A stretch of DNA of 64,000 bases from Candidatus Peregrinibacteria bacterium CG11_big_fil_rev_8_21_14_0_20_49_14 (GTDB lineage: Bacteria; Patescibacteriota; Gracilibacteria; Peribacterales; Peribacteraceae): the NCBI GenBank assembly GCA_002787035.1, contig PCVP01000028.1:1-64000 (forward strand). Direction: 5' to 3'. The notes under the pieces were generated by a model. The model was not told the DNA's origin and did not search any database. It saw nothing but the letters and a program-made list of their open reading frames with translations. The position numbers and the translations under genes are program-made. Within the stretch, counting starts at the first letter, position 1; each line of letters starts with the position of its first letter. This document shows, in pieces, positions 1 to 64,000 of the stretch.

Positions 1-316
1 ACGAAAGAAGCAGACCGATGTGACGGATACTCTCATACAGAGAGTGCATGGTGCGGGTATCGAAGTGTACGCAGCTGAAGTTGGCTGCACGAAGGCTCGC
101 AGCCAGTTTTTCCTGAATGACCGTACTGGTAAACACAAGCTCCGGCGCAAACGCTGCAAGGTCTTCCGAAATTATATTTTGATGATCTCTCAGGTGAGGA
201 ATGTCTTTGGCTGCTTCCGGGAAGTTACTGAATTGATCGGTACACACAATCTGCTCCTGCGCACCCAAAGCGAAAAGAATTTCTGTTACTGCCGGTGAAA
301 GACTGGCGATACGCAT
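1..316 (-). CDS. BtuF-like periplasmic/cobalamin-type binding protein, C-terminus cut by window edge
   Basis: An open frame runs from ATG at 316 to the left edge without a stop. It begins MRIASLSPAVTEILFALGA, the standard opening of the helical-backbone substrate-binding fold of the BtuF/FecB family (SPxxTEILFALG). It continues with a region reading VCTDQFSNFPEAAKDIPHL, and then the strand-turn pattern FAPELVFTS. Members bind vitamin B12 or metal chelates for ABC import. No signal peptide or lipobox is visible, so it may be one of the leaderless BtuF-like proteins found in many bacteria whose ligand is not known. It is divergent from pfkA with a 74-nt gap. The fold is clear; the ligand is not. 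Confidence 0.8.
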   Translation of the reverse strand, partial: MRIASLSPAVTEILFALGAQEQIVCTDQFSNFPEAAKDIPHLRDHQNIISEDLAAFAPELVFTSTVIQEKLAASLRAANFSCVHFDTRTMHSLYESIRHIGLLLS

Positions 317-390
317 GTGTGCGAGTATACAAAACCATTGCATCGCTTGAAACAAACAGAGAAAAGTGATTTAGTACTCCTCCTGTATTT

Positions 391-1569
391 ATGGCCACTT
401 CTCGCATACCATCCGGCAAACCTGAACTGGTGTTGGGTGTGATGACAGCAGGAGGCAATGCACCGGGATACAATCCCTTTGTGCGTGGAGTTGTCGATTT
501 GGCAAAAGAGCACAACAGCCATGATAATCCTGAAATTGTAAGGATACTCGGCATGCGATTTGGCATAGGCGCCCTGTTAAAGAGACAAGACAATCTTGCT
601 GATTTAACAGCTGAAAACTTTTCCACCACAGAGAACAGATTCTCAGGATCCGGGTCTGAACTTGGAAATTCACGCGGTTTCATAGGTACTGCGGAACAAG
701 ACCCGGAGAAAATGAAAATAATTCAAGACAACGTTGCATATTATCGAGAGCAATATGGAATGCGGGGGATGATAGTCGGGGGCGGAGACGGCTCGCTCAT
801 GGGTCTTCGTAACGCACAGGAAGCAGGCGGGTTTCCGTTTAATCAGGTTCCCATAACCATAGACGATGATATTCTCGGAACGGATATAAGTGTGGGACTG
901 GATTCTGCAACCGTGGAACTGGACCACATAGTAAAGAAGCAGATACGAGATGTCGCATGGCATCAACGCATCATTCTTATTCAGGTCATGGGACGTGATT
1001 CGGGACAAGTTGCTTTTAAGGGAGGCAGAAGAGCAGATATCATACTCATAGGAGAGTGTCCCGTTTCAAATGAAAAAATCATTCAAAGAGTCAAAGACGT
1101 ATACCTGCAAAAAGAATGCGCGGTGGTGGTGGTCGGAGAAAATTTTCGACCCGAAGGATTTATCGACCCTTCCAACGGTACGGATCCTGCCGGCAATGAA
1201 ACAAAGGGAAACCGCGTACAATATCTTGAGCAATTACTGCAAAATGCTCTCTATGAGGAGTGCAGGCCCATAGCACCGGAAGACAGATTCGTTCGGTCTC
1301 TCGATACCAGTTCCATAATACGCGCGGCGTCTCCGACACCTTTTGATGACAGACTCGCCTATCGCATGGGGTCAGATGCCACATTTTTGGCGATAAGCGG
1401 GGAAATGGGATACATGGTAACACGCCGGGGAACCAAGCAAGTTCCTGTCCCACTCAGTGAGATTCGAGGCGGGAAACAAGTCGACCCGGCGGAATATGAC
1501 TACGATCGACTACAGAAGAATCGCGTCTCTTTCGACGTTCGTGATTTTGTACGACGTAGGCAATCATAA
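391..1569 (+). CDS. pfkA: 6-phosphofructokinase (PfkA family)
   Basis: This 392-residue protein should phosphorylate fructose 6-phosphate in cytosolic glycolysis. Visible family motifs are AGGNAPGYN near residue 19 (usual GGDxPGxN), GGGDGS near 130, TIDDD near 156 (usual TIDND, holding the catalytic Asp), GTD just after, MGRDSG near 200 and the IGE glutamate. The glycine in GGDGS favours ATP rather than pyrophosphate as donor, because PPi enzymes carry Asp there. The residue before TID is Ile, neither the usual Gly of ATP enzymes nor the Lys of PPi enzymes, so donor choice is not fully settled. It is longer than the 320-residue E. coli enzyme. The ATG at 391 is preceded by an upstream CTCCTCC tract rather than a GGAGG ribosome site. 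Confidence 0.93.
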   Translation: MATSRIPSGKPELVLGVMTAGGNAPGYNPFVRGVVDLAKEHNSHDNPEIVRILGMRFGIGALLKRQDNLADLTAENFSTTENRFSGSGSELGNSRGFIGTAEQDPEKMKIIQDNVAYYREQYGMRGMIVGGGDGSLMGLRNAQEAGGFPFNQVPITIDDDILGTDISVGLDSATVELDHIVKKQIRDVAWHQRIILIQVMGRDSGQVAFKGGRRADIILIGECPVSNEKIIQRVKDVYLQKECAVVVVGENFRPEGFIDPSNGTDPAGNETKGNRVQYLEQLLQNALYEECRPIAPEDRFVRSLDTSSIIRAASPTPFDDRLAYRMGSDATFLAISGEMGYMVTRRGTKQVPVPLSEIRGGKQVDPAEYDYDRLQKNRVSFDVRDFVRRRQS

Positions 1570-1636
1570 CACTGCCTTCCTCCACAAACGTTCTGCTATT
1601 GAAACTCACCCGTAACACGGGCAGGATACTACTCCT

Positions 1637-2206
1637 ATGAAGCGACTGCTCATCTCCTTCTTCGCACTCACTCTCCTCACTGCGTGCAACAACCTGCCTT
1701 CTTCCTCCGTGAGCGTGGAAGCTCGTGCCACCCGCGTGATTTCCGCTCTGAAGGCACGCGATCTTGAAACGTTGTCACAACTGTCTCACCCCATAAAAGG
1801 TGTCCGCTTCACTCCGTACACCTACGTGAACGGGGGCAGGAACATCTTTTTCTATGCCAAAGATATTCCTCGTGCCATGGACGATCCCACTTACCACAGA
1901 TGGGGCGACTACGACGGTTCGGGCGAACCGATTTACATGACATTCGCGGAGTACTACGACGAATTCATATACGACCATGATTATCGCAATGCGCCCGAGG
2001 TCTTCTGGAATCAGCGTGTAAATCGCGGTAACTCCATAGACAACGCTGCGGAAGCGTATCCTGATTCGCAAATAGTGGAATACCACTTCCCGGGATTCAA
2101 CGAGCAGTTCGGCGGTATGGACTGGTCGAGCCTGCGACTCGTCTTCGAGCAACTGGATGACACATGGTACCTCGTGGGAATCATCCACGATCAGTGGACA
2201 ATATAA
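1637..2206 (+). CDS. Lipoprotein of unknown function
   Basis: The 189-residue product starts with a lipoprotein signal, MKRLLISFFALTLLTACNN, with lipobox LTAC and Cys at residue 17, so the mature protein should be lipid-anchored outside the membrane. The rest is rich in Tyr, Asp and Trp (segments GRNIFFYAKDIP, YDEFIYDHDYRN) and ends DDTWYLVGIIHDQWTI. It resembles secreted small beta-rich domains often found in CPR bacteria, but I do not recognise a named family. It stands alone between pfkA and an inverted-repeat terminator. Confidence 0.8.
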   Translation: MKRLLISFFALTLLTACNNLPSSSVSVEARATRVISALKARDLETLSQLSHPIKGVRFTPYTYVNGGRNIFFYAKDIPRAMDDPTYHRWGDYDGSGEPIYMTFAEYYDEFIYDHDYRNAPEVFWNQRVNRGNSIDNAAEAYPDSQIVEYHFPGFNEQFGGMDWSSLRLVFEQLDDTWYLVGIIHDQWTI

Positions 2207-2242
2207 AAAAAATCCCCGCAGCAGTACACGACTGTTACGGGG
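2202..2242. terminator. Intrinsic terminator between convergent genes
   Basis: CCCCG (2214-2218) pairs with CGGGG (2238-2242), and inside it CAGT pairs with ACTG around ACACG. A run of eight A residues lies on the left side, which gives a U-run when read on the minus strand. It best serves the minus-strand gene ending at 2273, and may also stop transcription from the lipoprotein gene. Confidence 0.6.
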
Positions 2243-2272
2243 CTCTAGGCCAACTGGGTTGTACTCCGGTCA

Positions 2273-2593
2273 TCATTGGCAGACATGCCCCTTATGCAAA
2301 CGTCCGTTTCGTTCGGACAGTCGCAGAATGAAATGCGGCTGCGCAGATGGATTTGGAAGTGCGCCCCCAATCCGCTCCACCTCTGCGATGGAACGTGCCA
2401 GAAGGTCACCGAGACCTCCCAGATTTTGTTCCACAGCTTTTGCAAGCAGGGCAGAAGAATCGAGGCCTGCGGCACTGAGGGACTTGGCGATAGCACCTGC
2501 AACCCGTGTAAAGGATTGCATGGCAATATCCACTTCAATCTCTCTGGCTACAAATGCCTGAGTCACTTCATCCGTATGGGTCGGTCGATCCAT
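2273..2593 (-). CDS. Small hypothetical protein (106 aa)
   Basis: The ATG at 2593 has a GGAGG ribosome site a few bases upstream (complement of cctcc at about 2601-2605), so I prefer it over a longer frame that starts in the AT-rich upstream region. The protein begins MDRPTHTDEVTQAFV and is mostly helical, with Leu/Ala-rich heptad-like segments (AKSLSAAGLDSSALLAKAV) and no signal or membrane segment. The C-terminus is basic and has His and Cys. No family recognised. A terminator follows and a 26-bp palindrome lies upstream. Confidence 0.6.
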   Translation of the reverse strand: MDRPTHTDEVTQAFVAREIEVDIAMQSFTRVAGAIAKSLSAAGLDSSALLAKAVEQNLGGLGDLLARSIAEVERIGGALPNPSAQPHFILRLSERNGRLHKGHVCQ

Positions 2594-2675
2594 CACAATA
2601 CCTCCGTGAGTTAAGAGTGTGAAATGAGCGGGTCTAGATTGCTCAATCCTATATTTTTGCATCGGTACGTCAAAG

Positions 2676-2701
2676 AATATGTATAGAAAAGTATACATAT
2701 T
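2676..2701. promoter_or_regulatory. Perfect 10-bp inverted repeat, likely operator/promoter region
   Basis: AATATGTATA and TATACATATT are perfect complements separated by GAAAAG. On the minus strand the sequence includes TATACT, a good -10 hexamer, about 95 nt upstream of the gene starting at 2593. A palindrome overlapping a -10 box is the usual form of a dimeric repressor site. No -35 box is obvious. Confidence 0.45.
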
Positions 2702-2709
2702 ACTGCTTA

Positions 2710-2979
2710 TCACACCGGCACGACAGTTCCATCTGCAATCGTACAATCGGGAATCCCCCGTCTGACTTTGGTGTCATAACAGATACGCGCCGCTATTTTT
2801 CTGCCATCTTTCGTATGCACTATTACCCGAGGACCATCATGTCCTTCGGGACAAACAAAAGAGCTTCCTTTTACCGAAGGACAATACAATGAAGACGTAG
2901 AAGGAACGTAGATAGGACGTGGCAATCCTGCATTCTCTCGAGCCAAGAAACAAAGTGGCAAAGACCTTTTTGGTGTCAT
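2710..2979 (-). CDS. Possible small protein (89 aa), uncertain
   Basis: An open frame of 89 codons fills the space between the palindrome and the symporter gene. The C-terminal half (VIVHTKDGRKIAARICYD) looks protein-like, with a CPEGHDG segment ahead of it. The N-terminus lacks a convincing ribosome site, and another minus-strand frame overlaps it. It could be a short secreted or Cys-containing protein, or chance coding. Bases 2980-3074 show nothing else. Confidence 0.35.
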   Translation of the reverse strand: MTPKRSLPLCFLARENAGLPRPIYVPSTSSLYCPSVKGSSFVCPEGHDGPRVIVHTKDGRKIAARICYDTKVRRGIPDCTIADGTVVPV

Positions 2980-3074
2980 TTTGCGATACTATCCGCATTG
3001 AGCTTCCATGGAAAGGGGATGTAAAAATCATGCTGTCTGTTGTAAGAATTTCCATGCGTCAAGTTCTTGAGCTT

Positions 3075-4415
3075 TCAGTGAGAAATTCTGTCATACATCG
3101 TCAGAATCACTACGCTCAGAGACGTCGTAATAATGAACGTATTTTCCTTCACAAAAGGAAAGCACAAAAAAAGAACACCACTCGGAACAAGCAGCGACCA
3201 GAATGCGGCGTTTGCCGAAACATTTTTATGATAAATTGCGGCAAAAGAAGCCGGAACAAAGATAAGAGAAAGATACGTCACAACAAGCGACAATGACACA
3301 ATCTCAGGAACAAAAAGTGCAAGAAAAAATCCGCATGCTCCAAACAATGCGGTAAGAAAACGCGCATAGAGCACTCTGTTTTTTGTTTCCTGCTTGTCAC
3401 CGAAAAGCGCCCCGTACAAAATTGCAGATCCGCCTACCAACAGACTGTCTACCGAAGACATGATAACCGCAAGCATGGCCGCAAGACCGATGCCAAGCAT
3501 CCACGGACGAAGCAGCACGGACATAAGTGCGAATACGGCGGTGTCGTCATTTGCAACCGGAATGACAGTCGAAGCGACCAGTCCCAAAAAAAGAATGATG
3601 ATTCCCAATACGAAAACGAACGGAATAGCCAGGAAAAATGACTGCCGAGCCACTCGCTCGTTTTCGGCGGAAAGAATGCGTTGCCAATACGTCGTATTGC
3701 CAAGAAAAATAAAACCACTGAGCACAATGACACCCGTAAACCAGCTCACGCCTCCGAAGGCAAACGGATTGAGATGTCCTGCGGGCAATGCGTGAAAAAG
3801 TTGCGCAAATCCTCCGACATTTTGGTAACCCGCTACTGCCATCCATAGAAAGAAGAACAAAATAATCCAAAACTGCACGAAGTCGGTGAGGATATCTATT
3901 TTCAGTCCTCCTATGGCCGTATACAGAATCGTCACAATCGCGGCAAGAGTAAGAGCAATGTGGTATTCAAATCCCGTGAGAACAGATGCCACCGATGCCA
4001 TGGCAATCGCCTGTATCGCAATCCATATGATGAGCAAAAAGATCTGTAGAATCCCAGTAAGTAGTTTGGTTTTTCGGTCATACTTTTTTCCGAAGAAATC
4101 AACGATGGTAGTCGCACCGTACTGCTCACCAATCGATCGTATTTTGGACGCAACACATCCCAAAATAATCATGCCCGCCACAAATGAAATTGGAAGTGCC
4201 AAACCGTACGAAATACCCGTACGTTGCACTTCGGCAACAATCGCCACAGATCCGCCCGCACCGACGACCGTTGCAACCGTGGAAAATGTCATAAGCCATA
4301 AACTTGTTTTGCGCTTGTTAAGAAAATAGGTATCCAAAGACTCACGTCTGGAGAAAAAGAGCGCCATACCGAACAAACACAGCAGATACGCCCCGAGTGC
4401 GGCACTTGTTGTCAT
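3075..4415 (-). CDS. Sodium:solute symporter (SSS family)
   Basis: The 446-residue protein has about 12-13 hydrophobic segments, with a FSTVATVVGAGGSV stretch near residue 40 and SSVDSLLVGGSAILYGALF near 310, both characteristic of SSS transporters (a serine-rich Na+ site and the extended helix 8 region). It should import a solute with Na+; the substrate cannot be told. The open frame extends to 4496, but those extra codons (MRVQVSPPAP) are the antisense reading of the adjacent tRNA-Leu, so I place the start at ATG 4415; ATG 4445 is an alternative. A second SSS gene survives only as a fragment at about 14.6-15.2 kb. Confidence 0.88.
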   Translation of the reverse strand: MTTSAALGAYLLCLFGMALFFSRRESLDTYFLNKRKTSLWLMTFSTVATVVGAGGSVAIVAEVQRTGISYGLALPISFVAGMIILGCVASKIRSIGEQYGATTIVDFFGKKYDRKTKLLTGILQIFLLIIWIAIQAIAMASVASVLTGFEYHIALTLAAIVTILYTAIGGLKIDILTDFVQFWIILFFFLWMAVAGYQNVGGFAQLFHALPAGHLNPFAFGGVSWFTGVIVLSGFIFLGNTTYWQRILSAENERVARQSFFLAIPFVFVLGIIILFLGLVASTVIPVANDDTAVFALMSVLLRPWMLGIGLAAMLAVIMSSVDSLLVGGSAILYGALFGDKQETKNRVLYARFLTALFGACGFFLALFVPEIVSLSLVVTYLSLIFVPASFAAIYHKNVSANAAFWSLLVPSGVLFLCFPFVKENTFIITTSLSVVILTMYDRISH

Positions 4416-4466
4416 ACGAATAACGCTACCACATCCCCTACTCATAACGAAGATGATGTATGCGTA

Positions 4467-4551
4467 TGGTGCCGGAGGAGAGACTTGAACTCTCACACCT
4501 TGCGGTACACGATTTTGAGTCGTGCGCGTCTACCGATTCCGCCACTCCGGC
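4467..4551 (-). tRNA. tRNA-Leu (CAA)
   Basis: Acceptor GCCGGAG (from 4551) pairs with CTCCGGC, followed by discriminator A and an encoded CCA (4467-4469). The anticodon arm is CACGA-CTCAAAA-TCGTG, giving CAA. A variable arm of class II type and the T arm GAGAG-TTCAAGT-CTCTC are present. Confidence 0.96.
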
Positions 4552-4632
4552 AAGAGAGTGATATCGATGGAAAAAAGATCTGTAACCGAGTCATTCACCG
4601 ACCGTAGTCCCGTAAAACGGAACGAAGGTTGG

Positions 4633-4646
4633 CCGCCACTCCGGCA
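4633..4646 (-). repeat. Copy of the first bases of tRNA-Leu, 94 nt upstream of it
   Basis: The 14 bases CCGCCACTCCGGCA occur at 4539-4552 (the 5' end of the tRNA-Leu gene) and again at 4633-4646, in the same orientation. The copy lies upstream of the tRNA with respect to its transcription. Fourteen bases alone could be coincidence, but the same arrangement recurs at three other loci in this window. Confidence 0.5.
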
Positions 4647-4706
4647 CGGGGGAAAGCCTACAGTATTTTTCTGCGCGATGCAGCGCCCTCGGGTAGAATA
4701 CCACTC

Positions 4707-6044
4707 ATGAAAGAGTACGGAACATTCATCTTTGAATCTTTTTCCTTCGATTCTTCCTCGGGAGAAGTGACTCTCAAGTACAGTTTAGACGGAGAAATGG
4801 AGTTTACGGAGAAGATTCTGTTCCAAAAAGAAGGACTTTTTCCCGCAGGAACGGATGAAGAACTTCTGCAGAGAGCTCTCTTTATGCTGCATCTCATCGG
4901 CGGTATTTCGTACTACAAAACATGCTGCCCGAAAACCATAGAGATACGGTCGGGCAGTCTGACGAAACAACAGGCTGATTTTTGGAAAACGGTGTACGAA
5001 AAAGGTCTCGGAGAATTCTTTTACAGGAACGACATGGAGTTTGAAAACATGATTGCATTCCCTGCGGATGCCACGGAAGCACCCGAAGCACTGCGCAGGG
5101 AAGAAGAACACTACCGCACACTTGTTCCCATAGGTGGAGGAAAAGATTCCATCGTGACCGCGGAGATTTTAAAAGATGCGGGATTGGACTGCGTACTCTT
5201 CCGCATGGGAAATCATCCGCTTATTCAGAAAACTGCGAAAGTGGCGAACTTACCGCTCATTTCGGTGGAACGCAGTCTCAGCAAGAACCTTTTTGCACTC
5301 AACGAACAGGGTGCGCTGAACGGCCACGTGCCGATAACCGCCTATCTGTCATGCGTGACGGTTGTCACGGCACTGCTCTACGGTTTTGATTTCATTGCCA
5401 TGAGCAATGAACGCAGTGCCAGTGAAGGAAATGTGCGTTGGAAAGGACACGATATCAATCATCAATGGAGCAAGAGCATGGAATTTGAAACGATGTTTCA
5501 GGAGTACCTGCACACGTACGTTACTCCGGACATAGACTGCTTCAGTCTGCTGCGTGGCATGAGCGAACTTCTGATCGCGGAAAAGTTCACGCAACATCCC
5601 AAATACTTCGGCTGCGCCACAAGCTGCAATGCCAACTGGAGAATACTGAAAGAACGTCCGGATGCGCGGTGGTGCAACGCGTGCCCCAAGTGTGCCTTTG
5701 CCTTCTCGCTATTTGCTGCGTTTCTCCCCAAAGAGAAGCTGCTGGAGATTTTCGGTGAGAACTTGTACGAGAAGCAAGAACTGTTGCCGTTGTATAAACA
5801 ACTGCTGGGACTGGAGGGGTGTAAGCCTTTCGAATGTGTCGGCACCGTGGAAGAAACAGCGGCAGCCATGGCGCTTGCAACGGCAAGAGAAGAACTGGAA
5901 GACACTTCCGTCATTCAAATGTTCCTGCTGCAAAAAGCTGAACACGTTCCGAAAATCGATGCACTCGTGCGGGAACTGCTCACCCCTACCGATGCTCACA
6001 CGGTACCCCCCCGTTTCCTCATGCAGTTCAATGCGAATTCGTGA
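4707..6044 (+). CDS. murL: UDP-N-acetylmuramoyl-L-alanyl-L-glutamate epimerase (MurL)
   Basis: This 445-residue protein matches the MurL family by its ATP-pyrophosphatase-like loop VPIGGGKDSIVTAEIL near residue 140, the block SNERSASEGN, and the Cys-rich segment FGCATSCN followed by RWCNACPKCAFAF. MurL uses ATP to epimerise the terminal L-Glu of UDP-MurNAc-L-Ala-L-Glu to D-Glu, replacing glutamate racemase in making the peptidoglycan stem (known from Xanthomonas). The next gene, overlapping by 14 nt, is a MurD-type ligase, exactly the partner expected. The ATG at 4707 lies 7 nt after a TAGAAT -10 box (4694-4699), suggesting a leaderless message; the frame upstream of it is antisense or tRNA-derived sequence. 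Confidence 0.88.
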   Translation: MKEYGTFIFESFSFDSSSGEVTLKYSLDGEMEFTEKILFQKEGLFPAGTDEELLQRALFMLHLIGGISYYKTCCPKTIEIRSGSLTKQQADFWKTVYEKGLGEFFYRNDMEFENMIAFPADATEAPEALRREEEHYRTLVPIGGGKDSIVTAEILKDAGLDCVLFRMGNHPLIQKTAKVANLPLISVERSLSKNLFALNEQGALNGHVPITAYLSCVTVVTALLYGFDFIAMSNERSASEGNVRWKGHDINHQWSKSMEFETMFQEYLHTYVTPDIDCFSLLRGMSELLIAEKFTQHPKYFGCATSCNANWRILKERPDARWCNACPKCAFAFSLFAAFLPKEKLLEIFGENLYEKQELLPLYKQLLGLEGCKPFECVGTVEETAAAMALATAREELEDTSVIQMFLLQKAEHVPKIDALVRELLTPTDAHTVPPRFLMQFNANS

Positions 6045-7317
6045 CCTTTCAGGACTGTCCGTATGTGTCCTTGGCTACGGCCGAGAAGGGCAGTCTGTTG
6101 TACGCGCATTGGAAACATATGCACTCACATGTGCTGTGACCATTGCCGACCGCAATGCACACATAGAAGTTCCGCAGGCTACATATACGCTGCAAACGGG
6201 CGATGAATGGCTGAGAGATCTCGGATCATTCGATGTCATCATCAAATCCCCCGGCGTGCCCCCTCTGCCGGAAATAGAAGCAATGCGCCCCAAGGTTACA
6301 AACTCCACGCAACTATTTTTAGACACCGTGCAAGAAGCTGGAGCAACGGTGATAGGTGTAACGGGCTCCAAAGGGAAAAGTACGACAGCAAGCCTTATAG
6401 CTGCCATTCTACTGGCAGACGGAAGAGATGCGTATCTGGTGGGAAACATAGGTGTTCCGGCATTGGATTTTCTTTCGCATGCTAAGAAAGGAACGCTCTT
6501 CGTCATGGAAATGAGCAGTTATCAGCTCATGGATATTTCGGTAAGCCCCTCGATTGCAGTGGTTACCAGTTTTTTCCCGGAGCATTTGGACTACCACGGA
6601 TCGCTGGAAAACTACAAAGAAGCCAAGATGCACATTACTCGCTTTCAAACTCCAAATGACTTCGTATTCTACGATGCCGGTTCTCCCGGAGCGAAGGAAA
6701 TAGCGCAGGAAGGAAAAGGAATGGAAGTGGCATGCGGCAAAGAAGACTGTGCGGTTCGCATGGAGCAAATGAAGTTGCTCGGCAAGCACAACCTTCGAAA
6801 CTGTGCACTGGCAACGATGGTTTGTGAACACTTTCAAGTGGAGAGGAAAACGATACGCAAGGTGATTTCGGAATTTGAATGCTTACCGCACCGTCTGCAA
6901 TCACTGGGCACACACCATGGCATTGAGTGGATAGACGATGCCATTTCCACCACTCCGGAATCTGCCATCAGTGCGCTGGACGCACTGGGAGCGAATGTCT
7001 CCACCATGATTCTGGGAGGCCAAGACAGAGGACTGGATTTCACGATTTTGGGCAACGCACTTCGAAATTCCACGGTAAAAACCGTCATTTTATTCCCGGA
7101 AAGCGGCGTAAAAATACGGGAATCAGCCAATCGCGCCGGTGCGGATGCCATAGCGTTCTATGAAGCAAATTCCATGAATAAAGCCGTAGAATTGGCAAAA
7201 GAACACACTCCGCAAGGAAACATCTGCCTGCTTTCCACGGCATCGCCCAGTTACAATATGTTCAAAAACTTTGAAGAGAAGGGAAAAGCGTTTGCACAGG
7301 CGGTTTTGCAGGAGTAG
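6031..7317 (+). CDS. murD: MurD-type UDP-MurNAc-L-Ala glutamate ligase, probably L-Glu adding (MurD2-like)
   Basis: A 428-residue Mur ligase: N-terminal Rossmann-like domain with VCVLGYGREGQSV, P-loop TGSKGKSTT near residue 111, central domain with EMSSYQL and FFPEHLDYHGSLENY, and a C-terminal domain with GGQDRGLDF. It adds glutamate to UDP-MurNAc-L-Ala. Classical MurD uses D-Glu; next to murL the substrate is more likely L-Glu, as in the MurD2/MurL pathway. The P-loop has SKGKS in place of the common TNGKS. The start at 6031 overlaps the last 14 nt of murL, implying translational coupling. Confidence 0.88.
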   Translation: MRIRDLSGLSVCVLGYGREGQSVVRALETYALTCAVTIADRNAHIEVPQATYTLQTGDEWLRDLGSFDVIIKSPGVPPLPEIEAMRPKVTNSTQLFLDTVQEAGATVIGVTGSKGKSTTASLIAAILLADGRDAYLVGNIGVPALDFLSHAKKGTLFVMEMSSYQLMDISVSPSIAVVTSFFPEHLDYHGSLENYKEAKMHITRFQTPNDFVFYDAGSPGAKEIAQEGKGMEVACGKEDCAVRMEQMKLLGKHNLRNCALATMVCEHFQVERKTIRKVISEFECLPHRLQSLGTHHGIEWIDDAISTTPESAISALDALGANVSTMILGGQDRGLDFTILGNALRNSTVKTVILFPESGVKIRESANRAGADAIAFYEANSMNKAVELAKEHTPQGNICLLSTASPSYNMFKNFEEKGKAFAQAVLQE

Positions 7318-7338
7318 CGTGCATCACAATCTGGAGGC

Positions 7339-7358
7339 CTGTTAAGCGGTCTTAACAG
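7339..7358. promoter_or_regulatory. Perfect 8-bp inverted repeat upstream of antiporter
   Basis: CTGTTAAG and CTTAACAG flank CGGT just before the antiporter start. There is no T-run after it, so it is not a standard terminator for murD. It could be an operator or a short RNA hairpin in the antiporter leader. Confidence 0.4.
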
Positions 7359-7377
7359 TGTATACCCCGCTTTGCAC

Positions 7378-9153
7378 ATGTCATTTCGAGAACTTCGCAG
7401 CTTTACCTGGCAATACACCCTCATCGGAATCATGCTCTCCGCAAGCTGGTTCCTCTCCTCAAAATTCACAGACACAATCAGCAAAAGAATAAGCGGTGTG
7501 AACGAGGGGGCGGAAATGCTGCTGATACTCTTCAGTATTGTCATTGTATTCGTCATAGGATTTATTGTGTACGAACTTGCCAAGCCGACCATTCTCCCCT
7601 CGTTTGTACTTGCAATATTTTTCGGAATCGTCAGCAGAGACATTCTCGCATTACTCGTACAAAACCCGATAAGTCTTGCCACGCTCATTACCATAGGAGC
7701 GGTGCTTATTCTTTTTGAAGGAGGACTGGAAACACCGTTCACCAAATTTAAAACTCTGCTCGGTCCTATTCTTGCGTTAGCAGTGGTAGGAACGCTCATC
7801 AATGCCTTGCTGCTCTCCTTGTTGCTGGATTCCATGTTGCATCGATTCGGGGTGACCATTCCGCTGCTCACCACTGTGTTACTGGGAGCTGCTCTTGCAT
7901 CCACGGACCCTGCCGCCATTATTCCGAGTTTTAAAGGACTGATGTTCAGTCACCCGAGAGTCAAACATATCGCTGTAAGCGAAAGTGCCATCAACGATGT
8001 GATGGGAGCCGTACTTGTAACTATTTTTCTTTCTTTGTTTCTCAACGGTTACACGGCTTTCTCCGTACTCGAAGCGTATAAAATGCTGCTGAGTGTGGAT
8101 GTTCTCATACATATTTTTTCAGTCGTATTTATCGGAACCGTGGTTGGACTGCTGGGATACGGCATTCTTTTATGGTGGAGCAATTGGAAACTGAAAATCC
8201 TCACGGAAGAAGGAAGTGATGCCGCGCTTTTTCTCGGTGTGCCTTTGCTGGTGTACACACTTGCATCTGTCATAGGAGGAAGCGGATTCCTTGCGGTGTT
8301 CGTCTCGAGCCTCATGTTCCATATTCGCTCACACTTCCGACACGTCGAGCACTATTTCAGCCATACGGTGGAAGGATTCATGAAGCCGATGATTTTCATG
8401 TTGCTGGGCGCAATGGTGGAACCGGCCGATCTGCTGGCAGTCGCCCCAGCGGGAATAGCGGTAGGTCTTCTCTTCATGTTTGTTCTGCGACCACTCATCG
8501 TATTCATGACGCTTATTCCTTTCTGCTTTACATCACAGCAAATGACCATGCGAGAAATGTTCTTTCTCTCTTTTGTACGTGAAACGGGTGTGATTCCCGC
8601 CGTGCTGCTTATTACCATCAGCCTCGCGGGACTGCCCGGAAATGAAACCATGATGGCAGTAGGTCTCTGGATTATTCTCCTCACACTTACCATAGAACCG
8701 CCTCTCACTCCGTACGTTGCAAAGAAGTTAGGTATCGCACGCGAGACTCCCCCACTCCCCGAGAGAAAGCATCAGGGACCTGTAGCCGTGCTCTGTTCCA
8801 GAGGATACTCGTTCCCGGAGCGCATGAAGACAGTCGTGCAGTGGGCAAAAGGTCACAGCGTGGAAAACATTATGCTGCTCCACTGTCCCGAGGAGCGCTA
8901 CAGCGAAGAGTTTGTTGCGGGCATTCAGCAAGAGTGCGATGCGCTGTTTCACCGCATAAACGACAAACTCGTCTCGAACGGTGAAAAAGAGCTCAACTTC
9001 GAATTTCTCTGCGGCCCCGGATTACTGCAAGACAACATAGAACGCCTGATAGCCGAAGGAGATGTGTCCATTATCTTCGTCGGCACGAAAATGCTGGATT
9101 ACAGGTTGGAAGACGTAAAAAGGCTGGATGTGCCTTTTTACTTTATACAGTAG
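7378..9153 (+). CDS. Na+(K+)/H+ antiporter, CPA1/NhaP type, with cytoplasmic tail
   Basis: Residues 1 to about 430 form roughly 12-13 membrane segments. Characteristic pieces are ILFEGGLET, LGAALASTDPAAIIPSF (the Asp of the ion site in a TDPAA motif) and SESAINDVMGAVL, all as in the NhaP/KefB-like cation:proton exchangers. The last 150 residues are soluble and end in a VSIIFVGTKMLDYRLEDV segment that resembles a universal-stress-like regulatory fold. It should exchange Na+ or K+ for protons for pH and ion balance. The ATG at 7378 is chosen; a TTG two codons earlier is possible. The 3' end overlaps grpE by 11 nt, tail to tail. Confidence 0.88.
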   Translation: MSFRELRSFTWQYTLIGIMLSASWFLSSKFTDTISKRISGVNEGAEMLLILFSIVIVFVIGFIVYELAKPTILPSFVLAIFFGIVSRDILALLVQNPISLATLITIGAVLILFEGGLETPFTKFKTLLGPILALAVVGTLINALLLSLLLDSMLHRFGVTIPLLTTVLLGAALASTDPAAIIPSFKGLMFSHPRVKHIAVSESAINDVMGAVLVTIFLSLFLNGYTAFSVLEAYKMLLSVDVLIHIFSVVFIGTVVGLLGYGILLWWSNWKLKILTEEGSDAALFLGVPLLVYTLASVIGGSGFLAVFVSSLMFHIRSHFRHVEHYFSHTVEGFMKPMIFMLLGAMVEPADLLAVAPAGIAVGLLFMFVLRPLIVFMTLIPFCFTSQQMTMREMFFLSFVRETGVIPAVLLITISLAGLPGNETMMAVGLWIILLTLTIEPPLTPYVAKKLGIARETPPLPERKHQGPVAVLCSRGYSFPERMKTVVQWAKGHSVENIMLLHCPEERYSEEFVAGIQQECDALFHRINDKLVSNGEKELNFEFLCGPGLLQDNIERLIAEGDVSIIFVGTKMLDYRLEDVKRLDVPFYFIQ

Positions 9154-9682
9154 CGGCCTGCGTACCGTCACCCGAACGCACCTTTGCAGGACGAAGTACT
9201 TTTCCGCCGAGTAAATACCCCTCTTCGAATACGTCGGTGACCACGTCTTTTTCACCCTGCCCTACCTGCAGCACTTCATGCTGCTCGGCATTCACCGGCT
9301 GACCCAAGCATTCGATATGCGTGAGTCCCACATCGGAAAGCTGTTTTAAAAATGCCTGTTCCGTTGCCTGCAGACCCCGCACCCAGTCGTTCCCCTGTAA
9401 ATCTTCCGGTAAGTGTGCGAATGCCCTCCGGAAATTATCTACGGTTGGAAGCAGCTTGAGTACTATTCCTTCCAGTGCGAATGCGCGCATGTCCCGTGCT
9501 TCTTTTTCCATTCTGCTGCGGGCATTCTGCAAATCTGCCTGAGACCTTCCTGCAAGCTCTTTGAGACGTTCGGCTTCCTGTTGCGCTTCCTCCAGATCTC
9601 TCTGAAGATCTGCAAGCACCTGAGTCGTATCGTCTGCATTGCCGGCGGGCGGATCTTGTTTCTTGGATTGGCTCACGTACAC
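9143..9682 (-). CDS. grpE: Nucleotide exchange factor GrpE
   Basis: The 179-residue protein has a long N-terminal coiled coil (LADLQRDLEEAQQEAERLKE), then the dimer helix with KLLPTVDNFRRAF, and the beta domain that contacts DnaK (EVLQVGQGEKDVVTDVFEEGYLLGGKVLRPAKV). It releases ADP from DnaK in the heat-shock chaperone cycle. The start must be GTG 9682 or GTG 9676, since an in-frame stop lies just upstream and the nearby ATG is in another frame. No dnaK, dnaJ or hrcA gene is adjacent, so grpE stands alone here. Confidence 0.95.
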   Translation of the reverse strand: MYVSQSKKQDPPAGNADDTTQVLADLQRDLEEAQQEAERLKELAGRSQADLQNARSRMEKEARDMRAFALEGIVLKLLPTVDNFRRAFAHLPEDLQGNDWVRGLQATEQAFLKQLSDVGLTHIECLGQPVNAEQHEVLQVGQGEKDVVTDVFEEGYLLGGKVLRPAKVRSGDGTQAATV

Positions 9683-9732
9683 ATACTACTGAAACTCGCT
9701 TGTGCGTAAAGTTCCTGCTAGGCTTTCTCGCG

Positions 9733-10737
9733 ATGCCGATACTATTCATCTTATTACTGTTTGCCGTAGGAGTCGCTCTCCTTATAAAAGGAGCCGACTG
9801 GCTTGTGGAAGGAGCGTCTTCTCTGGCTCGCAGATTACATGTTTCCGATCTTGTCATCGGTCTTACCGTAGTCGCTTTCGGTACGTCCGCTCCCGAACTT
9901 CTGGTAAACATTGTTGCAAGCATACAAGGCAGTTCAGATATCGCCATAGGAAACATAGTGGGTAGTAACATCTCCAATACCCTGCTTATTCTTGGTATCA
10001 CAGCAATTATCACTCCTCTTGCGATTCAAAAAAGCACAGTCCTGAAAGAGATACCTTTCAGCCTTCTTGCGGCAGGCACACTCTTCATTATGGCGAATGA
10101 TTCCCTTGTGGACGGTTATCTTATTTCGGAACTCGGACGGGGAGACGGCATAGTATTCTTGGGTTTCTTTGCCATCTTCATGTACTACACATTCGGTATA
10201 CGCAATAACGGATTTAGTGAAGACGGGCATACGAAAGCAGATATGTCCGTATGGAAAGCAATTTGGCTGATATTCATCGGTCTCATAGGACTGAGTGCGG
10301 GAGGAAACTTGGCAGTGCAAACAGCGCAAGATATGGCTCTGACACTCGGAATAAGTGAATCTCTGGTGGGACTGACTGCGGTTGCCGTGGGAACATCTCT
10401 GCCGGAGCTTACCGCATCCGTAATGGCTGCGCTGAAAGGGAAACCGGATATGTCCGTGGGAAACATTGTCGGAAGTAATATTTTCAATATCTTTTGGATT
10501 CTCGGAATCAGCGCGATTATTAAACCACTTCCCTTCAGACAGGAGATGAATGTGGATCTCCTGATGATAGTATTTTCGGCCACTTTACTCTTCTTCATAG
10601 TACATAACGGTGGCTGGCATCGTCGTCTCTTTTTGTGGTGGAGACAGAACAAAGACTATATTCTCACCCGATGGGAAGGAGGGGTACTCGTTACCAGCTA
10701 CATTGCATACATTATTTTTGTGACCTGGAGAGGTTAA
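9733..10737 (+). CDS. Calcium/sodium (cation) antiporter, CaCA family (YrbG-like)
   Basis: The 334-residue protein shows two inverted alpha repeats, the first with GTSAPELLVNIVAS and GNIVGSNISN, the second with VGTSLPELTASVMA and GNIVGSNIFN. These form the cation site of CaCA exchangers. About ten membrane segments are visible. It likely moves Ca2+ out against Na+ or H+. The frame opens at a TTG at 9700, but ATG 9733 gives the usual N-terminus, MPILFILLLFAVGVALL. The gene is divergent from grpE and ends overlapping the next minus-strand gene by 4 nt. Confidence 0.92.
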   Translation: MPILFILLLFAVGVALLIKGADWLVEGASSLARRLHVSDLVIGLTVVAFGTSAPELLVNIVASIQGSSDIAIGNIVGSNISNTLLILGITAIITPLAIQKSTVLKEIPFSLLAAGTLFIMANDSLVDGYLISELGRGDGIVFLGFFAIFMYYTFGIRNNGFSEDGHTKADMSVWKAIWLIFIGLIGLSAGGNLAVQTAQDMALTLGISESLVGLTAVAVGTSLPELTASVMAALKGKPDMSVGNIVGSNIFNIFWILGISAIIKPLPFRQEMNVDLLMIVFSATLLFFIVHNGGWHRRLFLWWRQNKDYILTRWEGGVLVTSYIAYIIFVTWRG

Positions 10738-12152
10738 GATGCCTGACTCTTGGCATCGCAGCGCGCATAGAGCGCCCATCTGTGTCCTTTTTGAGGCAAA
10801 GAGGAATCGAGGCAGTACATGACTCCGTTTGCCGCCAACTGAGGTGTTTGCACTATTGCAAATGCACTCTTGTCTTGCAGGTACCATCGGGGAGGATTTG
10901 CTACAGCCTCCTCACGAGAAACGTACCGAAAATCTTGAGCCAATCTTTTTGAGTAGAAGTACAAAATACTGGAATTGTGCACATCCGATGTACTCCCTAC
11001 AAAAATAGCAGAGTCATTGCTGTGTTCCGCTATATACGAAAGCGTTGGAACATGTCCTCCCGATACGAGAGGCGCATAGGAGGCGATGGTGGCAACATTA
11101 CCCACACAGTACAGTGCAACAAACGCGACCGATGCTACTTTGTAGTGTCCGCCCTTACCGTACATATCCGTTGCGGTTCTGGCATAAAGCACAATAAGAA
11201 AAAAAAGATTCGGCAAAAAATACCGAGGGTACACAAAAGAAGGCTGCAAACAGATGAGAGAGATGATGGGAACTACAAAAAGCATCAGAATAAAAAGTAA
11301 CGCATCATCTTGGGACGCATGCATACGTCTTTCCACGGCCGCTATGATTGCACAAAGAACAATAAAACTCAGTAGCATAGATGCGGCAGTCCCCTCTCTT
11401 GGAAATCCTATGCTTGCTGTGAGAATGGACTGCAGAATGAGATCGAGCGATTTTTTTTCACCTCCCCCTATTTCCATGACGCGAATGTCCGTTACATAGA
11501 GCACAAGAAGCAGAAGTATCGGCAAAAGAAAGCAGTGGAGAAGGTGTATCACCATATCTTTTCGCTCACAGTTTCGACGAAGTACGAAGGCAGACCAGAG
11601 GAAGAAGCCCAGCAGAAAGTGTAAAAATGTCAGATGCCAAAGAAGAGCGATACAGGCACTGAGACCATAGCCTATTGCCAGCAGAAGTCTCGGATGCGCG
11701 AGGTACTCGGAGAGAAAGTAGTAGGAGAGCAATCCGAAGAAGAGCATGGGAGCGTACCCTCTCGCCTGCCAACCGTAGAGAAACAGGAAAAAGGAACATG
11801 TGGTCATAACCGTGAATATCACACCCTCCGTTGTGCTTCTGCGAAACGCATAGATACTTGCCACAATCTGAAGCAGTGCACCGAAGAGAAGAGAAAGACT
11901 GTGGTATGCAATATACGAAGAATCGTAACCAAGAAACCGCAAAAAAATCGTATTGAAGTAGTGACTGTTATCGTGGTGAATCTGCGTGAAAACACCCAAG
12001 GGATGCACAATGCGTTCTGAGAGAATGACAGACAATATTTCGTCGTACCACAGCTCGGATTGCGCAAACCACATGCGGGCAGTGACCGAAAGAAATATCA
12101 GAAGTGCACAGGTCACTATGGCCAGGGTATTCCTTTTGACGTACTCAGGCAT
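10734..12152 (-). CDS. GT39-like membrane glycosyltransferase (dolichyl-P-mannose mannosyltransferase type)
   Basis: A 472-residue multi-pass protein with about 11 hydrophobic segments. The first periplasmic loop carries LWYDEILS, the WxDE signature of the GT-C fold (ArnT/PMT/AglB-like) in which the Asp acts in sugar transfer from a polyprenyl phosphate donor. The C-terminal soluble part ends with a Cys-containing segment. It probably glycosylates a surface protein or lipid. It starts 2 nt after the stop of the upstream lipoprotein gene and should be co-transcribed with it. Confidence 0.8.
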   Translation of the reverse strand: MPEYVKRNTLAIVTCALLIFLSVTARMWFAQSELWYDEILSVILSERIVHPLGVFTQIHHDNSHYFNTIFLRFLGYDSSYIAYHSLSLLFGALLQIVASIYAFRRSTTEGVIFTVMTTCSFFLFLYGWQARGYAPMLFFGLLSYYFLSEYLAHPRLLLAIGYGLSACIALLWHLTFLHFLLGFFLWSAFVLRRNCERKDMVIHLLHCFLLPILLLLVLYVTDIRVMEIGGGEKKSLDLILQSILTASIGFPREGTAASMLLSFIVLCAIIAAVERRMHASQDDALLFILMLFVVPIISLICLQPSFVYPRYFLPNLFFLIVLYARTATDMYGKGGHYKVASVAFVALYCVGNVATIASYAPLVSGGHVPTLSYIAEHSNDSAIFVGSTSDVHNSSILYFYSKRLAQDFRYVSREEAVANPPRWYLQDKSAFAIVQTPQLAANGVMYCLDSSLPQKGHRWALYARCDAKSQAS

Positions 12153-12154
12153 AT

Positions 12155-12745
12155 TTACTCAACAGGAGCCACGCAGGGAACGGCAGGATCTGCAATACAA
12201 TTCTCAGCAGGAGGATCCCCTCTTTCGGGACATGTACGTGAATACAGGCAAGAGTCGTCAGTCAGTTGCTGAATTTGACTCCGTACTTCGTCAGCTGTTG
12301 CGCCGTATGAAAGAAGAATATGGTCGGTGTCTTCGAAAACATAGCCGCCATCCAACGGTCGAATATCTCCGTTTACAGCCATAATCCAGCTGTATTCATC
12401 GGTAGAGCAATAGCTGGAATCCCCACTGAATGTCACGCAATCTTCTCCGATTTCCATACCGACAGATTCCAAAAATTCTTCCAAAGGAAGTCCCGGTTTG
12501 TGCCTGTGAATCACGTTCCCCACTCCATCATGAAGGTGGTAGTACTCGTGTAAATGTACGTGCTCATGGTCGTGGTCATCCTCGTAACCCGACATGTACT
12601 TTGCATCGCTGAAATCTATTTTCTCTCCCAGTATCCATACTGCAAAATCCGCATGCGTGTGATTCGGATCCGGATTCTGAGCTGTCTTGCCCGAACCTGC
12701 GCACGCAGCCAAAAGTAGAGTGGAAAGCAGAAGTAATTTCTTCAT
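12155..12745 (-). CDS. His/Asp-rich lipoprotein, probable metal binding
   Basis: The 196-residue product begins MKKLLLLSTLLLAACAG with lipobox LAAC. The mature part opens with NHTHADFAVWILGEKIDFS, then has a dense cluster DDHDHEHVHLHEYYHLHDG and VIHRHKPGLPLEEFLESVG, and a Cys-rich tail. The combination of HTHADF, HLH and IHxHKPG is seen in many CPR and archaeal extracellular proteins of unknown role. About ten histidines in twenty residues suggest Cu, Zn or Ni binding. A frame ten codons longer exists, but the lipoprotein signal fixes the start at 12745. Confidence 0.8.
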   Translation of the reverse strand: MKKLLLLSTLLLAACAGSGKTAQNPDPNHTHADFAVWILGEKIDFSDAKYMSGYEDDHDHEHVHLHEYYHLHDGVGNVIHRHKPGLPLEEFLESVGMEIGEDCVTFSGDSSYCSTDEYSWIMAVNGDIRPLDGGYVFEDTDHILLSYGATADEVRSQIQQLTDDSCLYSRTCPERGDPPAENCIADPAVPCVAPVE

Positions 12746-12812
12746 ACAAAGAATGTACGACAATACGGGCGTCATATCAAACGACGCCCGTATGCGTATC
12801 TGCGATAAATTA

Positions 12813-13349
12813 TTATTCCTCTATGATTATCATTCCGGTCATATCTTTGTGACCTGATCCGCAAGGAACAGAACAACGAACAGCGAACTCACCTGCTTTG
12901 TCTGTGGGTAAGTCCACAACAACTGTTTCACCTGCAATGACTCCGACATTTATACCGAGATCCGGCACTGCGTAGCCGTGATCTCCGGTTACTCCCGTAA
13001 TGGAAAGCTGCACTTTCTCCCCCTTCTTCACCGTAATGGTGGCGGGAGCAAATGCCCAATCTTCGGCAGTGATTTCAATCACACGTGTAGCCATGACATC
13101 TTCTTCCATCATATCCATGCCCATGTCTTCGTTTTCCATTGCATCGTCTGCTTTCATCATCATTTTCTGCATCATTTCCATATGCTCTTCCGGGGTTTGA
13201 TTGCGCAGTTCTTCGACAGAAATACCCATCATGTCTGCCATGTTAACTTCTTGCGGCGTTGCGTCTTCCGGTGAAGACTCTGACTGTGGCACAGTGGAAC
13301 AAGCGGCAAAAAGAAGTGAAATACTGACTGTGGCTAAAAATCGTTTCAT
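12813..13349 (-). CDS. CuA-like cupredoxin lipoprotein with Met-rich linker
   Basis: A 178-residue lipoprotein (MKRFLATVSISLLFAACST, Cys at about residue 17). After a linker with many Met, Glu and Asp (EEHMEMMQKMMMKADDAM) comes a cupredoxin domain, AEDWAFAPATITVKKGEKV. It has an upstream ligand His in GDHGYAVP and the loop CSVPCGSGHKDM. That loop is Cys-x3-Cys-x3-His-x2-Met, the binuclear CuA pattern of cytochrome oxidase subunit II and nitrous oxide reductase. No oxidase subunit is in the window, so an electron shuttle or copper sensor/binder on the cell surface is more likely than a respiratory subunit. Divergent from the DoxX gene with 45 nt between starts. Confidence 0.85.
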   Translation of the reverse strand: MKRFLATVSISLLFAACSTVPQSESSPEDATPQEVNMADMMGISVEELRNQTPEEHMEMMQKMMMKADDAMENEDMGMDMMEEDVMATRVIEITAEDWAFAPATITVKKGEKVQLSITGVTGDHGYAVPDLGINVGVIAGETVVVDLPTDKAGEFAVRCSVPCGSGHKDMTGMIIIEE

Positions 13350-13394
13350 TTTTAAGTGAAGAGAAAAGAATATATCGCGATAGTACGCTACCAT

Positions 13395-13760
13395 ATGCGC
13401 ATGGAGCAACAACGTATACCTTCGTACATTCTCACGGCAGGATTGGTCGTAGTATTTGCGTACTTCGGACTCGATAAATTCATACATCACCTCAGTTGGG
13501 TGGGCTGGATTCCGTCAATCATGGAAGGATTTTTAGGCCTAAGCAGAGATTCCTGGATTCTATTCGTAGGATTTATGGAAATGACTACAGCCGTACTACT
13601 ACTTGTGCCAAAGAGAACCGTGCGTCTCTTCGGAGCGGCATTGGCATCCGTACAAATGGTGGCCGTACTCAGCCAAACGGGGTGGAATACGGTGGCCGCA
13701 CGAGACCTGTGCGTGCTTGCCTCCGCCTTGGCGCTGTTTTTCTTGGTACGAAGCGAATGA
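13395..13760 (+). CDS. DoxX-like small membrane protein
   Basis: The 121-residue protein has four hydrophobic segments and begins RIPSYILTAGLVVVFAYFGLDKF, a DoxX-type first helix with FGxDKF. It also has the mid-protein GFMEMTTAVLLLVPK pattern. DoxX family proteins are linked to redox and thiol stress at the membrane. Start is ATG 13395 or ATG 13401. It lies head to head with the CuA-like lipoprotein gene, which supports a shared redox or metal role. Confidence 0.7.
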   Translation: MRMEQQRIPSYILTAGLVVVFAYFGLDKFIHHLSWVGWIPSIMEGFLGLSRDSWILFVGFMEMTTAVLLLVPKRTVRLFGAALASVQMVAVLSQTGWNTVAARDLCVLASALALFFLVRSE

Positions 13761-13825
13761 ATTTGGTAGGCTTTGGCTCTGCCGCCACATGGCAGCGGAT
13801 CTTTCTTCAAGCGTCGGTACATACC

Positions 13826-13880
13826 ATGCCACGGTAGCTCAGTTGGCCCAGTCCCACGAAAGCGGGACGTTATAAAAAAG
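13826..13880 (+). pseudogene. Degenerate copy of the tRNA(CAU) 5' half
   Basis: Bases 13826-13847 (CATGCCACGGTAGCTCAGTTGG) repeat exactly the start of the tRNA at 13927-13948, then the match breaks. A short GCGGGAC stretch later matches the anticodon stem again, but the CTCATAA loop and the T arm are gone. Within it GTCCC-A-C-GAAA-G-C-GGGAC (13851-13868) forms a hairpin with a GNRA-type loop. The copy lies 101 nt upstream of the intact gene. Confidence 0.7.
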
Positions 13881-13928
13881 TCGTGCGCTCGGTTGGACAC
13901 CAGATCTTTCTCTATATCATAGGTTCAT

Positions 13929-14005
13929 GCCACGGTAGCTCAGTTGGTTAGAGCGCGGGACTCATAAGCCCGAGGTCGACAGTTCAATTCTGTCCCGTGG
14001 CACCA
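13929..14005 (+). tRNA. tRNA with CAU anticodon (elongator Met or Ile2)
   Basis: Acceptor GCCACGG pairs with CCGTGGC, followed by A and encoded CCA (14003-14005). The D arm is GCTC-AGTTGGTTA-GAGC. The anticodon loop is CTCATAA on stem CGGGA/GCCCG, with one A-G mismatch at the loop-closing pair. The first pair is G-C, not the C-A mismatch of initiators, so it is an elongator Met or a lysidine-modified Ile tRNA. Confidence 0.93.
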
Positions 14006-14086
14006 TTCGACTCGGCTCTCTGGGGCCTCGCTCATGGTCCTCGTCCGCCTCCGGCGGACTCGGGCCACTTATTTGCCGAGTCGAAT
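14005..14086. repeat. Large inverted repeat directly after the tRNA(CAU)
   Basis: ATTCGACTCGGC (14005-14016) and GCCGAGTCGAAT (14075-14086) are perfect 12-bp complements. Between them GTCCGCC-TCC-GGCGGAC (14043-14059) forms a 7-bp hairpin. The outer arm overlaps the last base of the tRNA CCA. There is no T-run, so it is not a typical terminator. It may be a structured 3' trailer or an end of an inserted element. The rest of 14087-14167 shows no gene. Confidence 0.65.
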
Positions 14087-14167
14087 GACCCTGAGTGAAC
14101 GCCGCAGAGCGTTCCACACATGCTCAATCTCTTTCGATTGGAGGATGATACCGAGCTTCAGAGTCGA

Positions 14168-14578
14168 TCAGAGGTCTTTCTTGCGCTCCTCGAACTCTGC
14201 CTTGTTGATCTCCCCCTTGGCATAACGCTCCTTGAGGATGTCGAGCGGAGTCTGCCCGCCGTTCGTTCCAGAGGAACGGGAAATCCAACGGACGAGCGCG
14301 ACGATTCCCGCGATGATTAGCACCCACCACAGAATCATAAAGATCATGCCGAAGGGTGCGAAGCTGTTGAATCCGTATCCCATCATGGACGACATCGTAT
14401 CAGGAGCAGCGCCGTTTGACCAGCCGCCCATCATCTGGGAAGCGTTGTTCCAGCTCCCGCCCATCATGCCATTGCCCATCATCATGCCCATCATAGGCAT
14501 CATCATCCCAGCGTTCCCCATAGGGAGCGTCCCATCTCCGACGCACCCGCTCATGCGTTTGCCCATCACGACGTGCAT
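14168..14578 (-). CDS. Met-rich SHOCT-domain membrane protein
   Basis: About 136 residues. The N-terminal half is extremely rich in Met and Gly (AGMMMPMMGMMMGNGMMGG), followed by one membrane helix (GMIFMILWWVLIIAGIVALV) and a C-terminal SHOCT motif (TPLDILKERYAKGEINKAEFEERKKDL, split here as TPLDILKERYAKGE and INKAEFEERK). Met-rich SHOCT proteins often sit in copper-response loci. Start may be ATG 14578 or 14566; the longer frame to 14722 is antisense to the symporter remnant. It looks more GC-rich than neighbours, which suggests transfer. Confidence 0.7.
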   Translation of the reverse strand: MHVVMGKRMSGCVGDGTLPMGNAGMMMPMMGMMMGNGMMGGSWNNASQMMGGWSNGAAPDTMSSMMGYGFNSFAPFGMIFMILWWVLIIAGIVALVRWISRSSGTNGGQTPLDILKERYAKGEINKAEFEERKKDL

Positions 14579-15184
14579 CTGTTCTTCGCCCCTTCCTCGC
14601 CCATCTACACTGCTCTCATTCTCCCCCTGCTGGCACTCGTGATAAGCGTCATTGGACTGGTTACCAAGCAGCTGTTTCCGGGTATTTTGCCTGAGCATGC
14701 TCTCGTAACAGGCTTCTCTCAACTGCTACCGCCGGGAGTCAACGAGTTGGGAATGGTTCTCCTCTATGCAGTGTGCCTTTCGTCATCCGACACGGTCACG
14801 TTCGTCGTATCTTCTATTTTGACTCGTGACCTTCAAAACTACACCAAACGGTTCAATGCAAGCTCAATGCGACGGATGACCCGTTTCTTCATCGTGTTGT
14901 TTATTCTCCTCGCAGTAATCATCGGCATTGCGTACCAAGACATCATCACGCTCGGCTTCTCTCTTGCAAGCATGAGCCTTGCTCTATTTCCATCAACGTT
15001 CGGCTCTCTCTATTGGAAGTTAAACGATCGTGCGGTTGCATGGAGCATTGGGATCGCGGCACTGAGTGTACTGGGTTTGCTGCTAACGAATACTCTTACT
15101 CCCGAAACAGCCATTATTTCTCTGCCGGTATCTTTCATTTCGTTACTGATTCTACAAAGGTTTTTCCGGCAAAGATGCCACTGA
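14573..15184 (+). pseudogene. C-terminal fragment of a sodium:solute symporter
   Basis: The 203-codon frame contains only the last six or so membrane segments of an SSS transporter: SPIYTALILPLLALV, then GMVLLYAVCLSSSDTVTFVVSSILTRDLQNY (family helix-8 region), then LGFSLASMSLALFPSTFGSLYW. The N-terminal half and its Na+ site are absent. The sequence at its left end belongs to the start of the oppositely oriented SHOCT gene, so the break lies near 14580-14600. It is probably a remnant left after insertion or deletion. The intact SSS gene at 3.1-4.4 kb is a different, diverged sequence. Confidence 0.78.
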
Positions 15185-15285
15185 AAATCGACGTCACTCG
15201 ACAGACATACGATGCACCAATTTTTACCTTTGGGATTCAAAACGTTCCCATGGCACATATGCACTCCATCTCTTACAATACGAGT

Positions 15286-15924
15286 ATGAAAAAAGTTTTG
15301 ATAACGGCAGGCATCGTCATTCTCGCGGGTGTGACGTGGTATCTCGGTTCGCCACTCTTTCTCAATGAGATTGTGGAAGAAGCATTCCCCTCGACTGAGA
15401 ATACGACGAAACAAAGCGACGAAGAAACATTGGAAATGATGCAAAATCTCACAGTACGGGAAGTGGATGCCATGCCGGAAGAAACACGAACGGACATGAA
15501 AAACACAATGGATGTACTGTCTAAAAAGATGCAAGACACGGTCATGCACGAGCAACTTCCGGAATCTTCTGCCGAAGAACCGCTTCAATTTTCACTCATC
15601 GCACAGGGATCCTTTGCAGATGCCGACAGCATTCACAAAGGATCGGGTACTGCGACGATTTACGCATTCCCGGATGCCTCCGAAATTCTCCGGTTCGAAA
15701 ACTTCTCCGTAACCAACGGTCCTGCCCTGCATGTGTTTCTTACAAAAAATACGGACGGAACAAAAGACGCAGAGGCTTATGACTTGGGAACTCTGAAAGG
15801 AAATAAGGGGAACCAAAACTACGACATACCTGCCGATATCGACATCGGTGAGTTTAAGAGCGTACTGATTTACTGCGTACCGTTTAAAGTGCCGTTCGCC
15901 GTGGCAACATTGCAACAATTGTAA
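15286..15924 (+). CDS. Membrane-anchored DM13-domain protein
   Basis: The 212-residue product starts MKKVLITAGIVILAGVTWYLG, an N-terminal membrane anchor. A helical acidic/Met-containing linker follows. The C-terminal 105 residues form a DM13 domain: GSFADADSIHKGSGTATIY, PALHVFLTKN, YDLGTLKGNKGNQNYDIP and VLIYCVPFKVPFAVATL, with the single conserved Cys. DM13 domains are proposed to carry out redox or electron-transfer chemistry outside the cell. The ATG at 15286 is chosen because upstream codons belong to the symporter remnant in another frame. It fits the redox/metal theme of this block. Confidence 0.85.
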   Translation: MKKVLITAGIVILAGVTWYLGSPLFLNEIVEEAFPSTENTTKQSDEETLEMMQNLTVREVDAMPEETRTDMKNTMDVLSKKMQDTVMHEQLPESSAEEPLQFSLIAQGSFADADSIHKGSGTATIYAFPDASEILRFENFSVTNGPALHVFLTKNTDGTKDAEAYDLGTLKGNKGNQNYDIPADIDIGEFKSVLIYCVPFKVPFAVATLQQL

Positions 15925-15927
15925 GAG

Positions 15928-16449
15928 TTATTTCTGCTTATACCTCTCCACGGATTCCAGAAGAATCTCTTTGGCGCGCTCTTTGCCGTGCCAGCCTTGC
16001 ACATCTGACTTCTTGCCTTCCAAGTGTTTGTACACCATGAAGAAATGAGCGATTTCGTTGAGAATAGGCTCCTGGATATCCGCGATATCGTGCACGGTTT
16101 CGAAACGAATATCGTGAACAGGCACACAGAGCACCTTGTCGTCCGCCTCTCCGTTATCGTTAAACTCCAGAAGTCCTATGGCTCGAACTTCTATCACCAT
16201 ACCCGGGTACGTGGGAAATGTAACGAGCACCAAGGCATCCAGAGGATCGCCGTCCGTAAAGAGGGTTTGTGGCACAAAACCGTAGTCTCCGGGGTAGTGA
16301 AGTGGCGAGAACAGCACTCTGTCGAGCTTAAACGCACCCAAATCCGAGTCGTATTCGTACTTATTTTGAGATCCTTTCGGAATCTCCACCACGACATTGA
16401 ATGTCTCCGGCAAATTCTTTCCCGATGAAAGATCGTCTTTGTAATTCAT
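15928..16449 (-). CDS. ppa: Inorganic pyrophosphatase
   Basis: The 173-residue soluble enzyme hydrolyses pyrophosphate to phosphate with Mg2+. It shows the family I signatures NVVVEIPKGSQNKYEYD, DYGFVPQTL and the catalytic DGDPLDALVL motif (D-x-D-P-x-D). Length and order match bacterial Ppa. It runs tail to tail with the DM13 gene, leaving only 3 nt. Confidence 0.97.
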   Translation of the reverse strand: MNYKDDLSSGKNLPETFNVVVEIPKGSQNKYEYDSDLGAFKLDRVLFSPLHYPGDYGFVPQTLFTDGDPLDALVLVTFPTYPGMVIEVRAIGLLEFNDNGEADDKVLCVPVHDIRFETVHDIADIQEPILNEIAHFFMVYKHLEGKKSDVQGWHGKERAKEILLESVERYKQK

Positions 16450-16491
16450 ACGACCGTATCGTAGGGAAGGAACCGTACAAAGGGAACGAAA

Positions 16492-16893
16492 TTACTCCGC
16501 TTCTTGGACTTGTATGGTTTTCTCGGACAACAGCCCCTCGTTACCCGAAACCTCGAAACGGTACTCCCCTGCGGGCCATCCTTTTGAATTACTGAGGAGA
16601 AACTTCGCCACCGGAAACTCCGGAGTAACCTCCGACTTGGTTTCGAAGATTTTGCGAGACTGCGGGACATACCACCAAGAACCCGAAAGTTTCATGGGTT
16701 CCGTAAGACCCTTGGTAAAGACGTGCGCATGAAATGTCGTATCTTTGGCACTAAAGACACTCTTTTCTTTGATGATTTCCTGACGCTCGTTCACGTCGGA
16801 CCCTATGAGAACTTGTGTGACTTCCGGCTTCTGTGGCTGCTCCACGCAAGCGGAAAGCAAGAGGACAAACATGAGAGGGTAGACACTGCGCAT
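16492..16893 (-). CDS. Small lipoprotein of unknown function
   Basis: The 133-residue protein starts MRSVYPLMFVLLLSACVEQ with lipobox LSAC. The mature part has Ig-like beta pattern (TFHAHVFTKGLTEPMKLSGSW, GWPAGEYRFEVSG) and resembles small extracellular domains that accompany envelope proteins. The frame can start at GTG 16899, but a TGGTAGAGT extended -10 element (complement of 16900-16907) lies only 6 nt from ATG 16893. This makes that ATG both start codon and probable transcript start. Confidence 0.78.
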   Translation of the reverse strand: MRSVYPLMFVLLLSACVEQPQKPEVTQVLIGSDVNERQEIIKEKSVFSAKDTTFHAHVFTKGLTEPMKLSGSWWYVPQSRKIFETKSEVTPEFPVAKFLLSNSKGWPAGEYRFEVSGNEGLLSEKTIQVQEAE

Positions 16894-16963
16894 GCGCACA
16901 CTCTACCAAAAAGCATATCCATGATGCTTGCAGACTGAGCTGACGCACTGCATTCTAGATGTC

Positions 16964-17680
16964 ATGACTATGCCTGTACTCGTATGCCTGCACGGATGGG
17001 GTGGCTCGGGAGAATCTTTCTCTGAGCTTCGCAAAGAACTTTCGAATAAGAACATTCGCATTCTCACACCGGATCTTCCGGGGTTCGGAAACGAGCCGGA
17101 GCCCGAGAGAGCATGGACCACAGACGACTACGTGCAGTGGACCGAAAACTACATCCGAAAGAATGTGGACGGTCCGTTCATACTGCTGGGGCACTCACAT
17201 GGCGGACGCATAAGCATCAAACTGGCTGCACGTCATTCGCTCCCTATTCAGCACCTCATTCTCTGTGCGGCTGCAGGCATACGACACCCGCGACACTTCA
17301 AACGCATTGTAGGTCTCACACTCGCAAAAAGCGGCAAGTTCTTCCTTTCCATACCAGGTCTCAGCAGTTTGCAACCGTTGGGCAAAAAGTTGCTGTACAA
17401 ACTCGTGCGCGTTCATGACTACGAAAAAGCATCCGATAGTATGCGACAGACGCTCATAGAAGTTTCAAGAGAAGACCTGCGCCCTCTGCTGCCGCTTATT
17501 ACGCAACCGACCGATATCTTCTGGGGAACGGCAGACGGCATGACTCCGTATTCGGATGCCAAAATAATGGACAGGGAAATTCCGCAAAGTGAGTTGCACG
17601 GATACGGCGGCACCCGTCATGCGGTCCATAAGGACCGAGCGGAAGAGATAGCGCACTTTATCGCTGACTTCCTGCTCTAG
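16964..17680 (+). CDS. Alpha/beta hydrolase
   Basis: About 238 residues with the classic fold: oxyanion strand VLVCLHGWGGSGESF, nucleophile elbow GHSHGG (Ser near residue 90), acid residue in FWGTADGMTP and His in GTRHAVH. It should hydrolyse an ester or related bond; the substrate is unknown. Start is ATG 16964 or 16970. The 3' end overlaps the kinase gene by 23 nt, tail to tail. Confidence 0.85.
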   Translation: MTMPVLVCLHGWGGSGESFSELRKELSNKNIRILTPDLPGFGNEPEPERAWTTDDYVQWTENYIRKNVDGPFILLGHSHGGRISIKLAARHSLPIQHLILCAAAGIRHPRHFKRIVGLTLAKSGKFFLSIPGLSSLQPLGKKLLYKLVRVHDYEKASDSMRQTLIEVSREDLRPLLPLITQPTDIFWGTADGMTPYSDAKIMDREIPQSELHGYGGTRHAVHKDRAEEIAHFIADFLL

Positions 17681-20351
17681 CAGGAGCGCCACGCTGATTC
17701 TGTGCGATTCCCAGCGCACGCTGCACTCCCCTTTTATGTGTTCGCAGAGTGTTTTGAGCCCACATTTCGGTGGGCATAGTGGATGTTGGCATGTATTTGA
17801 AGTTATCGACATTACTCAGTGGTTCCATACGGGCGGGAAAATCTGCGATTGCGCTTGCAGCCTTGTACCCCTCGGTCAGGGCATCTTGCACGGTCTCATG
17901 ACCATGAACCGTTGCCCCTTTTCCTTCTTGTGATGCAATGACCTGTTGTAGTGAAGAATAAATATGCACCTCCCCGCCTCTGCGCGTCAGTACTCCCACC
18001 CCCTGCACCACTGCGTACTGATTTCCTCCTATTTCATAGATCGCAGCATACGAACCGCTCACCTGTGTCTTGCGTTCCGTGCCATCCGCATTTTGCATTG
18101 CCGCCACGTTCTTCAGCTTCAGATCGTCGGGAAGCTGCTCCACCGAAACTCCGAGTAACTTGGCAAGATCCTCTTCGCTTAAATAACACAAACCAAACCT
18201 GCAATCGGGAGGTGAATTCTCCGCCTGCTCAGGTGCAGTGTGACCGGCAAACTGATAGATGTTCTCGCCGTCTATGGCCATACCGAGAAGATCAATTTTT
18301 GAAATGGCACCGCTTTCGTCGTGTTCTATGTCCAACAGTTCCGCAACTTCATTCGGTGCCACCTCCCGCAAAATGGAACGGAACTCGGGCTCGGTAATGC
18401 GTACGACATTCTGCTGACTGCCCGCATCCACCAACTCTGTGTTTCCTGAGCTCTGCTGCCTTTTGTTCCATGGCAATTTGGAAGCGATGGCCATGTATCC
18501 CGATGCCAGAAGAATAAGTGCGCCTGCCGCAGCCAATGTGCCGGTGACTGCAGGATTTTTTTTCAACCAACGCTGTAGTCTGACAGACGGTGTGAGCCTT
18601 ACGGGCCTTCCCCCTCGGCCGACAACATACACTTCGGGCATAGCAGGATCGTGTTCCATCGGCTCTTCTCCACCCAACTCCAATACTGAACGAGTGAAAC
18701 TGATGCCTTTTTGAGAGGACGGATCTTTCGCTGCTGTGACATCGCCGAAAGATTTCAGCTGCAGCGGCACGGGAAGCTTTCTTTCATGATGTGCTAGTGT
18801 GAGAAAATCTTTGTACTGCTCTGCCTGCTCATCCGTAACCCCCTCTAAGAATATGCGGTGAAATTCGGCAGCTGCCTCTGCCAATTCCGGGCGACGAGCC
18901 GGATTTTTATCCAGCATTCTCTGTATGAGAGATCTTGCTTTGCGGTTTCGAATAAGATCGAAATTGGGGTACCTGTTTTTCTGGTCCTCCAGCACCTGAA
19001 TAATTTTTTGCGTGTACTCAAACGGACGAATGCCAGTAAGCATCTGAAACGCCATGCAACCCAGCGCATACACATCTGTTTTTGTGGAAGTATTACGCTT
19101 TGAATCGTTGATATACTCGGGAGCCATGTAGTGAGGAGTTCCCATCACCTGCCCTGTCATAGTGAGACCGTCCCTTTCGCCTTCTCCCATGGATCGTACA
19201 AGACCAAAATCCAGAATCCACACTCTACCCTCTTCATCCACGGATACATTCTCAGGCTTCAGGTCTCTGTGCACCACGCCCACCGGACGCTTCTTAAAAT
19301 CCGCAGTTTCATCGGAGGCGGTAAGCTGACTTAAGCGAGCGTCGTCTGTGACCACTTCCGTCGCGCCTTTGGGATAGTGAATTTCGCTCATAGTCTGACA
19401 AATGGATGCGAGGGAGAGATGCATCCACTGTGACGGCCACAGGACGGGCTGGTTCTGCGCCTCATTCGCCAATGGTTCTTGTACTGCCTTTTGCTCTTGC
19501 TCCTGTACAACCTCGTCTTCCGCAACTCCAAGAGCGGGTAATGTTCCCACTATTTCTCTCTCGCTCTTCGGAACGAAATGTTTGGTACCGGCGTCATGCT
19601 GCAAGGCTGAATTGATAGACGTAAGCACCTCGCGAAAGTTCATACCGCGAATGTTGCGCATAATGAAATACGGCCGTCCGTTGGACATGCCATCCGCATA
19701 CACCTGCGGAGCACCGCCTCGTATGGCACCCAACGTCGTTCGCTCGGACCAAAATCGCTCAAATATCTTTTGATCCACACCCGTATCTATGAGCATTTTT
19801 ACGGCGTAACTCGGATGTCCGTACGGATCGTCTTCATCTTCCGGAATGAGATCTTCGGCCAGTGCGACATCCGCTACGTAACCGAATGCTCCGCTGCCGA
19901 TTGGAGTGAGCAGTCCGAATCGTTCATTCGGGGGATCTGAAAGAACAGACATATTCAATGTTGTTCCCCCCACGGAGCGCATGCCTCCATTCATCGCATG
20001 ACCTACCGTTCTTTCAACTTGCGCCCTGTTCCCATGTACGATTTTCTCGATTACAGGCAATGTCATGAGTCTGTTGACCACTTCGTTGATAACAGGATCT
20101 GTATCGTCACTATCGGATTCCCGTATTTCCAGGGATGAGAGCGCATCGTCTGCGCCCGGAACACCTTTAAATACGGCACGAAGCCTCTCCAGTGCGGCTT
20201 CACTTGTTTGCATGTGAGCCCGGGAAGCACTCGCGACTTTCTCCGTGGGGGTTTGCCTTTGAGAAGTAAGATATGTTTCAGCCATCTCGGCACCTGCAGG
20301 ATCCGCCGGATGAGCGTTTTGACTGGCCAGATCTTGCCCTTGTTCATTCAT
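17658..20351 (-). CDS. Transmembrane Ser/Thr protein kinase
   Basis: An 897-residue Hanks-type kinase. After a helical N-terminal region of about 145 residues come the Gly loop GSGAFGYV, the lysine strand SYAVKML, then the catalytic loop HRDLKPEN, magnesium motif DFG, activation-segment TPHYMAPEY and the late-lobe RRPELAEAA. A membrane helix follows near residue 630 (VTGTLAAAGALILLASGYMAI). The last 240 residues are outside the membrane and unlike PASTA repeats. A 60-residue insert of unknown role sits between the N-lobe and the catalytic loop. The frame can start at TTG 20372, but ATG 20351 fits a strong promoter. Confidence 0.92.
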   Translation of the reverse strand: MNEQGQDLASQNAHPADPAGAEMAETYLTSQRQTPTEKVASASRAHMQTSEAALERLRAVFKGVPGADDALSSLEIRESDSDDTDPVINEVVNRLMTLPVIEKIVHGNRAQVERTVGHAMNGGMRSVGGTTLNMSVLSDPPNERFGLLTPIGSGAFGYVADVALAEDLIPEDEDDPYGHPSYAVKMLIDTGVDQKIFERFWSERTTLGAIRGGAPQVYADGMSNGRPYFIMRNIRGMNFREVLTSINSALQHDAGTKHFVPKSEREIVGTLPALGVAEDEVVQEQEQKAVQEPLANEAQNQPVLWPSQWMHLSLASICQTMSEIHYPKGATEVVTDDARLSQLTASDETADFKKRPVGVVHRDLKPENVSVDEEGRVWILDFGLVRSMGEGERDGLTMTGQVMGTPHYMAPEYINDSKRNTSTKTDVYALGCMAFQMLTGIRPFEYTQKIIQVLEDQKNRYPNFDLIRNRKARSLIQRMLDKNPARRPELAEAAAEFHRIFLEGVTDEQAEQYKDFLTLAHHERKLPVPLQLKSFGDVTAAKDPSSQKGISFTRSVLELGGEEPMEHDPAMPEVYVVGRGGRPVRLTPSVRLQRWLKKNPAVTGTLAAAGALILLASGYMAIASKLPWNKRQQSSGNTELVDAGSQQNVVRITEPEFRSILREVAPNEVAELLDIEHDESGAISKIDLLGMAIDGENIYQFAGHTAPEQAENSPPDCRFGLCYLSEEDLAKLLGVSVEQLPDDLKLKNVAAMQNADGTERKTQVSGSYAAIYEIGGNQYAVVQGVGVLTRRGGEVHIYSSLQQVIASQEGKGATVHGHETVQDALTEGYKAASAIADFPARMEPLSNVDNFKYMPTSTMPTEMWAQNTLRTHKRGVQRALGIAQNQRGAPARAGSQR

Positions 20352-20390
20352 ATCTTGCTCTATTGTATGCAAATATAGTAAAATGCATAG

Positions 20391-20420
20391 ATAATATAAA
20401 ATATTTGACTATTTAGTCAA
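20391..20420 (-). promoter_or_regulatory. Promoter of the kinase gene with overlapping palindrome
   Basis: On the minus strand TTGACT (20415-20420) and TATTAT (20391-20396) are spaced 18 nt apart, close to a consensus sigma-70 promoter. The -35 box is one arm of a 16-bp palindrome TTGACTATTTAGTCAA (20405-20420), a plausible repressor or activator site. The start of transcription should be about 33 nt before ATG 20351. Confidence 0.75.
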
Positions 20421-20430
20421 ATTAGTCGCG

Positions 20431-20463
20431 AAAGAAAACAGGCTCACCGGTGAGGCGAGCCTG
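20431..20463 (-). terminator. Intrinsic terminator of the EF-hand-like surface protein gene
   Basis: On the minus strand CAGGCTC pairs with GAGCCTG around an inner CACCGGTG, followed by TTTTCTTT. It lies 24 nt after the stop codon at 20488. Confidence 0.8.
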
Positions 20464-20487
20464 AGCATTCCTATGGCTATATGTAAG

Positions 20488-20967
20488 TTATTCGCTGCAC
20501 GGATCATCCATCACTCCATCTCCGTCCATGTCGTCCCAACATGCATACGAACAAGGGTCGTCCATGTATCCGTCTCCGTCACAATCAAGCCCTGTTTCTA
20601 TGGCCGCACTGGAAGAGGAGTTATACTCATATATTCCGCCTGTATCTCCTCCTGCGTCTCCACCTGTATCACCGTTGATTTCCATGTTATTCATATCGGG
20701 CATCATGCTGGAAGATGAGCCGATGTCTCCGGCGTCCATACCACCGTCATCCATCTCGGGCATAGCACTGCTGAAACTGGTATCGAATGCATCATCTATA
20801 CCGTCCATATCGATATCCTGTGTCGTATAATCCATGGTTCCGGAATACATAAATTCCGCACGAATATTTGGCACAAGTAGTACCGGAATCATGAAGAATA
20901 CGGAAGCCGTAATGAACCCGGCAGCAAAACTGTGGGTATGGGTGTGGTATGTGTTTCGACTGATCAT
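20488..20967 (-). CDS. Secreted Asp-rich protein with EF-hand-like calcium loops
   Basis: A 159-residue protein with one N-terminal hydrophobic segment (GFITASVFFMIPVLLVPNI) that can be a signal or anchor. The rest contains calcium-loop-like motifs: DIDMDGIDDAFD, DCDGDGYMDDPC and DMDGDGVMDDPC. It also has Met/Ser/Asp/Gly-rich spacers (GSSSSMMPDMNN, GDTGGDAGGDTGG). The paired Cys around the last two loops resemble thrombospondin type 3 repeats. It probably binds Ca2+ at the cell surface. An S-layer-like protein at 34.4 kb carries the same loop type. Confidence 0.75.
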   Translation of the reverse strand: MISRNTYHTHTHSFAAGFITASVFFMIPVLLVPNIRAEFMYSGTMDYTTQDIDMDGIDDAFDTSFSSAMPEMDDGGMDAGDIGSSSSMMPDMNNMEINGDTGGDAGGDTGGIYEYNSSSSAAIETGLDCDGDGYMDDPCSYACWDDMDGDGVMDDPCSE

Positions 20968-21082
20968 AATAGTTTTTGTGAATAAATCACATCATTGTAG
21001 CAAATTTATGGATTTTTATCCAGTGTAAATATGCCTACGGAGCGTTTCTGTTGTTCGTCCCCTTTCGGTAGGATAGAGATCT

Positions 21083-22609
21083 GTGAATACGGCAGTACCA
21101 ATACTTCTTGCTCTCCTGGCATCGCTCTCCCCGCTACTCACGCTTACGTGGCTGTGGCAGATAAAGGAGTGGCGAATAGACAGGCTACGTGAACATCTGC
21201 GCAGCGAAGGCTGTTTCCGACAATTGCTTGGACCGGTGCGACCCGCAACGGTACTGACGCTGTTTGTCCTGGGCATACTTCTTCCTCATGTACGACAGTC
21301 GTGGCACTTACTGGCGCTGGCCGCTCTGGGAATACTCGGACTTGCTCAGTTCGCCACAAAGCGGCAACGCGTTCCCGTATGGACTCAGAAAGCAAAAGTG
21401 CTCTTCATGTGTGCTCTGACACTCACGTTGCTTATCGCGTATGTGTGGCAATATTCGCACCCCACCCTCCTCGTCGTTCTTCCACTGATACAGTCTTGGA
21501 TACTCGGTCTGTCATGGGTGATATTTCTGCCCGTAGACAGCCTTCTGAAAAACAGACGTATGCAACGAGCAAGTGCTCTGCGAGATACGTTTCAAGATCT
21601 CACCGTCATCGGTATTACCGGAAGTGCGGGAAAGACGACCCTGAAGGAATTGCTCGCATGCGTCCTTTCCTCCCGTGACGTTCTTACCACGCCTGCGTAC
21701 GTCAATTCTGAAATGGGAGTGGCAAACTGGATGCTCTCGCAACTCTCTCTGCGAAAAGAATCTCCACCCGAGTTGCTCATTGTGGAGATGGGCGCATACC
21801 GCAAAGGAGAAATAGCCAGACTCTGTGCCATAGCCAAACCGACCCTCGGAGCAATCACATTTATCGGAAAGCAGCACATGGCGCTGTTCGGTTCTCAGGA
21901 AACTCTCAGTGCGGCGAAGGCAGAACTGCTGGAATCACTCCCCGTGGAGGGGAAAGCATTTCTCAACGCCGATAACAACGCGTCTGTTGCCGTGGCAAAG
22001 AAAGCCGCATGCCCCGTGGTGCTGGTAGGCACGGGAGGACATGCGGACGTGGAAGCGTTCGATATCGAAGAGACTGCCAGTGGCATCGTGTTCCGAGAAG
22101 GCGATACCCGCTTCGCCGTACCGTTGCACGGCACGCACAATGTCACCAACGTTCTTCTGGCAATCGCAATTGCACGTGAACTCGGAATGAACAACAAGGA
22201 AATTGCGAGCGCACTCACACACTACGTTCCTCCAAGCCACACATTTTCGGTACGAACAGAGAAAGGAATTCAGATTCTTGATGATACACACAACGCCAGT
22301 CCTGCCAGCTTTAAAGCCGCTATGTCATGGGCACGCATGCAGCCTGCAACGCTGAAAGTTCTGCTGACATCGGGGCTGATAGAACTGGGTCAGGAACAAG
22401 ATCTCATTCACACCGAACTCGGTGAAGTAGCGACCAAAACGTTCGACCGTGTAATTTTTATGAACGCACGTAGCGGACGCTTCTTTGAAAAAGGATTCGG
22501 AAAACCCATTGAAATCTACAGTCCCACGCTGCCTCCGCTCACAGACAAGTCGCTTCTCGTCTGCATAGGACGAGTGCCGTCCGGAGCAATACACCATTTG
22601 CTATCATGA
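21083..22609 (+). CDS. murF: MurF-type UDP-MurNAc-tripeptide D-Ala-D-Ala ligase with N-terminal membrane region
   Basis: The 508-residue protein has about 150 N-terminal residues with four to five hydrophobic segments, then a Mur ligase: P-loop GITGSAGKTTLKE near residue 177, NSEMGVANWML, VEMGAYRKGEI, HGTHNVTNVLLAIA and DDTHNASPASFKAA (the MurF-type DxxxNANPxS region, with H in place of Y). It adds the D-Ala-D-Ala dipeptide in peptidoglycan precursor synthesis. The membrane region may place the enzyme next to MraY. Start is GTG 21083, preceded by GGATAGAGA. Its last bases overlap the next gene as ATGA. Confidence 0.87.
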   Translation: MNTAVPILLALLASLSPLLTLTWLWQIKEWRIDRLREHLRSEGCFRQLLGPVRPATVLTLFVLGILLPHVRQSWHLLALAALGILGLAQFATKRQRVPVWTQKAKVLFMCALTLTLLIAYVWQYSHPTLLVVLPLIQSWILGLSWVIFLPVDSLLKNRRMQRASALRDTFQDLTVIGITGSAGKTTLKELLACVLSSRDVLTTPAYVNSEMGVANWMLSQLSLRKESPPELLIVEMGAYRKGEIARLCAIAKPTLGAITFIGKQHMALFGSQETLSAAKAELLESLPVEGKAFLNADNNASVAVAKKAACPVVLVGTGGHADVEAFDIEETASGIVFREGDTRFAVPLHGTHNVTNVLLAIAIARELGMNNKEIASALTHYVPPSHTFSVRTEKGIQILDDTHNASPASFKAAMSWARMQPATLKVLLTSGLIELGQEQDLIHTELGEVATKTFDRVIFMNARSGRFFEKGFGKPIEIYSPTLPPLTDKSLLVCIGRVPSGAIHHLLS

Positions 22610-23844
22610 GTATTCGACCAATCCATCACACGTTCGGTCCGCATGTCTCACGAAAATATGCACTGCATGCAGATCGTCTGTTGCTCAGTCCGTGGACATG
22701 GAACAACACCAAGCACACCAATGAGCTTCGCAATGAACTGGAGAAACAGTTCAGTGCTTCCGCACATCTCTTCGGCTCGGGACGCGAAGCACTGCTTGCG
22801 TTGCTGCGGTCGCTTCGGTTCGAACAAGGATCTGAGATTATCATTCAGGGTTACACATGTGTGGCACTGCCCAATGCCATTCACACGGCAGGATACACTC
22901 CCGTATACGCAGATATAGATCTGCAGACTCTGAATATGGATCCCAATGCCATACAAGGGAGAATAAGTTCTCGTACCAGAGCAATCATTTGTCAGCATAC
23001 CTTCGGTATTCCCGCAGATACGGAGCGTCTCAGCCACCTGTGTGCTCAACACAACATCGTGCTCATAGAAGATTGTGCACACATGCTGCCGGATGCACAG
23101 GGTCCCGGCACTGTCGGCAAATACGGAGAATACGTACTGCTGAGCTTCGGAAGAGACAAAGCAATTTCCGGTGTTCTGGGCGGTGCCATACTCTCACGAA
23201 ACGATGGCACGAGTGCGCTTCTCAGGCAGGAAGAAAGCAATGCGCATACGCTTGCAATACACACTGTCTTCCGTGCGCTGCTGTACCCTGCGTTGTACCA
23301 CAAAGGTCGTATGACCTACGGATTGTTCGGCATAGGAAAAATACTGCTCTTCCTCGCAGGAAAGTTACGACTGCTTCTTCCTGTGCTGAGTGCGTCCGAG
23401 AAACAGGGAGATATGCCTCCTCATGTCCACAAAATGCCCCCTCCCTGCGCTGCTCTCGTGCGTGCCGAGCTGTCTCGCCTCGGAGAGATTAACGCGCACA
23501 GAAGAGCTTTGACGCAGTATTACGCTCGCTATGCGGACACACAGCGCTGGAAAATACTCCCGCATCTCACAAAGCTTCCTCTGCAGAAGTTCCCTCTGTT
23601 CGTCCAACATGCGGATGACATACGCGCGGCGCTGAAAAAATATAACATCTACTTAGACGACAGTTGGACCGGTGCGGTGGTGTGTCCTCGTACGGTACAT
23701 CAGGAATCAACGAACTATCTTTCGGGAAGCTGTCCGCACGCGGAACGAGTGGCCAGAGAGATCCTCACTCTTCCCACACACCCGACTATGACACAGAAAC
23801 AAGCGGACTCACTCCTTCATCACCTCACTTCCCTGCTAGCATAA
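22606..23844 (+). CDS. DegT/DnrJ/EryC1/StrS-type PLP aminotransferase
   Basis: A 412-residue PLP enzyme with SGREALLALLRSL (cofactor phosphate contact), IIQGYTCVALPNAI, IEDCAHMLPDA (Asp to the pyridine N) and SFGRDKAISGVLGGA, where Lys near residue 185 forms the Schiff base. The family makes amino sugars from keto sugars. Placed between MurF and a FemAB transferase with a 4-nt overlap to murF, it probably contributes to an envelope polymer or to wall peptide modification. The substrate is unknown. Confidence 0.85.
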   Translation: MSIRPIHHTFGPHVSRKYALHADRLLLSPWTWNNTKHTNELRNELEKQFSASAHLFGSGREALLALLRSLRFEQGSEIIIQGYTCVALPNAIHTAGYTPVYADIDLQTLNMDPNAIQGRISSRTRAIICQHTFGIPADTERLSHLCAQHNIVLIEDCAHMLPDAQGPGTVGKYGEYVLLSFGRDKAISGVLGGAILSRNDGTSALLRQEESNAHTLAIHTVFRALLYPALYHKGRMTYGLFGIGKILLFLAGKLRLLLPVLSASEKQGDMPPHVHKMPPPCAALVRAELSRLGEINAHRRALTQYYARYADTQRWKILPHLTKLPLQKFPLFVQHADDIRAALKKYNIYLDDSWTGAVVCPRTVHQESTNYLSGSCPHAERVAREILTLPTHPTMTQKQADSLLHHLTSLLA

Positions 23845-23849
23845 TTCCC

Positions 23850-24884
23850 ATGAAAGTAACCGACGCACAACATCAGGAAGAGTGGGATACCTTTTTGCGA
23901 AAGCAACAGTACAAACCGTTCTTGCAAAGCTGGACCATGGGAGAAGTGTACAAAGAAATAGGGCAAGAACCCATTCGACTGGAAGTGCGGGAGAACGGAG
24001 ACATAAAGGGGATATGTCAGGCAATAGTGGTACCGGCTCGCAGAGGACGGCATCTCAGTGTGTCGTACGGTCCGCTTCTTTCCACGCAGGCCGCGATTCC
24101 TCTCCTGCTCGAAGAACTGCAAAAGAGGGCGGCGGAACACAAGTGCAGCTTCGTGCGCCTCAGTCCGTTTTGGAAACAGGGTACGACTCTTCCCGCATCC
24201 AAACCCGCTCCCATGCACATGCTCGCAGAACACCTGTGGTATCTGCCACTCACACAGGAAGATGCATGGCAGAATAACGATGCAAAATCTCCGCCCCGCA
24301 CGAAGGAAGAAATATTCATGCAACTTCGCAAAACCACCCGAAACCTCATACGCCGTGCCGAGAAAGAGGGTGTGACTGTGGAAGCCTCGTCACATCCTCT
24401 CGATGACCTGCCGCTATTCTTCGCACTGCACGACGAAACCAGAAAAAGGCACCAGTTTACCCCGTACACCAACACGTTCTTTCGGGCACAGGTCGCACAC
24501 TTCGCACCACGCAACGAGTGCACCTTGTACATCGCAAAATACAACGGAGAGGTGTTGGCATCTTCCATTCATATGCACATTGCCGGTGAAACCAGCTATC
24601 ACCATGGCGCCAGCACGCACGCGTACCCCAAGATTCCTGCAAGTTACCTTCTGCAATGGACTGCAATATCGGACGCACTCGCACGCGGAGACCACGTCTA
24701 CAATTTCTGGGGAATAGCACCCGAGGGAGTAAAGAATCACCCGTTTCAGGGAGTGACAACCTTTAAGACAGGATACGGCGGCAATCTGCTGGAGCTTACG
24801 CACTGCATGGACGTACCTGTTTCTGCTCGCTACTATGGAACTCGCGCCTTCGAATGTATCCGCAAGTGGCGCCGCGGATTCTAA
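23850..24884 (+). CDS. FemAB-family peptidyltransferase (GNAT-like)
   Basis: The 344-residue protein has two GNAT-like domains. Signatures are EEWDTFLRKQQYKPFLQSWTMGEVYKE at the N-terminus, QLRKTTRNLIRRAEKEGV in the middle, and YHHGASTHAYPKIPASYLLQWTAISDALARG with NFWGI near the C-terminus. FemAB enzymes add amino acids from aminoacyl-tRNA to lipid II to make cross-bridges. The start at 23850, five bases after the aminotransferase stop, avoids 62 upstream codons that overlap that gene. Third gene of the murF operon. Confidence 0.88.
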   Translation: MKVTDAQHQEEWDTFLRKQQYKPFLQSWTMGEVYKEIGQEPIRLEVRENGDIKGICQAIVVPARRGRHLSVSYGPLLSTQAAIPLLLEELQKRAAEHKCSFVRLSPFWKQGTTLPASKPAPMHMLAEHLWYLPLTQEDAWQNNDAKSPPRTKEEIFMQLRKTTRNLIRRAEKEGVTVEASSHPLDDLPLFFALHDETRKRHQFTPYTNTFFRAQVAHFAPRNECTLYIAKYNGEVLASSIHMHIAGETSYHHGASTHAYPKIPASYLLQWTAISDALARGDHVYNFWGIAPEGVKNHPFQGVTTFKTGYGGNLLELTHCMDVPVSARYYGTRAFECIRKWRRGF

Positions 24885-24894
24885 CTCCCTCCGT

Positions 24895-25206
24895 ATGCCA
24901 CGCAAAAAGACAGATGCCGAAGCACCGCTCACAACAGACGATAGAATCGACATGATTGTGGAATACCTCAGACGCATGGATAAGCGCGATAAGCTCCGCA
25001 CGTGGGGAGGATTCTTCCGCGGTATCTTGGGACTCATTCCTCTCGTACTGATGCTCGTAAGCGTGTGGTACATCTACGAACACGGAGATGAACTGTTAAA
25101 GAAGATTACGCAGCAAGCGGCACAAGAGGCTGCTGCCATGACCAGCAACAGCGCTCAGGACCTTATGAAACAGATTGAACTGGTGTTTCCGGGATCGGAA
25201 AACTAG
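24895..25206 (+). CDS. Small single-pass membrane protein
   Basis: The 103-residue product has a charged N-terminus (MPRKKTDAEAP), an amphipathic helix, one membrane helix (FFRGILGLIPLVLMLVSVWYIY) and a C-terminal helical tail. Start ATG 24895 lies 10 nt after the femAB stop, so it ends the murF operon. It overlaps the deacetylase-like gene by 4 nt, tail to tail. No family recognised; similar small anchored coiled coils accompany CPR envelope genes. Confidence 0.65.
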   Translation: MPRKKTDAEAPLTTDDRIDMIVEYLRRMDKRDKLRTWGGFFRGILGLIPLVLMLVSVWYIYEHGDELLKKITQQAAQEAAAMTSNSAQDLMKQIELVFPGSEN

Positions 25207-26645
25207 AGCTGATCTCCCCGTGCGATATTCAGAACGTCGTCTTCCGTCATACCCGTGGTGATCTGGTAACTTGGCATACGCAGAAGTTGTGCACGGTTGA
25301 ATGATGACGAGGGAGTGGAGGCGACACCCAGAAGGTATCCCGCTTCGGCAGCCATTTTCTCCACACGCTCATTTACCCCTCCGCCGGGGTATGCAATGGC
25401 AAAAACAGTCTTCCCGGTTTTCTGCTCCAGTATCTGGCGACTCTGTGCCAACTCCAATGACACCTGAGCATTCGTGTACGAGCGCAGGTCATCTCCGGTG
25501 TGACCGCCGGATTGAATATCGTGGCCGTTCGCGAGCAGCGTAAGAATGCCCTGTTCCGTAATGCCGTCGATTCCGATATCTCGTGTCTGCAGGAACAGCG
25601 TTGCTCGCACGCCGCTTGCACGAAGGATGTCAGACACATCTTTGTAGTTGGATGCCGTCATACCGGAAATACCGAGAAGCACGCTGTTTGGGTCCAGACG
25701 TACGTCACGCTCTTCCTGTTTGAAGAGAAAATCTTTGAAATCTGCGAACGTAAGAATGTTCACATTGCTCTGCTGCAGTTTACCGATGTGCTTTACCAAA
25801 AGGTCCTGCATGCCGTCTTTATCCATTCGGTAATGCAGCACAGGCAACGCGTATGTTTCCTGTCGTACCAGAAATTTCGGAAGGAACGGCTGCAAATACT
25901 GTACAGCTACGTATCCCTCTTTTCCTTCGAAAGGCACCCGTGCCCAGACTTTGTCCATACTCAACGGTTTAACGATGGCCTGACCGGGCAGTTCTCCGAT
26001 TTTGTCACTCTGTGCATCGGGTTCTTTGCGAACGTTTAAGAATCCGAAGTTCACAAAGTATTGTCCTTCGAACGCAGCATTCTCTTCGGGCAACTTGTCT
26101 TCGGAAGTCATCTTCGCGATGTACCGCGTGGAAACGTACCCTTCTCTTCCGTTCGCAAGTTTAATTTGAGCCCATGCGGCGTCATGAAACTTGAGTACGG
26201 TGAATGTGTCACCGCGCTCCAACCGTTCCAACTGTTCTGCCGTGACTTTCGGGCTTGTGCGCATGTTCAAAAAATCATTGGTCACACGATAAATTCCTTC
26301 TTCTCCGGACGTAACGGAACGCACAGCATCGAACCGTGCGACCTCCGAAAGATCCAACACCGGCAAATCACCTTCATTTGATCCTTCCACTACCAAATGC
26401 GGTGTTCGTACTGCCTGAGAACCGGTATCTCCCATAACAAGTTCTCGAAACTTCTCCACATCCTGCTCCGTAAATGCAAATTCCTCCGCAGGCTCTTTGT
26501 CTTCCTGCACTCCTCCTCCGCAACCTGCAAACAGGATGCCGAAACATGCTATGAGAAGGAAGGCGACGGTCGAACGACTGTCGGATATATGAGAGCGACG
26601 ACGAGAGCGGACGGCGGCGCGGCGGCGGGAACGGGAGGGGGACAT
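25203..26645 (-). CDS. Lipoprotein with two SH3b domains and a degenerate polysaccharide-deacetylase domain
   Basis: A 480-residue exported protein. A very basic start (SRSRRRAAVRSRRRSH) precedes a signal with lipobox FAGC. Two bacterial SH3 domains follow (YRVTNDFLNMRTSP and YFVNFGFLNVRKEP), then a NodB-like domain. In NodB enzymes the first motif is TFDD; here the equivalent strand reads LLGISGMT, so the catalytic base Asp appears to be missing. The metal His motif is reduced to SGGHTGDD. The third motif, AYPGGGVNERV, is kept. It may bind rather than deacetylate peptidoglycan. The leader between 26646 and 26683 is almost pure purine on the plus strand. Confidence 0.8.
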   Translation of the reverse strand: MSPSRSRRRAAVRSRRRSHISDSRSTVAFLLIACFGILFAGCGGGVQEDKEPAEEFAFTEQDVEKFRELVMGDTGSQAVRTPHLVVEGSNEGDLPVLDLSEVARFDAVRSVTSGEEGIYRVTNDFLNMRTSPKVTAEQLERLERGDTFTVLKFHDAAWAQIKLANGREGYVSTRYIAKMTSEDKLPEENAAFEGQYFVNFGFLNVRKEPDAQSDKIGELPGQAIVKPLSMDKVWARVPFEGKEGYVAVQYLQPFLPKFLVRQETYALPVLHYRMDKDGMQDLLVKHIGKLQQSNVNILTFADFKDFLFKQEERDVRLDPNSVLLGISGMTASNYKDVSDILRASGVRATLFLQTRDIGIDGITEQGILTLLANGHDIQSGGHTGDDLRSYTNAQVSLELAQSRQILEQKTGKTVFAIAYPGGGVNERVEKMAAEAGYLLGVASTPSSSFNRAQLLRMPSYQITTGMTEDDVLNIARGDQL

Positions 26646-26683
26646 GGGAGGAAGGAGAAAGGAGAAGGGAGAAGGGAAAATGA

Positions 26684-28381
26684 CTACATACGATCCGGTA
26701 CGCTAATCGTCAGGAGCTCCGCGCCTGTTTTCAGTACAGATGCGGTGCAGTGTGTGAGTGCCAGTCGAAACTGACGCTCTGGCTCAGTGGCTTTGAGAAT
26801 GGGTGTGTCGTTGTAAAAAGAGTTGAAATCCTGACACAGCTGAAAGAGATAATTGGCAAGAATATGAGGAATATGGCTCGCTCGAGCCTCTTCGAGTACG
26901 CGGGAAAATTCCAGAAGCGTGCCCATGAGCACGCGCTCTTTTTCCATCAGGTCCGCCATATCCGCAGGCATATCTGCGTGCTCCGTTTCCGCTTTGCGGA
27001 GAACGGACTTCGCGCGCGCATGGGTGTACTGCAAATACGGCGCACTGTTGCCGTCGAAACTCAGCATCTTCTCCCAGTCGAAAATAATATCCTGCTTTCT
27101 GTTCTGACTCAAAATTCCATAGGATACGGCTCCGACTCCCATCATGGAGGCCAGTGCTCCGAGATCATTCGTCTGAATACTCTCTTCGTGTTCCGCTATT
27201 TTCTCTTCCGCCCTTCTTACCGCCTCTTCCAGCACATCTTTGAGCTTAAGGACATTGCCCTTTCTTGTGCTCATGCTTTTATCGGCAAATCGCATGCGTC
27301 CGGAAAGAACGTTCTCGAAGGCGGGAATCTTCCACTGCAACTGCTTGCAGGTTTCTACCAACTGTTCAAAATGTAATTTCTGCGCAATATCCGTGACAAT
27401 CAAGATTTCCTGAGGATGGTATGTATCAATTCTGTAGCGCATTTGCGCAATGTCTCTCGTTGAATACAGCGTGGCACCGTCTCCTTTTTGCACAAGATAC
27501 GGAGGCAAATGAGACTCTTCCGAAAATTGTACAATGAGAGATCCGCCCTCCCCTTCGGTGAACACATGCTTCTCTCTTCCTTCATGTAAAACTGCATCTG
27601 TTTTATCCTGATAAAAAGACTCTCCGAGATCCAAATCAAACGAAACGTGCAGTGTCTCGTACAACGCCGCAAGATCCGCTTTCGTTGTACGTACGATATC
27701 TTCCCAGAAAGACTGAAGATGTGCATCGCCTTCTTCAAGTTTCAAAAATGCCTCTCTTGCCGCGTCATCAAGCGTGAGGTCATTCTCTACTTCCTCATGA
27801 AATCGTACATACAGGGCGAGAAGTTCATCGATGGAATATTCGGAAGCCTTTCTGTCATCACCCCATTTTCCCACTGCAATCGCCAACTTTCCAAATTGCG
27901 TTCCCCAATCTCCGATGTAGTTCCACTTGATTACATCATATCCCTGATGCTCGTATAAATTCGCAATGGACTGCCCGATAAGGGTGGTAAGCAAGTGATG
28001 TGCCCCAAGAGGCTTGGCAATGTTTGGCTGAGAATACTCAACGATAACAGGTGCACCCCCTCTCTTTACTCTCGCGGTACATGCTTCTCTTGTATCTGCC
28101 AGTGCGGCAATGAGCGCTTTGGGGGTAAGCCACACGTTTACGTACCCGGGGCCTGCCAATTCCACTTTCGATACATCTTCCAATGAAGAGAGGCCTTCTA
28201 TGAGCTTCTCTGCAATATCTCTCGGGCTCTGCCCCACCTCTTTACTCAGCTTGAGTGCGATGGCGGTGGAAATATCTCCGTGCATCGCTTCTTGCGGACG
28301 CCTCCAATCAAGGTCGACATTCGAGAGTGAAAATGTCTCGCTTAGAACATCGTTTGCCTTCTCTGTCAGGGTCTCATACAT
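26684..28381 (-). CDS. argS: Arginyl-tRNA synthetase
   Basis: The 565-residue class I enzyme attaches Arg to tRNA-Arg. It has the N-terminal additional domain (DLDWRRPQEAMHGDISTAIALKLS), the HIGH-type motif in PNIAKPLGAHHLL near residue 120, WNYIGDWGTQFGKLA, MRFADKSMSTRKGNV (KMSKS-type loop) and the helical anticodon domain ending LTISVPDRM. Length is normal. ATG 28381 is chosen over an upstream TTG. A TGCTACATT element (complement near 28431-28439) could be its promoter. Confidence 0.96.
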   Translation of the reverse strand: MYETLTEKANDVLSETFSLSNVDLDWRRPQEAMHGDISTAIALKLSKEVGQSPRDIAEKLIEGLSSLEDVSKVELAGPGYVNVWLTPKALIAALADTREACTARVKRGGAPVIVEYSQPNIAKPLGAHHLLTTLIGQSIANLYEHQGYDVIKWNYIGDWGTQFGKLAIAVGKWGDDRKASEYSIDELLALYVRFHEEVENDLTLDDAAREAFLKLEEGDAHLQSFWEDIVRTTKADLAALYETLHVSFDLDLGESFYQDKTDAVLHEGREKHVFTEGEGGSLIVQFSEESHLPPYLVQKGDGATLYSTRDIAQMRYRIDTYHPQEILIVTDIAQKLHFEQLVETCKQLQWKIPAFENVLSGRMRFADKSMSTRKGNVLKLKDVLEEAVRRAEEKIAEHEESIQTNDLGALASMMGVGAVSYGILSQNRKQDIIFDWEKMLSFDGNSAPYLQYTHARAKSVLRKAETEHADMPADMADLMEKERVLMGTLLEFSRVLEEARASHIPHILANYLFQLCQDFNSFYNDTPILKATEPERQFRLALTHCTASVLKTGAELLTISVPDRM

Positions 28382-28503
28382 GTGCGAAAAGTCGACGTTG
28401 AACAAAAGTGATACTCAGATAACATGGCTGAATGTAGCACCTTAAGCACGTATTGCTACTTGAAAACAAAATTTGATCTTGCTCACAGATTATACTCATT
28501 GTT

Positions 28504-28613
28504 TGAACACAAAATGTGTGCACGTTTGTCCACCCATATTTTGCTATAAATATTGTGTTCATAAGTGCCAAATATTGAACTCTATTGTTATACAAGGCCA
28601 AAAAAGGTACAAT
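28504..28613 (+). promoter_or_regulatory. Promoter region of the coiled-coil lipoprotein, with a long dyad
   Basis: TTGTTA (28585-28590) and TACAAT (28608-28613) are spaced 17 nt apart, and ATG 28620 follows after 6 nt, so the transcript may start at the A of ATG. Further upstream a TGCTATAAA extended -10 (28542-28550) could give a longer leader. TGAACACAA (28504-28512) and TTGTGTTCA (28553-28561) form a perfect 9-bp inverted repeat around this second site. The remaining intergenic sequence back to 28382 is AT-rich without a gene. Confidence 0.65.
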
Positions 28614-28619
28614 GGAGTG

Positions 28620-29474
28620 ATGAATAAGACATTTCTCGTCGTTACTCTTCTCTTCCCTCTTCTCCTGGCGGGGTGCGGATCTGATGAGGAGGAAACAGAG
28701 CTGCAATCGAGTACTTCTCGCGGCGGCGTTGCCGCAGTGACCATTACGTCTACGCGGGTTCAAAATGCCATGCAGCAGATACGACCGAGTGCTCCTCTGG
28801 GAATGTTTATAAGCAGCTATCTCGCGCAAGGTGCGTTCGTGTCTGTCAAAGCTGCTATGCTGGGCATAGAAGCCCAGCGCACGCTTCTTATCGGACAATC
28901 GTTGCCGGCTACGAGTGAAACATTCCTGCTTCTGCAGGAATTTGGAACCGTACTGCAAGTGGACATTGCAGACACACTCAACAGATCTGACAACCGTGGA
29001 AAAACACTGGATGAATATCTCGGTTCTCTGCGAAGTGTCGGCAGTATCGCATTGCGAAAACAGAAGGAATTGGACCAACAGGTAGAAACGTTAAAGACAG
29101 AGAAGAAAGACAGGCGGACAGTCGTACGGGAATTGGAATCCGAATTGCGAAGCACGCTGAAAAACGAGGACTACGGTCGTTCTGCGGGCATTCAGGAACA
29201 GCTGACAGAAGCAGAATCCAACTTGGCGCAGACGGAAGCGCGACTGAATCAGACGGAAGATATTCTCAAACGATTTGAGGAAATGCTGAAGATTGCAGAA
29301 GAGAGATTGCGCGCCATTGAGAAGAACAGAGAGGTACTCATAGCGGGATTGAAAGTTTTGGAAGTACCTGGAATAGAGAATTTGGGCATTCTGGACGAAA
29401 AGAAGCCGTTCAGACGTTCTTCGAACAGTGAGGATTCCAGCAATATATTCGGCACCGAATACATTCGGGAGTAG
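28620..29474 (+). CDS. Coiled-coil lipoprotein upstream of VirB4
   Basis: The 284-residue product begins MNKTFLVVTLLFPLLLAGCG with lipobox LAGC. The central part (about 130-250) is a long coiled coil (KQKELDQQVETLKTEKKDRR, EAESNLAQTEARLNQTEDIL) and the ends are polar. GGAG lies 5 nt before the ATG. The extended frame to 28473 is AT-rich upstream sequence. It is followed 75 nt later by the VirB4 ATPase, so it may be an outer component of the same machine; that is inference from position only. Confidence 0.8.
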   Translation: MNKTFLVVTLLFPLLLAGCGSDEEETELQSSTSRGGVAAVTITSTRVQNAMQQIRPSAPLGMFISSYLAQGAFVSVKAAMLGIEAQRTLLIGQSLPATSETFLLLQEFGTVLQVDIADTLNRSDNRGKTLDEYLGSLRSVGSIALRKQKELDQQVETLKTEKKDRRTVVRELESELRSTLKNEDYGRSAGIQEQLTEAESNLAQTEARLNQTEDILKRFEEMLKIAEERLRAIEKNREVLIAGLKVLEVPGIENLGILDEKKPFRRSSNSEDSSNIFGTEYIRE

Positions 29475-29485
29475 CGGCTCATACA

Positions 29486-29514
29486 TTGCTCAAAAACTGA
29501 TTTTCTGCTACAAT
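29486..29514 (+). promoter_or_regulatory. Extended -10 promoter of the VirB4 gene
   Basis: TTGCTC (29486-29491), a 17-nt spacer and TACAAT (29509-29514), preceded by TGC. The stretch ATTTTCTGCTACAAT is shared with the promoter of the pilin-like operon on the other strand at 39316-39330, suggesting co-regulation. Confidence 0.7.
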
Positions 29515-29549
29515 GGAGAGATTTATTACGATTGTAAGTACACCTCTTC

Positions 29550-32129
29550 ATGGTCAAAAAAGAACCACCAAAGAACGTCAAGAAGCAGCTGCAGAAGAAA
29601 TCGAAGCAGCAGAAGAGAAAGAGCTCGCTCATGCTGGCGTTGGATGAACTGCTGGGGCTTAAGGCTCCGCCGCAAAACGATGCCGTTGTGTCACGCTCAC
29701 ACATAAGCAAAAGCAGTCTTTCACCCGAAGAGCGGCTTGCACTGAAGCATTACGAAGAAGGAATTCAGAAAACACTGGATCTTATTGCTCCTGCGGGAAT
29801 GGAAGTGAAGCGAAACGAGGTGACACTCAACAACCTGCATGCCCGTACGTACTTCGTGTACAACTGGCCGAGCTACATATTCCCGAACTGGCTCTCCCCT
29901 ACCATCAACTACGATGCGGAAATGGATATAGCCCATTTCATCTACCCCGTAAGCAACAAAGCAATTATGAAAATGTTGCGAAAGAAGGTGGCGGAAATGC
30001 GTTCATCCATCCGAATGCTTGAGCAACGCGGAGTGGTGCGAGATCCTTCTTTGGAAGCGGCTCTGCAGGACGCCGAAGAACTGAGAGATCTCTTGGCCCG
30101 CGGACAAGAAAAGCTCTACCAATTCGGTATGTACGTTACCGTATACTCCGAAGACGAAGAGAAACTGAAAAAGATGGAAGCAGACTTGGAGTCCCTCCTC
30201 GGAGGAAAACTGGTGATGACAAAGCCCGCCGTATTCCAAATGGAACACGCATGGCTGAGCACGCTTCCCTTCTGCCAAGACGAATTGGAAGTAACTCGTA
30301 ACATGAATACCAGTCCGCTTGCCACCAGCTTCCCTTTTACAAGCTCGGACCTCACGGACGATCATGGAATTATGTACGGTATTAACCGTCACAACGATAG
30401 CCTTGTTATCTTCGACCGATTCGACCTTGCCAATGCGAATGCGACCGTATTCGCCACATCCGGAGCAGGTAAATCTTTCACAGTGAAGTTGGAAATTCTG
30501 CGATCCATGATGTTTGGAACGGAAGTGTTCATCATCGACCCTGAAAATGAATACGTGAACCTCGCCAAGACAGTGGGGGGAACATTTATTCCCATTTCGC
30601 TGCAGAGCAACAACTCCATAAATCCGTTCGATTTACCAAAGGCAATACGCGGAGAAGAGGCACGTCCGGGAGAGGTGCTGCGTGCGGCAGTTATTACGCT
30701 GCACGGACTGTTTAAGCTTATGCTTGGCACGCTGACTCCCGCAGAAGACGGTATTTTGGACAAAGCCATTTTGGACACCTACGCACTCAAGGATATCAGC
30801 TTGGATACCAAGGACTACTCCGATAAAGAACCTCCCACCATGCATGAGCTCGTGGATGTTCTTATGACAACGAACGGAGGAGAAAACATGGCACAAACAC
30901 TCACCAAATACACGGAAGGTGCGTACGCAGGAATTTTTGATAAGCACACCAGTGTGCAAATGGAAAACCAATTGGTGGTGTTTCAGATTCGTGATTTGGA
31001 GGAATCTCTTCGTCCTGTTGCCATGTACGTGGTGCTCAACTTCCTCTGGAGCAGCATTCGAGCAGATATGAAACGTCGGTTCCTCGTCATAGATGAGGCA
31101 TGGAACCTGATGCAACACGATGACTCGGCACGGTTTCTCTACGGGCTCATTAAGCGTGCTCGAAAGTACTATCTCGGTGTCACGACAATTACGCAGGACG
31201 TGGAAGACTTCGTGAACTCACCGTACGGCAAACCGATTGTGACCAACGCACAGATGCAGGTGCTTCTGAAGCAATCCCCCACTGCGGTGGATAACCTGCA
31301 GAAACTCTTCTACCTCACTGACGGTGAAAAGTATTTGCTGCTGAACTCAGACGTGGGACAAGGTCTCTTCTTCGCCGGTAACAAACACGTGGCTATTCAG
31401 GTGGTGGCGAGCCCCGAAGAAGCGGCAATTATTACCACCAAGCCCGAAGAAGTGATGTCCGGAAAAACGGACGCCAAAGATACTGCCGACGGAGTCGCAG
31501 AACAAAAGATTGCCAATTCCGAAAAAGAAGAACGCGCAAAGGGTAAGCCGCCCGAGGAACGAGAATCCTCTCAGGGAATGTTTAAAACAGAAAAACACAA
31601 GAAGGCCTTGGATACTGCTCTCGGCAGAACAGAAACAAAGAAAACCGGACTGCAAAAGGAAACAGCGTCGGCTACAGAATCAAAGAAAGAAAGTGAGGAG
31701 TCTACAAGTACTGATATCCAAACTTCGTCGGAAAAAGAACATGCTGCCGTTGCCGATACGGCTCCTAAGCCCGCAACACCAGAGGTGTCTACCGGCCCGG
31801 TAGATCCTTTCGATTCCATAGACCCCGTGGAAGACGTGACAACTCCGGTAGCACCCAAGACAGAGAAGGAGAAGCCTCTCATTGCACCCGTAGAACCACC
31901 ACCACCTCCGTCCTTGGCATCTACGGAACCGCCTCCACCTCCCGTAGACCCTTTCGATGAAATAGATCCGATAGATGATATATCTGTTCCCGCTATGTAC
32001 GCCTCTTCGTCACGACAGGTAAAGCAGCCTGCGGCACCTGTTGCCGAGAAGGCAAAAGAACCTACAAAGATAAAGAAGAGGAACGAAGAAGAGATTACTC
32101 CCCCGAATGAGAAGGACCCGACTGCATAG
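29550..32129 (+). CDS. virB4: VirB4/TraC-type secretion ATPase with long repetitive tail
   Basis: The 859-residue protein has an N-terminal VirB4 domain, a RecA-like ATPase with Walker A GAGKSFTVKLE near residue 305, RFLVIDEAWNLM (Walker B) near 510, GLIKRARKYYLGVTTITQDVEDF and VLLKQSPTAVDNL, as in VirB4/ConE ATPases that power type IV secretion or pilus assembly. Residues after about 650 form a charged, Pro-rich, disordered tail with repeated VDPFDxIDPxxD units (two clear copies). The first 30 residues are very basic. It overlaps nrnA by 35 nt, tail to tail. Partner genes lie at 38, 53.7 and 58.2 kb. Confidence 0.92.
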   Translation: MVKKEPPKNVKKQLQKKSKQQKRKSSLMLALDELLGLKAPPQNDAVVSRSHISKSSLSPEERLALKHYEEGIQKTLDLIAPAGMEVKRNEVTLNNLHARTYFVYNWPSYIFPNWLSPTINYDAEMDIAHFIYPVSNKAIMKMLRKKVAEMRSSIRMLEQRGVVRDPSLEAALQDAEELRDLLARGQEKLYQFGMYVTVYSEDEEKLKKMEADLESLLGGKLVMTKPAVFQMEHAWLSTLPFCQDELEVTRNMNTSPLATSFPFTSSDLTDDHGIMYGINRHNDSLVIFDRFDLANANATVFATSGAGKSFTVKLEILRSMMFGTEVFIIDPENEYVNLAKTVGGTFIPISLQSNNSINPFDLPKAIRGEEARPGEVLRAAVITLHGLFKLMLGTLTPAEDGILDKAILDTYALKDISLDTKDYSDKEPPTMHELVDVLMTTNGGENMAQTLTKYTEGAYAGIFDKHTSVQMENQLVVFQIRDLEESLRPVAMYVVLNFLWSSIRADMKRRFLVIDEAWNLMQHDDSARFLYGLIKRARKYYLGVTTITQDVEDFVNSPYGKPIVTNAQMQVLLKQSPTAVDNLQKLFYLTDGEKYLLLNSDVGQGLFFAGNKHVAIQVVASPEEAAIITTKPEEVMSGKTDAKDTADGVAEQKIANSEKEERAKGKPPEERESSQGMFKTEKHKKALDTALGRTETKKTGLQKETASATESKKESEESTSTDIQTSSEKEHAAVADTAPKPATPEVSTGPVDPFDSIDPVEDVTTPVAPKTEKEKPLIAPVEPPPPPSLASTEPPPPPVDPFDEIDPIDDISVPAMYASSSRQVKQPAAPVAEKAKEPTKIKKRNEEEITPPNEKDPTA

Positions 32130-33099
32130 CAGCGGGCTCCACTACTTTCCATCGCACTTCCGGCTGCAGCGTACCTAGCACCGAGAAGCCTGCCGCTTTA
32201 CGATGTCCGCCTCCGCTGAATCTACTTGCCATGGCAGCCACATCCACATCGTCCCGCAATGTTCTCAGCGACCCTTTCACAATACCGTCCCGCTCCGAAA
32301 GAATGAGAGAGAATCGCATGCCGGGAACCGCATTCACGTAGTCTATCGCACCTGTTAGTTCGCTGTAATCCGCACCCGTTGCCCGAAAATCCCCCTGCGT
32401 GAGAGCCGAAATGGCGCCACCTTCCGGAGTAAGGTGAATTTTTTCCAGCACACGTCCCCAGAGCTTGAGAGTACTTGGCTTTGCGGTACGAAACACCGCA
32501 GTCACTATTGCCTGGCGACGTGCACCCGCACGCAACAGTCGCGCGACCGTTCTGTACACATTGGCAGTGGTGTTGCTGTGCAGAAGCCCGCCGGTATCCG
32601 TATATACTCCTGTCAGGAGACAGGTGGCGATATCACTTGTGAGTTGCCATCCCAGCAGATCAGCCAGTTCCACGACTATCTCGCAGGAGGACGCAGCATT
32701 CGGAACGACAAAATTTACATCTGCAAACAGCGTATTTGTCGGGTGGTGATCTATATTGATGGTGAGATACGTTTTGGTAAACAATTCCGCATGAGACTCG
32801 TGCAAATTCGTCTGCTTCGGCTCCGCACAGTCGAGAAAAACAACCGCATCGCCATCGGCCAGCTCCGGTGTGCCCAGAATACGGCCGCTTTCGGGAAGAA
32901 AATGAAACGTATCGGGTGCGGGATCCACGCAGTGCAGAAGAATCTTCTTGCTCGGGTATGCCTGCTCCAGAAGCAAGCCCATACCAAGCAGAGCACCTAT
33001 GGCATCGCCATCCGGATTGCGATGGCATACACACAAAACACGCTTCGCTTTCTCGAAAATAATTTGTACCTTCTGTGCGTCTTTTGCTGAAATGGACAT
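32095..33099 (-). CDS. nrnA: DHH-family phosphoesterase (NrnA-like nanoRNase/pAp phosphatase)
   Basis: The 334-residue enzyme has the DHH motif set: CHRNPDGDAIGA, FLDCAEP, NIDHHPTN with the DHH triad, and the DHHA1 motif FSGGGHRKAAGF. NrnA degrades 2-5 nt RNAs and removes phosphate from pAp. It lies 101 nt downstream of rbfA on the same strand, an arrangement common in bacteria, so the two probably form an operon. Confidence 0.93.
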   Translation of the reverse strand: MSISAKDAQKVQIIFEKAKRVLCVCHRNPDGDAIGALLGMGLLLEQAYPSKKILLHCVDPAPDTFHFLPESGRILGTPELADGDAVVFLDCAEPKQTNLHESHAELFTKTYLTINIDHHPTNTLFADVNFVVPNAASSCEIVVELADLLGWQLTSDIATCLLTGVYTDTGGLLHSNTTANVYRTVARLLRAGARRQAIVTAVFRTAKPSTLKLWGRVLEKIHLTPEGGAISALTQGDFRATGADYSELTGAIDYVNAVPGMRFSLILSERDGIVKGSLRTLRDDVDVAAMASRFSGGGHRKAAGFSVLGTLQPEVRWKVVEPAAMQSGPSHSGE

Positions 33100-33200
33100 A
33101 AGGGTAGAATTCTAATTTGCAAAGGAATCCGACAGCAACACTACGGTGTTGCACGGAATGCAAGGTGTACTCTTACAGTACTCTGTAGAGAAAAGCTGAC

Positions 33201-33509
33201 TTACCGTAGCAGCTCATCTATGCGTCCTCCCCTTTCTGTCCTGTAGTCCAACCGGAAGCGGAGCGTTGGTATGCGTTTGCGATACAGTTGCCCGAGTGAC
33301 CGCGTAAGTTCGAAGAGTTTTCCTTCCAGAAATTTCAGCGCCAACTCCGGTTCTTTCAATGCGCTTATGTACACGGTGGCATACGAAAAATCATCCGTAA
33401 CCTCCACTTCGGTAATGGATACCATCCCACATTCGCTCGGGCACTCACGCAAAACAGGAGCGATGATATCGCGCACGACAGATGCCAGCATTTTTGGTCT
33501 CTTGGACAT
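33201..33509 (-). CDS. rbfA: Ribosome-binding factor A
   Basis: The 102-residue protein shows the RbfA KH-like fold: SVVRDIIAPVLREC, ITEVEVTDDFSYATVYISAL, LRFRLDYRTERGGRIDELL. It assists maturation of the 16S rRNA 5' end in the 30S subunit. It is divergent from fmt with 26 nt between start codons. Confidence 0.95.
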   Translation of the reverse strand: MSKRPKMLASVVRDIIAPVLRECPSECGMVSITEVEVTDDFSYATVYISALKEPELALKFLEGKLFELTRSLGQLYRKRIPTLRFRLDYRTERGGRIDELLR

Positions 33510-33535
33510 GGGATCTCAGTGTACACTGGAGTGAG

Positions 33536-34402
33536 ATGCCTCAAACCTTTTCCGTTATTTTTGCCGGCTCACCTGCCTTTGCCATCCCGTCGCTGGAGGC
33601 ACTGCGACAAGATCCGTCGTTTGATGTTCGACTTGTCGTATCGCAGCCGGATAAGCCCGTAGGACGAAAACAGGTTCTTACTCCTCCTCCCGTTTCCGCC
33701 TACGCTGCAACGAAGGGAATTCCCTGCTTTCAGCCACGCAACATTAACAAAGAGTTGCCAGGCGAGAGCATAGAATGCGATTTCCTCGTGGTGGTTGCGT
33801 ACGGTCAAATCCTCTCAGAGGAACTGCTTGCCTTGCCAAAAATAGCTCCGGTGAATGTGCATGCGTCGCTTCTTCCCCGCTGGCGAGGCGCGTCGCCGTT
33901 GCAGCACGCACTGCTGGCGGGAGATGCGAATACGGGAGTCAGTATTCAGAAGATGGTAAAAGCACTGGATGCGGGAGATATTCTCGCGCAACGCACAGTC
34001 CCCATAGAGGAACGTGAAACAATAGAAACACTGCACGACAAGCTGGCAACGCAGGGGGCGTTGCTTCTCATTGAGACGCTCAAAAAGCCATTGCACCCGG
34101 TCGCGCAAGACACAGGCGCCATAACCGTCTGCTCTAAGTTACGCAGAGAAGACGGAAAAACAGACCTCGAGCAAATGACAGCGGAACACATAGACCGTGC
34201 CGTACGTGCACTCGTGCCATGGCCGGGTGTTACGTGTCCCATTCGTGGGCACACAGTAAAACTGCTGAAAACATCGCTGCAGGAACAACCGGAAAGTATT
34301 GCATTGCAGTGTGCGCACAATACCATTCTCTTCGTGAAAGAGTTGCAGCCCCCGGGAAAACAGGCAATGTCTGCAACCGCATGGGCGAATGGCATTCAGT
34401 AG
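33536..34402 (+). CDS. fmt: Methionyl-tRNA formyltransferase
   Basis: The 288-residue enzyme formylates initiator Met-tRNA. It has FAGSPAFAIPSLEAL, VVAYGQILSEELL, the catalytic block VNVHASLLPRWRGASPLQHA (Asn and His) and ALDAGDIL (Asp). It is slightly shorter than the 315-residue E. coli protein, mostly in the C-terminal domain. ATG 33536 has GGAG 6 nt upstream; the longer frame overlaps rbfA. Confidence 0.95.
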   Translation: MPQTFSVIFAGSPAFAIPSLEALRQDPSFDVRLVVSQPDKPVGRKQVLTPPPVSAYAATKGIPCFQPRNINKELPGESIECDFLVVVAYGQILSEELLALPKIAPVNVHASLLPRWRGASPLQHALLAGDANTGVSIQKMVKALDAGDILAQRTVPIEERETIETLHDKLATQGALLLIETLKKPLHPVAQDTGAITVCSKLRREDGKTDLEQMTAEHIDRAVRALVPWPGVTCPIRGHTVKLLKTSLQEQPESIALQCAHNTILFVKELQPPGKQAMSATAWANGIQ

Positions 34403-34423
34403 CACCGACGTATGCATCGGTGC
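34402..34423. promoter_or_regulatory. 7-bp inverted repeat between fmt and the S-layer-like gene
   Basis: GCACCGA (34402-34408) and TCGGTGC (34417-34423) flank eight bases. There is no T-run. It follows the fmt stop directly and ends 7 nt before ATG 34431. This could slow readthrough or act in the leader of the next gene. Confidence 0.4.
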
Positions 34424-34430
34424 ATACTGT

Positions 34431-35687
34431 ATGACGATGAAATTTCTCTTGGTGATTCTCCTGAGCATTGGCATTGCAGTTGCACAAACTCCCACCGCTT
34501 CGGACACGGACGGTGACGGAATACCCGATACTGAGGAAGATAAAAACGGTAACGGAAAATGGGATCCCGATGAAACGGATCTTATGAATGCCGATACGGA
34601 CAGAGGAGGAGAAGCCGACGGATCTGAAGTGCTCTATAACCGTGATCCTTTTAACAAAACAGATGACTTCACCTACGATTTCGATGGAGACGGGCTTATA
34701 AACGGAACCGAACAACTTCTGGGAACCGCACCGGATAATCCCGATACCGACGGAGACGGCATAGGGGATGCGGAAGATCCGTTTCCGTTGGATGGAGAGT
34801 ACAAAGAAGATAAAGATCTCGATGGCATACCCGATGAATACGAAGCGGAAAATAACCTCTCGGGAGAGAAGCGGTCCGATGCTTCGGAAGATGCGGATAA
34901 CGACGAGCTGAGCAACTTGGATGAATTTATTCAGGGAACAGATCCTCTGGATGAAGATACGGACAATGACGGCGTAAAAGATGGGCAAGAAATAGAAGAC
35001 GGTACCGACCCCGCCGAGAACCCGTGTTTGTTATACGCGGAATCCGGGAAACATTTTGCCGACTTGGAAAATCACTGGGCGGAAAGCGCCGTGCAACACC
35101 TGCATAACACCAAAGTGCTGCCCTCGTATGCACGAATTGTGGACGGGTACGATATGGAAGGAATTATCAATTTTCTCCCAAGCAGAGAAATCACCAGGTA
35201 CGAACTGTTAAAAATTGCGTTGATGACCGGCTGCATTCCCCTTCTAGATGAGATTCCCGAAGATCTGCCAGTGTTTACGGATGTACCTGTGCGCACTCGT
35301 CCGAGAGAATCTGAAGACAGAATACGAAGAAGGCAGGTCATTTACACCGCACTGGAGTACGGCATTGTGGAAGGCTACGACGACGGAAGCTTTCGCCCGG
35401 ATGCTCCCGTAAACAGAGCGGAGGCACTGAAGATTCTGTTGGAGACAACACAACTGGAACCTCTCGACAGCCCGTTTCAGCAGCGAACATTTTCAGATGT
35501 ATTCGAAGACTCCTGGTTTGCTGACTACGTGAACAGGGTAGTGGAATACGACATCGTCGAAGGGTACGAAGACGGCACATTCCGACCGGACCGACACATT
35601 ACCAGGGCGGAAGCGGCAAAAATCTTACTGCTGATGATGGTGAGCAATCCTCATGTGAACGGATACGTTGTTCCACTGGGGTATTAA
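34431..35687 (+). CDS. Surface protein with calcium-binding TSP3-like loops and SLH domains
   Basis: The 418-residue protein has a signal peptide (MKFLLVILLSIGIAVAQ). Residues 20-200 contain repeated DxDxDGxxD loops (DTDGDGIPDTEED, DFDGDGLINGTE, DTDGDGIGDAED, DTDNDGVKDGQE), as in thrombospondin type 3 or OmpA-linker calcium repeats. The C-terminal 200 residues hold S-layer homology units, for example GIVEGYDDGSFRPDAPVNRAEALKILL and DIVEGYEDGTFRPDRHITRAEAAKILL (pieces quoted separately as VEGYDDGSFRPD and VEGYEDGTFRPD). SLH domains anchor proteins to wall polysaccharide. Start is ATG 34431 or 34437. Confidence 0.9.
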   Translation: MTMKFLLVILLSIGIAVAQTPTASDTDGDGIPDTEEDKNGNGKWDPDETDLMNADTDRGGEADGSEVLYNRDPFNKTDDFTYDFDGDGLINGTEQLLGTAPDNPDTDGDGIGDAEDPFPLDGEYKEDKDLDGIPDEYEAENNLSGEKRSDASEDADNDELSNLDEFIQGTDPLDEDTDNDGVKDGQEIEDGTDPAENPCLLYAESGKHFADLENHWAESAVQHLHNTKVLPSYARIVDGYDMEGIINFLPSREITRYELLKIALMTGCIPLLDEIPEDLPVFTDVPVRTRPRESEDRIRRRQVIYTALEYGIVEGYDDGSFRPDAPVNRAEALKILLETTQLEPLDSPFQQRTFSDVFEDSWFADYVNRVVEYDIVEGYEDGTFRPDRHITRAEAAKILLLMMVSNPHVNGYVVPLGY

Positions 35688-35690
35688 AAA

Positions 35691-35716
35691 AGCCCCGGCA
35701 TACACCGAGGCTTTTG
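35691..35716. terminator. Bidirectional intrinsic terminator
   Basis: AGCCCCGG pairs with CCGAGGCT around CATACA with one mismatch. It is flanked by A5 on the left and TTTT on the right, so it can end both the S-layer-like gene and the PUR-domain gene that faces it. Confidence 0.75.
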
Positions 35717-35729
35717 AAAAAAAGCGTTC

Positions 35730-36041
35730 TTAGAGCTGAGACTTCATCTGTTGGAATGCATCTATGAACTGGTCGAGGTCTTCGGCATCGAACATGATGG
35801 TGGTCTTTTGACCTCCGCGAGATTTTTCTGAAATCTTGAAGAACTTGCCGTGACCGGATTCTTTCAGGTCGATATAGAATGTGCGCTGACGAGCATGAAT
35901 GGTGACGGAGTGCACTTCCTGTGCAAACGCACCCTTGCCGCCGCCGCTGTTTCCGCCTGCGGATGGCGCAGGTCGCGCATCGTCCGTGGAAGCATGGTCG
36001 TCGGACTGACCGCCGCTGAGTTCAGACATAGGATCAAACAT
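35730..36041 (-). CDS. PUR-domain (DUF3276-like) nucleic acid-binding protein
   Basis: The 103-residue protein has a disordered Gly/Ser/Asp N-terminus, then one PUR repeat: VHSVTIHARQRTFYIDLKES, HGKFFKISEKSRGG and FDAEDLDQFIDAFQQM. The alternation of two beta hairpins and a helix matches bacterial PUR proteins such as the Borrelia EbfC-partner BpuR. These bind single-stranded DNA or RNA and often regulate translation. Start is ATG 36041 or 36029. Confidence 0.75.
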   Translation of the reverse strand: MFDPMSELSGGQSDDHASTDDARPAPSAGGNSGGGKGAFAQEVHSVTIHARQRTFYIDLKESGHGKFFKISEKSRGGQKTTIMFDAEDLDQFIDAFQQMKSQL

Positions 36042-36139
36042 GTTACAATGTGTGAATGAAGTAAAAAGTAGCTGCTCCCCTCGCCTCTTTTCCCTTAGCA
36101 GACGCCTTCGGTCATTTCAGCTGCGAGAGCGCTTCCACA

Positions 36140-37708
36140 CTACCCCGAGCAACAAGAGTCCTCAAGCGGAGCGAAGAGAATTTCGGGTGTTCCCACGGTC
36201 TTCCAGTCTTTGCATCCTCCCCACTGTTTCATGTCGTTTGTAATGACAAAGTCTTTGGAAAGCATAGCCTCTGCGTACGGCACATTGAGCTGCTTGGAAA
36301 TACGATAAGCGGTATCTGGGATGAAGGGAAGGAGCATGAGGGACACATGTCTCATAGCCTCTGATAGCTCAGAGAGATATCTCATTTTGCTTTCAGAATC
36401 CATCTCCCATGGTTTCATCAACGAAATATCCTGGTTACAGAAATCAACAATTTGATTATGGCCTCCGATATTAATTGCATTATGAAGCTCGAATGAATCC
36501 ATACTCTCAACATAAAACTCCCACTGGTGCGGGATCAATTCATGCAAACCTCGCTCGCTCTTATTATTAATCTGAACAAGAGAGCCCCCCTCCTTATCCA
36601 ACATCACTAGTATCCTATTAAGAAGATTGCCGAGATTATTCCGCAGTTTTGCATCATAAAGTTTCTCAAATCGTTCCCACGAGAAATCTCCGTCCCTGCC
36701 CACGGGCACTTCGTGGCTCAAATAGAAACGAAGAGGGTCGGGATTACCCGCAAACTTCTGCAAGATGTCGTCCGGCACCACCACATTCCCGAGCGATTTG
36801 CTCATTTTGTCCCCTTCGCTGGTGAGAAAGCCGTGAATGAGGAGTTCATCTGGAATACGTACGCCTGCTTTCTTGAGCATAAGCGGCCAAATGAGTGCAT
36901 GGAAACGGGCGATATCTTTCCCGATAACATGCGTAATGCGCGCATCGTTCCACCATTCACTCTCTTCGTGGTCGGTAAAGAACCCGAGACCTGAAATATA
37001 GTTTGTAAGGGCATCGCACCAAACGTACATCGTCTGCTGCTCATCTCCCGGCACGGGCACTCCCCAAGAGAGACTGGTACCGGGACGGGAAAATGAGACG
37101 TCTTCCAATCCTTGGTCTATGAGTGAAAGTGTCTCTTTGGCACGAAAATCCGGAACAATACGGTACGACTCTCCGTCCCACTCTTTGGTAAGAAGATTTC
37201 GCAGCTCTTTCCCGTAGTCACTCATTGTTAAAAACCAGTTCTCTTCCGTCACTTCCTCGGGGGCGGTGCGATGATTCGGGCACTTCCCGTCTTCCAGATC
37301 TCGCTTGGTCATAAAGCGTTCACAACCGCTGCAGTAAAGACCCGTGTACGAACGCTTTTCCAAAACGCCCGCTGCTTCCAATTTTTTCCAGAGTGCCTGC
37401 ACCGTTGGGTAGTGCTCTTTCTCGTTTGAAGTGCGAATGAATTTGTCGTATGAGACATTCAGTCCTGAGTAGAGGTCTTGAAATAACGGCACATTACGGT
37501 CTACCAATTCTCTCGGTGTCACCCCTTCCTTTTCCGCAGTGCGCTGAATTTTAATACCGTGTTCGTCCGTCCCTATTTGAAACCGAACCTCATGTCCCTG
37601 CAGACGAAACCAACGTGCCACCACATCGGCAAGCACTTTCTCCAGCACATGTCCCATATGCGGAGGAGCATTCGGATAATCTATCGCGGTGGTGACGTAG
37701 TGACGCAT
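36140..37708 (-). CDS. metG: Methionyl-tRNA synthetase
   Basis: The 522-residue class I enzyme has YPNAPPHMGH (HIGH motif) near residue 14, a zinc knuckle CSGCERFMTKRD with CPNH, the WCDALTNYISGLGF segment, KMSKSLGN near 298 and an anticodon helical domain. Length matches the short bacterial form without the C-terminal tRNA-binding domain. The ATG at 37708 is the family start; the 31 extra upstream codons fall in a structured intergenic region. The first 50 bp of the gene are repeated upstream at 37836-37893. Confidence 0.96.
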   Translation of the reverse strand: MRHYVTTAIDYPNAPPHMGHVLEKVLADVVARWFRLQGHEVRFQIGTDEHGIKIQRTAEKEGVTPRELVDRNVPLFQDLYSGLNVSYDKFIRTSNEKEHYPTVQALWKKLEAAGVLEKRSYTGLYCSGCERFMTKRDLEDGKCPNHRTAPEEVTEENWFLTMSDYGKELRNLLTKEWDGESYRIVPDFRAKETLSLIDQGLEDVSFSRPGTSLSWGVPVPGDEQQTMYVWCDALTNYISGLGFFTDHEESEWWNDARITHVIGKDIARFHALIWPLMLKKAGVRIPDELLIHGFLTSEGDKMSKSLGNVVVPDDILQKFAGNPDPLRFYLSHEVPVGRDGDFSWERFEKLYDAKLRNNLGNLLNRILVMLDKEGGSLVQINNKSERGLHELIPHQWEFYVESMDSFELHNAINIGGHNQIVDFCNQDISLMKPWEMDSESKMRYLSELSEAMRHVSLMLLPFIPDTAYRISKQLNVPYAEAMLSKDFVITNDMKQWGGCKDWKTVGTPEILFAPLEDSCCSG

Positions 37709-37798
37709 GGGTGAAGAAAATTTCAAACAATAGGGAAATGTGTCGCGAAGTGGGGGTTTCCCGCACTGGAGCGACTCCACTGAAGGGAAAGGGGTGCC

Positions 37799-37831
37799 CA
37801 TGAGGGGAAAACCGCAGGTTTGCCCCTCATG
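37799..37831. repeat. Strong hairpin upstream of metG
   Basis: Two 15-bp arms, CATGAGGGGAAAACC and GGTTTGCCCCTCATG, pair with one mismatch around GCA. A second nested structure lies at about 37754-37790 (TTTCCC with GGGAAA, TGGAG with CTCCA). Together they fill the space between metG and the duplicate of its 5' end. They may be an RNA leader structure or the body of a small inserted element. Confidence 0.65.
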
Positions 37832-37835
37832 CTGT

Positions 37836-37893
37836 CATGCCCCATATGCGGAGGAGCATTCGGATAATCTATCGCGGTGGTAACGTAGTGACG
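37836..37893 (-). repeat. Duplicate of the metG 5' end
   Basis: Bases 37836-37893 repeat 37648-37705, 58 bp with two mismatches, in the same orientation and 188 bp apart. The original copy encodes the first residues of MetG (start at the next codon). The duplicate codes for MARHYVTTAIDYPNAPPHMG from ATG 37899 and then leaves the match. It is too short to be functional as protein. Confidence 0.85.
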
Positions 37894-37956
37894 AGCCATA
37901 GCGAAGACAGACTAGCGAATGTGGAGCACAAGCAGAAGAATTCTGTGCGGGGAATA

Positions 37957-38301
37957 CTAGTTTGTAAAGCTGGTTACGAAGTCGCGCGTAAACACGATGG
38001 CAGCTTCCGCCAAGATAGACAGGAGTAAGCCTCCTATCGCAAACATGACTATTTTCTTTGCGCTTTCTTTTCCCTCCTCGTTTCCCGCCGACGTAATCAT
38101 TTTCAGACCTCCCCACATAATGGCAAGGACCGCACCTCCCGTAATAAGTTTGAGAACAAGGTTTGCGGTACGCCATGCAAATACTTTTATAAAGGCGGGT
38201 CCCGTGCCGGGTCCTCCGAAGGGAGCGTAGTACTGCTGCCACACATCTTGCGCGTGCGCGGTCTGTATCAGCGTGTCGTGAATGAAAGAAAGAAGTTCCA
38301 T
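37957..38301 (-). CDS. VirB2/TrbC-like pilin-type membrane protein (third of three)
   Basis: About 114 residues. After an N-terminal hydrophilic/signal-like part (ELLSFIHDTLIQTAHAQDVW, with an AHA-QD cleavage-like site) come two membrane helices (LVLKLITGGAVLAIMWGGLKMI and IVMFAIGGLLLSILAEAAIV) separated by the charged loop TSAGNEEGKESAKK. This is the pattern of VirB2/TrbC pilins. Start ATG 38301 follows the upstream stop by one base; GTG 38310 is the alternative. Confidence 0.78.
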   Translation of the reverse strand: MELLSFIHDTLIQTAHAQDVWQQYYAPFGGPGTGPAFIKVFAWRTANLVLKLITGGAVLAIMWGGLKMITSAGNEEGKESAKKIVMFAIGGLLLSILAEAAIVFTRDFVTSFTN

Positions 38302-38302
38302 A

Positions 38303-38905
38303 CTATGCACCGAAACCGGTAGCTAAAATACCACGTACTAATGCATGTGCGACATTGATAACAAATGCGCCTCCGACTGCGAAAATCAGTGTTTGTTTTG
38401 CCTTATTGAATTCATCTGACTTTCCATGACCGATAATCATTCGAATACCGGCTCCAACCATAACGATAACAAAGATGGAATTCAGGATGCGCAACATAAT
38501 GGTCACAATGGCGGACATTAACGTAATAAACGGATTGGTCGATGTATTCAGTCCCACAGATTGTGCATTTGCAATGGAGAACGACACGATTGCCTGCGAC
38601 GCAAGCACGAGTGCAAAACCACCGAGAGCAAAAATAAGCGCATTGCGACCTTTGGTCACCTGACTCTCATTACCGAGGCTCAAAAGCATTTGTGCTCCTC
38701 CTATGACCCCGAAGAGTACGGCCGCTCCACCTGCGATACCTGCAAACAAAAGTCCTGTCTGTGAAATGCTGTTGTTAATAATCGTCTGCCCCATTGTCGC
38801 GTCGCAATATCCCACACCTAACACTCCGCATGGGTCCACCCCCGGTGCGGCGTACGCAAGTACCGGCGCAAGCAAGAAGATGGAAAAGGAAAGAATTTTT
38901 CTCAT
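38303..38905 (-). CDS. VirB2/TrbC-like membrane protein with four helices (second of three)
   Basis: A 200-residue protein with a signal peptide (KILSFSIFLLAPVLAYAAPG). It looks like a tandem of two pilin-like units. The first has helices around LLFAGIAGGAAVLFGVIGGAQMLLSL and the loop GNESQVTKGR. The second has ILNSIFVIVMVGAGIRMIIG and loop GKSDEFNKAKQT. The helix-loop-helix pairs with a charged loop resemble type IV secretion pilins. It overlaps the upstream gene by 4 nt and abuts the downstream one. Confidence 0.78.
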   Translation of the reverse strand: MRKILSFSIFLLAPVLAYAAPGVDPCGVLGVGYCDATMGQTIINNSISQTGLLFAGIAGGAAVLFGVIGGAQMLLSLGNESQVTKGRNALIFALGGFALVLASQAIVSFSIANAQSVGLNTSTNPFITLMSAIVTIMLRILNSIFVIVMVGAGIRMIIGHGKSDEFNKAKQTLIFAVGGAFVINVAHALVRGILATGFGA

Positions 38906-39312
38906 ACTACGAAGAAGAGATTGTTAAGTGTACGCAGGAGGAACCCGGCAAACAAAAGCATAAGAAGTCCTGTAATTGCCCAAGTCATGCGAGAGATAGC
39001 CTCGGTACGCCTGCTCTGATTATTACCGGATGTCATGTAGAGGAATCCCCCTATGAGAACCCAGACCACCGTGAAACCCACGGCAACCTGAAAAATCCAA
39101 GATCGAGATTGGTTGAAATACTCAATAAAGGTTGCGGCAGGTAGTCCTCCGCTTATTACCGGAATACTAAAAACTCCCGGAGACAGAGGCTGCAACAGTG
39201 GCACGGAACCTGTATCTTGTGAGACCGATGCGGCCTGCACAACCCCTATGAGAGCAAATGCGCAGAATGCCGCTGTCAGAGAAAGCCGACGTAATTTCCG
39301 TACAATCATCAT
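38902..39312 (-). CDS. VirB2/TrbC-like membrane protein (first of three)
   Basis: About 136 residues with a signal peptide (RLSLTAAFCAFALIGVVQAAS), then two helices (WIFQVAVGFTVVWVLIGGFLYM and AITGLLMLLFAGFLLRTL) around the loop SGNNQSRRTEAISR. This is the same plan as its two neighbours. The open frame runs to 39561, but that part is antisense to two tRNA-Gly genes. Start is ATG 39312 or ATG 39309, directly after a TACAAT box, implying a leaderless message. Confidence 0.8.
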   Translation of the reverse strand: MMIVRKLRRLSLTAAFCAFALIGVVQAASVSQDTGSVPLLQPLSPGVFSIPVISGGLPAATFIEYFNQSRSWIFQVAVGFTVVWVLIGGFLYMTSGNNQSRRTEAISRMTWAITGLLMLLFAGFLLRTLNNLFFVV

Positions 39313-39315
39313 ACT

Positions 39316-39330
39316 ATTGTAGCAGAAAAT
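39316..39330 (-). promoter_or_regulatory. Extended -10 promoter of the pilin-like operon
   Basis: On the minus strand the sequence reads ATTTTCTGCTACAAT, then AGT and two ATG codons. TGC before TACAAT makes an extended -10. No good -35 is seen. The same 15 bases precede the VirB4 gene. Confidence 0.65.
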
Positions 39331-39411
39331 GCCCCTCCGTACCAGTGATACTCCAAGGAAGTCGATCATGCACTTGCATAGCCCTGCGAAGATTCGTAGC
39401 ATTCGTTCGCT

Positions 39412-39488
39412 GCGGATGTAGCTCAGTTGGCTAGAGCGTCGCCTTGCCATGGCGAAGGTCGCGAGTTCGAATCTCGTCATCCGCTCCA
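39412..39488 (+). tRNA. tRNA-Gly (GCC)
   Basis: Acceptor GCGGATG pairs with CATCCGC, discriminator T, encoded CCA. Anticodon loop TTGCCAT gives GCC. T arm GCGAG-TTCGAAT-CTCGT. Confidence 0.96.
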
Positions 39489-39523
39489 AATACACCAAAT
39501 ACCCCCTTAATCCTTGAAAAGAA

Positions 39524-39598
39524 GCGGGATTAGTACAGTGGCTAGTATACAGGCTTCCCAAGCCTGAGAGGCGGGTTCGATTCCCGTATCCCGCTCCA
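39524..39598 (+). tRNA. tRNA-Gly (CCC)
   Basis: Acceptor GCGGGAT pairs with ATCCCGC, discriminator T, encoded CCA. Anticodon arm CAGGC-TTCCCAA-GCCTG gives CCC. It lies 35 nt after tRNA-Gly (GCC) and is probably co-transcribed. Confidence 0.96.
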
Positions 39599-39606
39599 CA
39601 AGAATC

Positions 39607-40311
39607 TTATACTGTTCTCGCAAGATACCGCTTTCGTTCCTCGTCGGGGAATTTCTCTATGGCATACCGAAGCATGGTGCGGGGCATCTTTTCGTACCGA
39701 GTCTGTAAAAACCTGCGGAGTGCAAAGCCATCACGCTTCCCTGCCTCGCGAAGCATCCATCCCACGGCTTTGTGCATAAGGTCATGCGAATGGGACAACA
39801 ATATATTCGCTATGCGAAACGTATCTGCCGTTTGCCCTTCTTGAATGAATGCGAATGTGGACACCATGGCCACTCGCTGCGTCCAGAGATGATTTGATCG
39901 TGCGAGAGAATCAAGGACAGAACGGTCGCCGGAAAACAGATGCGCACCCACTATCTGATACGCGGAAGAGTCCGTAAGATCCCAGTTATTCACATGCCGT
40001 AGGTGCCGCACATAGAAATCATAAATGGCTTGTCTTCCCTCTTCGTCCGCTTTACGAAAGAGAGCCACAAGCAAAATAAGGGCAAGGAAACGACACTCGT
40101 GAACGGGGTCTTTCAGCAACACTTCCACGTCTTTCATCGTGGCATTGCCATGGTGCTTGGCGACGGATCGCATGGCAGGAACAGTCACGCCGATGAATAT
40201 GTCGCCTTCTGCGTACTGCCCCTTGCCACACTTAAAAAACCGCTGAGAAAGCTGTGCCCTCTCTTTGTCCGCCAGAGCCAGAAGCTCGTTTCTGATTGCA
40301 TTGGCACTCAT
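39607..40311 (-). CDS. DNA alkylation repair protein, AlkD-like HEAT-repeat glycosylase
   Basis: The 234-residue all-helical protein has GVTVPAMRSVAKHHG near residue 45, ECRFLALILLVALFRKAD, VNNWDLTDSSAYQIVG (family motif NWDLxD with the conserved Asp) and the C-terminal PRTMLRYAIEKFPDEERKRYL. AlkD removes positively charged alkylated bases without base flipping. Start is ATG 40311; the frame also opens at TTG 40317. It faces the tRNA-Gly pair, ending 9 nt from it. Confidence 0.9.
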   Translation of the reverse strand: MSANAIRNELLALADKERAQLSQRFFKCGKGQYAEGDIFIGVTVPAMRSVAKHHGNATMKDVEVLLKDPVHECRFLALILLVALFRKADEEGRQAIYDFYVRHLRHVNNWDLTDSSAYQIVGAHLFSGDRSVLDSLARSNHLWTQRVAMVSTFAFIQEGQTADTFRIANILLSHSHDLMHKAVGWMLREAGKRDGFALRRFLQTRYEKMPRTMLRYAIEKFPDEERKRYLARTV

Positions 40312-40373
40312 ATGCAAAGTGTATCAGTCATTTGAAAAGCTGATAAACGGCGCATGTACACCATTGAAATCAC

Positions 40374-40407
40374 CAACAAAAAACACACGGTCTTTGAGGT
40401 CGTGTGT
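40374..40407 (-). terminator. Intrinsic terminator of the cold-shock gene
   Basis: On the minus strand ACACACG pairs with CGTGTGT around ACCTCAAAGAC, followed by TTTTTTGTT. It lies 20 nt after the stop codon. Confidence 0.85.
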
Positions 40408-40426
40408 CTTCTGTGATTGCAGAGAA

Positions 40427-40621
40427 TTAGACTCTGGAAACGTTTCCTGCCTTCGGACCCTTCGGACCGGAGCCAACTTCGTACTGCACCTCTTCACCCT
40501 CACGAAGAGAGTCGAAGGCCACATCTACGAGGTCTGCGGAGTGGAAGAAAAGATCATCACCACCCTCGCGGGAAATAAAACCGAAGCCATTAAGCAGCTT
40601 CTTGATAGTACCTGTATCCAT
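40427..40621 (-). CDS. Cold-shock protein (CspA family)
   Basis: The 64-residue single OB-fold protein has the RNA-binding motifs GFGFIS (RNP1) and DLFFH (RNP2), and starts [15 protein letters not shown], where Csp proteins usually read GTVKWFNxxKGFGFI. It binds single-stranded RNA as a chaperone. The upstream region 40622-40785 has no gene on this strand and may hold a leader of the long type seen in csp mRNAs. Confidence 0.95.
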
Positions 40622-40751
40622 AAAAAATAGGATAAATGAAGTAGAAATGTAATCGTAACCCTGGGAGAAGCATCTCTACCTCTTTCAAAACTAAGCTTAC
40701 AAACGAAGTATAGCCTACTTTCCCTCTTTCCCCTAGAAATATCTCCGCTAT

Positions 40752-40779
40752 TTTACAATTCTCATGCAGGTTATAGAAT
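40752..40779 (+). promoter_or_regulatory. Promoter for lipoprotein at 40786
   Basis: TTTACA (40752-40757), a 16-nt spacer and TAGAAT (40774-40779). The ATG follows the -10 box after 6 nt, so the message is probably leaderless. Confidence 0.6.
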
Positions 40780-40785
40780 GCTGCC

Positions 40786-41244
40786 ATGAGCAAATTCTAC
40801 GTGTGCATGGTGGCACTGCTGCTGGTTTCCTGCGAAAGCTCTTCGGTTCAATCCCGAGCGGATACCGAGCTTGCACAGCGCGTCACAACGCTTGAGGAGC
40901 GTGTATGGCAATTGGAAACACTGCTCTCAGGTGAGCAGGAACTTCGACACGTGGGAGATGCCGGAGTGTCGTACGAATTCATCGGGACGCTTGAGCTTCT
41001 TGCGTCTCCTCCTGCGCAAGATATCGGATACCGCTATGTCCTCCGACTCTCACAACCGGTTTCCGATCCGTTGCATGCAACGGGGAATCCCATCGTGTAC
41101 CAATTTGTCACCGTACCGACGAAGGAGTCGGACATAGACCTTGCTCCGTACGTACGAAAAAAAGTACGCATGCAAGGCACTGTGGAGTGGGGGTACGCCG
41201 AATCCAGAATTATCGCAGTCACACATGTGCAAGAAGCGCAATAA
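40786..41244 (+). CDS. Small lipoprotein with coiled-coil stalk
   Basis: The 152-residue product begins MSKFYVCMVALLLVSCESS with lipobox LVSC. A short coiled coil (ELAQRVTTLEERVWQLETLL) follows, then a beta-rich domain (YEFIGTLELLASP, YVLRLSQPVSDP, IVYQFVTVP, VRMQGTVEWG). The barrel-like pattern suggests an OB-type fold. Function unknown. Confidence 0.78.
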   Translation: MSKFYVCMVALLLVSCESSSVQSRADTELAQRVTTLEERVWQLETLLSGEQELRHVGDAGVSYEFIGTLELLASPPAQDIGYRYVLRLSQPVSDPLHATGNPIVYQFVTVPTKESDIDLAPYVRKKVRMQGTVEWGYAESRIIAVTHVQEAQ

Positions 41245-41268
41245 ACAGATGTATACGCCGCATTGTTC

Positions 41269-42897
41269 TTACGAATCTTTCCGCAACAGGAAACTGCCGA
41301 TTGCCAGCGCGTCCATTCCGCAGCAGGCGTAGGTGCGAAGCGCGTCGGTCGGGCTGCATACAAGCGGCTCACCCGCAACATTGAAACTGGTGTTCAAAAT
41401 CACTCCCCTGCCCGTAATGTCTTTGAACTCAGAGATGAGCTTGAAGTAGTGCGGATTCACTTCTTCTCGCACTCCCTGCACGCGTGCCGTTTCGTCCACA
41501 TGCACGGCAGCTCTGTAACTCTCCACTTTGTCTTTACGTGCCTGAAATGCCAGAATCATGAAAGGACTGTTGTACGGACCTTCCACGTATTCTCCGATGT
41601 CGTCGTAGTGCATGGAGGGTGCGAACGGTCGCCACATTTCTCGGTGTTTCACCTCGGCATTCACCTTGTCTTTTATGCCTTCCAATGCCGGGTCCGCCAC
41701 TATGCTTCTGCCGCCGAGTGCCCGTGGTCCCACTTCCATACGACCCTGAAACCACCCCACTACTTTTCCTTGCGACATCAGTTCTGCGGTACGACGCTCT
41801 ATATTATCGCATCGCTCGTAACCGAGCTTCGATTCCCTGAGCACCGCTTCTATTTCTTCATCTGAATACGCAGGTCCGTAGTAGGCGTGGTCAAACACGA
41901 AACTCGGACGCTTACCTGTGAGTTGCACATGCTGAAATACTGCAGCGCCCAGTGCCACACCGGCATCGGAAGATGCAGGCTGTACGAAAATGTCGTCGAC
42001 GTACTCGCTATGCAGTAACTTTCCGTTCGCAGAACAGTTCAGCGCCACACCTCCGGACATACACAAGGCTCTGCTTCCCGACTTCTCTGAAAGATACTTC
42101 GCCATCTGCAACAATGCGCGCTCCAGTGCATGCTGCACGGTGGCGGCCAGATCTTTGTATTCCTGTGTGATCTCCGCACCTTTCTCTCGCGGAGTGAGTG
42201 AAGCCAGAAACTTGTTACGCTTGGTATGGTCTATGCGCGGAACGGGGCAGTCCCAGTCTATGAAATCAAAAAGATCGGGATTTGGCGTACCGAATGCCGC
42301 AAGACCCATGGTTTTCCCTTCGTGACTGTGTGGCTGGAATCCGAGCACTTTGGTCATGCGTTCGTACAGCGCACCCCAGCTACCCGCATTGGTCACACGC
42401 TTGCAGATGTGCAAGTCTGTCCCTTCTCCCCACCCCAGCATGCCGCTTTCGCCTCCGCCTGCTCCGTCGAGAGAGATAAAGTTCGCTTTCTCAAACCCCG
42501 AGAGATACAGGGAACTTGCGACATGTGAGAGGTGATGATTGCAAAACGTCACTCGCGGATCTTGGGGTGAAAATGGAAAGAGTTCGTTCCCGCGGGAAAT
42601 CTCCGCAAGAGTGCGTCGAATTTTCCCGTACGCAAATCGCGGAGGTTGCGGCGGCCAGAGGTTCGGTAACACCACAGACCACTTGCTATCCATACCTATG
42701 GCAATGTGGTCCACCTCTTCGAGGGTTATCCCCCCTTCTTTCAGGCAGTACTCCATCGCCTTGCGAGGGAAAGAACGCGGTGCGTGCTTGGTGCGCGTAA
42801 AACGCTCTTCCTCGGCAAATGCGATAAGCTTGCCATCTACGAGGAGAGCCGCAGCCGTGTTCCAGCTGTAAGGATGTGTAAGTCCGAGTATCTTCAT
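41269..42897 (-). CDS. Carbamoyltransferase (NodU/CmcH family)
   Basis: The 542-residue enzyme has the N-terminal ASKHA-like domain: MKILGLTHPYSWNTAAALLVDG, AEEERFTRTKHAPRSFPRKA (split as AEEERFTRTKHA and PRSFP), NHHLSHVASSLYLSGF with metal-binding His, and SLDGAGGGESG. The C-terminal YrdC-like domain has VVGWFQGRMEVGPRALGGRSI and LNTSFNVAGEPLV. It transfers carbamoyl from carbamoyl phosphate to a hydroxyl of a sugar or natural product. Full length. Its target here is probably a surface glycan, but no glycan cluster adjoins it. Confidence 0.93.
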   Translation of the reverse strand: MKILGLTHPYSWNTAAALLVDGKLIAFAEEERFTRTKHAPRSFPRKAMEYCLKEGGITLEEVDHIAIGMDSKWSVVLPNLWPPQPPRFAYGKIRRTLAEISRGNELFPFSPQDPRVTFCNHHLSHVASSLYLSGFEKANFISLDGAGGGESGMLGWGEGTDLHICKRVTNAGSWGALYERMTKVLGFQPHSHEGKTMGLAAFGTPNPDLFDFIDWDCPVPRIDHTKRNKFLASLTPREKGAEITQEYKDLAATVQHALERALLQMAKYLSEKSGSRALCMSGGVALNCSANGKLLHSEYVDDIFVQPASSDAGVALGAAVFQHVQLTGKRPSFVFDHAYYGPAYSDEEIEAVLRESKLGYERCDNIERRTAELMSQGKVVGWFQGRMEVGPRALGGRSIVADPALEGIKDKVNAEVKHREMWRPFAPSMHYDDIGEYVEGPYNSPFMILAFQARKDKVESYRAAVHVDETARVQGVREEVNPHYFKLISEFKDITGRGVILNTSFNVAGEPLVCSPTDALRTYACCGMDALAIGSFLLRKDS

Positions 42898-42996
42898 ACG
42901 CGCAGCGTATATTCGCAGACAGCGTACCGAAGCACAACGAAGTTTACTGTATTCTCCGTAAAATGGTACTCCTTATGGGAGTTTATTCGAGAGTGA

Positions 42997-43308
42997 TTAG
43001 TACTCAGCAACACCATTGTCAGTTGATGCATCGGGTTCGAAGCCTGAATCATCAACTCCATCATCTACCTCATTGCTTGTTCCCATAAGAACTTCAAAGT
43101 CACTCTGCTGTAAGAACTGAATATGCCTTGAATTAAAGTCATCCCTGAGAGCTTCAAGACCCGTTCCATTAAATAACTCAAGAACTGCACCAGAAACCAT
43201 TCCTTGCTCATCAAATTCAAAGGTATCTACTAATTCTTTAAACTGCACTTTTTGGTCAAGGTCTTCTATTTGAGCAGCAAATCTTTCAAATTGAGTATTT
43301 CTAAACAT
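42997..43308 (-). CDS. Small acidic hypothetical protein (103 aa)
   Basis: The protein is acidic, with no signal or membrane helix. It begins MFRNTQFERFAAQIEDLDQK and ends in a disordered acidic tail (NEVDDGVDDSGFEPDASTD). The base composition is more AT-rich than its neighbours. No family recognised. It follows a tRNA remnant, a usual place for acquired genes. Confidence 0.6.
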   Translation of the reverse strand: MFRNTQFERFAAQIEDLDQKVQFKELVDTFEFDEQGMVSGAVLELFNGTGLEALRDDFNSRHIQFLQQSDFEVLMGTSNEVDDGVDDSGFEPDASTDNGVAEY

Positions 43309-43366
43309 GATTAGGTTGAGAAACTTGTATTAGTACTATATTAAGTATATTGATTCCTGTCAATAA

Positions 43367-43406
43367 TGGTACCCCCGACAGGTATCGAACCTGTATCTTC
43401 GGCTCC
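43367..43406 (-). pseudogene. 3' half of a broken tRNA-Arg
   Basis: Read on the minus strand it gives the 3' anticodon stem side, T arm ACAGG-TTCGATA-CCTGT, acceptor strand CGGGGGT, A and an encoded CCA. The acceptor strand pairs with the GCCCCCG of the 5' fragment at 43697-43703 (G-U at the first pair). The match ends in the anticodon loop. Confidence 0.85.
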
Positions 43407-43455
43407 CACCTTCGCATGTCACTTGTATAGCTGAACAACCATAATTTGGCATATG

Positions 43456-43535
43456 CTTTGTGTCACCCTGAGCTCGTCGAAGGGCGACACAAAGCCAAAA
43501 CGTGATGGTTCGACGAGTTCACCATGACACGTTTT
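43456..43535. repeat. Pair of REP-like hairpins in inverted orientation
   Basis: Hairpin 1 (43456-43494) has arms CTTTGTGTC and GACACAAAG; hairpin 2 (43497-43535) has arms AAAACGTG and CACGTTTT. Their loops carry GAGCTCGTCGAA and TTCGACGAGTTC, near-complements of each other, so the two units are inverted copies. A third related unit (CCTGAGCCTGTCGAAGG) lies at 44519-44535. This resembles REP/BIME elements. Confidence 0.8.
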
Positions 43536-43565
43536 GTATCGTTTTATAGTAGTGTAGCTATATAG

Positions 43566-43642
43566 TGGTGCGCCTGACAGGATTCGAACCTGTGGCCTTC
43601 AGCTCCGGAAGCTGACGCTCTATCCAGCTGAGCTACAGGCGC
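43566..43642 (-). tRNA. tRNA-Arg (CCG), intact
   Basis: Acceptor GCGCCTG (from 43642) pairs with CAGGCGC, discriminator A, encoded CCA (43566-43568). Anticodon arm TCAGC-TTCCGGA-GCTGA gives CCG. It lies inside the insertion that splits the neighbouring tRNA-Arg. Confidence 0.95.
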
Positions 43643-43666
43643 ATGATGTGCTTCGGTGGGCAAAAG

Positions 43667-43703
43667 CCGGAAGCTGACAGTCTATCCGTTAGCCTACGGG
43701 GGC
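43667..43703 (-). pseudogene. 5' half of a broken tRNA-Arg (CCG)
   Basis: Starting at 43703, the minus strand reads acceptor GCCCCCG, TA, a D arm and TCAGC-TTCCGG. There the match to a tRNA stops, in the middle of the anticodon loop. Joined to the fragment at 43367-43406 it would form a 75-nt tRNA with CCG anticodon. Confidence 0.85.
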
Positions 43704-43715
43704 ACTGCGGTAATA

Positions 43716-44480
43716 CTAAGCAGGCAACCCGAAGAATTCCACCGTGGTTCGGGTGGTAATTTCGTCCAGTTCTTGCAGAGAAACACCTTTTAAATCCGCA
43801 AGTAACTTGGCGACCTCCGCTACGTACGCAGGTTCGTTGCGTCTCCCCCTGTGCGGAACGGGGGCAAGATACGGTGCATCTGTTTCTATCATCATCTGTT
43901 CCAAGGGACACTTCTTTATGGTTCTGCGAATCTCTTCGGACTTGGTATAGGTTGCAATGCCCGTAAACGAAAGGTGGTAGCCACGTTCCACCAACGGGGC
44001 GACATCTTCCCATTTTTCAGTGCAGCAATGAATGACAACACTCGGAGGATTCACCTCCGCGATCGTTTCTCGTATATGCTCCACTGCCTCTCTGCAATGC
44101 ACCACCGCGGGGAGGTTCAGCTCTTTTGTAAGGAGCAGTTGCGCACGAAATACTTCTCGCTGCGTGCTGCGCGGCGAATTATCGTAAAAGTAATCCAAGC
44201 CTATTTCTCCCACCGCCACCACTTTCTTTGAGCTGCGAATCATATCGGTTAGGCGGCTCATGCTTTCCTTCGACCATCGGCTGCTGACATGCGGATGCAC
44301 GCCGATCGTACAAAAGACCTCGTCATACCTTGCCGATATTTCCAGGCAGCGTTCTCCTTCCTCCAAAGAATCGGCTATGGCTATACATCTGCCCACTCCC
44401 GCCTCACGAGCACGACGCAGGACTGCGGGAAGATCTTTTTCGAACTGAGTGTCGCCCAGGTGGCAATGAGAATCGATCAT
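43716..44480 (-). CDS. tatD: TatD-family DNase/metal hydrolase
   Basis: The 254-residue TIM-barrel enzyme has the metal motif MIDSHCHLGD, GEIGLDYFYDNS with the bridging Glu, PAVVHCREA, VIHCC, and METDAPYLAPVPHRG near the C-terminus. TatD proteins are Mg2+-dependent 3' exonucleases in DNA repair and turnover. The first 20 bp of the gene are repeated upstream at 44536-44556. Confidence 0.94.
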   Translation of the reverse strand: MIDSHCHLGDTQFEKDLPAVLRRAREAGVGRCIAIADSLEEGERCLEISARYDEVFCTIGVHPHVSSRWSKESMSRLTDMIRSSKKVVAVGEIGLDYFYDNSPRSTQREVFRAQLLLTKELNLPAVVHCREAVEHIRETIAEVNPPSVVIHCCTEKWEDVAPLVERGYHLSFTGIATYTKSEEIRRTIKKCPLEQMMIETDAPYLAPVPHRGRRNEPAYVAEVAKLLADLKGVSLQELDEITTRTTVEFFGLPA

Positions 44481-44510
44481 AGAACAAACAAATAAAAATG
44501 AGGGAGAGAA

Positions 44511-44556
44511 TTGTCATCCTGAGCCTGTCGAAGGATGGCAATGGGAATCGATCATA
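44511..44556. repeat. REP-like hairpin plus duplicate of the tatD 5' end
   Basis: TTGTCATCC (44511-44519) and GGATGGCAA (44533-44541) form a stem with one mismatch around TGAGCCTGTCGAA. The bases 44536-44556 repeat 44461-44481 (start of tatD) with one mismatch, 75 bp apart. The hairpin overlaps the duplicate by six bases. Confidence 0.75.
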
Positions 44557-44571
44557 CGAGCAGCATACCAC

Positions 44572-45195
44572 TCACGTTGTCTGTGTCTTCTTTCCTTCGA
44601 AGATTCCTATGAGAAAAGCGGCAGTCACAGACCCGACCAGATTCGCCACAAGATCCCATCCCGTATTGATGTATCCGCCCACATTCGTATTGGGAATGGC
44701 CAGCGTCGCCACAAACTCCACCACCTCGTTCAGCGCTCCAAGCCCCATGCCTCCGATGGCACAAAGCACAAGGATTCCCGACGTCGGATACACATTCTTC
44801 AGAGCGCAGCGCAATGCCTGCCAACACAGCCACGTGGAAATACCGAACCCATAGGCATGCACAACGTGGTCATACTTCAGGAAACCCGGAATCAACCACC
44901 AGCTGTAAAACACATGATTTACACCGTTTACGGGCCAGCTTAGCGGTACGGGTACCAACCCACCGACCATATGGAGCAGACCCCAGATACTCAGCCCCCA
45001 CACCACTCCCGAAGAAAGCTTCACACGCAGATGCACGGCAATGGCGGCGCATGCCAAAATAAGCACCACGGCGATGTAGTACACAAACTCCCAGTTGTGC
45101 AATTGCAGTGCGAAAACAGACGCAGCCAGAAGGTACGCCGCAGAGAAGAGTCCGACATTGCGAAGGGGGGCAAAACGAGAAGCATCGACAGTCAT
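44572..45195 (-). CDS. DUF2238-like membrane protein
   Basis: The 207-residue protein has about six hydrophobic segments. The conserved part reads YDHVVHAYGFG, GMGLGALNEVVEFVATL and GGYINTGWDLVANLVG, the His/Glu/Asp-containing core of DUF2238 (YjdF-like) proteins. The function of the family is not known. Start ATG 45195 is well placed, 15 nt downstream of the TfoX-like gene on the same strand. Confidence 0.8.
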   Translation of the reverse strand: MTVDASRFAPLRNVGLFSAAYLLAASVFALQLHNWEFVYYIAVVLILACAAIAVHLRVKLSSGVVWGLSIWGLLHMVGGLVPVPLSWPVNGVNHVFYSWWLIPGFLKYDHVVHAYGFGISTWLCWQALRCALKNVYPTSGILVLCAIGGMGLGALNEVVEFVATLAIPNTNVGGYINTGWDLVANLVGSVTAAFLIGIFEGKKTQTT

Positions 45196-45210
45196 GTGTC
45201 ACAGCATACC

Positions 45211-45474
45211 TCAGAGTGCGGCAAGTTGCGCCCTGAGCTTTTCTTTTATTTCATCGGGCACTTCATCAAACCGCATATCGTTCATGGCTCCGAAGAGTGC
45301 CCACAGCAGCACAATACTCGCATTGGGTTTGATTTCTTTCATCATCGCATACAGTCGTACGATGCCGATTTTTTCTATGTCCCCTTTCGTATGTATGCCG
45401 ATACGTGCAAACCACTCTTCGCATGCTCTGCCGAGATTCGGCAGATCTTTTATGGGAGTATTTGCATCCGACAT
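45211..45474 (-). CDS. TfoX C-terminal-domain protein
   Basis: The 87-residue protein begins with the TfoX C-terminal signature: IKDLPNLGRACEEWFARIGIHTKGDIEKIG, quoted as DLPNLGRACEEWFARIGIHT, followed by LLWALFGAMNDMRFDEVP. It is a helix-hairpin-helix-like fold found alone in many bacteria. A role in competence is known only for full-length TfoX, so it should not be assumed. Confidence 0.85.
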   Translation of the reverse strand: MSDANTPIKDLPNLGRACEEWFARIGIHTKGDIEKIGIVRLYAMMKEIKPNASIVLLWALFGAMNDMRFDEVPDEIKEKLRAQLAAL

Positions 45475-45481
45475 ATCTGCA

Positions 45482-45724
45482 TTATACGGAAATCAATTCT
45501 TCTTTCTGTTGCCTGCTCCATTTCTTTATTTCCGCTTCTCGTTTGCGTGCTTGCGAGAGTGTTGCAAATTCCTCATTGTAGATAATGTGTACGGGTCCTC
45601 TGCTCCGTGTGTACTTCGCCCCCGTACCGTCATTATGTTTTGCTTCACGATCTTGTATATCCATACATGTTCCCGCATACAGAGAATTGTCACTGCACCG
45701 AGCAAGGTAGAAGTAGTGGGGCAT
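45482..45724 (-). CDS. GIY-YIG nuclease-domain protein (UPF0213 type)
   Basis: The 80-residue protein starts MPHYFYLARCSDNSLYAGT, with Y-F-Y ... L-Y-A-G as the GIY-YIG variant, and continues with HNDGTGAKYTRSRGPV and SQARKREAEIKKWSR. These stand-alone domains are thought to act on DNA; no target is known. ATG 45724 gives the family start; the frame extends six codons further. Seven nt separate it from the TfoX-like gene. Confidence 0.88.
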   Translation of the reverse strand: MPHYFYLARCSDNSLYAGTCMDIQDREAKHNDGTGAKYTRSRGPVHIIYNEEFATLSQARKREAEIKKWSRQQKEELISV

Positions 45725-45832
45725 GATGTGAGTATAAACCAAACATCACTGAAAAAAGTCCACTAAAGATCGGGAGGGTACTTTTCGGGTTTGAGCTGTC
45801 CGTTGGTGAGAGCATAGCTTTCCCTCATGCGT

Positions 45833-45907
45833 TGGTGGGTCGGGTGGGATTTGAACCCACGGCCAATAGGTTAAAAGCCTACTGCTCTACCCCTGAGCTA
45901 CCGACCC
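45833..45907 (-). tRNA. tRNA-Lys (TTT)
   Basis: Acceptor GGGTCGG pairs with CCGACCC, discriminator A, encoded CCA (45833-45835). Anticodon arm GTAGG-CTTTTAA-CCTAT gives TTT. Confidence 0.96.
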
Positions 45908-45995
45908 ATAGCTTCGGCATTGTAGGGAAAGAACAAACAAGCGGAAAGAAAAAGCTGTGCTACCTTCCGTTCGTATTCTCACGAGAGAACAAAGA

Positions 45996-47189
45996 CTATT
46001 CCCGGTGCTTTTCCACCAGACTCCGTAGTGCCTTATTTTTGGATAATCGCCTTTCAACCACCCCGATATATCCTTTGGCCTGCGTGGTACCGATTCCCAT
46101 TTGTCGAGCCACATCTTTTACTTTCATCGGATCCCTTTCTCCAAACCCAGTCTTGAGAAGCCATGCCTGAATATATTTCTCCGGAATGCCGCCCATCGCG
46201 TGCAGAGCTTTGGTAAAAGCGTCGGAAATATCCTGCTGCTGCAATCGAGCATCTTCTGCAGGAGCACCGGTGTCTGCTATGAGAGAGCCTCGTGTGGTGT
46301 CTCCGCCTTCTCCGAGAATATCATCGAGGCGCTGGGGCTTCTTTCGTACCTTGCGCATCTGTTTCACTTCATCCTCGGTGAGCCCGCAAAAAGCCGCTAC
46401 CTCGGCGACACTCGGCTTATGCACCCCCTGAGTTTGCAGTTGCTGCTCTGCTTTTCGCACTTTGTACAGCATACCCACGATGTGTTCGGGAAGACGGATG
46501 TCTCTTGTGCCATCCGTGAGTGCACGTAGAATAGCTTGTCGTATCCACCATGTCGCATATGTGGAAAATTTGCATCCGCGCGTGGGGTCAAACTTCTCGA
46601 CAGCTCTTGCCAAACCCACTCCTCCTTCTTGTACAAGATCTTGGAATGAAAGCCCGAGTCCCCTGTAACGCTTGGCTATGGATACTACCAAGCGATAATT
46701 GTGATGAGAGAGCTGATCTTGCCTCTCTTTGTATGGTGCGTGAGCACCTTTCAGCACATGAAATCTCTCTTCTGCGGCACCAAGACTTTCCCCCAACAGT
46801 TCTGTATCCGCACCCTCCGGGCATTTGGTCTGCAACAATCGAACATGATCTTTGAATGTTTTATAGCACGCATACGCCACTGCGGGATCCGTATTCAAAT
46901 CCACGGGCCCTTCGGGATACCTTGCGGCAAACGGAGATTGCGCAAGCAGAGCAATAAACCTGCTGCGAGCTTCTGCAAGCGCTGCAGTAACGGTCTTTTC
47001 ATTCTCTATCGAGAGAGGTTTCGGCTTACAAAGAGTCTGAAGCATGTACTGTATATCGTCCATACGCCCTTCTTTACCGAGTCCTGTCAGTAACTGCTGC
47101 TTTTGTAATTCTCCGGTGCACACTTCATCTTCCTCGAGAGCAAGTTCATCGGGAGACGGTTCTGCCACATCTAATAGTTCTAACGCCAT
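45996..47189 (-). CDS. Sigma-70 family RNA polymerase sigma factor with divergent region 4
   Basis: A 397-residue group 1/2-like sigma factor. Region 2 is canonical: [49 protein letters not shown] (-10 recognition and melting). Region 3 follows with RDIRLPEHI and [18 protein letters not shown]. Region 4 is weak: where sigma-70 proteins usually have VTRERIRQIE, this one reads [18 protein letters not shown]. The N-terminal 130 residues are unlike region 1.1. It may be the main or an alternative sigma; the window does not decide. Confidence 0.9.
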
Positions 47190-47288
47190 AGGAGGGCAGA
47201 AAATGCTAGTGGAGCTAAAGAGCAGTGAGAAGTAATAAGACGAGAATCTCTACTCGCGTCGCTCGCTCAGGGCAGGCACACTACACAC

Positions 47289-48407
47289 ATGCGTATAGCT
47301 CTCATTCACGAACTTCTCACGAGGCGCGGCGGCGCGGAGCGCGTCGCGCGAATCTTCGCCGACATGTTCCCCGACGCCCCCGTATACACACTGCTCTACG
47401 ACGAAAAGAAACTCGGGCAGTGGTTTCCCAAGAAGCGCGTACGAGCGGCAAAACTGCCCGCTACCCGCTACCCGCTACCCGCTCGTCTGAAATACAACCA
47501 CCACCTCTACCTTACGTCATTCCCTTCAATGGTCGAATCTTGGGACTTCTCGGAATTCGATGTGGTGCTCAGCAGTTCGTCGGCTTTCGCACACGGCATC
47601 ATCACGAACGGAAACCCCAAGCACATCTGCTACGTGCACTCCCCTGCTCGCTATCTCTGGGACGCCACACACGAAGTACTGGAACGAGCGGGGCAAGGAC
47701 CGTTCGGTCATATAAAGAAATGGCATCTCGGTCGTACACTCCACCCACTTCGTATGTGGGACAGCGAAGTCGCCGCAAGACCGGACTTACTGCTCGCAAA
47801 TTCACAAGAAGTACGGCGACGAATAGAGCTCTACTGGAGACGAGAAAGCACCGTTCTCTACCCGCCCATAGAAGACTTCTGGCTGGAAGCGGACGTACGA
47901 AAGGAGAAGGAAAATTTTTACCTCATTGTTTCCACGCTCACACCGTACAAACGAATAGAGCGTGCCATAGAAGCATGTAACAATCTGAAAGCGCCGCTGA
48001 AAATAGTTGGTGAAGGAAAAGACTACGGACGACTGAAAAAAATGGCAGGTCCGACAGTTGAAATGCTGGGATACCAATCCAACGAATCCGTACGAGACTT
48101 GTACACTCGAGCAAAAGCAGTGCTCTTTCCCGGGAAAGATGATTTCGGACTCGTACCTGTGGAAGCCATGGCATGCGGTGCGCCCGTTATCGCCCTGAAA
48201 GAAGGAGGCGCACTGGAAACAGTGGAAGAAGGGGAGACCGGGTTTTTCTTTGCGGAACCGAGTGCCGAATCACTCGAACAAACATTGCACCAAACGCGCT
48301 CTATGAACATAGATCCCTTGGTATGCAGAGAGCACGCACAAACATTCCGCAGACAACACTTCGAACGCTCCGTACGCAGTGCGATAGAACGTGAGTGCAA
48401 TGTGTAG
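47289..48407 (+). CDS. GT4-family glycosyltransferase
   Basis: The 372-residue GT-B enzyme has the N-terminal RIALIHELLTRRGGAERV, CYVHSPARYLWD, and the donor domain with STLTPYKRIERAIEA and PGKDDFGLVPVEAMACGAPVIAL (EX7E motif). It transfers a sugar from a nucleotide donor, probably onto a lipid-linked glycan. It carries a heptanucleotide repeat near codon 57-66. Its stop abuts the EamA-like gene. Confidence 0.9.
   Translation: MRIALIHELLTRRGGAERVARIFADMFPDAPVYTLLYDEKKLGQWFPKKRVRAAKLPATRYPLPARLKYNHHLYLTSFPSMVESWDFSEFDVVLSSSSAFAHGIITNGNPKHICYVHSPARYLWDATHEVLERAGQGPFGHIKKWHLGRTLHPLRMWDSEVAARPDLLLANSQEVRRRIELYWRRESTVLYPPIEDFWLEADVRKEKENFYLIVSTLTPYKRIERAIEACNNLKAPLKIVGEGKDYGRLKKMAGPTVEMLGYQSNESVRDLYTRAKAVLFPGKDDFGLVPVEAMACGAPVIALKEGGALETVEEGETGFFFAEPSAESLEQTLHQTRSMNIDPLVCREHAQTFRRQHFERSVRSAIERECNV
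47457..47484 (+). repeat. Heptanucleotide tandem repeat inside the glycosyltransferase gene
   Basis: CCCGCTA is repeated three times and followed by CCCGCTC. A unit length of seven means gain or loss of one copy shifts the reading frame. The current copy number keeps the frame open. Confidence 0.85.
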
Positions 48408-48848
48408 CTACGCCTTTGCAACCATGGTTCCTCCCACCACAATGAGCGCAGAACCCAAAAGAAGTTGCGGCACTTTTACCTGCTTCCACTCGGAAAAAAT
48501 CCAGAGAGCGATGAGTACCGTAAACAACGTATTCATATTAAACAGCGGCACCAGTTTTCCGAGCGGCGCATGATACTGCGAAAGCGCCAATGCCACGGAA
48601 CCGGTTCCCACTCCCCAGCACACACCCATCACCAAACTCATTCCCCCCGAACGAACCGTGACGGAACCGACGGGAAGCATAACAGTAACTATCACTCCGA
48701 TTATCAGAATACCCATACCGACAAACAGCAGATACGGCCCTACGCCTATGCCCGCCTGCGTACTCGTTTTGGCAAGAGTATTGGAAAAGGTATACGCAAT
48801 GGCGGGAACAAGTCCGCCAATGAGGAGTCCGAGTGTTTGGCTGCTCAT
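48408..48848 (-). CDS. EamA/EmrE-like small transporter
   Basis: The 146-residue protein has five hydrophobic segments: LGLLIGGLVPAIAYTFSNTL, YLLFVGMGILIIGVIV, MSLVMGVCWGVGTGSVALAL, PLFNMNTLFTVLIALWIFSEW and LLLGSALIVVGGTMVAKA. This is one EamA-type repeat, as in small drug/metabolite transporters acting as dimers. It overlaps ruvB as ATGA and should be co-translated with it. Confidence 0.78.
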   Translation of the reverse strand: MSSQTLGLLIGGLVPAIAYTFSNTLAKTSTQAGIGVGPYLLFVGMGILIIGVIVTVMLPVGSVTVRSGGMSLVMGVCWGVGTGSVALALSQYHAPLGKLVPLFNMNTLFTVLIALWIFSEWKQVKVPQLLLGSALIVVGGTMVAKA

Positions 48849-49894
48849 GATAAAAAGAGAGGAGATTGCACATTCTCAGGCGCCTGCATGTTGAGAGCTT
48901 CGTACGTACGTTGTGTTGCCACCCGTCCCTTGGACGTTCGTTGCAAGTACCCCTGCTGAATAAGGTACGGCTCGTACATATCTTCCAGCGTGTCTTCTTC
49001 TTCCGCTATCACGGTTGCCAGCGTGGAAAGACCCACGGGGCCGCCACCAAACTTCGAAACGATTGCCTGCAGTATTTCACGATCTGTCGAATCTAGCCCG
49101 CGTGCATCTATACCCAAAGACTCCAACGTACTGGCGGTACGAGAGGCCGAAATACATGATTCATTTTCTACCTGTGCAAAATCTCGTACCGCACGCACCA
49201 GCCTGTTTGCAATACGCGGCGTCGCACGGCAACACCCTGCGATGTGCTGCGCCACTCCCCGCTCCAGATTCATTTCCAGAATTCCCGCAGAACGTTCTAC
49301 TATCTGCTCCATTTCTTCCGTGGAATAGAACGAAAGTTTAAACGTGTGCACAAAACGATCCCGAAGCGGCGCACTCATGGAACCTGCTTTGGTCGTGGCA
49401 CCCACCAGAGTAAAAGGCTTTATATCCAATCGCATGGAACGCGCGGTCGGCCCCTTTCCTATGACAAGGTCCAATGCAAAATCTTCCATGGCGCTATAAA
49501 GCACCTCTTCTATGACCGGACGCATACGATGAATCTCATCTATAAAAAGCACATCTCCCTGCTCAATGTTCGTCAGCAACGATGCCAAGTCTCCCGGCTT
49601 CTCTATGGCAGGACCGCTTGTAATACGCAGCTGTGTACCCATCTCCTTGGCCATGATGTTTGCAAGTGTCGTTTTACCGAGTCCCGGAGGACCGTGCAGC
49701 AACGTGTGACCGAGCGGTTCGTTTCGTTTGCTCGCCGCTCCTATATGAATGAGCAAGTGCTCCTTGGTCTTCGCCTGCCCCACGTACTCAGAGAGTCTGG
49801 CGGGACGCAGCGTCTGCTCGAAGGCATCGGAATCCCGTGCCGTTTTGGTCGGCTTGAGTGTAGCCTGTGGTTCTTGGGAGCGACTGAGTGCCAT
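48845..49894 (-). CDS. ruvB: Holliday junction branch-migration ATPase RuvB
   Basis: The 349-residue AAA+ helicase has LRPARLSEYVGQ, Walker A GPPGLGKTTLANI, Walker B LFIDEIHRM, ALDLVIGKGPTARSMRLDI, sensor GATTKAG, ATPRIANRLVRAVRDFAQ and the winged-helix GGGPVGLSTLATVIAEE. It drives branch migration with RuvA. ruvA and ruvC are not next to it. The first 25 residues are a non-conserved extension. Confidence 0.97.
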   Translation of the reverse strand: MALSRSQEPQATLKPTKTARDSDAFEQTLRPARLSEYVGQAKTKEHLLIHIGAASKRNEPLGHTLLHGPPGLGKTTLANIMAKEMGTQLRITSGPAIEKPGDLASLLTNIEQGDVLFIDEIHRMRPVIEEVLYSAMEDFALDLVIGKGPTARSMRLDIKPFTLVGATTKAGSMSAPLRDRFVHTFKLSFYSTEEMEQIVERSAGILEMNLERGVAQHIAGCCRATPRIANRLVRAVRDFAQVENESCISASRTASTLESLGIDARGLDSTDREILQAIVSKFGGGPVGLSTLATVIAEEEDTLEDMYEPYLIQQGYLQRTSKGRVATQRTYEALNMQAPENVQSPLFLS

Positions 49895-49941
49895 ACGAGT
49901 ATCTTAGCAGAGCAAGTTGAGTTCTGAGGAATCAATTTATC

Positions 49942-49954
49942 GGGTAGACTACCC
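49942..49954 (+). promoter_or_regulatory. Palindromic -10 region upstream of the gene at 49958
   Basis: GGGTAG-A-CTACCC is a perfect 13-bp palindrome that contains a TAGACT hexamer (49945-49950), 7 nt upstream of ATG 49958. It could be a promoter covered by a repressor site. The -35 is unclear. Confidence 0.4.
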
Positions 49955-49957
49955 TAC

Positions 49958-50584
49958 ATGCGCATGAAGAATACCACCACTCTCACTGCCGGACTGCTTA
50001 CGGTCTTGGTCGCACTCGTTGCCGTAGATGCTCTGAGTATCGAAAATAAGCGTCTGCTGATGCAAAGCAACCCTCCCGAAGAAGGACTTCCGATTCCCAC
50101 GGAGCACGAACAGCAAAGCAGTACCGCACCAACCGAGCAGACAGGTACGCCCAAAATGCAGGGCCCGAATGTCATGAATGTTCTTGCCGCACTGGAATTT
50201 GAGACAGCGGAACCCAAAAAAGAGCGCAGTCTCACAGAACAGGTGATTCCTGCCGACATTGCCGAAATTCACACGAAAATACTCCTCAAGCAAGGTGACA
50301 GAGTGGGACTGATGTCTTGGACCGAATCTCCGCAGGTCAAAATCTACTTCTTGGCACTCAAAGAAGCACTGCACACCACATTCTCCCCTGAAATGCGCGA
50401 TCTTGTGGATGAAGTGCAAACCAGAGAAGGCAGACCACCACGGAATCTGCTGACATTCCTAGATCCCGCCATAAACTCCGAGCGCGTTGTATTCATACGC
50501 GTACGGGAAAGACTCTACGAGTTCCATATCGCCCCCGGGCGAGATGACAGCATCTACGATCTCATCGAATCTCTTACACAATAG
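49958..50584 (+). CDS. Membrane-anchored hypothetical protein (208 aa)
   Basis: An N-terminal helix (TLTAGLLTVLVALVAVDAL) anchors the protein, followed by a Pro/Glu/Thr-rich linker. A C-terminal globular part of about 110 residues follows (IHTKILLKQGDRVGLMSWTE, VKIYFLALKEALHTTFSP, FIRVRERLYEFHIAPGRDD). No family recognised. It is divergent from ruvB and lies upstream of rplK. Confidence 0.7.
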   Translation: MRMKNTTTLTAGLLTVLVALVAVDALSIENKRLLMQSNPPEEGLPIPTEHEQQSSTAPTEQTGTPKMQGPNVMNVLAALEFETAEPKKERSLTEQVIPADIAEIHTKILLKQGDRVGLMSWTESPQVKIYFLALKEALHTTFSPEMRDLVDEVQTREGRPPRNLLTFLDPAINSERVVFIRVRERLYEFHIAPGRDDSIYDLIESLTQ

Positions 50585-50615
50585 GAAAGATTCGCATGAA
50601 AATGCTTTAAATTCG

Positions 50616-50643
50616 TTGACCGACCCCCTCTTTTCTCTATAAA
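50616..50643 (+). promoter_or_regulatory. Promoter of rplK
   Basis: TTGACC (50616-50621), a 16-nt spacer and TATAAA (50638-50643), close to consensus. ATG 50655 follows 11 nt after the -10 box, leaving a leader of only about five bases. Confidence 0.8.
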
Positions 50644-50654
50644 GTGTCGCGGCT

Positions 50655-51077
50655 ATGGCAAAGAAAATTAAGAAGATCATCAAAGCGCAGGCACGTGGAG
50701 GACAGGCAAACCCTGCTCCGCCGCTCGGTCCCGTACTCGGACAAGCCGGTATAGATATCAGTTCTTTCTGCGCGCAATTTAACGACAAGACCAGTGACAG
50801 AATGGGTCAGGTGGTTCCGATAGAAATTACCGTCTACGAAGATCGCTCGTTCTCCTTCATTCTAAAGCAACCACCCGCAGCTTCTCTCATCATGGAAAAA
50901 GCGAAGCTGAAGAAAGGAAGCGGCGAACCCAACAAGAACAAAGTCGGCACCCTTACCAAGGCACAAGTGAAGGAAATTGCAGAAATTAAGATGCCGGACT
51001 TAAACGCAGGAAGTGTGGAAGCTGCTATGCAAATTATCACAGGAACTGCCAGAAGCATGGGTGTTACGGTTGAGTAA
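50655..51077 (+). CDS. rplK: Ribosomal protein L11
   Basis: The 140-residue protein has [27 protein letters not shown], quoted as [40 protein letters not shown] and the C-terminal RNA-binding domain [20 protein letters not shown] and [10 protein letters not shown]. It forms the GTPase-associated centre of the 50S subunit. In most bacteria rplA follows directly; here another gene intervenes. Confidence 0.98.
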
Positions 51078-51198
51078 GGAAAAAAGCTCACAACAGTAAG
51101 AAGGAATGTTTCTGCTGTCGACGCAATGGCTTTCATGTGCGCGAAGCGGAAGAAATGCGTAAGATTATTTTCACCCTATCCCGTAACCCGAACGCATC

Positions 51199-51843
51199 AT
51201 GACAGATGCCCCACTCGTTTCAGCCATGTTCAGTTTTGTGAGCGTATTCTACGGACTGCTTGTCCCGCTCATGACAGCACTCACGCTTGCTGTGGTTTTT
51301 ATCGCAAGCATGCTTCACCCCGGAGCCAAGCCATACGGCGTTGGTTCCGCCGTGTTTCATTACGTCATGCAAGGTCTCGGCATATTGCTTATGACCACGG
51401 GTGCGCTGCCGACTATCACAAGCGTTCTCGCGGGAGTGGAACTTACCGGAGCCACGTACTTCACATTGCTGCTGGTGTTTGCAGCGGGTGGCGTGTTGTT
51501 CCTGTGGCACGACAACACTGTTCGTACGGTGGACTCGGCATCTCGCGCCGTGCCGGGAGCGATATTTCTCTACACCATTAAGATTATCGGATACCTGATT
51601 ATCATCCTCTGGAGTCTCTCCGTGATTACGATAGTTGTCGGCGGTACTGCCGCGGAGGCAGGATGGTGGATAATGCCCCTCGTCATGATTGTGTACGGCA
51701 GCCTGCTGTCGCTATGCACACATTCGGGCTCCACAGATCCTCATTTGAGTGTCTTTAAGAGCATCTCCATGAATCAGCGCTCCGCTTCACCTTCTGCGAA
51801 GAAACCGGTGAAAAAGGCAGCAGTGAAGAAGAGAAAAAGATAA
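51199..51843 (+). CDS. Multi-pass membrane protein inserted between rplK and rplA
   Basis: The 214-residue protein has about six hydrophobic segments (FVSVFYGLLVPLMTALTLAVV, GLGILLMTTGALPTITSVLAG, FTLLLVFAAGGVLFLW, IIGYLIIILWSLSVITIVVGG) and a Lys-rich C-terminal tail (SAKKPVKKAAVKKRKR) that should face the cytoplasm. No family recognised. Its place within the L11-L1 pair is unusual. Confidence 0.75.
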   Translation: MTDAPLVSAMFSFVSVFYGLLVPLMTALTLAVVFIASMLHPGAKPYGVGSAVFHYVMQGLGILLMTTGALPTITSVLAGVELTGATYFTLLLVFAAGGVLFLWHDNTVRTVDSASRAVPGAIFLYTIKIIGYLIIILWSLSVITIVVGGTAAEAGWWIMPLVMIVYGSLLSLCTHSGSTDPHLSVFKSISMNQRSASPSAKKPVKKAAVKKRKR

Positions 51844-51930
51844 GGAAAGCGTTGCACATCGTGAAAATTTGCGTAGTCTACCGGCCGTGGGAGTCCTTTC
51901 GGACATTTGCACCACGTTCCCCCCTTTTGT

Positions 51931-52629
51931 ATGTCAAAAGCATCTCCTCTCGCCCGCAAGCGCGGTAAGAACTACGCCGAGAAGTCGGCTCTTATTCAAA
52001 AGCCGATATATTCCATAGAAGAAGCCACCGAGCTCCTTACAAAAATCAGCACCGTAAAATTCGATGCCACCGCAGAGGTACACATCCGCATCAACGCGGA
52101 TACCACGCAAGCAGATCAGCTCGTACGTACGACCGTTACCCTGCCACACGGCACGGGAAAGCACGTGCGTGTTGCCGCCTTCGTACCGGATGCGAAAGTG
52201 GACGAAGCAAAGAAGGCAGGTGCGGACGTTGTCGGTAACGAAGATCTTATAAAGAAAGTGGAAGAAGGAATCATTGAATTCGATATTGCCATCGCAGATC
52301 CTTCGATCATGAAAGACCTTGGAAAAATTGCAAAAACTCTGGGTCAGAAAGGACTCATGCCAAACCCGAAAGCAGGAACTGTGTCACCGAATATCAAAGG
52401 AACGATTGAAGCGGTAAAAAAAGGTCGCATAGAATGCAAAATGGACAAACAGGGAATTATTCACACCGTGTTCGGAAAATTGTCTTTCGGTCCGAAGAAA
52501 CTGCAGGAAAACCTGGAGTCTCTTCTGTTTGCCATAAAGGAAGCACAGCCATCCGGCATTAAGGGTGAGTACATTCTCTCCGTGCACATCGCCCCAAGTA
52601 TGGGACCGGGAATTCACGTGGAGCTCTAG
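51931..52629 (+). CDS. rplA: Ribosomal protein L1
   Basis: The 232-residue protein has SLARKRG-type start (SPLARKRGKNYAEK), the conserved VTLPHGTGKHVRVAAF, KAGADVVG, KTLGQKGLMPNPKAGTV and the C-terminal GPKKLQENLESLL. It binds 23S rRNA at the L1 stalk. ATG 51931 is the family start. A possible promoter, TTGCAC with TAGTCT 16 nt later, lies about 55 nt upstream. The rplJ-rplL pair that usually follows is not here. Confidence 0.97.
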   Translation: MSKASPLARKRGKNYAEKSALIQKPIYSIEEATELLTKISTVKFDATAEVHIRINADTTQADQLVRTTVTLPHGTGKHVRVAAFVPDAKVDEAKKAGADVVGNEDLIKKVEEGIIEFDIAIADPSIMKDLGKIAKTLGQKGLMPNPKAGTVSPNIKGTIEAVKKGRIECKMDKQGIIHTVFGKLSFGPKKLQENLESLLFAIKEAQPSGIKGEYILSVHIAPSMGPGIHVEL

Positions 52630-52631
52630 CT

Positions 52632-53594
52632 CTACGCACAGAGAATTTCTCGCACATCCTCCACTCGCTCCACGCGCACAAGCTGTGCGCGTTTATGCGA
52701 TGCGCCGTCTATGCCGCGCACATAACTTGCAAGGTGTCTGCGCATTTCCAACATGCCTCTCTTCTCTCCTTTCACCCTCACGGCAAGCTCGCAGTGATAA
52801 AGAATGAACGGAATTTTCTCCTCAAAGCTGATGGAATGCACGGTAGGCACTCCCGGCTCTTTGCCGTATACAAGCACATCGACAACATCCTTCATAAGCC
52901 AGGGATTTCCGAATGTTCCCCTGCCTATCATCACTCCGTCCAAGTTCCCTATTTTCTCCACGGCATCCTGAGCGGAGTTAATGTCTCCGTTTCCTATGAC
53001 GGGAACAGAGACGTGCTGTTTCAGTTCGTATATGGGGTCCCAGTTTGCATCTCCGCCGAATTTCCCCTGATACGTACGACCGTGAATGGCAAGGGCATCC
53101 GCCCCCGCATCTATGAGACCCTGGCAAAACGGAATGAGCGAATCCATGCAATCCCATCCGAGACGTGTTTTCACACTGACGGGAATGGAAACCGCTTTCT
53201 TCGTAGCTTCCACAAGGCGCTTTGCAAGGTCGGCGTTTTTAATCAATGCTGATCCGTGGCAACTGGAAACAACTTTTGCAGCAGGGCAGCCCATATTGAT
53301 ATCGATGCCATCCGCTCCCATTTCTTCTATGACTTTGGCGGCACTGAGAAAGTGCTCTGGCTCCTTGCCGAATACCTGCACAACAAAAGGGTGTTCGATT
53401 TCGGCATCGAAATGAAGCATGCCCATGGTTTTCTTCGCTCCGTAATGAATGGCATCCGTGCTCAAAAATTCGGTATACACCACCGTTTCGGGAGCCAATT
53501 TTTTAATGAGCTGTCGGTACGACGCATCTGTCACTCCCGCCATAGGTGCGAGTGCGACGATGGGCCTTTGGGTGGTTTGCCAAGAAAACGGCAT
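52632..53594 (-). CDS. dus: tRNA-dihydrouridine synthase
   Basis: About 320 residues of an FMN TIM barrel: VALAPMAGVTDASYRQL, EFLSTDAIHYG, DINMGCPAAKV with the catalytic Cys, VSVKTRLGWD, ADALAIHGRTYQGKFGGDANWD (quoted as LAIHGRTYQGKFGG) and VIGNGDINSAQDA. It reduces uridines in tRNA D loops. The frame can start at ATG 53651 or 53627, which adds a hydrophobic stretch (MVFYVLVFLFLM). ATG 53594 fits the family better. It runs tail to tail with rplA, 2 nt apart. Confidence 0.94.
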   Translation of the reverse strand: MPFSWQTTQRPIVALAPMAGVTDASYRQLIKKLAPETVVYTEFLSTDAIHYGAKKTMGMLHFDAEIEHPFVVQVFGKEPEHFLSAAKVIEEMGADGIDINMGCPAAKVVSSCHGSALIKNADLAKRLVEATKKAVSIPVSVKTRLGWDCMDSLIPFCQGLIDAGADALAIHGRTYQGKFGGDANWDPIYELKQHVSVPVIGNGDINSAQDAVEKIGNLDGVMIGRGTFGNPWLMKDVVDVLVYGKEPGVPTVHSISFEEKIPFILYHCELAVRVKGEKRGMLEMRRHLASYVRGIDGASHKRAQLVRVERVEDVREILCA

Positions 53595-53704
53595 GAGGAA
53601 GAGGAAAACTAACACATAGAAGACCATACTTTTATAAGAAATGCGAGCCAAAAGACCATTTCATGTATCCAATAGAACCTGTTTTTAACGCACAATAGGC
53701 TTGC

Positions 53705-54070
53705 ATGCACATTCGACCTCGTCACATCGCATCGGCAGCACTGCTCATGGCGCTCCTTCCTCATGCCGCACTCGCACAGCAATCCATTATTACGGCGGTG
53801 CCGGGTTGCTCGTTTGATACCGGTCAAATAAATGCGGGATGCGTACCCGCGTTTCTTGCGCACATCATTCGGTTTGTGTTCGGGCTCTCGGGAGCATTCG
53901 CAGTGATTATGATTGTGATAGCGGGGTACCAAATAGCCTTGGCAAAAGTCTTTAACCGAGACCGAAGCGAAGGGTTCACGCGACTGCGCGTCGCTGTCGT
54001 CGGATTTATTCTCTGTGCATGTTCCTGGTTTATAGTAGACTTCATCGTACAATCACTCGCATTCGGATAG
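53705..54070 (+). CDS. VirB2-like pilin-type membrane protein
   Basis: The 121-residue protein has a signal peptide ending LPHAALAQQS, then a Cys pair (GCSFDTGQINAGC), two membrane helices (IIRFVFGLSGAFAVIMIVIAGYQIAL and VAVVGFILCACSWFIVDFIV) around the charged loop NRDRSEGFTRLR. This matches the pilin-like triplet at 38 kb, so it is a fourth member of that set. It starts 110 nt from dus, divergently, and precedes the AI-2E transporter by 5 nt. Confidence 0.78.
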   Translation: MHIRPRHIASAALLMALLPHAALAQQSIITAVPGCSFDTGQINAGCVPAFLAHIIRFVFGLSGAFAVIMIVIAGYQIALAKVFNRDRSEGFTRLRVAVVGFILCACSWFIVDFIVQSLAFG

Positions 54071-54075
54071 AACTC

Positions 54076-55329
54076 ATGAACCCAAAGAAGAAACATCCAA
54101 AGGCCTCTTTCACTTCTTTGCGCATCATCGGCAAGAAGGCACAGAGAATCATTGAAGGTGCGCGCAAGAATGACAATAGCAATACAAGTGCAAAAACACG
54201 TCTTCCGAAACGCGGAGACTGCGATGAAATCGTCGTACACGTATCCAGTAAAAGTATTGTAAAGGCTGCGTTTGTAATTCTTGCGGTGATCGCAGGTACA
54301 TGGATTGTTATTCAGGTACGCGATAAGCTGATTATCCTGTTCCTAGCCATGTTCGTCGCGGCGGTCATAGACCCCGGCGTGGAAGCATTGCAAAAAATAG
54401 GCTTCCCGCGAGGCTTAGCGGTGTTAGTGCAGTACTTTGTTGCGCTCTTCTTGTTACTGTTTCTCATCGTATCTCTTATTCCTATCATCGCGATGCAGAT
54501 TCAGGAAATTGCCCTTCTGCTCAGTATCAAAATCAATACGTTCCTCGCCAATCCCGAAATTTCTCTCCCGTTGATTTCAGATGCGCTGAATCAACATCTG
54601 ACAATAATGGTACAAACCACTTTGCAGGATCTCTCCATCGATAAGTTTACGGACGCACTGCAGCAGCTCGGTCAAAATCTCTCTCGGGCGGCACAGCAAT
54701 CCGTTACGTTTGCGGTGCAGCTGGCAGGGTCGGTAGCGAACTTCTTTGTTACGACGATAGTGGTGCTTGTTCTTGCCTTCTTCATGCAGTTGGAGAAAGA
54801 GAATGTCGTACGTTGGTTCTTAAGTTTCTTCCCTCACAAGTATCGCCTGTACGTCACCGGCAAGTCCGAGGCGGTACACAGCAAAATTGCTCAGTGGGCA
54901 CGAGGGCAGCTCATTCTGTGTTTCAGCATTTTCCTTCTGTCCCTCATCGCATTGCTCATACTGCGTATGCCATACGCACTGACACTGGCGGTACTTGCGG
55001 GCTTCTGTGAATTCATTCCCGCAGTCGGACCGTTCATTGCCGCCATTCCTGCGGTCCTCATAGGACTGACACAAGGAGGATTCATATGGGGACTTATTCT
55101 TGTAGGCATGTACTACGTGATTCAGTGGTGCGAGAACAATCTGCTTGTTCCGCTTATTATGCGCAGAGCGGTCGGACTGTCCCCCATTGCCATTCTGTTT
55201 TCAATGCTGATTGGAATCAGCTTCCCGGATACCATTCATCCGATTCTCGGTGTCATGCTTGCCATACCAACAACAACAATCATCACAATTTTCCTGGAAG
55301 ATTGGAGAGCGCACGAGATGGAAAAGTAA
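54076..55329 (+). CDS. AI-2E family transporter
   Basis: The 417-residue protein has about 8 membrane segments after a basic 60-residue cytoplasmic N-terminus. Family marks are the opening helix pair (IVIQVRDKLIILFLAMFVAAVIDP), the central extracellular amphipathic region (QQLGQNLSRAAQQS), GFCEFIPAVGPFIAAIPAVLIGL and the C-terminal NNLLVPLIMRRAVGLSPI. Members export or exchange varied substrates, including Na+/H+. ATG 54076 is chosen over an upstream overlap with the pilin-like gene. Confidence 0.92.
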   Translation: MNPKKKHPKASFTSLRIIGKKAQRIIEGARKNDNSNTSAKTRLPKRGDCDEIVVHVSSKSIVKAAFVILAVIAGTWIVIQVRDKLIILFLAMFVAAVIDPGVEALQKIGFPRGLAVLVQYFVALFLLLFLIVSLIPIIAMQIQEIALLLSIKINTFLANPEISLPLISDALNQHLTIMVQTTLQDLSIDKFTDALQQLGQNLSRAAQQSVTFAVQLAGSVANFFVTTIVVLVLAFFMQLEKENVVRWFLSFFPHKYRLYVTGKSEAVHSKIAQWARGQLILCFSIFLLSLIALLILRMPYALTLAVLAGFCEFIPAVGPFIAAIPAVLIGLTQGGFIWGLILVGMYYVIQWCENNLLVPLIMRRAVGLSPIAILFSMLIGISFPDTIHPILGVMLAIPTTTIITIFLEDWRAHEMEK

Positions 55330-55502
55330 GAAAACCCCTGTGCGACATCTGAGCGTAACAAACACGGTTTTTCAGCATGTGCAAGAAGAATTCTTTGAAC
55401 AAACTTAGTGTACAAATAGAATAGAACTTATCAGCTTTTTTGTATTCCTGTCACTCCACAGGAAAACGGAAATATGATAAACTATTCCGATCCCTCGACT
55501 GA

Positions 55503-55529
55503 TCAGCACTCTGCGTGGTAGAGTGCCAA
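55503..55529. promoter_or_regulatory. CIRCE operator (HrcA site) upstream of clpC
   Basis: TCAGCACTC, nine bases, then GAGTGCCAA. The CIRCE consensus is TTAGCACTC-N9-GAGTGCTAA, so seven inner positions of each arm match and the spacing is exact. It lies 18 nt before ATG 55548. HrcA binding here would link clpC to heat shock. Bases 55330-55502 hold no gene. Confidence 0.88.
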
Positions 55530-55547
55530 TTACTTCCCCTTCTGTCC

Positions 55548-58148
55548 ATGCATCCATTCGATAGATTCACGCCCAATGCAAAACTTGCTCTGCAGATTGC
55601 AGAACAGGAAGCGAAGAATATGAAGAGCAGCTACATAGGAACCGAGCACTTGCTTCTCGGTCTTCTCAGTATTCCAAAGTCCTTGGGATTCTCCATATTT
55701 ACGGGTGCGGGAGTAACTCTCGAGAATGTTCGCATACTCCTGAAGGCGATGAAGTCACAGGATATTGAAGGAAAACATGTAAAGCACGGACTCTCCACGT
55801 ATCTGCACAACGTCATCGAACAAAGCGTTATTACCGCTCATAAGTTCAGACATGCCAACGTGGGAACGGAGCATCTGCTTCATGCACTGGTGTCCTCCGG
55901 AAAGAATGCAGGCACGTCTCTGCTTGAACAAATGCAGGTGGACCCCGACGACCTGAAAACGCACGTGGAAGAAATGTTCGGACAGATCAATCAATTCAAG
56001 CAGCAAAGTAAAAATATGGAGCAATCGTTGGAATCTTTTTTTCAGGGATTGCAGGGCGCAATAGTGGGCATGCAGGGCGCCAATGCCATGGAACCAGACG
56101 ACCTAAAACGAAGAAAAGCTGACGGTAAGAGCAAAACTCCCGTTTTGGATTACTTCACCGACGACCTGATAGAGAAAGCCAGGGAGGGAAAAGTGGATCC
56201 GGTCATAGGAAGAGACAAAGAAATAGAGCGTGTCATTCATATTTTAAACCGCAAAACGAAGAACAACCCCGTACTCATCGGAGAACCGGGAGTAGGAAAA
56301 ACTGCGATAATCGAAGGTCTTGCCCAGCGCATTGCCGATGGCAACGTGCCGACAAGCCTGCGCAATAAGAGAGTGCTCATACTGAATATGGGTTCACTGG
56401 TTGCGGGCACAAAGTACCGCGGAGAATTCGAACAGAGATTTGATGACATCATCAAAGAGGCTATTCAGTGTGAGAACGAAATCATTCTCTTCATAGATGA
56501 GCTGCATACGGTTGTGGGAGCAGGATCTGCGGAAGGTTCTCTGGATGCGGCAAATATTCTCAAGCCCGCACTCAGTCGCGGTGCCATACAGGTAGTGGGT
56601 GCCACAACGATCGATGAGTTTAAAACGATTGAAAAAGATCGCGCACTGGAACGACGATTCCAATCTATTCTGGTGGAAGAACCAAGTATCCCCGATACCC
56701 TCGAAATTCTAAGAGGAATTTGCAAAGGATTCGAAGAATTCCACGGTCTCACCATTACCGACGAAGCACTCGAAACAGCGGTACAGCTTTCAAAGCGATA
56801 CATTACAGATCGTTTCCTGCCCGATAAGGCAATAGATGTGCTGGATGAAACAGCCGCAGGGAAGAGCTTGCAAAACCCCGAGCAATCACCCGAGCTCAAG
56901 AAGATAGAAGATAAGCTCGAAAAGCTGGTGGAAAAGCAGCAAGACGCAGTAAAAGAGCAAAAGTACCACACGGCACTGAAGTTAAAGCAAGAGCAGCAGG
57001 ATCTGCAGGAACAACTGGACGCGCTTCGTGCATCGCAAGACGGAGATCGTCGCACTCCTCTGCAGATAACGGAAGATGACATCGCACATACCATCGGACG
57101 TATGACGGGAATTCCTGTGACAAGACTGCTCAAAACCGAGAAAAAACGACTGCAGAACTTGGAAATGGTTATGCGAAAGAGAGTCGTGGGACAAGACGAA
57201 GCCATTAAGAAGGTTGCCAGGGCTATCCGACGCTCACGAGTGGGCATAGGAGACAGCAAGCGCCCTATCGGCTCGTTCCTCTTCCTCGGACCCACCGGTG
57301 TGGGAAAAACCGAACTGGTACGCACCATCGCAGAAGAAGTATTCAACCGCGAAGATGCGCTCATTAAAATCGATATGTCTGAGTTCATGGAACGTCACAA
57401 CGTTTCACGTCTTATCGGAGCCACCGCGGGATACGTAGGGTACGAAGAAGGAGGTCAGCTTACCGAGATGGTTCGAAGAAAGCCGTACTCTGTAGTGCTC
57501 TTCGATGAAATAGAGAAAGCACACCCGGAATTCTTTAACATTCTCCTCCAGATTCTGGAAGACGGCGTGCTGACAGACGGGCACGGGAAACAAGTGGACT
57601 TCCGCAACACTGTTATTGTCATGACGAGTAATATCGGTGCGGAAAAACTGACGAAGCAGGCTGCAAAAATCGGATTCAGCGTGGAAGGCGATACCTCCAA
57701 AGAAGATCATGACTACGAAGAGAAGTGTGCGGAGGTTATCTCCGAACTGAAGTCCAATGTGCGCCCTGAGTTCCTCAACCGTATCGATCACGTTCTGGTG
57801 TTCAATGCCCTCCACCAAGAACACATTCGCAAGATTGTAAAACTGCATCTCGGTACGTTTGCCGACCGTTTGAAGAAAAAGGGATTCAAGCTGGATGTGG
57901 ATCAGAATGTTATCAACCTCTTGGCACAGGAAGGGTTCGACCCCGAATACGGTGCAAGACCTGTACGCAGGGTGATTCAAGAGCGTGTGGAGGACGAAAT
58001 TGCCGAACATATTCTCAAAGATATTTTCACCGACGGAGATACCATTCATGTGGTGAAAAAAGGGAAGGACGGACTGGACTTCTTGCGTGGCAAAGCCGAA
58101 AAACAATCAAGCAGCGCCCCGAAGAAGCAGTCCGTATCTGTCTCGTAG
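55548..58148 (+). CDS. clpC: Clp protease ATPase subunit ClpC
   Basis: An 866-residue AAA+ unfoldase. It has two Clp-N repeats ([42 protein letters not shown]), NBD1 with Walker [12 protein letters not shown] near residue 245, a middle domain with a UVR-like helix ([15 protein letters not shown]), and NBD2 with [11 protein letters not shown] near 581. It ends with the D2 small domain, [17 protein letters not shown] ClpP-binding loop with the pattern seen in ClpC is expected after NBD2. It feeds proteins to ClpP. The gene is under a CIRCE operator. Confidence 0.96.
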
Positions 58149-58169
58149 AAGCGGAAAAAGCGCAGCAGA

Positions 58170-58198
58170 CAAAGCCCCCTTGGTAAAAGAGGGCTTTT
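58170..58198 (+). terminator. Intrinsic terminator of clpC
   Basis: AAAGCCCCCTT pairs with AAGAGGGCTTT (one mismatch) around GGTAA, followed by a T-run to 58198. Confidence 0.9.
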
Positions 58199-58208
58199 TG
58201 TGGTAGAA
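58199..58208 (+). promoter_or_regulatory. Extended -10 promoter of prgI
   Basis: TG, one base, TAGAAT (58203-58208) directly after the clpC terminator; ATG 58221 follows 12 nt later. The -35 region is taken up by the terminator stem and shows no good match. Confidence 0.5.
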
Positions 58209-58220
58209 TAAAAGGATTCT

Positions 58221-58718
58221 ATGGCTCTCGACCCTGTCAAAATTCCGCAGAACGTCTACGTGGAAGACCGCATTATCGGTCCCGTTACCCTGCGACAGAT
58301 CTTCCTTACCCTCGGAGGAGGAGGAGTAAGTTACGCCATATACGGCGCGGTAAAGAAAACGGGGAACCTTACGCTTGTTACTGCCATCGCATCCTGGGCT
58401 CCGCTCGTGATTATGGTTGCCTTCGCATTTTTGAAAATCAACGGAATATCTCTGTTTCGATTCATGCTGCTTATGGCAGAGAAATCACAGAAACCTGCGA
58501 TTCGATACTGGCAGCCTCGTGAGGGTATTTCCATGAGCCCGAGCAGCTTTGTGCCGCGGCAAATTAAAAAGCATGTGAAAGGAGACTTGGCAAACGAAGA
58601 GTACGGAGAAATAAGCGCGCTGAGCTCTGTACTGGATTCCGGTCCGATCGTGGATAAGAAATCCGACTCTGCAGTCGCAATAAGTTCGACCATAACACCC
58701 ACACCTTCCAATGCCTAA
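58221..58718 (+). CDS. prgI: PrgI-family membrane protein of the secretion machine
   Basis: The 165-residue protein has the PrgI pattern: VKIPQNVYVEDRIIGPVTLRQ, two adjacent membrane helices (IFLTLGGGGVSYAIYGAV, SWAPLVIMVAFAFLKI), then RFMLLMAEKSQKPAIRYWQP. PrgI proteins are inner-membrane partners of VirB4/TraC in Gram-positive and CPR type IV secretion systems (VirB3-like role). It overlaps the next gene by 8 nt. Confidence 0.88.
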   Translation: MALDPVKIPQNVYVEDRIIGPVTLRQIFLTLGGGGVSYAIYGAVKKTGNLTLVTAIASWAPLVIMVAFAFLKINGISLFRFMLLMAEKSQKPAIRYWQPREGISMSPSSFVPRQIKKHVKGDLANEEYGEISALSSVLDSGPIVDKKSDSAVAISSTITPTPSNA

Positions 58719-59442
58719 GAAAGAAAAAGAATCATTAAGCGGCGAACAACCGGATACCGTACGCAAGCGTAAAGGAAACACAAAGGCATCCTCGCAGCGG
58801 TTTCTTCCTATCGCAGAAATTCGAAACGATACCGTCATTTTAAAAAGTGGAGGACTTCGCGCAGTGCTGGATGTGGAAGCACTGAACTTTAACCTAAAGA
58901 GTGAGACCGAACAATCGGGTATTATTGCAGGATACCAATCATTCATAAACACGCTCAGCTTTCCACTGCAGATAGTCGTTCGTTCACGCAAGGTAAACAT
59001 AGACCCCTACATAGGAGAAATTCGAAACATCGCACGAAAGCAGGAGAACGATCTTCTCCGAGATCAGACCATCGCATACGCAAACTTCATTGAAAAAATC
59101 GTGGATGTCGCAGACATTATGACGAAGAAGTTTTATGTCATTGTTCCGCTGGACGACTCGCAGGAAAAGAAATCTTCACTTTCCAACTTCTTTAAGTGGC
59201 TGGGAATGGATGACAGCGAAGCAAAGGCAATTCAGCGCTACCGTTACTTCGTACAGAAGCACAGTAAACTCAAAGACCGCATTAACCTGGTGGAATCGGG
59301 CCTGAACAACATCGGCCTCATTACAAAGAGACTCTCGACCAGCGAACTCATAGAGCTGTACTACCAAAGCTACAACCCTCACACCAGCCAGGAACAGAAG
59401 ATACAAGGTGGTGGCATAAACACCGCGCCTCTCGTGTGGTAA
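58711..59442 (+). CDS. TraC-like protein, VirB4 N-terminal-type domain without ATPase
   Basis: The 243-residue protein matches the N-terminal domain of TraC/VirB4 proteins: ASSQRFLPIAEIRNDTVILK, GGLRAVLDVEALNFNLKS, AGYQSFINTLSFPLQIVVRS and KKFYVIVPLDD. No Walker motifs are present. It may be the docking half of a split VirB4 whose ATPase is encoded at 29.5 kb. However, that ATPase has its own N-terminal region, so it could also be a separate adaptor. It is translated together with prgI. Confidence 0.82.
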   Translation: MPKKEKESLSGEQPDTVRKRKGNTKASSQRFLPIAEIRNDTVILKSGGLRAVLDVEALNFNLKSETEQSGIIAGYQSFINTLSFPLQIVVRSRKVNIDPYIGEIRNIARKQENDLLRDQTIAYANFIEKIVDVADIMTKKFYVIVPLDDSQEKKSSLSNFFKWLGMDDSEAKAIQRYRYFVQKHSKLKDRINLVESGLNNIGLITKRLSTSELIELYYQSYNPHTSQEQKIQGGGINTAPLVW

Positions 59443-59567
59443 GAAGGAGAGAATTCTTGACAGAATAACACGCTCCTGAGAAAGTATGCGCAGAGAAATG
59501 GTAATTGCTCGTGCAAGGGTTACCGATTCTCCCCTCTTTTTCCTTCCGCTTGCACCACTCTTTTTAT

Positions 59568-60974
59568 ATGGCAAGTACAGCATCCAAAAAGACATCCTCA
59601 ATAATGGAAACCCTCCTGAAGGACGGCCCGCCGATTGTGCGTGTGCGTCCCGGAGAACTTATAGAAGGTACGGTGGTATTCCGCGGCAAGAATAAGCTGC
59701 TGCTAGATATCGGCGGTACCGCTACGGGAATTATTTCCGGTCGTGAACTGCGAGATTCATTCCACACATTCCGTGAACTGGGATTGGGAGACAAAGTTTC
59801 CGCCATGGTTCTGGAAGAAGAAAATGAAGAAGGGATGTACGTGCTCAGCTTGCGTATGGCAAGTCAGCAGAAAGCATGGGAGCGTTTTCATACGATGATC
59901 GAGCAAGATAAAACAATGAGCTTCATAGCGCAGGAAGCAAACCGAGGAGGACTGCTTGCCAACATTGACGGTATTCGCACCTTCCTTCCGGTAAGCCAAC
60001 TTGCACCGATGCACTACCCACGCGTGAACAACGCAGATGCGGGTGAAATTATTCATCGTCTGCAAAAATATGTCGGCTACAACTTCACCGTAAAAATTAT
60101 CACCATGGACGAAGAAGCCGGCAAGATAGTGGTTTCGGAGCGTGAAGCTATGGCTGAAGAACGTTCCAAATCATTGGAATCTTTGACAATCGGTGAAGCA
60201 AAAGAAGGTCTTGTTACCGGTGTGGTGAAGTTTGGTCTCTTCGTGGCATTCGAAGGACTGGAAGGACTGGTACATATCTCAGAAATCGCATGGGGACACG
60301 TAAAGAACCCGTCTGAGTACGCCGAAGTAGGAGACAAGGTACAAGTGAAAATAATAGGTATAGACAGCGACAAACTCAGCCTGAGTATTAAGCAGCTCAC
60401 CAGAGATCCGTGGGAAGAGATTGCAGAGCGCTACCCTGTTGGTAAGAAGGTACAAGGTTCTGTGGTGCGGTTTGCCGACTACGGAGCGTTCCTCAAGCTT
60501 GAAAAGGACATAAACGGACTCGTGCACCTTACGGAACTGGCTCACCACAAGGTAACTGACCCTTCCGAAGTCCTGAAAATAGGCCAGAAGGTAGACGCAC
60601 AGGTTATTAATATCGATATCGACGAACGACGCATCGGTCTCTCGGTAAAAGCTCTCAAGCCCATAGATAAGGAAACCATGGAACGCATTAAGAAGGAGAA
60701 AGAGGAAGAGGCAGCACAAAAAGCGCTGGAAGAAAGCAGTGTGGCAGAGAAGCCTACAAAGAAAGCAAAAGCGGAAGCACCTGCCAAAGACAGTGAACCA
60801 CAAACGCTCTTTGCCGCAGACGAGACTCCCGCAAAAGACGCCGCCTTCGTCGCTTCGAAATCCGGAAAGAAGTACTACCCCGTAGACTCCGTACAAGGAA
60901 AGAAGGTGAAAGAAGAAAATCGTGTGTACTTCAAAGATGAAAAGGAAGCGGAAAAAGCAGGATTCTCCGCGTAA
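59568..60974 (+). CDS. rpsA: Ribosomal protein S1 with unusual C-terminal module
   Basis: The 468-residue protein has four S1 domains (PGELIEGTVVFRGKNKLLLD; SFIAQEANRGGLLANIDGI; EGLVTGVVKFGLFVAFEGLEGLVHISEI, quoted as GVVKFGLFVAFEGLEGLVH; and VQGSVVRFADYGAFLKLE). It then has an acidic Ala/Glu/Lys linker. The last 40 residues (SGKKYYPVDSVQGKKV, NRVYFKDEKEAEKAGF) resemble the Ada metal-binding module of the type KYHxPxC...NRVxFxSxEEAxxAGY, but without its cysteines. ATG 59568 is preferred; an upstream frame start adds a Leu/Ser-rich stretch. S1 recruits mRNA to the 30S subunit. Confidence 0.93.
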   Translation: MASTASKKTSSIMETLLKDGPPIVRVRPGELIEGTVVFRGKNKLLLDIGGTATGIISGRELRDSFHTFRELGLGDKVSAMVLEEENEEGMYVLSLRMASQQKAWERFHTMIEQDKTMSFIAQEANRGGLLANIDGIRTFLPVSQLAPMHYPRVNNADAGEIIHRLQKYVGYNFTVKIITMDEEAGKIVVSEREAMAEERSKSLESLTIGEAKEGLVTGVVKFGLFVAFEGLEGLVHISEIAWGHVKNPSEYAEVGDKVQVKIIGIDSDKLSLSIKQLTRDPWEEIAERYPVGKKVQGSVVRFADYGAFLKLEKDINGLVHLTELAHHKVTDPSEVLKIGQKVDAQVINIDIDERRIGLSVKALKPIDKETMERIKKEKEEEAAQKALEESSVAEKPTKKAKAEAPAKDSEPQTLFAADETPAKDAAFVASKSGKKYYPVDSVQGKKVKEENRVYFKDEKEAEKAGFSA

Positions 60975-60992
60975 GTATTACATCGCTTCTAT

Positions 60993-61027
60993 CGGTGTCA
61001 CTCCCGCATAAAGAGTGGCACCGTTTT
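60993..61027 (+). terminator. Intrinsic terminator of rpsA
   Basis: CGGTGTCACTC pairs with GAGTGGCACCG (one G-U type position) around a nine-base loop, followed by TTTT. It overlaps the last bases of the facing HIT gene. Confidence 0.9.
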
Positions 61028-61370
61028 AGTGTGCAGAGAGTATCTGCTGACTGAAGAAATGAAGATGCAGAAAGAACACCTCCTGTCCCCCGCCCTTCCC
61101 GACATGAAAAGTAAGTTTGTACCCGTTTATATCATGCATATCCGCAAAGTGTTTCGCCTTCAAAATAAGCATGGCAGGCACATGTTGTGTACTTTCCGAG
61201 AGATCTGCAATGGAAGGCACGAAGTCTTCGGGCTTCTTTGGTATGAGGAGCAGGTGTGTGGGGGCCTTGGGGTGTATATCTTTAAATATGAGCACTTCCT
61301 CGTCCTCATACACCGTATCGGCCGGTATCTCACCGGCTAGAATCTTATGAAACACTGTCTGTTCTTCCAT
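61026..61370 (-). CDS. HIT-family nucleotide hydrolase/transferase
   Basis: The 114-residue protein follows HINT-type sequence: VFHKILAGEIPADTVYEDEEVLIFKDI (quoted as FHKILAGEIPADTVYEDE), HPKAPTHLLLIPKK and the active-site strand GQEVFFLHLHFFS. The usual triad region is V-x-H-x-H-x-H; here the first His is Phe while the central catalytic His and the last His remain. It should act on nucleoside phosphoramidates or dinucleotides. ATG 61370 is the family start. Confidence 0.92.
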   Translation of the reverse strand: MEEQTVFHKILAGEIPADTVYEDEEVLIFKDIHPKAPTHLLLIPKKPEDFVPSIADLSESTQHVPAMLILKAKHFADMHDINGYKLTFHVGKGGGQEVFFLHLHFFSQQILSAH

Positions 61371-61477
61371 GAAAACGAAGAGGGAAATGGGCAGTCCAAC
61401 CAAGCATACCACGATGCCAAATGTGAGCTTAGATTGACTTTTTGGCCAAAAAAAGAGAAAATATACGTGTGGCAGAC

Positions 61478-61963
61478 ATGTCGCCAGAAACGGGTAGAAC
61501 TATGGAGGCATCAGTGGAAAAAACACCAACACTGATAGTTTCACAACCAAAGAAGCTCGAGGGTCTCCTCGAAACTCTTGTTCTTATAGACAAGGTAAGT
61601 GAAACAATGGGAGAAGACCGCTCCGGAGATATGGGTGGTGGGGGCACGGGAGGAACTGCACAAGGAGATGATGATCAGATACAGATTTCTCTGCGAGAAA
61701 AAGCGATCGCAAACTTGCCCGATGCGCAGGTAATGCAAAAGCAGCTGAAGGCACATATAGAGAAGGAAGTTTCAAAGCTGCAAAAAGAGGTGAAGCACGC
61801 CGCACGCAGGGCATCGAAACCCGGTTCCGCGTACAAGATGAACATTCTGTACGCACGTATGCGAAGACTCAATGCGCTCCTAGCGGAATTACTGGAAGCT
61901 TCGCACGAAGTTCTCAAGCGTCTCTACGTGAAAATATTTGTCGATAAACAGACGGTTATCTGA
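61478..61963 (+). CDS. Hypothetical helical protein (161 aa)
   Basis: The protein has an N-terminal Thr/Val segment, a Gly-rich linker (GDMGGGGTGGTAQGDDDQ) and a long basic helical C-terminus (MQKQLKAHIEKEVSKLQKEV, MRRLNALLAELLEASHEVLK). No membrane helix. No family recognised. The start may be TTG 61442, giving 12 more residues; ATG 61478 follows a TATACG box after 10 nt. It overlaps the next gene by 8 nt, tail to tail. Confidence 0.65.
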   Translation: MSPETGRTMEASVEKTPTLIVSQPKKLEGLLETLVLIDKVSETMGEDRSGDMGGGGTGGTAQGDDDQIQISLREKAIANLPDAQVMQKQLKAHIEKEVSKLQKEVKHAARRASKPGSAYKMNILYARMRRLNALLAELLEASHEVLKRLYVKIFVDKQTVI

Positions 61964-62246
61964 GCGAGCGAACCTGCTCCATGCGTGTGACCACCTCGGT
62001 AAGAAAATCTCCCAAGAGCGGTACCCACTGCACTTGGTCTACGAGTAAAATCGCAAAAGGAATGACAAGTGCAAACGCCACCACCATTCCGAGACCGTAC
62101 ACGATGCCATGCATGAACTGTGCAAACATTCGTTTGCCGGGCTGAAACAAAACGGGATACGTTTGAGGAAGAGATGATATTGTCTTTTCCAATCTGTCTA
62201 TGGAATTACGCAGCTGCTCTTCGTTTGAAAGTTTTTTTGCTGACAT
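61956..62246 (-). CDS. DUF5665-like small membrane protein
   Basis: The 96-residue protein has an N-terminal coiled-coil helix (NEEQLRNSIDRLEKTISSLP) and one or two membrane helices (FMHGIVYGLGMVVAFALVIPFAILLV), ending with a short polar tail. This is the layout of DUF5665 proteins. Function unknown. It follows the next gene by 2 nt and forms an operon with it. Confidence 0.72.
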   Translation of the reverse strand: MSAKKLSNEEQLRNSIDRLEKTISSLPQTYPVLFQPGKRMFAQFMHGIVYGLGMVVAFALVIPFAILLVDQVQWVPLLGDFLTEVVTRMEQVRSLR

Positions 62247-62248
62247 GA

Positions 62249-62530
62249 TTATTTCTTCTTGGAAGAAGATTTCTTTTCTTTCTTCTTCTCTTTCTTCGAT
62301 CCGTCGGCATGTTTCTCTTCAAACAGATCGATGGCGTACTCCATCACATGCTCCACAAGTGAAATCGGCTTTAAAAAAGCCTCCTCCAACTGCGACGTAA
62401 TCTCCTCCACCCTGCGCAATACTTTGCGAAGATCCACGGCAATAAACAGTGCATGGTACAACACGATTATAATCATGATGGCCACGGCTATCTCTAATCC
62501 GATGAGAATATCATTTGCAGTAAGAACCAT
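62249..62530 (-). CDS. Small membrane protein with Lys-rich tail
   Basis: The 93-residue protein has one helix (IGLEIAVAIMIIIVLYHALFIAV), an amphipathic coiled coil (LRKVLRRVEEITSQLEEAFL) and a tail of Lys, Glu and Ser (KKEKKKEKKSSSKKK). It resembles small DUF948-like envelope proteins. ATG 62530 is preferred. Divergent from yidD. Confidence 0.7.
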   Translation of the reverse strand: MVLTANDILIGLEIAVAIMIIIVLYHALFIAVDLRKVLRRVEEITSQLEEAFLKPISLVEHVMEYAIDLFEEKHADGSKKEKKKEKKSSSKKK

Positions 62531-62574
62531 AGGGCGAAAGAAAGAGTACAATGAGACTACAACGCCACTCTTCC

Positions 62575-62856
62575 ATGCGCAACGTCTTGCACCATATCCG
62601 GCTTGCCCCCTGCAAGGGCATTGTTGTGCTTATAGAGCTGTACCAAGCCACCCTCTCTCCGGATCATGGACCGCTTCGCAGCCTGTACATATACGGATAC
62701 TGCCGACATGAGCCCACATGCAGCGAGTACGGAAAGGAGGTAATGCTCTCCAAAGGAGTACTGCGGGGCATTCCCCTGCTCTGCTTTCGACTGCTTTCCT
62801 GCCATCCATGGAAGAAGCCGAGTGAGAAACGAATTCTCTCAGTTTTGAGCAGATAA
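62575..62856 (+). CDS. yidD: Membrane protein insertion efficiency factor YidD
   Basis: The 93-residue protein has the YidD signature ELYQATLSPDHGPLRS, then CRHEPTCSEYGKEVMLSKG and GIPLLCFRLLSCHPW. YidD helps YidC insert membrane proteins. ATG 62575 follows a TACAAT box (62546-62551). In most bacteria it neighbours rnpA and yidC, which are absent here. Confidence 0.93.
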   Translation: MRNVLHHIRLAPCKGIVVLIELYQATLSPDHGPLRSLYIYGYCRHEPTCSEYGKEVMLSKGVLRGIPLLCFRLLSCHPWKKPSEKRILSVLSR

Positions 62857-62911
62857 GTTCTTCACTCGCAGTGTAATAATGAGTATGCTGCCCCAAGATC
62901 TTTTGAAGGTT

Positions 62912-62986
62912 GCGGGTATAGTACAATGGCTAGTACGTCAGCCTTCCAAGCTGAACATACGGGTTCGATTCCCGTTACCCGCTCCA
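62912..62986 (+). tRNA. tRNA-Gly (TCC)
   Basis: Acceptor GCGGGTA pairs with TACCCGC, discriminator T, encoded CCA. Anticodon arm TCAGC-CTTCCAA-GCTGA gives TCC. With GCC and CCC at 39.4 kb, all glycine codons are covered. Confidence 0.96.
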
Positions 62987-62998
62987 CGAAGTACTGCT

Positions 62999-63234
62999 CC
63001 GCTTCGCTCCGCAGACTTCGTGGCGCTGCCACAAGATTTCGAAAATTTACATAGAGCTGTACTGAGTGCCGTGTAGTCTGCCATAGGCAGTACTACCGCG
63101 GCTATTTCATTAACAAATCCGCTTCGCTCCGTGACTACGTGGCGCTGCCACAATGCTCAGTGTGGCTTTTTCGACGTGTACGGAGTGCCGTGTAGTGATT
63201 GAGTTGCGAAGCAACGAAATCTACTACTGCGGCT
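62999..63234. repeat. Two diverged 120-bp tandem repeats after tRNA-Gly
   Basis: Four motifs recur in the same order about 120 bp apart: CCGCTTCGCTCCG (62999 and 63119), CGTGGCGCTGCCACAA (63019 and 63138), GAGTGCCGTGTAGT (63064 and 63184) and CTACTACYGCGGCT-like (63091 and 63221). The sequence between the motifs differs. TGGC-GCT-GCCA is itself a small hairpin. No gene is seen in 62987-63315. Confidence 0.8.
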
Positions 63235-63266
63235 TTTAACTTGTAAGCGCATCTACTACTGGAGCC

Positions 63267-63303
63267 TGCCCCATAGTGTTGCGAAGCAACTACTATTGGG
63301 GCA
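63267..63303. repeat. Nested hairpin at the end of the repeat tract
   Basis: TGCCCCATAGT pairs with ACTATTGGGGCA (one bulge), and inside lies GTTGC-GAA-GCAAC. The inner palindrome also occurs at 63204-63216, so it belongs to the repeat family. It sits 13 nt before the GIY-YIG gene. Confidence 0.7.
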
Positions 63304-63315
63304 TTCCACTCCACT

Positions 63316-63576
63316 ATGTTCCATGTCTACGTCCTTCATAGTGAGAAAGATGACGGCTTGTATGTCGGTTACACAACAAATAGTAAAAATCGCCTGAAAG
63401 AACACAATAAAGTCAGCGTCATTTCCACAAAAGCAAGACGACCTCTCAAGCTGATCTTTCTTGAATCCTACATCAACGAAGGTGATGCGGTACGTAGAGA
63501 AAAATATCTGAAAACAACGGTGGGAAGAAAAATGTTGAAAGTGATGCTAAAGGAGACATTGCGTGAGGCAGCGTAA
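63316..63576 (+). CDS. GIY-YIG nuclease-domain protein
   Basis: The 86-residue protein starts MFHVYVLHSEKDDGLYVGYT (YVL ... LYVGYT) and continues with RLKEHNKVSVISTKARRPLKLIF and GDAVRREKYLKTTVGRKML. This is the stand-alone GIY-YIG type common in CPR and Bacteroidetes, often next to tRNA genes or repeats. It may be a recently mobile gene. It differs from the UPF0213-type copy at 45.5 kb. Confidence 0.9.
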   Translation: MFHVYVLHSEKDDGLYVGYTTNSKNRLKEHNKVSVISTKARRPLKLIFLESYINEGDAVRREKYLKTTVGRKMLKVMLKETLREAA

Positions 63577-63638
63577 TCTATGGCTTAACTAAGCCATTTT
63601 ATTTTGTACCGGTAAGCGGAAATACAACTCACTCTTCT

Positions 63639-64000
63639 TCATTCAACAAATCGCATCGAACTTCGAATACGAGCAAACCACGCATCGGATGTACTGAGCG
63701 GAGTGATGCCCGGCATATCCATGTAGACGACATTGGTGTCTATAAATTCCCGTTCCACAATCAATGTGCGGCCCTCCGCCAGCGGCACAAAGCAGAAGGT
63801 GATATTTTCACCCTCCACGCCCAAAGTGGAACACTGCCCGGGCTTGCCTCCGAAATAGAGGGTTTGCTGATCATCGGGAAGAAGCATCTTCTCTTTTGCG
63901 GTCGCAACGGATTCATCCGTCACGAACAGGCGGATGGACCAGTCTATAAAAACGGGGTCACAATGCTCCCACATACCAGATTCCGTGCAACGGATGTCCG
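63639..64000 (-). CDS. Partial hypothetical protein, N-terminus beyond the window
   Basis: The frame is open to the right edge; an internal ATG at 63974 is probably not the start, since coding continues upstream as DIRCTESG. The visible 120 residues are beta-rich with scattered Cys (CTESGMWEHCDPVF, KPGQCSTLGVEGENITFCFV) and end WFARIRSSMRFVE. It looks like the mature part of a secreted or lipid-anchored protein. No family recognised. Confidence 0.65.
   Translation of the reverse strand, partial: DIRCTESGMWEHCDPVFIDWSIRLFVTDESVATAKEKMLLPDDQQTLYFGGKPGQCSTLGVEGENITFCFVPLAEGRTLIVEREFIDTNVVYMDMPGITPLSTSDAWFARIRSSMRFVE

Follow-up and report, generated by a model that had tools for sequence, protein, structure and literature searches.

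The locus under study lies on contig C18 of the draft genome (G000, 46 contigs) of a very small uncultured bacterium, whose nearest tatD relatives are named Peribacteria or Peregrinibacteria (Patescibacteria), and was analysed within a window of 64,000 nucleotides. Immediately 3' of a tatD-like gene, a tRNA-Arg(CCG) gene, referred to here as type A, is split in its anticodon loop by an insert of 262 bp that comprises a second tRNA-Arg(CCG) gene (type B) and repeats (Table 1). Read along the minus strand, tatD is followed by the 5' half of A, CTTTT and the left arm of a palindrome, the intact tRNA B, CTA, TA, a 133-bp element, TA, CAAGTGACAT, the right arm of the palindrome and finally the 3' half of A. 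The features are nested, from type A through a palindromic element of about 35 nt and tRNA B to a 133-bp TA-flanked miniature inverted-repeat element (MITE). This arrangement is known from one genome. A misassembly at the repeat is unlikely, because on its two sides the halves of the acceptor stem fit together, as do the arms of the palindrome.

Table 1. Features of the interrupted tRNA-Arg(CCG) locus, in minus-strand order (positions in the window).
Feature	Position	Strand	Basis or remark
tatD-like ORF, 254 aa	43716..44480	minus	Upstream neighbour marking the tRNA-Arg(CCG) slot; ORF, with a tatD relative in 52/52 family loci
Type A tRNA-Arg(CCG), 5' half, 37 nt, ...CAGCTTCCGG	43667..43703	minus	97% over 37 nt versus intact type A gene
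CTTTT and palindrome left arm GCCCACCGAAGCACATCAT (arm 43661-43643)	43643..43666	minus	Pairs with right arm
Type B tRNA-Arg(CCG), intact, 77 nt with CCA	43566..43642	minus	ARAGORN; Rfam tRNA, 73.2 bits
MITE-like element, 133 bp, TAGCT...AGCTA	43428..43560	minus	TA flanks at 43562-43561 and 43427-43426
CATGCG, 6-bp direct repeat, second copy	43413..43418	minus	First copy at 43645-43640; the pair bounds the tRNA B block
Palindrome right arm GCGAAGGTGGG	43405..43415	minus	Identical to arm of family copies
Type A tRNA-Arg(CCG), 3' half, 38 nt, AGCCGAAG...ACCA, CCA included	43367..43404	minus	97.5% over 40 nt versus intact type A gene

A prior reading of the sequence alone (hereafter the sequence-only reading) had described a tRNA-Arg(CCG) split in the anticodon loop around a different, intact tRNA-Arg(CCG). 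Both ARAGORN and Rfam detect the inner gene, and neither returns a match for the split one. Joined, the two halves of A give a 75-nt tRNA-Arg(CCG) that differs at 3 positions (96% identity) from its intact counterpart in a relative, G051. Uninterrupted A-type genes, which that reading had proposed to seek in relatives, are present in 28 of them in the corresponding position 3' of tatD, and the split A is therefore not a chance match. Its limits for the 5' half (43703-43667) are retained, while its start for the 3' half, 43406, takes in two G of ambiguous assignment and is moved to 43404. The halves and the intact orthologue share all but 3 of 75 positions, so the break is recent. So few differences weaken the earlier suggestion that the locus decayed after the insertion, and they also mean that decay by itself is no proof that the function of A was lost. 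We infer that A has lost its function and that its halves form a pseudogene of recent origin.

It is extremely unlikely that the halves are still joined, in a working tRNA that is either split or made from a gene whose intron houses the second tRNA gene. The nearly unchanged sequence speaks for such a tRNA, as do the ends of the insert, which pair with each other so that a stem extends onward from the anticodon arm. Against it, the halves would mispair at 29-41 (A-C, in the anticodon stem), where G051 and G013 have G-C, and the intact B supplies the same anticodon. No intron family, whether group I or group II, was found among Rfam matches up to E = 1 over positions 40000-47000, and the 5' half ends in CC, CCG or CCGG, according to how the ambiguous GG is assigned, and not in the U of a group I intron. 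G000 has no match to the tRNA splicing endonuclease (PF01974), for which controls were positive only in archaea, nor to the RtcB ligase (PF01139). The strong fold of the region (z -7.2) includes the tRNA and the hairpin repeats and is thus no evidence for splicing, and a literature search for a tRNA nested in an intron found no paper. On both points, the exclusion of a group I intron and the separation of the halves, these results agree with the sequence-only reading.

Of the 43 tRNA genes found in the G000 assembly, only type B is an intact CCG gene, and its codon, CGG, accounts for 70 of the 844 arginine codons counted over 39 long ORFs within the window. A tRNA-Arg(UCG) gene (TCG) is also present as a possible wobble partner; a tRNA-Arg(UCG) can probably read CGG by wobble. 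It is unusual for bacteria that the tRNA set of this genome (L056, L062) further includes tRNA-Ile(TAT) and tRNA-Arg(GCG) and that Arg(ACG) was not found; no tRNA-Tyr turned up in the 46 contigs.

Mean identity is 0.87 within type A, 0.89 within type B and 0.72 between them so that, judged by sequence, A and B are distinct lineages. Type A is closest to CCT-type arginine tRNAs (0.77). For the inner B of G000, identity is higher to GCG-type arginine tRNAs (0.84) than to the remaining B genes of the family (0.78), and in 13 genomes of the phylum a GCG tRNA-Arg is one base off this inner B over 29 bases. Since this single difference falls in the anticodon, B may have arisen from a GCG gene by anticodon change.

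The slot was then followed across 74 genomes of the family using a pattern that runs from the D arm to the anticodon of CCG tRNA-Arg. The pattern matched one gene in 51 of the 74 genomes and two in G000 only; the remaining 22 gave no match to this pattern, which is strict. An intact CCG tRNA-Arg was found downstream of tatD in all 52 loci fetched (52/52), mostly on the tatD strand and at times on the opposite one, with a few genes 0.5-1.3 kb from tatD. Type A is carried by 28 of the 52 genomes and type B by 23, and both occur together only in G000, where A is split; none of the 52 has A and B intact together. All 28 type A genes are 75 nt long, and the 24 type B genes, the inner gene of G000 included, are 76-77 nt. 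Beside the other 51 CCG genes, only weak short matches to remnants of A or B halves were seen.

The two types alternate over short distances. Among the congeners of G000, G002 carries A and G001 carries B, and both types are found inside genera g1, g5, g14, g41, g45 and g49. A tatD tree of 48 rows requires about nine changes between A and B, at least five of them forced by starred branches, and the locus in G000 accordingly has the look of a halfway stage in a repeated exchange of isoacceptors at a single slot. Many tatD loci have no CCG tRNA-Arg nearby, which, pattern strictness aside, is consistent with a dispensable gene. The sequence-only reading had noted neither this alternation across the family nor that the outer ends of the insert are the arms of a separate palindrome.

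These arms have the form GCCCACC-GAA-GC...GC-GAA-GGTGGG and belong to a Peribacterial family of compact 27-37 nt hairpins with a GAA/GAA internal loop, present in 16 of the 74 family genomes. The copy at this locus has both conserved arms, identical to those of family copies, and a pairing inner stem; its left-arm stretch GCCCACCGAAG matches the arm found in those 16 of 74 genomes. Removing the B block together with one CATGCG leaves GCCCACCGAAGCACATCATGCGAAGGTGGG, a 30-nt palindrome of the same length as the copy of a congener. The CATGCG repeat itself is weak evidence for the insertion point, a 6-mer being shared in 382 of 5000 shuffles. The palindrome matched no Rfam family (E <= 1, 40000-47000) and had no exact match in viral contigs. 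No A gene interrupted by the palindrome alone was seen among the relatives examined, and in 353 genomes of the class, 11 other palindrome strings, inspected by eye over the matched strings only, showed no clear tRNA half.

A Y1/RAYT transposase was considered as mobiliser of the palindrome and is unsupported: G000 has one Y1 match and no compact palindrome match, and G001 and G002 have eight pattern matches each and no Y1 match. At another locus (L079:3408-3447), the same palindrome adjoins a 5' tRNA-Gly fragment (GCGGATGTAGCTC), and the two are flanked by an intact type A tRNA-Arg on one side and an intact tRNA-Gly on the other, which gives a second instance of this palindrome next to tRNA sequence.

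The 'paired REP-like hairpins' of the sequence-only reading are present, but they form part of the 133-bp element, which matches at five other places in G000 (C28, C37, C39, C8 and C16), two of them at contig ends. Where the flank is readable, most copies are flanked by TA; the right flank of the C16 copy is TG. With terminal inverted repeats, TA flanks and several copies, the element has the features of a TA-target MITE.

Taken together, a displaced tRNA gene has probably been caught here with its replacement in place, a reading that builds on what is seen directly: the anatomy, both repeat families, the intact A or B at the slot in relatives, and B as the only intact CCG gene. The ancestor would have had type A directly 3' of tatD, the state seen in 28 relatives. 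A palindromic repeat of about 35 nt would have entered the anticodon loop of A and disabled it, CGG meanwhile probably being read by the remaining tRNA-Arg(UCG) through wobble. Type B would then have arrived in the inner loop of the palindrome, in the same orientation and perhaps in the same transcription unit, and have taken over CGG decoding, and the 133-bp TA-flanked MITE would later have inserted beside it. Palindrome into A, then B, then the 133-bp element is the simplest order; we infer both this order and how B entered the palindrome. The earlier proposal of an insertion bringing a replacement tRNA thus largely holds as displacement by insertion, but nested insertions fit better than a single one.

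It is unlikely that B already lay inside the palindrome elsewhere and that a single event then placed this palindrome-bounded unit in A. The arms do stand exactly at both ends of the insert, but the printed flanks of other B genes lack palindrome arms on both sides, and no second copy of the unit was found in G000. We regard as highly doubtful a further reading, in which the swaps between A and B are driven by a mobile tRNA cassette, bounded by the palindrome, that invades the Peribacterial tRNA-Arg(CCG) slot time and again. Transfer RNA replacement is usually inferred from end states. With displacement of A by B as described, the broken old gene is kept around the new one in one genome and both end states are found in congeners, providing a testable case of recurrent tRNA displacement that involves two isoacceptor lineages with the same anticodon, one slot and 52 genomes.

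The outcome resembles that of tRNA-dependent lysogeny (Guerrero-Bustamante and Hatfull, 2024; PMC10865867), and tRNA genes are often used by integrases. A phage or other element with an integrase could accordingly have entered the anticodon loop through a short core, broken A and brought B in compensation, a later deletion leaving B and the ends. We consider such a remnant very unlikely. Unlike in that system, the insert has no integrase or phage genes, and at 262 bp it has no room for an integrase gene; the junctions have only GG in common in place of a core direct repeat of 8-10 bp, and the ends of the insert are arms of a dispersed palindrome. The best match of B in phages and plasmids reaches only 85.7%, and a 44-base core of B has no exact match in viral contigs. 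A tRNA-Arg(UCG) is moreover present here and may cover the codon.

Through transfer and through changes of anticodon, bacteria gain and lose auxiliary tRNAs, those for arginine included (Wald and Margalit, 2014; PMC4041420). The locus fits this turnover, with an intermediate preserved; it differs by the alternation of two lineages with one and the same anticodon in a single chromosomal slot and by the broken old gene that, in one genome, surrounds the new one. Inserted DNA has likewise disrupted an archaeal tRNA locus and broken it into fragments (Sugahara et al., 2012; PMC3293823), but that case has introns and a recombinase-coding element of 1.8 kb, neither of which was found here. Small non-coding elements with hairpins or inverted repeats, such as REP, RPE and MITEs, can inactivate genes by insertion (reviewed in PMC10969869). 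The Peribacterial palindrome is like them, differing in its GAA/GAA internal loop and in matching no Rfam family, and the locus points to short palindromic repeats as a possible cause of broken tRNA genes.

Two features of the surroundings are also recorded. The genes for tRNA-Gly(gcc) and tRNA-Gly(ccc), which in relatives often lie downstream of the tatD slot, are here 4 kb away on the opposite strand (39412-39598), a local rearrangement. Right after the 3' half of A and before a 103-aa ORF, a sigma-70-like site, TTGACA-17-TATAGT (11/12), lies on the minus strand at 43363-43335.
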